A stretch of 26,709 nucleotides of DNA. It comes from a virus. Position numbers and translations under genes: made by a program. This document shows positions 1 through 26,709 of this stretch, one piece after another. Within the stretch, counting starts at the first letter, position 1. Each line of letters starts with the position of its first letter. Under the pieces are notes generated by a model. The model worked only from the letters and a program-made list of their open reading frames with translations. It was not told the DNA's origin and ran no database searches. The stretch covers positions 1 through 26,709 of the IMG/VR virus record IMGVR_UViG_3300034378_000056; one strand, written 5' to 3'.

Positions 1-111
1 GGTCATCCGGCCCCGCGTCACTATGAGAATCTTCCTGGAGCTGGCGGTCACTGCGGCGGCGAAGAAGGAAAGAACCACATCTGTGCGTTTGAAGCACCTA
101 AAAGAAATTAG
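1..111 (+). CDS. C-terminal end of an unidentified protein (partial)
   Basis: The reading frame is open from the window edge to a TAG at 109-111 and gives the last 36 residues of a protein. The fragment is Gly/His/Cys-rich, with an HCGG motif near residue 17 and a later HICAFE motif, so a small metal site is possible but not shown. Frame 1 stays open here and the next ORF follows after 8 nt, which fits the packed layout downstream. The family is not recognised and the start lies outside the window. Confidence 0.5.
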   Translation, partial: GHPAPRHYENLPGAGGHCGGEEGKNHICAFEAPKRN

Positions 112-119
112 GAAGTGAC

Positions 120-284
120 ATGCGGATACTCGTATCGATAGAATTGAATGATGAACAAGTCAAGAAAGTCGGATGGGCTTTAGGCAATTACGGCGATCAA
201 CCTACTCCTAAAGAAGAAGTCAAGGATTGGTTGGATGCTACACTAAGTGACACCATAAATGAGTTGCCGCACCCACCGGAATAG
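120..284 (+). CDS. Small unidentified phage protein, 54 aa
   Basis: This short ORF runs from an ATG 8 nt after the previous stop to a TAG 8 nt before the cytidine deaminase start. It begins MRILVSIELNDEQVKKVGWA and is mildly acidic, with a likely short strand followed by one or two helices. The only ribosome-site candidate is the GGAAGTG just upstream. Its exact fit between its neighbours is the main argument that it is real. No family or function is recognised. Confidence 0.6.
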   Translation: MRILVSIELNDEQVKKVGWALGNYGDQPTPKEEVKDWLDATLSDTINELPHPPE

Positions 285-292
285 GAGATATT

Positions 293-748
293 ATGAATGA
301 AATTGATCCGAATGCTTATATCGAACAGCTTTTTCAAACGGAAAATCCTGACGAGCTTACGCAAGAAGCAATCATCGCAGCCATGCTTACATCTAAAAAC
401 ACGTACTCACCCTACAGCAAGTTTCCAGTGGGTGCGGCGGTGGTGACAGAGCAGGAAATAGTTTTTTCTGGCTGTAATGTCGAAAATGCGAGCTACGGAA
501 TCACACTTTGTGCTGAGAGAAATGCCATCACGACAATGATCGCCACTTTGGGCCCAAACGCCAAGATCAATGAGGTAATCATCTATACGCCGACCATTGC
601 ACCCAGTGCTCCGTGTGGTGCTTGCCGACAAGTAATCCGTGAATTTGCGGTTAGCCTTGACAACACAGTCGTAAGATCCTACGCAATCAATCCGCATACT
701 AAGCCGATAGTATTAACTATCAATCAGTTACTACCGGAGAGTCTATGA
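293..748 (+). CDS. cdd: Cytidine deaminase
   Basis: Cytidine deaminase converts cytidine or deoxycytidine to uridine or deoxyuridine in the cytoplasm, and a phage copy would help supply the dUMP/dTTP pool. The 151-aa protein carries both zinc-site motifs in the expected order. CAERNAI (residues 73-79) holds a zinc ligand (C73) and the catalytic glutamate (E75), and PCGACRQ (107-113) holds the other two cysteines. The substrate-side motif GCNVENASYG (60-69) is intact. The length is close to single-domain bacterial enzymes, with about 25 extra N-terminal residues. The start has an AGGAG six bases upstream. The stop overlaps the next ATG by 4 nt, so the DUF4326 gene is probably translationally coupled. 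All key residues are present, so the enzyme should be active. Confidence 0.95.
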   Translation: MNEIDPNAYIEQLFQTENPDELTQEAIIAAMLTSKNTYSPYSKFPVGAAVVTEQEIVFSGCNVENASYGITLCAERNAITTMIATLGPNAKINEVIIYTPTIAPSAPCGACRQVIREFAVSLDNTVVRSYAINPHTKPIVLTINQLLPESL

Positions 749-1029
749 AAAAGACTACTGTAATCCATGTTCGTGACTTTCGTCCTGGCGACGTCTATAT
801 CGGCAGAGCACATAAGAATTTTGCCGAGTCGAAGTGGCACAATCCATATAGGATCGGTGTCGATGGCACTCGTGAGCAAGTCTTATTAAAATATTTCTTC
901 TATATTATAACACGCCCTGATCTTTTGGCTGCCCTGGAAGAGCTGCGGGGTAAAAGGCTTGCTTGCTGGTGTCGTCCAGAACAATGTCACGGTGACATAC
1001 TAATTGCATTATTATTTGGAGACAAATGA
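745..1029 (+). CDS. DUF4326 family protein
   Basis: The 94-aa protein has the recognisable DUF4326 pattern: an early aromatic/Arg segment, WHNPYRIG near residues 32-39, then LEELRGKRLACWCRPEQCHG around residues 64-83. The conserved W-x-NP, CWC and CHG residues suggest a small metal- or nucleotide-binding fold, but the biochemical role of the family is not established. It overlaps the cytidine deaminase stop by 4 nt (ATGA), so the two are likely one translation unit. DUF4326 genes are common in phage accessory regions. The length is normal for the family. The stop overlaps a further ATG at 1026, which opens the frame-broken gene downstream. Confidence 0.85.
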   Translation: MKKTTVIHVRDFRPGDVYIGRAHKNFAESKWHNPYRIGVDGTREQVLLKYFFYIITRPDLLAALEELRGKRLACWCRPEQCHGDILIALLFGDK

Positions 1030-1362
1030 TGTTTGTATTGCAAGAATGGATAAAGCCTGTAGGTTGTAAAATGCAGTCGATCTTGCTCAGTGGGTTTAGA
1101 GCACCGGATCAAAAAAACAAAAGCCGTCAAGAAGTGCGTCCGATGGTTGAGAAGCAAGTGTCAAGTAAACAAAGAAAGCTACATGCAGACAATCGAGATG
1201 AGCAAAGAGCTGATTTTGTCACAGACACAGAGATAAATTTGATTCACAACCTAAATCTAAGCCGGTTAAACCGTGCGAGGCTTGTGAATATAAAATACTC
1301 CGTGTTGTGTTCCAGACGAATGTAGCAAATACCGAGAATATCAAAAGGCGGTGAATAAATGA
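1026..1362 (+). pseudogene. Frame-broken gene for a Cys-rich protein
   Basis: No single frame explains this interval, although the +1 frame from 1026 stays open to 1325. Protein-like sequence lies in successive frames. One segment, including LEHRIKKTKAVKKCVRWLRS, runs from 1096 to the TAA at 1234. The next (DKFDSQPKSKPVKPCEACEY) runs about 1232-1294. The last (NTPCCVPDECSKYREYQKAV) runs from 1294 to TGA 1360-1362. That final stop makes an ATGA overlap with the membrane-protein start at 1359, as in neighbouring gene pairs, so the last frame was probably the true one. The CEAC and CC-x4-C cysteines suggest a lost zinc-binding domain. The last frame change falls in an A run (1292-1295), so one missing base or a sequencing error could explain it; the earlier changes need separate events. 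Confidence 0.6.
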
Positions 1363-1526
1363 GAGAATATATTGCATTCGCAATTATGTGTTTCATCGTG
1401 TTGTGGAGCTTCATTAGAGGCTATAAGCAATGGAAGAAAGGTCGATTCATTTCTGCCTTGATCTTCACGCTCATTGGAGCATACACGCTAACCCAAGTAA
1501 TCGCGAAGCTCGGAGAATGGTTATGA
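1359..1526 (+). CDS. Small two-helix membrane protein, 55 aa
   Basis: The ORF has two hydrophobic segments, residues 4-19 and about 31-49, separated by the basic loop RGYKQWKKGRF. This predicts a two-pass inner-membrane protein with the positive loop in the cytoplasm. It overlaps both neighbours by ATGA: its start overlaps the stop of the broken gene and its stop overlaps the HD-protein start at 1523. Those two overlaps are the best evidence that it is translated. Size and topology are compatible with a small holin or a superinfection or signalling membrane peptide, but no lysis genes lie nearby, so no function is assigned. Confidence 0.7.
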   Translation: MREYIAFAIMCFIVLWSFIRGYKQWKKGRFISALIFTLIGAYTLTQVIAKLGEWL

Positions 1527-2143
1527 ATGACATCCAGGAACAACCAATAGTCCAAAATGTATTTAAGAAAGAGCTGGAATGGTTCGACAGTGACATCATT
1601 AGACGATGGGTTATTGATGTCTTCGGCCAACTATGTCCTGGCTATTTCTGGTATGTCCCAGCGTCTATAAAAAATTATCACCCGCCGATCTGCCGGCTGC
1701 GTGGTGGGCTTGTCCATCATGTCAAACTCGCAATGCGATTCGCAAAAGATTTTGCATTAATGTGGGAATCCGAAGTCGATTTGGAATCAAGAGATCTTAT
1801 CTTTGCCGGTGTGCTCTTACATGATATGTTAAAGCATGGTGACACCGAAAATATATACGACACCTTCGTAGATCATAAGGAATATAATCAGGGTCATGGT
1901 CGATATTGTGCGGCTCAAATTATGAAGCTTGGTTTTATGCAACCCTGGCAACAAGAAATAATCAAAGCTGTTCGTTTTCACATGGGGCAATGGACTCTTG
2001 ATTTATTACCAGCCGAAAGATTTGAGCAGGAAAACAATATCGTTGTAAAGAGTGTGCATCTTGCTGATTACGCTGCAAGTCGAAGTCTTCATAAATGGTT
2101 TGCCGAACGATATACAGATGAAAGTATGAGGTATTTATATTGA
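1523..2143 (+). CDS. HD-domain phosphohydrolase
   Basis: The 206-aa protein has the full HD metal-site series: H65 or H66 in GGLVHHVK, H100-D101 in GVLLHDMLKHG, H125 in YNQGHGRY, H153 in RFHMGQW and D182 in HLADYAAS. This predicts a divalent-metal phosphohydrolase acting on a nucleotide or cyclic nucleotide; the substrate cannot be read from sequence. I chose the ATG at 1523, not the in-frame ATG at 1430, because it makes an ATGA overlap with the membrane-protein stop and because the upstream extension would be shadow sequence of that gene. The neighbouring cytidine deaminase and kinase make a nucleotide role plausible. The TGA stop lies inside the -35 box of the promoter at 2140. Confidence 0.85.
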   Translation: MNDIQEQPIVQNVFKKELEWFDSDIIRRWVIDVFGQLCPGYFWYVPASIKNYHPPICRLRGGLVHHVKLAMRFAKDFALMWESEVDLESRDLIFAGVLLHDMLKHGDTENIYDTFVDHKEYNQGHGRYCAAQIMKLGFMQPWQQEIIKAVRFHMGQWTLDLLPAERFEQENNIVVKSVHLADYAASRSLHKWFAERYTDESMRYLY

Positions 2144-2168
2144 CTAAGCACAATCTATCTGGTATAAT
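2140..2168 (+). promoter_or_regulatory. Sigma70-type promoter with extended -10
   Basis: TTGACT at 2140-2145, a 17-bp spacer and a perfect TATAAT at 2163-2168 preceded by TGG, which gives an extended -10. Transcription should start near 2175, about 23 nt before the 43-aa ORF. The -35 box overlaps the stop codon of the HD gene. It lacks the TTCTRAG extension shared by the promoters at 5073, 6742 and 11393. Confidence 0.85.
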
Positions 2169-2197
2169 AGTCTCTTTAGGTAATGAAGGGATTAAAA

Positions 2198-2329
2198 ATG
2201 CCGTACAAAAGACAAGGCAAATGCCTATATGTAAAAAAGCACGGTCGATGGTTCAAGTGGAAATGCTACAAGACGATCCGGAGAGCAGCCTCTGCTTTGA
2301 GTTATTACAGAGGCCGCCCAGGTCATTAG
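2198..2329 (+). CDS. Small basic protein, 43 aa
   Basis: This is the first ORF behind the promoter at 2140, with GAAGGGA about 6 nt before its ATG. It encodes a Lys/Arg/aromatic-rich peptide beginning MPYKRQGKCLYVKKHGRWFK, followed by a basic helix rich in Ala, Tyr and Arg. Strong charge and small size suggest nucleic-acid or host-protein binding, but this is inference. A longer overlapping frame from 2140 spans the same bases; promoter, ribosome site and composition favour this frame between 2198 and 2329. No family is recognised. Confidence 0.65.
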   Translation: MPYKRQGKCLYVKKHGRWFKWKCYKTIRRAASALSYYRGRPGH

Positions 2330-2346
2330 TTTTTCATGCAAAGCAA

Positions 2347-2823
2347 GTGACACCGGTGCTTGATAGACGTGTGAGAAGTCTATGCACAAAACCATACCCA
2401 AATCATCCAAAAGGCTGTCCGAATCACGGCAATAAAAACGGTTGCCCGCCAAAAGAAAATCATCTCAGAGAAGTCTTCGATCCCACGAAGCCGTTCTGGG
2501 CATTGTGGGCCGATTTCGATTTTGAATTTCATCGAGCAAAGATGAAACATAAACATCCTGGTTGGAGTGACCGTCAAGTCGAATGTTGTTTGTATTGGCA
2601 AGGCACTGTAAGAAAGTTTCTGCGTGAGAAAGCACAGAAGTTTCTACATAGTTATGCCCAAGCGAATCCAAAGTTTGTAGATCGCGGGATACGATACACT
2701 GAGGGCCCAGAAGCAATGGGAGTCAATGTCACTGCTACTATGCACAACATCGGAGTAGAATTAGAATGGCCGCCAAAAATTATCGTTCGTAAAATATTCT
2801 TGTTGGGAGTGAATTTAAGATGA
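2347..2823 (+). CDS. Conserved Cys-rich protein, putative metal or Fe-S binding (DUF2284-like)
   Basis: The frame is open from 2140, but the region before about 2330 overlaps the 43-aa gene, so I place the start at GTG 2347 (158 aa); GTG 2356 is an alternative and neither has a good ribosome site. Near the N-terminus are cysteines in LCTKPYPNHPKGCPN followed by NKNGCPP. Later come QVECCLYWQG and a C-terminal PEAMGVNVTATMHNIGVELE. The CP-x-n-CPP and PEAMGVNV-ATA patterns resemble predicted metal-binding proteins of the DUF2284 type, recalled from memory, not searched. Four N-terminal cysteines could hold an Fe-S cluster or zinc. The role in phage is unknown. The stop overlaps the next ATG by 4 nt. 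Confidence 0.65.
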   Translation: MTPVLDRRVRSLCTKPYPNHPKGCPNHGNKNGCPPKENHLREVFDPTKPFWALWADFDFEFHRAKMKHKHPGWSDRQVECCLYWQGTVRKFLREKAQKFLHSYAQANPKFVDRGIRYTEGPEAMGVNVTATMHNIGVELEWPPKIIVRKIFLLGVNLR

Positions 2824-3131
2824 AGTTACCGCATTGGACAAAATCATTACCGCGTAAAGTTGTTATCACTGGAGTGGCATATAAGATTACTTACAATATG
2901 AGGAGCGGAGCGTGTTTCAACTGTAGAACAGCTACAATAAAAGTAGGTTGCAGATGTACAAGGGACACTACTTTACAATCACTTGTCCATGAAATCTCTG
3001 AGATCGCTCATGTGCATTTATATAATCGATTCCATAATGGCGATATGCGGTTTGTTATGAACCATGATCGATTTGATACACACAATAGCGAGCTTGTCGC
3101 TGCATTACGAAACTGTGGATTAATGAAGTGA
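2820..3131 (+). CDS. Small HExxE metallopeptidase-like protein
   Basis: The 103-aa protein has LVHEISEIAH at residues 55-64, an HExxE helix with a further histidine at 64. A later FVMNHDRFDTHNSELVAALR segment (about residues 79-98) matches the C-terminal end commonly seen in small phage proteins of this type. Four cysteines (32, 35, 44, 46) form a possible second metal site before the HExxE helix. If active, it would be a small zinc-dependent hydrolase in the cytoplasm; substrate unknown. The second motif residue is E not H, so the canonical HExxH is absent, although HExxE is also seen in such phage proteins. It is coupled to the previous gene by ATGA. Confidence 0.6.
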   Translation: MKLPHWTKSLPRKVVITGVAYKITYNMRSGACFNCRTATIKVGCRCTRDTTLQSLVHEISEIAHVHLYNRFHNGDMRFVMNHDRFDTHNSELVAALRNCGLMK

Positions 3132-3139
3132 GATAATTT

Positions 3140-3634
3140 ATGATGACTAAATTATATTTACCGGTAGGTATGATCGGTTCAGGTAAGTCCACCTGGGCCA
3201 GAGAGTTTATTAAAACAACCCCAAACACATACATTATTGCTGGTGACGATATTCGCTTTATGTTGAATGGTGGAATATACGAGCACGATCCGGAATTAGA
3301 ATCTGCGATCAAAGAAATGTTATTTAATTCTACACGAGCGTTACTAAAAGGAAAGCATAATGTGATTTTAGACGAATGCTATTGTAGTTTAAGCAAAGAC
3401 ATGAGGAAAGAAGTAGCTTTAACTTTAGGTGACACTATCGATGCTTTGGATACGATAGCTGTTGTTTTTCCAGAAAGAGGTATGCAGGATCGCATCGAAG
3501 ATAAAGTAATGAAGGGACTTCGTGGAAAAACTGTTGCTTATTGGAAGCGTGTCTTTCGTGAAATGTTGGAAGACTATGAACCGTTTAACAGAGACAAGGA
3601 ATATTATTTCGATTCAGTTATTGAGGTAAAATGA
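3140..3634 (+). CDS. P-loop kinase, polynucleotide kinase-like (AAA_33)
   Basis: The N-terminus has a Walker A loop, GMIGSGKST, at residues 10-18, after a hydrophobic strand. AGDDIR follows near residues 34-39, where the DD-x-R typical of polynucleotide kinase and zeta-toxin-like P-loop proteins sits. A second strand ending NVILDEC (about 74-80) is the likely Walker B. The 164-aa length fits a stand-alone 5'-OH nucleic-acid kinase domain without the 3'-phosphatase half of T4 Pnk. It may repair RNA or DNA ends; a nucleoside or small-molecule kinase is possible. Two ATGs lie in tandem (3140, 3143). The stop overlaps the nuclease-like start at 3631 by ATGA, which supports a shared end-processing role. 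Confidence 0.75.
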   Translation: MMTKLYLPVGMIGSGKSTWAREFIKTTPNTYIIAGDDIRFMLNGGIYEHDPELESAIKEMLFNSTRALLKGKHNVILDECYCSLSKDMRKEVALTLGDTIDALDTIAVVFPERGMQDRIEDKVMKGLRGKTVAYWKRVFREMLEDYEPFNRDKEYYFDSVIEVK

Positions 3635-4170
3635 ACCCATATAAGGTGACATCATTCGAGCTAAAGCTCGCATTCATGGAATATTATCGTTTTCGCAAAC
3701 AATGCGTTGTTGCAGATGAGTATAACGGAGCGGATGTAATTGCCGATAGTGGGTCGGAGATCATAGAGGTTGAAGTCAAAGTTGATAAATACGATCTGCT
3801 AAAAGGTGAATTAAAGAAGAAAAGTAAACACCAAAGCTATAGGGTTGGTGCAATGTGGCACATGTGTCATCCGAACAAGTTTCTATTTGGTGTCACCGAA
3901 GAGTTAGTTGAAGATGCAAAACAACTTGTAGAAAAGTTAAATCTTAAATATGGTATAATTGCATTTAACACTGAATCATTTCTTAAATCAATTGAAGATG
4001 GGTTCGATCCATACACATTACGTCATGTACGAATTGTTAGATCAGCAAAAAAGTTGCATGATCGCTATAATAATAGACAGCAAATATTAATCGCAAAACG
4101 TGCATCTTGCAAATCAATTAGCTTGATGCAGGATGTAAAGAAACAAAAAGTATTAGATGTTTGGAGATAA
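3631..4170 (+). CDS. PD-(D/E)XK-type nuclease-like protein
   Basis: The 179-aa protein has a motif consistent with the PD-(D/E)XK core: GADVIADS around D35, then a strand with EVEVKV where E48-x-K50 forms the E-x-K pair. KYDLLKGELKKKSKHQSYRVG follows, a basic helix that could bind DNA. The next segment, NKFLFGVTEELVEDAKQ, looks like the alternating strand and helix of a small Rossmann-like nuclease core. It may be a repair, recombination or restriction-type endonuclease. The assignment rests on motif spacing only. It is translationally coupled to the kinase gene upstream, and the two may act on the same broken ends. Confidence 0.6.
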   Translation: MNPYKVTSFELKLAFMEYYRFRKQCVVADEYNGADVIADSGSEIIEVEVKVDKYDLLKGELKKKSKHQSYRVGAMWHMCHPNKFLFGVTEELVEDAKQLVEKLNLKYGIIAFNTESFLKSIEDGFDPYTLRHVRIVRSAKKLHDRYNNRQQILIAKRASCKSISLMQDVKKQKVLDVWR

Positions 4171-4173
4171 AAG

Positions 4174-4572
4174 ATGAGCAGAGAGAAAAAAGAACAACGT
4201 AAACAAGGGATGATGCAGGGACAGCCCGACGATTTGGCACTGGAAAATTCAATTAAGATTCGCTATGGTCAAAACTGGCCTAACACGATTTTGAACCTGA
4301 TCAAGCGAATTGAAGGTGTAAATAAAACGTGGATGCAAATAATAAATCTCATTATGTTCAACGACGATCTCCGAATTACTTACGCTCGTGAAGATCATCA
4401 ACTTGTAATCACTGTCGCGTATTCAGGCCAAGTAGAACAACATCCAATCTCTATTGATACAGTGATGAAAGAGTCACACTCTATCGAAGTGCTTGTTATG
4501 AACAAACTCGCTGAGTCTGCAATACTTCGGAAACTCTCTGTTAGTCAAGCAACTCCTAATCTTCCTGGATAA
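4174..4572 (+). CDS. Unidentified protein, 132 aa
   Basis: The N-terminal 20 residues are highly charged (MSREKKEQRKQGMMQGQPDD), followed by a mixed alpha/beta region with RITYAREDHQLVITVAYSG near the middle, which looks like a small beta hairpin. No catalytic motif, membrane helix or signal peptide is visible. It starts 3 nt after the nuclease-like gene, with AAAAG before the ATG, and its TAA shares a base with the next ATG (TAATG), so it belongs to the same transcript. No family recognised. Confidence 0.75.
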   Translation: MSREKKEQRKQGMMQGQPDDLALENSIKIRYGQNWPNTILNLIKRIEGVNKTWMQIINLIMFNDDLRITYAREDHQLVITVAYSGQVEQHPISIDTVMKESHSIEVLVMNKLAESAILRKLSVSQATPNLPG

Positions 4573-4853
4573 TGAAGAAGCTCGAATTTCTAACGCCGGA
4601 GTTTATTGAGAGCTGTAATGCCTGTGGCATTCCATGTGATCTCAGTATATTTCCGTGGAAGTACCTGGGTTATAGTGATGAAGAATTCATGGCCCTGGAA
4701 TTGTGGTTTGAGGGTGGGCACGTAATTCCAAAGGAACACCAACAAAAGCTCCTGGGTGTTGTGAGAGCCCAGGAGCGGCAACTACGTAGGCGATTTGAGC
4801 TTACTCGAAAACGCAAACCGTATTCAACTAAAAATCAATTGGAGATGTTCTAA
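4572..4853 (+). CDS. Unidentified small basic protein, 93 aa
   Basis: The protein starts with a hydrophobic and acidic half that includes a C-x2-C-x3-C cluster (CNACGIPC, residues 16-23). It ends in a strongly basic tail (VRAQERQLRRRFELTRKRK), suggesting nucleic-acid contact. A perfect 9-bp inverted repeat (4748-4756 and 4768-4776) lies within the coding sequence just before the basic segment. The gene is joined by TAATG overlaps to both neighbours. Function unknown. Confidence 0.75.
   Translation: MKKLEFLTPEFIESCNACGIPCDLSIFPWKYLGYSDEEFMALELWFEGGHVIPKEHQQKLLGVVRAQERQLRRRFELTRKRKPYSTKNQLEMF
4748..4776. repeat. Perfect 9-bp inverted repeat inside a gene
   Basis: GCTCCTGGG at 4748-4756 and CCCAGGAGC at 4768-4776 are exact reverse complements separated by 11 nt. 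In mRNA they would form a GC-rich hairpin inside the 93-aa gene. There is no U tract after it, so it is not a typical terminator. Confidence 0.7.
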
Positions 4854-5062
4854 TGAGAATTTCAACACAAAAAAGTGATCCAGGCTATGATCCTGAGATC
4901 CATCTAAATCAAAAACTCGAAATTTTTGTTGATGGTAAGAAGATCGAGACTGCTGTAACTGCCGATACCGATGAAGGATTTGTTCTTTGTTACGGCAGGA
5001 ATGCCAAAGGCCGAGTTGTTGAACAAAAATTGACTGGAAAAGTAGAAATTCACGGATTATAG
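4853..5062 (+). CDS. Unidentified small protein, 69 aa
   Basis: The sequence is predicted to be mostly beta strands (KLEIFVDGKKIETAVTADTD followed by GFVLCYGRNAKGRVVEQKL), giving the look of a small barrel or Ig-like fold. It has no obvious catalytic residues. Its ATG overlaps the upstream TAA. The next promoter starts 11 nt after its stop, so this is the last gene of the accessory block. It could be a virion or a regulatory small protein; sequence alone does not decide. Confidence 0.7.
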   Translation: MRISTQKSDPGYDPEIHLNQKLEIFVDGKKIETAVTADTDEGFVLCYGRNAKGRVVEQKLTGKVEIHGL

Positions 5063-5072
5063 AATTTTTCGC

Positions 5073-5101
5073 TTGACTTCTGAGCCAATATCACTTATAT
5101 T
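5073..5101 (+). promoter_or_regulatory. Promoter with shared extended -35 element
   Basis: TTGACT at 5073-5078, a 17-bp spacer and TATATT at 5096-5101. The bases around the -35 (TTTTTCGCTTGACTTCTGAG) closely match those at 6742 and 11393. The -10 box lies in the left arm and loop of the inverted repeat 5088-5120, so binding there would block RNA polymerase. It drives the four-gene block 5139-6681. A TATAAT also occurs at 5118-5123 but has no -35 at the right distance. Confidence 0.8.
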
Positions 5102-5120
5102 AGGGTATGATAAGTGATAT
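5088..5120. promoter_or_regulatory. Inverted repeat, probable operator
   Basis: ATATCACTTAT (5088-5098) and ATAAGTGATAT (5110-5120) are perfect 11-bp inverted repeats separated by 11 nt. The centre-to-centre distance of 22 bp is two helical turns, as expected for a dimeric repressor. The left arm overlaps the end of the spacer and the first three bases of the -10. The right arm lies between the likely start site and the gene. The arms are AT-rich with no U tract after them, so a terminator is less likely. Confidence 0.7.
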
Positions 5121-5138
5121 AATTTAAGGGCTTAAAAA

Positions 5139-5432
5139 ATGAGTGAAAAATCATTAGATGTGAATAGCGATAAAGGTGATTCTTTTCAGATCAGCCTTGC
5201 GGCTTCTGCGGAACAAAAACTGAAAACATCCAGCCAGGAAATACAATCATGTATAATTTGGTCTGCGGGCACTGACATCTATGTCAATTTATATAGTGAC
5301 GCAGATGCTAATAAGTTTAAGCTTCCAGCAGATGTGCTCTTCCCTGTGCCAGTCGATGACCTTAAAGACGTGTCTGTCTTTAATAACGATGCAAGCACAG
5401 CAATCGTTTATGTAATGTGGCGAGGTAGATAA
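5139..5432 (+). CDS. Unidentified protein, 97 aa, possible virion component
   Basis: First gene after the promoter at 5073, with AAGGG 7 nt before its ATG. The protein looks beta-rich, with IQSCIIWSAGTDIYVNLYSD (residues 35-54) then FKLPADVLFPVPVDDLKDVS and a closing strand AIVYVMWRGR. Such small all-beta phage proteins are often structural, but the family is not recognised. The following three genes point to a small virion or fibre cassette. The stop is 1 nt from the next ATG. Confidence 0.7.
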   Translation: MSEKSLDVNSDKGDSFQISLAASAEQKLKTSSQEIQSCIIWSAGTDIYVNLYSDADANKFKLPADVLFPVPVDDLKDVSVFNNDASTAIVYVMWRGR

Positions 5433-5433
5433 C

Positions 5434-5679
5434 ATGCGAATTAGAATTTCTAAAGAGAGTGTTAGACAAGAAGGCACTGATTTAATATTCGATATTCAAT
5501 TATTGGATTATCCTGAAATCGGTGCTCGTGGATGTGTTATTCCTATACCGGCGAATGACACTGAGTTTAATAACGCACTCAAAACAGAAGTAGCTGCGTT
5601 ACAAACTGAGATCACTAATAATGATGCAGTTAAAACTCAGTTTGCTACACTGATAGATAAAGAATTAAATATTACATAA
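5434..5679 (+). CDS. Unidentified protein, 81 aa, with C-terminal helix
   Basis: The N-terminal half has strands (MRIRISKESVRQEGTDLIFD) and a Gly/Pro-rich stretch (IGARGCVIPIPAN). The last 35 residues form a regular amphipathic helix (ALKTEVAALQTEITNNDAVK) that could make a short coiled coil. This pattern suits a small subunit binding a fibre or capsid partner, but that is inference. No family is recognised. It is one nucleotide downstream of the 97-aa gene. Confidence 0.7.
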   Translation: MRIRISKESVRQEGTDLIFDIQLLDYPEIGARGCVIPIPANDTEFNNALKTEVAALQTEITNNDAVKTQFATLIDKELNIT

Positions 5680-5688
5680 GAAGCTATT

Positions 5689-6237
5689 ATGGCGTGGGTA
5701 AACCCAACTGGATTTTCTGACGGCGATGGTTACTGGAACAATGAGCCAAGAGCTTATGATGACCTTGTGACCAATCCTTGGTATGCAGGGCATGTTAATC
5801 ATCCTGCTGGATCTTGGACAGGTTTTCTTTATTTAAGCCGTGCTGCGATTTGGTGCGATAAAGTTAGATACTGGCAAGGTGGATGGTTGGCGACAAAACT
5901 TGCTAACATCGATTTAGATGTTTATTATAATTCAGCTTGGCATAATGTTTATCAAGGTGTTGGTTCTCGATACTCAGCTCCCTATGATTGGCATGAATTA
6001 AGTCTTGGCGGGACTTATTATGTCACACAAATGAGAATTAGAATGCAAAACACAGATGGCGAAGGAAGAGCAACATTTGTTTGGGAAGCTGATTTTAATC
6101 AGACTACTGGCCCACCAATAGCCGGAGCAATAGCTGCTCAATCTGGAGCTAATGCGATTTTAACTGTGGAAGCTCCATCAGAATCAAAATCAATATTATC
6201 TCCTAAGTGGACTTGGAGTAAAGGTTGGAGCTGGTAA
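5689..6237 (+). CDS. Putative virion/fibre protein with a beta-sandwich look
   Basis: The 182-aa protein is rich in Trp, Tyr and Gly. Residues about 45-130 alternate strands, such as AIWCDKVRYWQGG, NIDLDVYYNSAWHNVYQG and GGTYYVTQMRIRMQN, like a carbohydrate-binding or discoidin-type beta sandwich. A short Ala/Gly-rich linker (IAGAIAAQSGANA) and a Ser/Lys/Trp-rich tail follow. Composition resembles the adhesins at 20366-23161, so a role in receptor or surface binding is likely but unproven. No signal peptide or membrane segment. It lies in the block between the 5073 promoter and the terminase promoter. Confidence 0.6.
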   Translation: MAWVNPTGFSDGDGYWNNEPRAYDDLVTNPWYAGHVNHPAGSWTGFLYLSRAAIWCDKVRYWQGGWLATKLANIDLDVYYNSAWHNVYQGVGSRYSAPYDWHELSLGGTYYVTQMRIRMQNTDGEGRATFVWEADFNQTTGPPIAGAIAAQSGANAILTVEAPSESKSILSPKWTWSKGWSW

Positions 6238-6285
6238 ATGCCTGCGATAAAAGAAATAAATCTCAATACAGAGGGAGATTAAATA

Positions 6286-6681
6286 ATGGGAAGTTTCGCA
6301 GATTTTTGGGAAAATGAAATTTTAGATCATTTGTTTGGTAAAGGCAGTTATACGCCGCCAACAATTTATGTTGGATTATCGACAGCCGACCCATTAGATA
6401 ACGCCTCTGGGTTAGCTGAGCCAAGTGGCAATGGTTATGCACGAGTTGCAACGGCTGCCGTGGATTGGGATACTGCTTCGGGCGGATTAATTGATAACGC
6501 AAATCAAATTGATTTTCCTACAGCAACTGGTAGCTGGGGAACAATAACTCACTTTGCTTTGTTTGATGCGTTAAGTGGTGGTAATATGTTAGCTCATGGT
6601 CAATTAACTGAGTCTAAAGGAGTTATTAGCGGCGATGCTCCTAAATTTGTAGCCGGTGATTTAGATGTCACTTTAGATTAA
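6286..6681 (+). CDS. Phage virion protein, paralogue of the tail gene at 23164
   Basis: This 131-aa protein belongs to a recognisable phage family: an N-terminal helix, TIYVGLSTADP (residues 25-35), then GYARVATAAVDW, IDFPTATGSWGTITHFALFD and SGGNMLAHGQL, ending in LDVTLD. The protein at 23164-23550 has the same order (GGGYARVAYG, AITWPQATANQGTCSHIGIYD, TGGNFLGSVSL), so the two are divergent paralogues. Family members are found with tail fibre genes and are probably virion parts. The start has GAGGGAGA upstream. A 14-codon frame (6238-6282) lies just before it; I regard that as spacer. Confidence 0.75.
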   Translation: MGSFADFWENEILDHLFGKGSYTPPTIYVGLSTADPLDNASGLAEPSGNGYARVATAAVDWDTASGGLIDNANQIDFPTATGSWGTITHFALFDALSGGNMLAHGQLTESKGVISGDAPKFVAGDLDVTLD

Positions 6682-6741
6682 AAGAGAAGTGCCATTTATC
6701 AATATTATTTAGCGATAGAATTGAAAATAAGCAATTTTCGC

Positions 6742-6770
6742 TTGACTTCTAAGACACAATGTCCTATAAT
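6742..6770 (+). promoter_or_regulatory. Promoter for the terminase operon
   Basis: TTGACT at 6742-6747, exactly 17 bp of spacer, then TATAAT at 6765-6770. The -35 context (AATTTTCGCTTGACTTCTAAG) is almost identical to the one at 5073. The distance from the -10 to the terminase ATG (6780) is 9 nt, so the transcript would start at about 6777 with nearly no 5' leader. The 98-nt gap before the ATG holds nothing else evident. Confidence 0.85.
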
Positions 6771-6779
6771 TAGGGCAGA

Positions 6780-7304
6780 ATGAGCCGATTACCAGTAAAA
6801 ATCGACGAAAACGCTGAATTGCCGGCAATGCCCGATATAAGCAATGCTCAAATCGAGCTATATCTTGCTTATTTGGAAACATCCGGACGGAAGAGATATT
6901 CTGCAATTATGGCTGGCGTAGATCCTGGACGAATGGTTTATTTAATGAATAAAGACGACGATCTTAAAGCTCTCGAAATGTCTGCGATGCAAGGATACTG
7001 CGAGTTGATAGATGCCGCTGTCCACGATAGAGCAATTAATGGCACACCGAAAGGTGTTTATTTTAAGGGCCAGCGAATAGCAACTGAGCGAGTATATAGT
7101 GACACTCTTTTACTTGCATTAGCAAAAGCTCATAACCCGAAGTATCGGGATCATTTATCCGTTGACGCGAACGTCAAGGCTGGCGTTCTCGTTGTACAAA
7201 CTTCCCTAAACCCTGACGAATGGGAGAAAGAATATGGTGGAATGCGAGTTGACCAAAAAAGGATTGACGATCTATGTACGGAGTCAGATAAAGAAAAGCA
7301 GTAA
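6780..7304 (+). CDS. terS: Terminase small subunit
   Basis: The small subunit recognises the packaging site and recruits the large subunit. The 174-aa protein has a helical N-terminal domain with a likely helix-turn-helix (about residues 24-55). The later segment ERVYSDTLLLALAKAHNPKYRDH (103-125) is typical of a common phage small-terminase family. Position directly before the large terminase supports this. The ATG lies 9 nt behind a -10 box, so translation may be leaderless; the GGG at 6772-6774 is too close to serve as a normal Shine-Dalgarno site. No packaging site could be located. Confidence 0.85.
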   Translation: MSRLPVKIDENAELPAMPDISNAQIELYLAYLETSGRKRYSAIMAGVDPGRMVYLMNKDDDLKALEMSAMQGYCELIDAAVHDRAINGTPKGVYFKGQRIATERVYSDTLLLALAKAHNPKYRDHLSVDANVKAGVLVVQTSLNPDEWEKEYGGMRVDQKRIDDLCTESDKEKQ

Positions 7305-7305
7305 A

Positions 7306-7581
7306 ATGATGGCCGAGTGTGGTTTCAAGAAAGATGTTGCGTTGTTAGCAGCGGCTGCATTGGCCGAAGATTGTAATAAAAAGTTTGGTGACAACATTGA
7401 TCCAAATTTTTGTGTTAGAGCAGTAGCGACATTCATTAATAATAAAGCAATTGGTATAAATTGTCGTCACTGCGGATGGCGTAAACCAAAGACACAGTTT
7501 TGTACACAAAGAAATTGTAACACCGGTGACGGTCAGACATGTGATTTATTTCGTCATTTATTTGTAGTGGAACCAGAATGA
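7306..7581 (+). CDS. Small Cys-rich protein between the terminase genes, 91 aa
   Basis: The C-terminal half has a zinc-finger-like set of cysteines: CRHCGWRKPKTQFC, then RNCNTGDGQTCDLFRH. The N-terminal half is helical. I chose ATG 7306, which starts 1 nt after the terminase small subunit stop; an in-frame ATG at 7234 has a GGGAGA upstream but would overlap terS by 71 nt. The stop overlaps the large terminase start by ATGA. Small Cys-rich genes at this spot can be HNH-type or packaging accessory proteins, but no HNH histidines are visible here. Confidence 0.65.
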   Translation: MMAECGFKKDVALLAAAALAEDCNKKFGDNIDPNFCVRAVATFINNKAIGINCRHCGWRKPKTQFCTQRNCNTGDGQTCDLFRHLFVVEPE

Positions 7582-9086
7582 GTCAAAAGGTTGAGTGGCG
7601 ATTGAATGAATTTGGCGTACTGACCGCATTTATTGACGGTACGCCGGCGATCTGGTTTCCACAGCCTGGAAGCCAGGAAGCATTTTTACGTTGTCCGATC
7701 TTTGAAACTTTGTTAGCTGGAAACCGAGGCGGCGGTAAAACAGATGTGCTATTGATGGATTTTGCACAATATGTTGGCCGTGGTTTTGGTGAAGAGTGGA
7801 AAGGAATTTTGTTCCGCCGAACATTTCCTGAGCTTGATGATATTATTAGTAAGTCATTGAAATGGTTCAAGAAGATTTGGCCGAATGCGGATTACAATAA
7901 ACAAGCTAAAACATGGACATGGGCCACAGGCGAAACATTAAAGTTTCGCCATATAATGCGACCCTCAGAATATTGGAATTATCATGGACATAGTTATCCG
8001 TGGATAGGATTTGAAGAATTGACTACTTGGCCTAATTCAGAATGTTATACGCCACTATTTTCGTTGTGTAGATCTGCACATCCGCAAGTAGCTAAGCTTT
8101 GTCGGGTTAGATCTACTACAAACCCATACGGCCCTGGGCATAACTGGGTTAAGAAAAGATTCAGATTACCGATGGCCGATGGAATGCTTCTTGGATCGGT
8201 CATTAAAGATCTACGAAGTGACATTCGTGATTATGAACGTGAAAAACCACGAGTTGCTATTCGCAGCTCATTGGCTGAAAATAAGATCTTTCTTCTGGCA
8301 AATCCAGGTTATGTTAATACACTTAGAGCTGCTGCCCGTAATCCTGCGGAGCTGGCTGCATGGATCGAAGGCTCTTGGGATATTACATCAGGCGGAATGT
8401 TCGACGATATTTGGAGCGAAAAAATCCACGTTATCCCAAATATCCCATATTTCCTACTTAGGAAATCAGGTTGGTTTATGAATCGTGCCTATGACCACGG
8501 GCTATCAAGACCGTTCTCAGTGGGATGGTGGGCTGAAAGTAATGGTAGGCCGATCACTTTATTTAATAAAGAATACGGTCAAGTCAAAGGTGATTTGTTC
8601 TTATTCAACGAATATTACGGTTGCACTAATGAAGATAATAAAGGTCTTAATATGACTGCCCACGAGATTGCCCAACAGATCCGAGACCGTGAAAAAGAGA
8701 TGGGTTTGCGTGGACGAATTAAACGAGGCCCAGCAGACTCTTCGATCTTTTCAAAATACGATGGAACAAAAACTGTAGCGGGTGACATGAAGAAAGCTGG
8801 TGTGTACTGGGACGATGTAGATAAATCAAAAGGTTCTCGTGAACAAGGTTGGCAACAAATTAGGACTTTGTTATCTGGAGCTGTTCCGCCAGATAATGGT
8901 GTAAGAGAGAATAAAGGTATATTTGTATGTGAACGCTGCTCAGACTGGCGACGCACTGTGCCATATTTGCCGCGTGACGATAAAAATTTAGATGACGTCA
9001 ATTCAGATGTCGAAGATCATGCTGGTGACATGACTCGATACCGATTAAGATGGACAAGACGAACAATTATACAAAGGACATGGTAA
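7578..9086 (+). CDS. terL: Terminase large subunit
   Basis: This is the packaging ATPase and nuclease that fills the capsid through the portal. The ATPase Walker A motif is GNRGGGKT at residues 48-55. SYPWIGFEELTTW (about 138-150) holds the Walker B strand and catalytic glutamate, and STTNPYGPGH follows as the coupling motif. A second half from about residue 300 has RNase H-like nuclease features, with acidic residues in MNRAYDHGLS, RIKRGPADSS and DVEDHAGD. The 502-aa length is usual. It is joined to the upstream gene by ATGA and the portal starts 1 nt after the stop. Confidence is very high. Confidence 0.96.
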   Translation: MSQKVEWRLNEFGVLTAFIDGTPAIWFPQPGSQEAFLRCPIFETLLAGNRGGGKTDVLLMDFAQYVGRGFGEEWKGILFRRTFPELDDIISKSLKWFKKIWPNADYNKQAKTWTWATGETLKFRHIMRPSEYWNYHGHSYPWIGFEELTTWPNSECYTPLFSLCRSAHPQVAKLCRVRSTTNPYGPGHNWVKKRFRLPMADGMLLGSVIKDLRSDIRDYEREKPRVAIRSSLAENKIFLLANPGYVNTLRAAARNPAELAAWIEGSWDITSGGMFDDIWSEKIHVIPNIPYFLLRKSGWFMNRAYDHGLSRPFSVGWWAESNGRPITLFNKEYGQVKGDLFLFNEYYGCTNEDNKGLNMTAHEIAQQIRDREKEMGLRGRIKRGPADSSIFSKYDGTKTVAGDMKKAGVYWDDVDKSKGSREQGWQQIRTLLSGAVPPDNGVRENKGIFVCERCSDWRRTVPYLPRDDKNLDDVNSDVEDHAGDMTRYRLRWTRRTIIQRTW

Positions 9087-9087
9087 A

Positions 9088-10512
9088 ATGGCAAATAAGA
9101 AAGAAAAAGCGACAGTAGCCACCACAAGTTTAGCGTATCAATCTATGGCGACTCACTGGTTTAAGATGGATACATTGCTTGCTGGAACCGAAGCAATGCG
9201 AAAAGCTGGTGAAGATATGGCCCCGCGTCACGAACATGAAACAGAAGCAAATTACGCGGATCGTATTGGTGGCAACGTGTTATTTAACATGGTTGATCTA
9301 ACACTTCGGATGTGGGTCGGTAAACCGTTCGGATGTCAAATCCAATACACAGATGATTTCTCCAAACATCTTGTGCCATTAATGGATGATGTTGATCTTA
9401 ATGGTAATAATCTTGATGTATTTGCACGTCAATGGTTCCGTGATGGTGTTGCAAAAGCATACAGTCATGTATTAGTTGAGTTTCCTCGTGTTGACATTGG
9501 TCAACCTCGATCAATGGCGGATGATGATAGAATGAATATTCGACCTTATCTTGTACATATCAGGCCAGAGCAACTTATCTTTGCGTTATCGATGCGAGTT
9601 AATGGTAAAGAAATATTAACACACATCAGAATCGAAGAACAGGTAGTGTCACTTGATGGATGGGAAGAAGTTGTTACTCCACAAATTCGAGTCCTTGAAT
9701 TAGATGCGTACAATGCTGGAACCGATGACGAGCCCAACTTTGTTCAGGCAGTGCGTGTGGATATTCACCAACAGGACGAAAAACAAAAGTGGGTTATTGT
9801 GGATACATTCTGGATGGATATTGATTTCATTCCGTTGGTGACATTTTACGCAGATCGTAAAGCTTTTATGGTTGGCAAATCTCCATTAGAAGATCTTGCT
9901 GATCTAAATATACGTCATTGGCAATCAATGTCAGATCAAATTTCGATTCTTACAGTAGCTCGATTCCCAATGCTTGCTTGCTCTGGTGGTGATGATGAGG
10001 AAGGTCGATTAGTAATTGGCCCTAAAGAATGGTTATATACTCCAGATCCAACAGCTCGATTTTATTATGTTGAACATAAAGGTCAAGCAATTGAAGCTGG
10101 TAGAAAAGATCTCCAGGATCTCGAAAAAAGAATGCAATCATACGGAGCTGAATTTACAAAGGAACGTCCTGATCGTGAATCAGCTTCTGCAAGAAATCTT
10201 GATTCAACTGAGGCTACATCACCACTTCAAGATGTCACTTTTCGATTTAATGATGCAATGAATAACGCATTGTGGATAATGTCACAGTGGATGAGAAAGA
10301 GTCATTCGGGTAAAGCAATGGTGCCGACAGAATTCACGTCGCCCGAAGCAATGGAGCTGCAAGCACTATATAATACCTGGGCCGAAGGTGGTCTAACTAC
10401 AGAAGAATATCTAAAAGAGCTACAACGTCGTGGCGTGTTATCAGAAGAGTTTGTTAATTTCGATAAGAAAAACAAACCAAAATCTGATAAAGATAATCCT
10501 AACCCTGAGTAA
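9088..10512 (+). CDS. Portal protein (DUF4055 type)
   Basis: The portal ring forms the DNA channel and binds the terminase during packaging. The 474-aa protein follows the terminase directly and has the pattern of DUF4055 portals: an early helical segment with RHEHETEANYADR, then NMVDLTLRMWVGKP, a central DFIPLVTFYADRKA and WQSMSDQISILTVARFPML. Later SASARNLDSTEATSPLQDVT marks the clip/stem-helix part. The C-terminal 60 residues (LTTEEYLKELQRRGVLSEEF, then a Lys/Asp-rich tail) are typical of this portal type. No truncation is visible. Neighbouring scaffold and capsid genes agree with the assignment. Confidence 0.9.
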   Translation: MANKKEKATVATTSLAYQSMATHWFKMDTLLAGTEAMRKAGEDMAPRHEHETEANYADRIGGNVLFNMVDLTLRMWVGKPFGCQIQYTDDFSKHLVPLMDDVDLNGNNLDVFARQWFRDGVAKAYSHVLVEFPRVDIGQPRSMADDDRMNIRPYLVHIRPEQLIFALSMRVNGKEILTHIRIEEQVVSLDGWEEVVTPQIRVLELDAYNAGTDDEPNFVQAVRVDIHQQDEKQKWVIVDTFWMDIDFIPLVTFYADRKAFMVGKSPLEDLADLNIRHWQSMSDQISILTVARFPMLACSGGDDEEGRLVIGPKEWLYTPDPTARFYYVEHKGQAIEAGRKDLQDLEKRMQSYGAEFTKERPDRESASARNLDSTEATSPLQDVTFRFNDAMNNALWIMSQWMRKSHSGKAMVPTEFTSPEAMELQALYNTWAEGGLTTEEYLKELQRRGVLSEEFVNFDKKNKPKSDKDNPNPE

Positions 10513-10533
10513 TGTTTAATTGATGAAAGGAAA

Positions 10534-11352
10534 ATGAAAATGAAGTTTGATTTCACCAAGAACCGCAAAGTCGAGAAACTTGACAGTGTGCCCGAAAATC
10601 TCCGTGCCTTCTATGAGGAAGTCGAAGGTGACGGTGAGGGTTTCCAGCTCAAGACCGACAGTGTCACGACCGCAGCGATTGCCGTCATATCTGGGCTCAA
10701 TGGAGCTTTGACGAAGGCTCGCGGTGACGTGGAAACAGCCAAGAAGGCCAACAAGGTTGATCTAACTATCTTGGCAGATTATGGTGATACTCCGGAAGCG
10801 ATTCACCAGAGTGTCACTGCAAAGATCAAAGAGCTGACTGCTCAAGCATCAGGTAATGAAAAAGATGTCCAGCAAAGAATCTCTGTGATCAAGAAAGAAG
10901 CCAGTGAAGCCATGACAAAAGCTCTGGCCGAGAAAGATAATTTGCTGGTTGCTCAGAAAAACACTCTACACAACTACATGCTTGACACCAGCATTATGAA
11001 CGCATCTTCTGCTTTCCAGGGCCTAAATGCCAAGCTGGTTGCACCGTTTGCTAAACAGCAAATGAAAATCCAGGAAGCAGATGGAGCTGCTCAGGTAGTA
11101 ATCGTGGATTCAAATGGTGAACCTCGCTACTCCAAACAAGCAGATCGTGCTGGCGAATTAATGCAGGCCGATGAGCTGCTGCTTGAGATGTCTGAATCAG
11201 CGGAATTCAAGCAACTCTTCCCATCACAGCAGGCAACTACCGGTGGTGGAACACAGACAACTCACGTTCCAGTAGGCGTTCGTAAAACCAACAATAATAA
11301 GCACCAAACACCCGCCGAGAAGATTTCCGCTGGACTGACCAAGAAGAAATAG
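10534..11352 (+). CDS. Capsid scaffolding protein
   Basis: The 272-aa protein is very helix-rich and charged, with long heptad-like stretches such as ARGDVETAKKANKV and RISVIKKEASEAMTKALAEK (about residues 60-145). It ends in a Gly/Thr/Asn-rich region and a basic tail (EKISAGLTKKK). Position between portal and capsid is the usual place for a scaffold, which guides procapsid assembly and is later removed. Two ATGs lie close together; the one at 10540 is better spaced from AAGGAAA than 10534. Third positions are richer in C and G than in earlier genes, as in the capsid gene, suggesting high expression. Confidence 0.8.
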   Translation: MKMKFDFTKNRKVEKLDSVPENLRAFYEEVEGDGEGFQLKTDSVTTAAIAVISGLNGALTKARGDVETAKKANKVDLTILADYGDTPEAIHQSVTAKIKELTAQASGNEKDVQQRISVIKKEASEAMTKALAEKDNLLVAQKNTLHNYMLDTSIMNASSAFQGLNAKLVAPFAKQQMKIQEADGAAQVVIVDSNGEPRYSKQADRAGELMQADELLLEMSESAEFKQLFPSQQATTGGGTQTTHVPVGVRKTNNNKHQTPAEKISAGLTKKK

Positions 11353-11368
11353 AAAATTTTTCAAAATA

Positions 11369-11410
11369 ATCGGACTCAGGAGTAAATTTCCCTTGACTTC
11401 TGAGTCCGAT
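11369..11410. promoter_or_regulatory. 11-bp inverted repeat flanking the capsid promoter -35
   Basis: ATCGGACTCAG (11369-11379) and CTGAGTCCGAT (11400-11410) are perfect inverted repeats separated by 20 nt. The right arm covers the promoter spacer immediately after the -35 box and the loop contains the -35, so a bound dimer would block the promoter. In RNA from the scaffold gene the same arms could pair and act as an attenuator, but no U tract follows. Confidence 0.65.
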
Positions 11411-11421
11411 AATATTATAAT
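11393..11421 (+). promoter_or_regulatory. Promoter for the capsid gene
   Basis: TTGACT at 11393-11398, 17-bp spacer, perfect TATAAT at 11416-11421. The TTGACTTCTGAG core repeats the element at 5073 and 6742. Transcription would start near 11428 and leave a leader of about 100 nt before the capsid ATG at 11529. Confidence 0.85.
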
Positions 11422-11427
11422 ACAAGC

Positions 11428-11528
11428 TGAATAGAGCACTTGGCAAGGGTGATCCTGGCCGGAACCGCGATGGTTTTCAATGTGCTGATTGAAAATTATA
11501 AACGCGAAACCGAGAAAGGAAACAAAAA
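11428..11528 (+). promoter_or_regulatory. Structured 5' leader of the capsid mRNA
   Basis: The roughly 100-nt untranslated leader contains a perfect 8-bp stem (TTTTCAAT 11474-11481 and ATTGAAAA 11488-11495) with a 6-nt loop, and a GC-rich stretch just before it (CCTGGCCGGAACCGCG). A ribosome site GAAAGGAAA lies 6-14 nt before the ATG. It may protect the mRNA or regulate translation; no known riboswitch class was recognised. Confidence 0.5.
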
Positions 11529-12446
11529 ATGGCAAGTGTAACATTAACTGAAAGTGCCAAACTGGCACAAGATCAACTGACCGCAGGTTTGATTGAGTCA
11601 ATCATAACCGTCAACCACATGTATCAACTGCTCCCGTTCGAGGGCATCGACGGTAACGCTTTAGCGTATAACCGCGAAAATGCTCTTGGTAACGTTCAGG
11701 CTGCCGGCGTTGGTGACACAATCACCGCCAAGGCTGCCGCGACTTTCACTCAGGTGACAAGCTCGCTGACCAAGATCATCGGTGATGCCGAGGTTGATGG
11801 CTTGATTCAGGCCACTCGATCTGCAATAAATGATCAGGCTGGTGTCCAGATCGCATCCAAAGCCAAGAGTGCTGGCCGTGAGTATCAGGATCAGCTCATC
11901 AATGGTTCCGGTGCTTCGGACGAATTCAACGGCCTTATCAACCTGTGTGCTTCCGGCCAGAAGGCCGCCACAGGTACAAACGGCTCGAATCTGAGCTTCA
12001 CCATAATGGACGAGATGCTCGACCTCGTGACTGCAAAAGACGGCGAAGTCGACTACATCGTCATGCACGCCCGCACGATCCGGTCTTACAAGACTTTGCT
12101 TCGTGCACTCGGCGGTGTAACGATGGCGGAAGTTTTCGAGCTGCCCAGCGGTAAGAATGTTCCGGCATATTCCGGTGTTCCGATTCTGAGGAACGACTGG
12201 GTGCCCATCAACCAGACCAAGGGTAATGGCACTGACTGCACCACAATCTTCGCCGGCGTCTTTGATGACGGTGACATGAAAACAGGTTTGCTCGGTTTGA
12301 CTGCCCGCAACGCCTTCGGCCTTCACGTCGTGGATGTTGGAGAGGCTGAGTCGAAAGACGAGCACATCTGGCGTGTCAAGTGGTACTGCGGCTTAGCTCT
12401 GTTCTCCGAGCTGGGATTGGCATGTGCCGACGGCATTCTTGACTAA
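11529..12446 (+). CDS. Major capsid protein (HK97-fold type)
   Basis: The 305-aa protein forms the capsid shell. It has the usual layout for HK97-like capsid proteins without a long cleaved domain: a helical N-terminus with IESIITVNHMYQLLPFEG, a spine-helix region rich in Ala and Gln (about residues 85-125), a DYIVMHARTIRSYKTLLRAL segment, and a C-terminal beta part with YSGVPILRNDWVP and WRVKWYCGLALFSELGLACA. Position behind the scaffold and its own promoter, long leader, GC-rich codons and 3' terminator all fit a highly expressed capsid gene. Placing it precisely in a capsid subfamily would need structure comparison. Confidence 0.9.
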   Translation: MASVTLTESAKLAQDQLTAGLIESIITVNHMYQLLPFEGIDGNALAYNRENALGNVQAAGVGDTITAKAAATFTQVTSSLTKIIGDAEVDGLIQATRSAINDQAGVQIASKAKSAGREYQDQLINGSGASDEFNGLINLCASGQKAATGTNGSNLSFTIMDEMLDLVTAKDGEVDYIVMHARTIRSYKTLLRALGGVTMAEVFELPSGKNVPAYSGVPILRNDWVPINQTKGNGTDCTTIFAGVFDDGDMKTGLLGLTARNAFGLHVVDVGEAESKDEHIWRVKWYCGLALFSELGLACADGILD

Positions 12447-12461
12447 GAACGATCTCAGAAT

Positions 12462-12485
12462 AAGGGAGTCTTCGGACTCCCTTTT
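12462..12485 (+). terminator. Rho-independent terminator after the capsid gene
   Basis: GGGAGTC (12464-12470), TTCG loop (12471-12474) and GACTCCC (12475-12481), followed by TTTT. The flanking AA/TT extends the stem to 9 bp. A C(UUCG)G tetraloop makes this unusually stable. The short U run suggests partial termination, lowering expression of the downstream genes relative to the capsid. Confidence 0.85.
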
Positions 12486-12529
12486 ATGCATTTTGCATTG
12501 TTGACTACGAACCAGAAAGGAGAATTCTA

Positions 12530-13090
12530 ATGGGACTTTATCATGTACAGTTACCGGCTGATGCTCAGTTTACATTGGTCGATGGAAAAAATTCTGCTAT
12601 TATTGTGGCAGATTCTACCGCCGATGCTAAGCAGGTTCTCAAAGCCTACATGAGCATCCCCAGCGACGCTGCGTGGGCCGCTGCAACAGTCACCGCCTTA
12701 ACCGAAGGCACTGACTTGGAGAATTGGCGGGCCAAACTCATCATTAAAGATACCAACGGCGACATTGTTGAGACCGTCGAGGTCACTGCTGCTTCTGGCG
12801 ATGACTTTGATGACATTGGTGGTGACTTGGTGACAGCGTTGAATGCAACAGACACAATCGCGGGTGCCGCATATTCAACGCCGAACCTCAAGATTGCCGA
12901 GACCACCGATGGTATTGGCGATCACACCGTCGAGTTGTACTTCCTGCCCCCGACTACGTGGGACGATCCGACGATCAATCTTGCGTCCCTCTATGGTACG
13001 CTCGTCCACGAAGGTGCCAGTGGCGACGCACTGACTGTCGTGCTGAACGACATCGTGCTTCCCGCAGTGAAGTATCAGATGAAGGCGTAA
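12530..13090 (+). CDS. Putative capsid decoration protein
   Basis: The 186-aa protein directly follows the capsid gene, with AAAGGAGA as a strong ribosome site. It is rich in Ala, Thr and Asp and mostly beta, with strands such as MGLYHVQLPADAQFTLVDG, WRAKLIIKDTNGDIVETVEV and HTVELYFLPPT. The position and beta-rich fold are those of a decoration or cement protein that stabilises the shell. Codons are C/G-rich like the capsid gene, and a strong hairpin follows the stop. The specific family is not recognised. Confidence 0.6.
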   Translation: MGLYHVQLPADAQFTLVDGKNSAIIVADSTADAKQVLKAYMSIPSDAAWAAATVTALTEGTDLENWRAKLIIKDTNGDIVETVEVTAASGDDFDDIGGDLVTALNATDTIAGAAYSTPNLKIAETTDGIGDHTVELYFLPPTTWDDPTINLASLYGTLVHEGASGDALTVVLNDIVLPAVKYQMKA

Positions 13091-13109
13091 CAGAAATCAA
13101 TGAAGAAGT

Positions 13110-13129
13110 GCCCAGGAACGTTCCTGGGC
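13110..13129 (+). terminator. Palindromic hairpin after the decoration gene
   Basis: The 20 bases 13110-13129 are a perfect palindrome (arms GCCCAGGA and TCCTGGGC around ACGT). Flanking GTG and CAC can extend the stem across a bulge. The downstream bases are TC-rich but not a U run, so it may be a weak terminator or an mRNA stabilising structure. Confidence 0.6.
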
Positions 13130-13169
13130 CACTCTTCTATTATTACTCTTCTATAGTTGGAGATTAATT

Positions 13170-13757
13170 ATGCAACTTCAAAAAATCCGAATGACCCTGA
13201 CAGGTGGCCTCGAAGGCAAAACAATCGTATTGCGAAACCGTCAATTTGTTGATGGTGTTTTTGAAGCTACAATTCCTGCAAACGATCTCATAGGCTTGAA
13301 AAAATACTTCACTGCAAGTTATCAAGTCCAATTTGAGAATCTGTCAGTCACGGCTGAGGAAGAGCCGAAAAAAGAAGTCAAGGAAGAGGTCGAAGACGTA
13401 AAAGAAGACGCCGAGGTTAAAGACAAAGAAAAGACCGAGATCAAGGATGAAGTCGAAGACGTCGTAGAAGTCAAGGAAGAGACGCAGGGAGACGATCACG
13501 CGATCAGGGAAAATGATGCTATTGTTATGATTGCTGATGAGAAAAAAGAAAAAGAGGAAGCTGCCGTGGTTGATGCTAATCTACCTAATGCCAGGCAGCA
13601 AGCAATCATCGCCGCCGTAAATCAGATCGACAAAGAATCGTGGATCGAACAAGACACAAATCCTCATCCGAAAGTAGCGGATGTTGCAAGTATCATGGAT
13701 GATCCAACCGTCACCAAAGACGAAATTGTTGAGGTTATCGAGAAATGGCTTTCGTAG
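13170..13757 (+). CDS. Head protein with long Lys/Glu-rich linker
   Basis: The 195-aa protein has three parts: a folded N-terminal domain (residues 1-60), a low-complexity charged segment (about 63-106, repeats of EVEDVKE-type runs, with a second run near 123-131) and a helical C-terminal domain (about 138-195) ending in IVEVIEKWLS. The middle is probably a flexible or single-alpha-helix spacer. Genes between decoration and connectors are often head-completion proteins, but no family is recognised. Its stop lies within the next gene (13-bp overlap). Confidence 0.65.
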   Translation: MQLQKIRMTLTGGLEGKTIVLRNRQFVDGVFEATIPANDLIGLKKYFTASYQVQFENLSVTAEEEPKKEVKEEVEDVKEDAEVKDKEKTEIKDEVEDVVEVKEETQGDDHAIRENDAIVMIADEKKEKEEAAVVDANLPNARQQAIIAAVNQIDKESWIEQDTNPHPKVADVASIMDDPTVTKDEIVEVIEKWLS

Positions 13758-14278
13758 TACAAGATCCTGATGCACCAAAATCTGATGCAAATGCGTACAT
13801 GACTGTCGCTGAATGGAAAGCTTATTTCGATGATCGTGGGATTACGTACACCGCAAACGATACGGAAATCGAGTACGCGATTGTCAGGGCAACGGATTAC
13901 ATAGATTCCAGATGGACGTTCGCGGGTTCTCGTGAAGATGCGGATCAATCTACTGAGTGCCCGCGATCTGGAGTCTATGATCCTCAAAATGGTTGGGAGT
14001 TAGACGGTTATCCTGATGAGCTTAAAGAAGCCTGTGCAGAATATTCAAAATCTGTTATAGATGGTACGTCACTATATCCATCACCGAATGTTGATCAGAC
14101 TGGTCGATCAGTTAAGTTGAGCAGAAGGAAAGTCGCTGTTTTGGAAAAAGAGACGGAATATTTTCAAGGCTCACAATCAGCTAATAAGATACCGTGGATC
14201 TCACATCCATTAGGCGATGGGAAAATGAAAAGAACGCGGCTGTTAGCACCTACGCGGCGTACATTGGGGAGAGGCTAA
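13745..14278 (+). CDS. Head-tail connector, DnaT-like (gp6 type)
   Basis: The 177-aa protein begins with the characteristic DANAYMTVAEWKAYFDDRG (residues 14-32), followed by AIVRATDYIDSR and ECPRSGVYDPQNGWEL, which match phage connector proteins annotated as DnaT-like ssDNA-binding or gp6-like head completion proteins. It is expected to form a ring below the portal. The C-terminal stretch is basic (RTRLLAPTRRTLGRG). It overlaps the upstream gene by 13 nt and the downstream gene by TAATG, so translation is probably coupled. Confidence 0.8.
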   Translation: MAFVVQDPDAPKSDANAYMTVAEWKAYFDDRGITYTANDTEIEYAIVRATDYIDSRWTFAGSREDADQSTECPRSGVYDPQNGWELDGYPDELKEACAEYSKSVIDGTSLYPSPNVDQTGRSVKLSRRKVAVLEKETEYFQGSQSANKIPWISHPLGDGKMKRTRLLAPTRRTLGRG

Positions 14279-14637
14279 TGGCACTTCCTGCTGATTGGGC
14301 GTGGGTTGAAGAGCTGATCGATGATGAAGGTAGATCGATAACGGTTACTGTTCCTGGAGTCGAATCAGATGCTAATAAACCGTGGCGTGGAAATGTGGCG
14401 GGGACACCAGTTTCTGTTATTGGTGTGTTCTTTAATTATAGAGCGAATCAGATTGATGGTGATCAAATTAAGCGTGGCGATCAATACGTAATTTGCTATC
14501 CACACGCTACAACAGATATTGAGCAATGTACTAAAATTGAAGATTCGCTTGATAATTCCAATTGGAATGTTGTTAATGTACAAAAAATAACAAATAAATC
14601 AGACATTTTGCTTTACATTTTGCAAATTAGACAGTAA
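14278..14637 (+). CDS. Head-tail adaptor/stopper-like protein
   Basis: I start this gene at ATG 14278 (MALPADWAWVEELIDDEGRS), preceded by GGGGAGAGG and sharing one base with the upstream stop. An in-frame ATG at 14194 would read into the previous gene. The 119-aa product is mostly beta, with RGNVAGTPVSVIGVFFNYRA, a QYVICYPHA strand and a final WNVVNVQKI...LYILQIR sheet. This is the size and look of small head-tail joining proteins that close the connector. The role is inferred mainly from its place between the connector and the tail-completion-like gene. Confidence 0.7.
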   Translation: MALPADWAWVEELIDDEGRSITVTVPGVESDANKPWRGNVAGTPVSVIGVFFNYRANQIDGDQIKRGDQYVICYPHATTDIEQCTKIEDSLDNSNWNVVNVQKITNKSDILLYILQIRQ

Positions 14638-14640
14638 AAT
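14612..14640 (+). promoter_or_regulatory. Possible weak promoter before the gene at 14647
   Basis: TTTACA (14612-14617), 17-bp spacer, TAAAAT (14635-14640), each one mismatch from consensus. The -10 is 6 nt from the ATG at 14647, as with the promoter at 17439. It overlaps the end of the upstream gene, and the AT-rich context makes chance matches likely. Confidence 0.35.
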
Positions 14641-14646
14641 ATAGGT

Positions 14647-15066
14647 ATGATAGTATCGCGTACAGATGCAAGAGACAGAATCTTGGTTCCACTGAAAACA
14701 GTGGTTACTGCACAGTCACTGTATGCAATTTATGACGATACTAAAAAAGCTGTGCCGACAGATGGATCTGTCAAGTGGGTTCGTATTTCTGTTCGACATA
14801 GAAGAGGAGCACGAGCATCTCTGGGCCGAAATGATGGAAAAACGAAAAATACCCAAGGTGGTTTTGTGTTTGTGGAGATTTATACTCCACGAGAAAATGG
14901 GTTAGTAGATAGTGACCTTATTTCTGCGGCGTTCGCAGAAAGTTTCCGATCTGGAGCAGACGGTGACATCTGGATCAGTGATGTTTCAGAAGTTGAAGTT
15001 GGTGAAGATGGAAACTGGTTTAGAGTAGACGTAATCGCTGATTTCGAGTATGACTTGATACAGTAA
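14647..15066 (+). CDS. Tail terminator/completion-like protein (DUF4128-like)
   Basis: The 139-aa protein starts with a helix (MIVSRTDARDRILVPLKTVV), then has SVKWVRISVRHRRGARASLG and FVFVEIYTPRENG, followed by an acidic helix and a final strand pair (WFRVDVIADFEYDLIQ). This pattern resembles tail terminator or completion proteins of the DUF4128/gpU group, which cap the tail tube at the head side. The position right before the tube gene agrees. There is no good Shine-Dalgarno site beyond ATAGG before the start. Confidence 0.65.
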   Translation: MIVSRTDARDRILVPLKTVVTAQSLYAIYDDTKKAVPTDGSVKWVRISVRHRRGARASLGRNDGKTKNTQGGFVFVEIYTPRENGLVDSDLISAAFAESFRSGADGDIWISDVSEVEVGEDGNWFRVDVIADFEYDLIQ

Positions 15067-15077
15067 GGAGTTAAAAA

Positions 15078-16613
15078 ATGGCAGCGGTAAATAAAATTAA
15101 TTCAAATGTAGTGGAGACAGCTTACGCTGAGGAGCAGACCATCAAGACATTGCCTGGGACTCCTGTATGGCGTCCTCTCGACGTAAATAGCTTCACCGAT
15201 TTCGGCGGTTCGATCTCCAAAGTCTCCAGAATGCCGTTCCGGACAGATAGGCAAAATCGTAAAGGTCAAACTGTTGACCTGGAAGCAGCCGGAACAGTCA
15301 ATCACGATCTCGTGCAGGCAGGCTTGCAGGATATTCTGCAAGGTTTCTTCTTCGCAGATCATCGCGTAAAAGTAGATTTTGGCGGAAGTGGTGAAGTCAC
15401 TAACGTTGATGCTACCGGCAATGACTACGAAGCCGCAAGTGGATTAGATGCGTTCGACGCAAACGATCTCGTCTTTGCATCTGGCTTCACTAATGCTGCG
15501 AACAACGGTCTCAAGACAGTGACATCTGCTGCGGCTACGTCACTGGTTGTAAGTGAAACTCTTGTCAATGAGACTCCACCTTCTGGGGCAAAGCTCGTAA
15601 AGGTGGGTCATCAATTTGCAAGCGGTGATCTCGAAGTTGATTTCACCGGCAGTCTTCCAAAATTGACCACAACCACAAAAGATCTAACCGAGCTGGATCT
15701 TGTTCCTGGTGAATTCATCTACATTGGTGGTGACGCTGCGGCAACGCAGTTTGACACCAGTGGAATGGGTTTTGCTCGTTGTAGATCCATCGCAACGAAC
15801 GAGATTGTCATTGACAAGTGTCAAGAAGATATGGCAACCGATGCCGGCACTGGTAAAACGATTCAGGTCTTCATCGGTCGAGTATTAAAGAATGAGACCG
15901 GCACTGACATTGTCCGCAGAACCTATAATATTGAACGTCAGCTTGGTGCTCCTGATGATGCACTACCAGCTCAGATCCAAAGTGAATATCTCATTGGTGC
16001 TGTACCCAATGAGCTGACCATTAATGTTCCAACTGCCGACAAAGCAATGTTGGATCTTGCGTTCGTCGCAATGGACGTTGAGCAGAGAACCGGAGCTACT
16101 GGCGTCAAGAGTGGTACAAGAATCACTCAGGCAGAAGAGTCAGCCTTTAATACTTCGTCTAATGTACCTCTCATTAATTTAGCAATAGTTAGCAACACTG
16201 ACGAAAATCCAACTCCGTTATTCGTTTTTGCCGAAGAGATGAGCATCACAATTAACAATAACGTGTCACCCGACAAAGCCATCGGCACCCTTGGTGGGTT
16301 CGATGCAAGTCACGGTAACTTTGTAGTAACTGGTACTCTAACAGCTTACTTCATGGATGTCGGTTCAGTGGCTGCCGTGAGAGATAATAGTGATGTCACG
16401 TTGGACATGCACCTTGTTAAAGAGAATGCCGGTATCACCATCGATATTCCTTTACTCGCCCTGGGTGATGGACGATTGGATGTTGCACAAAATGAAGCGA
16501 TTCGTATTCCACTGAGTCAGGAAGCAGCTATTGGAACCGGAGCGATAACTGGTTTCGATCATACGATGTTGATGTCGTTCTACGATTATCTGCCTGACGC
16601 AGCCGAATCTTAA
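15078..16613 (+). CDS. Major tail tube protein
   Basis: The 511-aa protein is all-beta in look and rich in Thr, Gly, Asp and Val. It has conserved-type segments at the N-terminus (WRPLDVNSFTDFGGSISKVS, MPFRTDRQNRKGQTVDLEAA) and a late repeat of tube-like strands (ELTINVPTADKAMLDLAFVA, EEMSITINNNVSPDKAIGTL, GTLTAYFMD). A middle insertion from about residue 95 to 290 likely forms an outward Ig-like domain. Location between the completion gene and the frameshifted chaperones is the classic place. It has AAGGAG before the ATG and a strong terminator after the stop. Confidence 0.85.
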   Translation: MAAVNKINSNVVETAYAEEQTIKTLPGTPVWRPLDVNSFTDFGGSISKVSRMPFRTDRQNRKGQTVDLEAAGTVNHDLVQAGLQDILQGFFFADHRVKVDFGGSGEVTNVDATGNDYEAASGLDAFDANDLVFASGFTNAANNGLKTVTSAAATSLVVSETLVNETPPSGAKLVKVGHQFASGDLEVDFTGSLPKLTTTTKDLTELDLVPGEFIYIGGDAAATQFDTSGMGFARCRSIATNEIVIDKCQEDMATDAGTGKTIQVFIGRVLKNETGTDIVRRTYNIERQLGAPDDALPAQIQSEYLIGAVPNELTINVPTADKAMLDLAFVAMDVEQRTGATGVKSGTRITQAEESAFNTSSNVPLINLAIVSNTDENPTPLFVFAEEMSITINNNVSPDKAIGTLGGFDASHGNFVVTGTLTAYFMDVGSVAAVRDNSDVTLDMHLVKENAGITIDIPLLALGDGRLDVAQNEAIRIPLSQEAAIGTGAITGFDHTMLMSFYDYLPDAAES

Positions 16614-16628
16614 TCGAAGTAACTAATG

Positions 16629-16665
16629 GCCCTGGGCGTCCCAGGGCTCTTACTTTATTTTTTTG
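16629..16665 (+). terminator. Terminator after the tail tube gene
   Basis: GCCCTGGG (16629-16636), CGT loop, CCCAGGGC (16640-16647), then a T-rich tract ending in seven Ts. This is a textbook rho-independent terminator, 16 nt after the tube stop. It is followed directly by GGAGAAGAG, the ribosome site of the chaperone gene, so downstream genes need readthrough. Confidence 0.85.
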
Positions 16666-16675
16666 GAGAAGAGAC

Positions 16676-17110
16676 ATGAGTAATCCGTTGCGAAAAATCT
16701 ATGAAACTGACACAAAAGTTGAGAAGGAAGGCGTCATCGTTGAATATGCTCCTGGTATAGAAATAAGAATAGCCAGGGCCGGTGGAGCAAATAAGAAATT
16801 TGCAAAAGTAATGACCAGACTTGCTCGTCCGCATCGCCGTGCAATTCAAACCAATTCGATCAGTGAAGAAATTTTGACGAACATGTTCATTACAGCTTAT
16901 GCCCAGACTATTGTTCTTGATTGGAAAGGTTTTACCAAAGACCTTATCACCCACGACGATGCCGATGCAGAAATAGAGCTGGACTTCAACCAGGAAAATG
17001 TCGAAGCTGTTCTTCATGCACAACCGAATCTCTTCAAAGATATTCAAGAGACCGCTGATAATATTGCGGTCTTCCGAGCTGAAATATTGGAGAGTGATTC
17101 GGGAAACTGA
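16676..17110 (+). CDS. Tail assembly chaperone, gpG-like
   Basis: The 144-aa protein is small, alpha/beta and lies between the tube and the tape measure, where lambda gpG-type chaperones sit; these bind the tape measure and help tube polymerisation. It starts with MSNPLRKIYETDTKVEKEGV, has a two-strand N-terminal part and a helical C-terminal part. Its final codons contain GGGAAAC at 17101-17107, the type of slippery site used for -1 frameshifting into the next frame. Most product ends at the TGA (17108-17110); a fraction continues as a G-T fusion. Confidence 0.85.
   Translation: MSNPLRKIYETDTKVEKEGVIVEYAPGIEIRIARAGGANKKFAKVMTRLARPHRRAIQTNSISEEILTNMFITAYAQTIVLDWKGFTKDLITHDDADAEIELDFNQENVEAVLHAQPNLFKDIQETADNIAVFRAEILESDSGN
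17101..17107 (+). promoter_or_regulatory. -1 ribosomal frameshift slippery site GGGAAAC
   Basis: In the zero frame the sequence reads G GGA AAC, and after a one-base backward slip it reads GGG AAA, the ideal X-XXY-YYZ heptamer. The zero-frame stop TGA follows immediately. Lambda uses GGGAAAG at the same place. No separate downstream pseudoknot was modelled. Confidence 0.88.
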
Positions 17111-17442
17111 TTGACTGCCTGCTCTACTATCTTGAGATTGGGCAGGCCGAACAACGCATGATCCGTGAGTGTTTTCGCAGGAAGCGACCACTGCCTGAAC
17201 GTATACAAAATGCTCCAGAGCTACTTACTGGTCTGGAGCTTTACTTTGAAGCATTCATTGAGTTGAACACTTGCCGAAGTACAGGCTGGTCTCCTGGGCC
17301 TATTCCCGCATGGTGTATCGATGAGTATAGTTGTCGTCTGAATCTAACAGAAGACGAAGCAGAAGATTTGCTCTATCACATACGTAAAATGGACGCAGCT
17401 TTTTTAGAACATATTGCTAAGAAAAACAAAGATTCTGCTTGA
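17107..17442 (+). CDS. Frameshift extension of the tail chaperone (gpT-like part)
   Basis: This frame is one base behind the gpG-like gene and opens just after a TGA at 17095-17097, so it has no room for its own upstream gene. Slipping at 17101-17107 joins it as positions 16676-17107 plus 17107-17442, giving a fusion of about 255 aa. The extension starts LIDCLLYYLEIGQAEQRMIR and is mainly helical, with acidic and hydrophobic runs such as NLTEDEAEDLLYHIRKMDAA. An ATG at 17158 is in this frame but has no ribosome site, which supports production by frameshift. In lambda the T part recruits the tape measure. Confidence 0.85.
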   Translation: MIDCLLYYLEIGQAEQRMIRECFRRKRPLPERIQNAPELLTGLELYFEAFIELNTCRSTGWSPGPIPAWCIDEYSCRLNLTEDEAEDLLYHIRKMDAAFLEHIAKKNKDSA

Positions 17443-17467
17443 AATCAACGATATTATCGGGTATAAT
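17439..17467 (+). promoter_or_regulatory. Promoter before the gp10-like tail gene
   Basis: TTGAAA (17439-17444), a 17-bp spacer, TATAAT (17462-17467). The start codon at 17474 is only 6 nt after the -10, so the mRNA would start at or next to the ATG. The -35 overlaps the end of the chaperone extension. Confidence 0.7.
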
Positions 17468-17473
17468 ACGGGT

Positions 17474-17905
17474 ATGGCACGAAGCTTTGCTAAAAGAATG
17501 GAAGCGGTTGGTGATGTGTTGTTTTTCAACGTATCGAAGACTATACGTAGAGCCGGAATGGCGGCTACTAATGAAGTCGTGCTTAGAACGCCGGTGAAGA
17601 CTGGCCGTGCTCGAATTAATTGGCGAGTAGGACTTGGCACTTTTACAACGAAAGAGATTGAAGCACCTGACACTGACAATAGAAATACGAATGCACAAGT
17701 TGCTGCTGCACAAGCGTTAATTAACGCATCAAATACATTGAAAAATTGGAAAGTTGGAAAAGGTAATATTTATATTGCAAATCCGATACATTATATTACA
17801 GATCTTGATGAAGGATCATCTCGTCAAGCACGAGCTGGTATGACTAAATTTGCCATCGCCGCAGCTCGTGATGTTCTGAGAACAGGAAGGTTACTCCGTG
17901 GCTGA
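17474..17905 (+). CDS. HK97 gp10-like tail protein
   Basis: The 143-aa protein matches the general HK97 gp10-like pattern: a helical start with ARSFAKRMEAVGDVLF, then TPVKTGRARINWRVG (residues 39-53), and a later YITDLDEGSSRQARAGM segment. Proteins of this type are used in head-tail joining or tail completion. I chose ATG 17474 because an upstream in-frame ATG at 17414 lies in the preceding gene and because of the promoter geometry. Being after the chaperones rather than before the tube gene is unusual for a gp10-like gene. It overlaps the tape measure start by 8 nt. Confidence 0.75.
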   Translation: MARSFAKRMEAVGDVLFFNVSKTIRRAGMAATNEVVLRTPVKTGRARINWRVGLGTFTTKEIEAPDTDNRNTNAQVAAAQALINASNTLKNWKVGKGNIYIANPIHYITDLDEGSSRQARAGMTKFAIAAARDVLRTGRLLRG

Positions 17906-20363
17906 TAAAAAAGAAATACTACTCATTGAAATTCGTGAAGATGGTGCCCGCGTTGTTAAGAAGAATATTGCAGATGTCGGTAAAGCTGGCACTGCCACTA
18001 CGAATCAAATGGATAAACTAAAAGGAGTCCTTGCTGGATTGATCTCTGCAAAAGTATTGCGTGACACTATCCTGCTCGCAGACTCTTATGCCAATATGCT
18101 TAACCGACTTAGAGTTGTCACATCAGGCACCTGGGAATTGCACGCAGCGATGGATGCTGTATTCAAGATGAGTCGTGAAACAAGAACAGCACTTGAAGCA
18201 AATATTGACATGTATTCTCGTATTGCTATTAACACTAAACAGATGGGTTTGGGGATGAAAGAAGTTGTGCGATTTGCTACACAGTTAAACCACGCCATCA
18301 TCCTATCTGGTGTCACTGCCCGTGAAGCTCAGTGGGGTATGGTTCAGTTTTCTCAGGGTCTTGCCGCTGGTGCTCTGCGTGGCGACGAGCTTCGTGCAGT
18401 TATGGAACAGTTACCGATTGTTACCCAAACACTAACTCGCTTTCTGGGCATTGGTCGAGGCGAGCTACGAAAGTGGGCATTCGAGGGTCGTGTCACTACC
18501 CAGGTAATCATTGACGCATTTAACGATGCAGAAAAGAGTTTGGCTGAAAGATTTGGTAGACGTATTCCGACAGTGGATCAGGCATTAACTGTTCTTCATA
18601 GCTCTATAACTCAATTCGTCGGTAGTATGGATCAAGCTATTCAAGGGACATCTTCTCTTGCCAAAGCGATTCTTTGGTTAGGCGATAATATGCACACAAT
18701 TGGAAGAATTGTTTTAATTGTCGGTACAATGCTTGGTACAGTTTTTCTCAAGAATTTAATTATGATCATTGCCCAGATGAAATTATTTAATTTGTCTGTG
18801 CTTGCAGTACATCCGTTAGCAACTGCTTTTCTTGCAACTGCTGCTGCGGTAGTTATTTTCTCAGACAAAATTAGAATTGCTAAAGATTCGTCAGCTACAC
18901 TATCGGATGTATTTAAGGTTCTTGGTGAAAGGGCTAAGACTGCATATCGCGTTTTGCGTGAAGGTTTAGGATCTTTAGTCAGTGGTCTTAGAATCCAGAG
19001 AGAATTTGAAGTGACACTTGAAAGTGTAGTCACTGACGCAGCTAAATTTATAGATAAATTTCTTGGTCTATTTGTTGGTGCGGGTCAGGTAATAAAACGT
19101 ATTTTTGAGATCATACCTAATGACGCAAAAAGTGCGTGGAATGATATACTTGGTGGTGTCGAAGTAATTGTAGATTACGTCAAGGCAGTGTTCCAAACTA
19201 TGGGTGATTCGATTAAGATTTTCGCATTGAACGTCAAAGCTGCAATGATCGCAATGTCAGGGGCAGTTAGACAAGCCTTGGCTGGCAATGTTTCGTTGGC
19301 GAAGGATTATGCGGATCAAATGGCGTTCTCACTCAAGAAAGCAGCCACCGATGGGTTCACGAATTTCTCTGATATTTTGAATAGAAATCTCTTAAAAGCT
19401 GCCGACGAAGACACATTAGCTGGAGCAAGATTCAAAATAGAATCGGCTGGTGAATCACTTGCCGAAGCATTCATACGTGGTTTTGATATGTCGGATCTTA
19501 TTACTACTGGTGTCACCGACTTATTTGAACAAGCGAAAGCTCTTTCTGGTGAGCTTGCTGGCGGCCCTGGTGAACCTGGAGCAGCTATATTTTCTCCGAC
19601 GCCAGTCCAAACTCAGCTATTAAAAGATATGATCGGTGACGTTGGTTCAATAAATAATAAGATGTTACAGTTAAAGGAATTGTGGGAAGCCATAAATACA
19701 CAGCAGCCAGGGACTGAGGGTATGCAAGCTACGTTAGATCAAGTCAATCGAAAAATGGCCGAGTTAAGATTAAAAGCACTGTCGAGTAATACTGATGTTA
19801 TTTCTGGTTTCCAACGTGGCTCTATAAAACTCGGTCTTGAGATAAGTAATTTTGCTACACTGGCTGAGAAAACAGTCACTAATGCGTTTAGCTCTATGGA
19901 AGACGCTTTGGTTCAATTTGTTACAACTGGTAAAGCTGATTTTAAGGGATTAGTTGATTCAATGCTTGCTGATATGACACGATTATTGGCACGACAAGCA
20001 TTAACGGGCATACTTAATACGTTGTCTCCTGACGGTGGTGGAATCCTTGGCGTTCTCGCTGGCGTTCTCGCTGGTGGTAGTGGTGGTAGTGGCGCTGCAC
20101 TTCCAGGCAGAGCTAATGGCGGGCCAGTTTCTCCAGGCATGTCTTATATGGTTGGCGAACGCGGCAGACCTGAGATCTTCCAGCCCGCACAACCTGGGCA
20201 TGTGACACCAACTCAACAAATAGCACAGGCACCACTGGCCCAGGAAGGTGACGTCGTAATTCTTAATGTGGCGAGTGAAGAGGAAGCACTACGTGTAATG
20301 GCAGGCCATGAAGGCAAGAGAATAATCAGAAATGAAATTAGACTCACACAAAGTGGGAGATAA
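17898..20363 (+). CDS. Tape measure protein
   Basis: The tape measure sets tail length and is ejected before DNA. At 821 aa it is the largest complete protein in the window. The N-terminal domain (about residues 30-250) has RVVTSGTWELHAAM, LRGDELRAVMEQLPIVTQ and GELRKWAFEGRVTTQV, typical of the tape measure N-terminal family. Two hydrophobic stretches lie at about 269-293 and 301-322. The C-terminus is Gly/Ala-rich with GGPVSPGMSYMVGERGRPE, a common tape-measure ending. It starts with GTG (17898) inside the preceding gene. Short tandem repeats near 20049-20090 encode the Gly-rich part. Confidence 0.93.
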   Translation: MADKKEILLIEIREDGARVVKKNIADVGKAGTATTNQMDKLKGVLAGLISAKVLRDTILLADSYANMLNRLRVVTSGTWELHAAMDAVFKMSRETRTALEANIDMYSRIAINTKQMGLGMKEVVRFATQLNHAIILSGVTAREAQWGMVQFSQGLAAGALRGDELRAVMEQLPIVTQTLTRFLGIGRGELRKWAFEGRVTTQVIIDAFNDAEKSLAERFGRRIPTVDQALTVLHSSITQFVGSMDQAIQGTSSLAKAILWLGDNMHTIGRIVLIVGTMLGTVFLKNLIMIIAQMKLFNLSVLAVHPLATAFLATAAAVVIFSDKIRIAKDSSATLSDVFKVLGERAKTAYRVLREGLGSLVSGLRIQREFEVTLESVVTDAAKFIDKFLGLFVGAGQVIKRIFEIIPNDAKSAWNDILGGVEVIVDYVKAVFQTMGDSIKIFALNVKAAMIAMSGAVRQALAGNVSLAKDYADQMAFSLKKAATDGFTNFSDILNRNLLKAADEDTLAGARFKIESAGESLAEAFIRGFDMSDLITTGVTDLFEQAKALSGELAGGPGEPGAAIFSPTPVQTQLLKDMIGDVGSINNKMLQLKELWEAINTQQPGTEGMQATLDQVNRKMAELRLKALSSNTDVISGFQRGSIKLGLEISNFATLAEKTVTNAFSSMEDALVQFVTTGKADFKGLVDSMLADMTRLLARQALTGILNTLSPDGGGILGVLAGVLAGGSGGSGAALPGRANGGPVSPGMSYMVGERGRPEIFQPAQPGHVTPTQQIAQAPLAQEGDVVILNVASEEEALRVMAGHEGKRIIRNEIRLTQSGR
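20049..20090 (+). repeat. Short tandem repeats in the tape measure gene
   Basis: Two exact copies of a 12-bp unit (GGCGTTCTCGCT, 20049-20060 and 20061-20072) are followed by two exact copies of a 9-bp unit (GGTGGTAGT, 20073-20081 and 20082-20090). They encode GVLA-GVLA then GGS-GGS and preserve the frame. Slippage here would change the length of the Gly-rich hinge. Confidence 0.85.
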
Positions 20364-20365
20364 TT

Positions 20366-22126
20366 ATGGCATGGTTTAAGGGATCAGCGACAGACTATCA
20401 CGATTGGTTAGATACACTCAAAAATTTAGCTAAAGATGATCATATTTTAGCTATAACAATCTATGATGGTGGAACAGGTTATGCAGTCGGTGACACAATT
20501 ACATTAGCTGGTGGAACAAAAAATCACGAGCCTGAAATTGAAGTTAGAGGAGTTAGCTCAGGCGATTATGCGTCTGGAGCGACTGTTGCTGCTGGCGGTA
20601 CAGGCTATACTGTAGGAGATTTATTAACTCCTTCAACTGGAACATATATAGTGACACCAATCATTGAAGTGACATCTGTCTCAGGTGGTGTTGTAACTGG
20701 CGTTCAAATAAACAATCCTGGTATTTGTACATCGCCGCCGACAAATCCAGTCACTATGAACGGCGGTACTGGCTCTGGTTGTACAATAAACTTTACTTGG
20801 ACAGCAGGCACTGGTATTATTACTGATGTCTTTATTAATGATGCTGGCGTGTATACTGTTCAAGCAAGTAATCCGGTAAGTCAAAATACATCAAGCGGAG
20901 CTGGTACTGGAGTAAAATTTACAGTGACATATACCGACACCGCATGGGATACAAAGCTTGATGTCGAACCAGATGAAGCGACGGGTGTAGCAATCAGTGT
21001 TGCCGGTACTGGCTATACTGTTAATGATAAAGTGACAGTTGTTGGTGGAACATTTACGGAAGCTGCTGTAGTAAATATCGATTCGGTTTCTGGCGGCGTT
21101 CCTACAGCCGTGTCTGTTTATACTGCTGGTGAATACAGTACGACACCGAGTAATCCTGCAAGTACATCTGGCGGCACTGGTTCTGGCCTTACATTAACGA
21201 TGACTTGGACAGATTGTGCTGATGAGCGAAAATATCTTATACTACACAACACAACTTCTGATCAATACGTTGGCTTCAAAGCCTATAAGGTGACAAGTCC
21301 GTCAACCGCCTACATAATTCAGGTAGTAGGATTTACCGGATTTAATTCAATAGCAACACCGTGGGATCAACAACCTGGAGCTTCCGTAGCTGATCCCGAC
21401 AATGAAGGCACCTGGGTTCCATTATCAGGTGGTGGATCGCCTGCAACAGTTTATTATTGGATCTCAATCCAAGATGAACGAATGGTTGCATCTTTCAAAG
21501 TTGCTTCGGTCTATCCAAATATGTACGCTGGTGCGATTGATCCATACTTAACCGCCGCCGAGTACGCATATCCACAACTCATAATGGGTTGTGTCGCTCA
21601 GGAAGTACCGTATACTTATGGTGGTGTGGATTTTGCTGGCATGAATAATCCTGGTGTATGGTTAGCTGCAAGCTCATCTTATCCTGGCCCTGCATGGTTA
21701 AGAAGCCCAGACGGATCGTTTAAGCAAGTAATTAATTGGACAGTATCTGCGGGTAATCCACTATACAACCAGCTTTATCTCGGCGTCACTCCATGTGGTC
21801 ATTCAGATAATTCAGCTCCGGCTGCACCTAATGCGTGGTACTCAAACATACAAGATTGGCGGGATATGTTTACAATCACTACTACTATTTTAGGTAGTCA
21901 AAAAGAATTAAAACGTGTCAATGATGAATTTGTAATTATACCTTGCATCGTTGCATCGAATGCAGAGAGAAAACAATACGGTACTATGCGTGGTGTATTT
22001 TGTATTAATCCAAACGGTGTAATAAATGCAGAAGATAGAATTTGGATTAATGGCGAAGCTTATAGAGCATTTCAAAACTGTAATAAATCGAACAGAAATT
22101 ATTTCTTTGTTCTCAAGGAGTATTGA
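20366..22126 (+). CDS. Tail-tip/adhesin protein with Gly-Thr-rich beta repeats
   Basis: The 586-aa protein has a 25-residue N-terminal helix region, then a repeat section (about residues 29-284) with GTGY-x-VGD motifs near 34-43, 77-85 and 214-221. These pair with NPG/DAG/TAG turns and SNP...GGTGSG motifs at 116-138, 158-182 and 252-274. After residue 285 comes a separate domain with KYLILHNTTSDQYVGFKAYK, TVYYWISIQDERMVASFKVA and PQLIMGCVAQEVPYTYGG, a domain type common in phage tail-tip proteins. It likely forms a distal fibre or receptor-binding part. It shares its N-terminal pattern with the next gene. No enzyme motif is visible. Confidence 0.7.
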   Translation: MAWFKGSATDYHDWLDTLKNLAKDDHILAITIYDGGTGYAVGDTITLAGGTKNHEPEIEVRGVSSGDYASGATVAAGGTGYTVGDLLTPSTGTYIVTPIIEVTSVSGGVVTGVQINNPGICTSPPTNPVTMNGGTGSGCTINFTWTAGTGIITDVFINDAGVYTVQASNPVSQNTSSGAGTGVKFTVTYTDTAWDTKLDVEPDEATGVAISVAGTGYTVNDKVTVVGGTFTEAAVVNIDSVSGGVPTAVSVYTAGEYSTTPSNPASTSGGTGSGLTLTMTWTDCADERKYLILHNTTSDQYVGFKAYKVTSPSTAYIIQVVGFTGFNSIATPWDQQPGASVADPDNEGTWVPLSGGGSPATVYYWISIQDERMVASFKVASVYPNMYAGAIDPYLTAAEYAYPQLIMGCVAQEVPYTYGGVDFAGMNNPGVWLAASSSYPGPAWLRSPDGSFKQVINWTVSAGNPLYNQLYLGVTPCGHSDNSAPAAPNAWYSNIQDWRDMFTITTTILGSQKELKRVNDEFVIIPCIVASNAERKQYGTMRGVFCINPNGVINAEDRIWINGEAYRAFQNCNKSNRNYFFVLKEY

Positions 22127-22129
22127 GGC

Positions 22130-23161
22130 ATGGCATATCAAACAGGATCAGCAAGTGACCAAACGGATCTAATGAGTAAGCTTACTACGTTTGCTCAGGC
22201 GAACGGCTTTACTCAAGATTACTATAATGGAACAAATCGACATCTGTCACTAAGTCGACCAGCAGATAATATTTATGTTTCATTCTGCTGGGATGCAGTG
22301 GGTTATATTCAGATGTATCAAGCATTGGGATTTTCTGCCATACATAATGAGAGTCCGTGGAATCAAGCAAATGATAGTGGTAATGGCACAGACTCTCCAG
22401 ATACCCTTGAGGATCGCGAGCGACAAGTTTCTGCTATCGGAAATGGATCGTTTCCATCTTATCATTTCTTTGCTTACACAAATCCATACGCGATTCATGT
22501 CGTCTTAGAATTTTCTGCTGGGCTATACCGTCATTTTGGTTTCGGTAAGATCGATAAGACGGGCACCTGGACAGGCGGAGCATGGTGTGCTGGGCATCTA
22601 TGGAACCCAGGTAATTCGTTTACTATGTATGATGAACCAATTTCTAATGCTCATAGTGTTTTAACGGATGGTGTGCTTACTCCTGGAGCAACATATTACG
22701 GGACATATAATATTAATGCTGGTGCAACACTTCATTGTGAAGGTCTTCCAGGTCAAGCGGCTGCCAGTAAGTGGGGACATTGTGTTTATATGAGTACGAC
22801 CGATGTTAATCTCGGAGATGATCGAGCCAGCAATCCTCGAATTAGAATAGCTGGTGGGTTTAGAGCTGGTGTTGCTCTTGCTCAGTTCGGTCAATTCTTG
22901 CCTGATCTCGCAAACGGCTACGTCCCAATTATTCCAATTGAGTTATTCTATTATCGCAGTCTTAATGGTACGGATGGGGTATATTATCTTGGTAGAATGC
23001 CAAATGTAGGGCAGATTCATTTACATGGAATCGATCCAGCCGAAGAAATTACTGTCGGATCTGATACATGGATTGCATTTCCGATGGTTCGCAAATCTAA
23101 TATTGGTGGTAACAATCAAGAAAGTGAAAACGCAGGTATTATTTACAAGAAAGTGACATAA
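22130..23161 (+). CDS. Tail-tip/virion protein related to the previous gene
   Basis: The 343-aa protein starts MAYQTGSASDQTDLMSKLTT, comparable to MAWFKGSATDYHDWLDTLKN of the gene at 20366, so the two share an N-terminal domain that may be an assembly anchor. The rest is rich in Gly, Asn, Tyr and Trp, with NIYVSFCWDAVGYIQMYQAL and HVVLEFSAGLYRHFGFGKID, consistent with a beta-rich surface protein. An AAGGAG lies 16 nt upstream and GAGGC closer to the ATG. It starts 3 nt after the previous stop and ends 2 nt before the next start, so these virion genes form one unit. Confidence 0.7.
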   Translation: MAYQTGSASDQTDLMSKLTTFAQANGFTQDYYNGTNRHLSLSRPADNIYVSFCWDAVGYIQMYQALGFSAIHNESPWNQANDSGNGTDSPDTLEDRERQVSAIGNGSFPSYHFFAYTNPYAIHVVLEFSAGLYRHFGFGKIDKTGTWTGGAWCAGHLWNPGNSFTMYDEPISNAHSVLTDGVLTPGATYYGTYNINAGATLHCEGLPGQAAASKWGHCVYMSTTDVNLGDDRASNPRIRIAGGFRAGVALAQFGQFLPDLANGYVPIIPIELFYYRSLNGTDGVYYLGRMPNVGQIHLHGIDPAEEITVGSDTWIAFPMVRKSNIGGNNQESENAGIIYKKVT

Positions 23162-23163
23162 TT

Positions 23164-23550
23164 ATGAGCTTTTCAAACTACACCGAAAATTATTTGCTGA
23201 ACCTTTTGTTCACAAATAAAACAATTTATTGTGCGTATGGTTCAGCCCACACCGAGTCTACTTTCACCGAATTATCCGGTGGTGGGTATGCTCGTGTAGC
23301 TTACGGTGCATGGACATTAACCTCAGTTGATGTTGATGATCAATACGTATCAAATGATGCCGCAATTACTTGGCCGCAAGCAACTGCTAATCAAGGGACA
23401 TGTTCGCATATCGGAATCTACGATGCACTAACAGGTGGCAACTTCCTGGGCAGTGTGTCACTTGCATCACTTGGTTTAGACGATATTGAAGTTATCACAG
23501 GGACGCAGATTAGTATTGACGCGACTGAATTCAAAGTCAAGCTTGACTAA
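23164..23550 (+). CDS. Tail protein, paralogue of the gene at 6286
   Basis: The 128-aa protein has the same order of motifs as the 6286 gene: an N-terminal helix with LLNLLF, a TIYCAYG strand, GGGYARVAYG, AITWPQATANQGTCSHIGIYD, TGGNFLGSVSL and a final FKVKLD. The family recurs in phage tail modules, probably as a fibre-associated or virion-surface protein. The two copies have diverged strongly outside the motifs. It starts 2 nt after the upstream stop and lies before the beta-helix spike gene. Confidence 0.75.
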   Translation: MSFSNYTENYLLNLLFTNKTIYCAYGSAHTESTFTELSGGGYARVAYGAWTLTSVDVDDQYVSNDAAITWPQATANQGTCSHIGIYDALTGGNFLGSVSLASLGLDDIEVITGTQISIDATEFKVKLD

Positions 23551-23561
23551 GAGGAGAAATT

Positions 23562-24818
23562 ATGGCTATTTCGGTAAATACAGCATGGGAAGTCCGAACA
23601 ACTGGTGCTGCTACAAATGGTGGTGGCTTCAAGGATCTAAACCCAGGGACATCTGTTGATTATAGTCAGCAAAATGGAGCACAGCTTTCATTGACTGATA
23701 TTGCATCTAATGGAGCTGGGACAGGCATCTCCTCAGCAACTGGTGGATTCACGGCTGCGATGGTAGGTAATTGTATGTATATCACCGGCACTGGTTTTAC
23801 TACTGGTTGGTATCAAATCACTGGATACACCGACACAAATAATATTACGATTGATCGAAGCTGCGGAGCAAGTCAAACAGGTGGAACAGGTAATGTTGGC
23901 GGAGCTTGGCTACCTAATTCTACAGATTTCAATTTGTTCTTCGGCACAGTCAACAAATCAAATTACAATGAAATATATATTGAGGCCGGCACGTATAGCT
24001 CTCTCGGCACAGTGACTTTATCTATTGTAGCTGGCTATCAGAGACTTATTGGATATAATACAACAAGAGGAGATGATCCGACAGGTACTAATAGACCACT
24101 CTTCTCTTTTGGAAATAGTGGAGCTAACCTAAGTATAACAGGCAGCTATTCTTGGGTTACGAATTTACGATTTGATAATCAAAATTCAGTTCTACCCACA
24201 ACGACATTTAGTACCAGCGGTTCAGCAACAGTTTTACGTAATTGTAAAATTACACGAAGTAATTATACCGGTGTTGCAACTGCCTGTTGGTTTAGCGGTT
24301 CTTATCAAAAAGCTTTTGAGTGTGAATTCGAGTGCACAAATGGCAATGCTATACGCACATCTAATAGTATGTGTCTCATTCAGCATTGTTGGATGCACGA
24401 TTCAGTTAGAGGAGTTTATCTTACAAGCTCTCCATTTTCTTTAACTGTAGATCATTGTATTGTAAGTAATTGCTCTACTTCTGGCTTGGAGCTTTCCTAT
24501 AATGGTAAAGTTAGTAACTGCATTATTTATGATTGCGGAACAGGTGTGACATTCACGACACAAGTTTATTGCTCTATTATCAATACAATTATTCAAGACT
24601 GCACAACTGGGCTTATAGCAAGTGAGCACTGCTATAATGATAACAACATTCTATATAATAATGCAACGCAATATAGTGGTGGTGTCGTGGCTGGAAACAA
24701 CAGTTTAACATCTAATCCGAATCTAACAGACCCAGTGAACGATGATTTCACATTAGGTACAAGTAGCCCAGCGTTTAATGCCGGTATTAAGATTGGGACA
24801 CATGTAGGACTTCCATAA
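23562..24818 (+). CDS. Beta-helix tail spike-like protein
   Basis: The 418-aa protein has a Thr/Gly-rich N-terminal part followed by repeated short strands and Asn/Cys-turn units, including VLRNCKITRSNYTGV, CLIQHCWMHDSVRGVYL, LTVDHCIVSNCSTSGL, KVSNCIIYDCGTGV and IINTIIQDCTTGL (about residues 225-352). This is the pattern of a right-handed parallel beta-helix of the pectin-lyase fold, as in phage tail spikes that bind or cut surface polysaccharide. The C-terminal NPNLTDPVNDDFTLGTSSPA segment is typical of such proteins. Catalytic acids cannot be assigned. It has AGAGGAG before the ATG, and the stop overlaps the next ATG (TAATG). Confidence 0.8.
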   Translation: MAISVNTAWEVRTTGAATNGGGFKDLNPGTSVDYSQQNGAQLSLTDIASNGAGTGISSATGGFTAAMVGNCMYITGTGFTTGWYQITGYTDTNNITIDRSCGASQTGGTGNVGGAWLPNSTDFNLFFGTVNKSNYNEIYIEAGTYSSLGTVTLSIVAGYQRLIGYNTTRGDDPTGTNRPLFSFGNSGANLSITGSYSWVTNLRFDNQNSVLPTTTFSTSGSATVLRNCKITRSNYTGVATACWFSGSYQKAFECEFECTNGNAIRTSNSMCLIQHCWMHDSVRGVYLTSSPFSLTVDHCIVSNCSTSGLELSYNGKVSNCIIYDCGTGVTFTTQVYCSIINTIIQDCTTGLIASEHCYNDNNILYNNATQYSGGVVAGNNSLTSNPNLTDPVNDDFTLGTSSPAFNAGIKIGTHVGLP

Positions 24819-26709
24819 TGGCCGAATATAAATTCAACATTGGGGCCTACCAAGGCGATCAGGATGATGGCAAGTGGGATTTTAATATTGGTGCGGCTCA
24901 AACAGATAAACTGTTATTTGCAGATGTAGATAAAATCATCGCAGGCGTGGGATCGCTCGATATTGCTGGCATGAATATTGATGTTGACGTCACTGGAATT
25001 GATCTTGAAGCTGCTGGCTCGCTTGATATTGATGCGATGAACGTTTCCAACACTTTCAACATAGGTCATGTGTTATCAGATATTACGACATTCATTCGTC
25101 CAGGACAAGATCCAGACTGTGATCAAGGCTCGGCTGTAGTTAATAATTGGTCAGCTCCTATACCGATAGAGACAGACGAATTGACTGGAGTGGGCACGCA
25201 TGATCAAAAAAGTCCAAGTGCAATGGACGAAAATGATTTTACTGGTGCTGGACAGGTGAGAGGCCATGAATTTACGTGGTATGAGCTGACTCATTTAATA
25301 CCTCGTGTTGTTCAAGAATTAGGCAATCTTGTATCAGAACAAGTTATTAATTGTGATTTATATAATGCAGATCGTAATGATAAAATTACAGTGACATCAA
25401 TTACCAATAATCTTGGTTATGGTATTGACGTAGCTGGCGTGCCATCAACACCGTTTGATATTGAATCGCAAGACAGCCTTGAGTTTACTTTGACTGTTAA
25501 GACTGTTGGTGATTTAACAATCGACGCATCATATACGCTTCATACAACCGTAGGTGATTATGTAATCTATATTACTGGATCTCGTATTGTGATGTTCCCG
25601 TATCGTCCGGAAGCTCCTCTGCGTGAGCATCTGATTTTTGATACAAAGATTATAGAGGCCGTAGATGGTTCTGAGCAACGAATAGCGAATCGACAATATC
25701 CTCGTGGTATGTTTGAAGCGACATATAAAGAAGGCCAGCAATTCATCGAAATGCTTTTATTTGATCGTCAAGCAAAGATCGTTGCAGTGCCTGCGTGGCA
25801 TGAGCCAGCTTTCTTAGATGGGCCTTATTCTGCCGGTGTAGATACAATCAATGTTAATACTACTAACTACTCAAACTTTTATGTTGGTGGATATGTAGTT
25901 ATAATTGAAGATGAATACACCTATGATGCGTTGAAGATTAAATCAATGACTGCAACGTCACTAACTTTTGAATCTCCATTAAGCAATAACTATACTAAAA
26001 GAGCACAAGTGATGCCGCTACTCACAACATATATCGAAGCTTCGGCAGCGTCGCTCAAAAGGCCATATAACCATCAATATTTCAATTTGCGAATTCATAT
26101 TTATCCGGAAGTTAATGATATTGCTTCTGCTGCGGCATGGCCGACATATAATAGTGAGCCATTTATGAGCGGTAATAATTTGATTGATGGTGGACAACTT
26201 GCAGAAGCTATTCGCACCAAAATCTTCGTTGTCGACAATCTTACTGGGCTTCGTACACAGCATTCAGCGTGGGATCATAGTAAGCGATATAGTAAAAAAG
26301 GCTGGAAGACGAGTAGTCGACAAGAGCTGTGGGAATTACGTCAGCTCCTACACTATCTCAAGGGTCGACAGGTAGGTTTCTATATTCCGACTTTCTGGAA
26401 AGACGTCACTCCAACTCAGACTTTAGCTATTGGTACTCTGACTATGACTATAGCCAATATTGGTTATAAAGTCAATGCCCAAGAGAGATGGCCGAAACAA
26501 GTAATTCGCGTTCACTTAAAATCAGGCACCATTTTAACCAGGACTATTCAGAATAGCTCAATTGTGAGCAATACGGAAGAGCAATTGACTGTAGACACTG
26601 CTTGGCCGTCCACATATACTGTTGATGACATTGAAAGAGTAGAATTTTTAGAAAAAGTCAGATTAGATGTTGACGACATCGTCATTGTTCATTATAATGG
26701 TTTAGGACA
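24818..26709 (+). CDS. Large tail-associated protein, truncated by the window edge
   Basis: An open frame of 630 codons starts at ATG 24818, which overlaps the spike stop, and runs to the window edge with no stop. The first 75 residues contain the repeat GSLDIAGMNIDVDVTG then GSLDIDAMNV. The remainder is a long beta-rich protein with RQYPRGMFEATYKEGQQFIE, AVPAWHEPAFLDGPYSAGVD, ELWELRQLLHYLKGRQVGFY and GTLTMTIANIGYK. The middle part looks like conserved tail-tip proteins, possibly a distal-tail or hub component. No peptidase or lysozyme motif is visible in this part. Function is inferred from position after the spike gene only. Confidence 0.85.
   Translation, partial: MAEYKFNIGAYQGDQDDGKWDFNIGAAQTDKLLFADVDKIIAGVGSLDIAGMNIDVDVTGIDLEAAGSLDIDAMNVSNTFNIGHVLSDITTFIRPGQDPDCDQGSAVVNNWSAPIPIETDELTGVGTHDQKSPSAMDENDFTGAGQVRGHEFTWYELTHLIPRVVQELGNLVSEQVINCDLYNADRNDKITVTSITNNLGYGIDVAGVPSTPFDIESQDSLEFTLTVKTVGDLTIDASYTLHTTVGDYVIYITGSRIVMFPYRPEAPLREHLIFDTKIIEAVDGSEQRIANRQYPRGMFEATYKEGQQFIEMLLFDRQAKIVAVPAWHEPAFLDGPYSAGVDTINVNTTNYSNFYVGGYVVIIEDEYTYDALKIKSMTATSLTFESPLSNNYTKRAQVMPLLTTYIEASAASLKRPYNHQYFNLRIHIYPEVNDIASAAAWPTYNSEPFMSGNNLIDGGQLAEAIRTKIFVVDNLTGLRTQHSAWDHSKRYSKKGWKTSSRQELWELRQLLHYLKGRQVGFYIPTFWKDVTPTQTLAIGTLTMTIANIGYKVNAQERWPKQVIRVHLKSGTILTRTIQNSSIVSNTEEQLTVDTAWPSTYTVDDIERVEFLEKVRLDVDDIVIVHYNGLG

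Follow-up and report, generated by a model that had tools for sequence, protein, structure and literature searches.

Two tail assembly chaperones encoded in the window, our term for the whole 26,709-nucleotide stretch analyzed here (IMG/VR virus record IMGVR_UViG_3300034378_000056), are almost certainly joined by programmed −1 ribosomal frameshifting of the phage λ G/GT type. Several lines of evidence agree on this reading, which an earlier note on this DNA had put forward: the protein families, the gene order, a slippery heptamer that is conserved and exchanged in blocks among relatives, the coding signature of the −1 frame, the lack of a conserved start for the second gene, and published or annotated homologues in phages KL1, Sonora, and RcSimone-Hastad. 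The G/GT frameshift is textbook knowledge for long-tailed phages and has already been described in a relative, KL1. Below, the two genes are called G and T and the fusion GT (Table 1).

The heptamer GGGAAAC supplies the final two sense codons of the G gene (GGA AAC, then TGA). Read directly, the −1 frame runs GGG AAA CTG ATT GAC and stays open until the stop at 17440-17442, which gives a predicted fusion of 144+111 = 255 aa. The earlier note had thus read the site correctly in placing G GGA AAC just before the stop of the 144-aa frame, in following a −1 slip into an open frame that ends at 17442, in computing a fusion of about 255 aa, and in locating a −1-frame stop at 17095-17097, where a TGA is indeed present. 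Of the span it assigned to the feature, 17090-17442, the end is exact and the start merely approximate, the heptamer itself occupying 17101-17107. It had also named 17158 as the sole ATG of the second frame; this is the first, and a second lies at 17389.

Table 1. Coordinates of the frameshift site and the neighboring genes in the window
Feature	Position	Strand	Evidence
Tail tube (major tail) protein gene, upstream	15078..16613	+	Pfam PF18906 Phage_tube_2, E 2e-20
G-type tail assembly chaperone gene	16676..17110	+	144 codons, 0 frame, last codons GAT TCG GGA AAC TGA; phrog_313 E 4e-20, phrog_8233 E 7e-7
Slippery heptamer G GGA AAC	17101..17107	+	Sequence; homologous position occupied by GGGAAAC or AAAAAAC in 55/56 distinct junctions
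0-frame stop TGA abutting the heptamer	17108..17110	+	Sequence; stop right after AAC in 46/56 junctions
T domain, −1 frame after the slip	17107..17442	+	111 codons and stop; phrog_3817 E 1e-31, phrog_8233 E 4e-19, PF23812 Phage_TAC_18 E 1.5e-16
Candidate stimulatory stem-loop	17117..17147	+	17117-17124 paired with 17140-17147, 8 bp, 9 nt past the heptamer; MFE fold
Tail completion/Neck1 protein gene, between GT and the tape measure gene	17474..17905	+	phrog_169 E 1e-23
Tape measure protein gene	17898..20363	+	Pfam TMP_3 E 2e-46, phrog_3336 E 1e-89

Both halves match tail assembly chaperone families, G that of phrog_313 and T those of phrog_3817 and Pfam PF23812, the latter with 60.7 bits against a cut-off of 27; PHROGs have no curated cut-offs, and their matches are given as E-values. 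A further family, phrog_8233, is colinear with both halves (G corresponds to profile positions 9-137 and T to 139-251), as a single protein with its joint at the slip. The overlapping ORF pair, the second member of which is in the −1 frame, sits between the major tail and tape measure genes, the order being tail terminator, tail tube protein, G and T, one intervening neck protein, and tape measure protein. Searches for solved-structure relatives, by sequence for G or T and by fold for the model of G, returned none that was convincing.

The closest described counterpart is Burkholderia phage KL1, in which gp18/gp19 were reported in 2012 to carry GGGAAAC immediately upstream of a TGA, with a tail gene between the pair and the tape measure gene (PMC3483164). 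T and G are homologous to the KL1 proteins (45% over 99 aa and 29%, respectively), GGGAAAC abuts the TGA of the 142-aa KL1 gene, and an intervening tail protein precedes the tape measure gene as in the window. The differences are confined to lengths and sequence, the fusion being 264 aa in KL1 and 255 aa here. The same chaperone families, in the order tail tube, G, T, neck, tape measure, occur in YuA/M6 and PaMx25 (Pseudomonas), Sonora (Stenotrophomonas), and RcSimone-Hastad (Rhodobacter); YuA, PaMx25, Sonora, RcSpartan, and CN1 share the neighbor order of the window. The heptamer is GGGAAAC in YuA/M6, Sonora, and RcSimone-Hastad and AAAAAAC in PaMx25. In YuA and its relatives, however, about 45 nt separate the heptamer from the G stop downstream, whereas in the window the two abut. 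Joined annotations are found in Sonora (as "frameshift product"), RcSimone-Hastad, and KL1.

The likeness to λ gpG/gpGT lies in a −1 slip near the end of a chaperone gene between the tail tube and tape measure genes, with a short chaperone and a rarer extended one; both gpG/gpGT and the general G/GT frameshift were reportedly treated by Xu, Hendrix and Duda in 2004. The λ chaperones belong to another sequence family, the λ slippery heptamer is GGGAAAG rather than the GGGAAAC of the window, and the neck gene that separates GT from the tape measure gene is a feature of the window. A gene in that position is likewise listed for HK97 and SPP1 (PMC3483164). The general mechanism has been reviewed, and GGGAAAC and AAAAAAC are both listed as sites of haloarchaeal tailed viruses (PMC5009743).

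On its own, the heptamer is weak evidence and proves nothing, since GGGAAAC is expected about 1.6 times at this composition (it occurs once on the + strand of the window). Its position sets it apart: the ORFs of the window, 32 in all, contain 16 in-frame X XXY YYZ heptamers, and no other borders a stop or opens a long −1 frame (111 codons vs 49 for the next longest). What excludes chance is conservation. We gathered relatives from IMG/VR and isolate phages and removed identical junctions, which left 56 distinct ones. A perfect X XXY YYZ stands at the homologous position in 55 of them (GGGAAAC in 31, AAAAAAC in 24), and this conservation extends over T identities as low as about 31%. The exception, L053, has CGAAAAT at the expected codon and a candidate A AAT TTA 3 nt on, the 0 frame not being fixed by its short upstream sequence. 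The same result disposes of the notion that a sequencing error or gene decay produced the frame break: although the window is known from a single contig, the identical break recurs at the same heptamer in these 55 junctions, isolate genomes included, and an error or decay is thereby already excluded, its probability being practically nil.

The way the heptamer varies is also informative. In a tree built from the T domain without the slip residues, XXX exchanges GGG and AAA as a three-base block, without intermediates, about 16 times, 6 of these being forced by well-supported branches; the figure of 16 is the fewest changes and is approximate, since many branches are poorly supported. The need for all three X bases to match is explained by tandem-tRNA slippage on X XXY YYZ. 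We also considered a fusion mRNA made when RNA polymerase, rather than the ribosome, slips on a run of A, as the A6 of AAAAAAC in 24/56 junctions might suggest. However, the window and 30 others carry GGGAAAC, with runs of three only, and the alternation between GGG AAA and AAA AAA preserves tandem tRNA re-pairing, not run length. We rejected polymerase slippage on account of these sites without a long run and regard it as extremely improbable.

Past the heptamer, the 0-frame stop is further downstream in a small number of junctions, those of the YuA group among them, so that an abutting stop is not essential. The last heptamer base is always C across the chaperone family (L053 aside). We entertain, as a rather doubtful proposal, that GGGAAAC and AAAAAAC are equivalent AAC-type heptamers which, with the nearby stem, hold the rate constant and are tuned to hosts that favor AAC rather than AAG. 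An equally good reason for the constant final C would be that it begins an invariant leucine codon (CTN) in the −1 frame. In Escherichia coli, heptamers of the AAG type slip more than those of the AAC type (PMC5009743), which makes the efficiency in the host of this phage uncertain.

Coding in the −1 frame begins at the slip itself. Among 14 close relatives, the 51 nt from the heptamer to the ATG at 17158 show 251, 103, and 631 differences at −1-frame positions 1, 2, and 3, and in the 46 nt upstream of the heptamer the excess of differences falls on 0-frame third positions; the third-position bias thus moves to the −1 frame immediately past the heptamer. K2 and L3, residues that ribosomes would read only once they had slipped, do not vary in the alignment of T. 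These observations bear on the possibility that T is an independent gene, expressed from an internal start or by termination-reinitiation after the G stop. Such a reading could draw on the in-frame ATG at 17158, about 50 nt downstream of that stop, and on the many GenBank records in which T is annotated as a shorter separate gene. Yet the codons ahead of this ATG are conserved at the protein level, with the third-position bias just described, and 5 of 14 near relatives have ATC, ATT, or ATA in place of the ATG itself. Across the family, the first possible ATG, GTG, or TTG of T wanders from +15 to beyond +200, and only five junctions have an open start upstream of the slip; no start codon of the second ORF is conserved, and an X XXY YYZ heptamer would be needless for reinitiation. 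In addition, the first T helix in the AlphaFold model (residues 2-26, mean pLDDT 90) begins at the slip and spans the candidate start M20, so that a start at residue 20 would be predicted to cut away most of it. From the coding bias, the invariance of K2 and L3, the loss of the ATG at 17158, and the first helix, we conclude that internal initiation of T is unlikely, and an independent T gene, reinitiation included, seems to us very improbable.

The earlier note had also named a stimulatory stem or pseudoknot downstream of the slip as something to look for; structure there is favored across the family but weak in the window. Such a structure is common in G/GT frameshifts, though not a requirement. 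The 8-bp stem of the window is paired at 88% of its cells in 14 relatives, vs 39-49% for slid versions. With synonymous recoding as the control, z averages −1.7 ± 0.2 over the family in the first 54 nt past the slip, where structure is strongest; it dips again, to −1.3, at +60, lies at about 0 past +120 in T, and runs from −0.4 to −0.7 in G. These scores come from related loci and hence are not independent samples. The stem of the window itself is not exceptional (z −0.9; synonymous control p 0.16), and covariation in the stem among the 14 near relatives did not rise above shuffles. A stimulatory stem is therefore likely for the family and plausible in this window. We also considered an upstream Shine-Dalgarno-like stimulator, a GGAG lying 8 nt before the heptamer in the window, and rejected it as a feature of the family: anti-SD pairing is no stronger than under synonymous recoding (55 junctions, mean z −0.17 ± 0.15).

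The frameshift would operate as follows. Most ribosomes would finish G and stop at its TGA (17108-17110). A minority, on reaching the heptamer with P-site GGA and A-site AAC, would slip one base back, their tRNAs re-pairing with GGG and AAA, and would read 111 more codons to produce the 255-aa GT fusion; the candidate stem-loop 9 nt downstream would probably stimulate this slip. By analogy with λ, G would coat the tape measure protein, while the tail tube protein would be recruited by GT, the rarer of the two. The fixed fraction of fusion that the earlier note suggested would likewise be an extrapolation from λ. Our analysis demonstrates the anatomy of the site, the homology, the conservation of the heptamer, and coding in the −1 frame; from these and from λ we infer the slip, its rate, and the roles of both proteins.

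Understanding of tail assembly is unchanged by this frameshift site. Its use lies in correct gene models for the many public records that shorten or omit T, and the 55 aligned junctions offer a clean natural series for the evolution of slippery heptamers. In the records of PaMx25, CN1, Bhz55, Knedl, BcepGomr, and YuA, T is either given as a separate gene starting past the heptamer or omitted (unannotated in YuA, a truncated separate gene in PaMx25); such T annotations, comparable to 17158-17442 here, look like truncated gene models.

In the stretch 17439-17474, a near-consensus sigma-70 promoter, TTGAAA-N17-TATAAT, overlaps the stop codon of T. The ATG of the neck gene at 17474 is 7 nt past the TATAAT, at the expected transcription start, and a leaderless neck gene mRNA is possible. 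The TATAAT and the spacing are kept in 13/14 close relatives and absent from the distant relatives sampled; in the YuA record, a high-activity promoter of the −24/−12 type is annotated in this position. On the + strand of the window there are five TTGA...TATAAT sites, all with 17-nt spacers (2140-2168, 6742-6770, 11393-11421, 17439-17467, and 26670-26698), vs 0.4 expected. Two of the five precede the ORF at 6780 and the major capsid gene (11529), which suggests host-type promoters within the structural region. The last 1.9 kb (24819-26709) holds no + strand ORF of at least 80 aa wholly inside the window and is possibly a gene running past the contig end or a non-coding stretch. Near the other end, a Cytidine/deoxycytidylate deaminase gene (PF00383; 293-748) adjoins a DUF4326 gene (745-1029).
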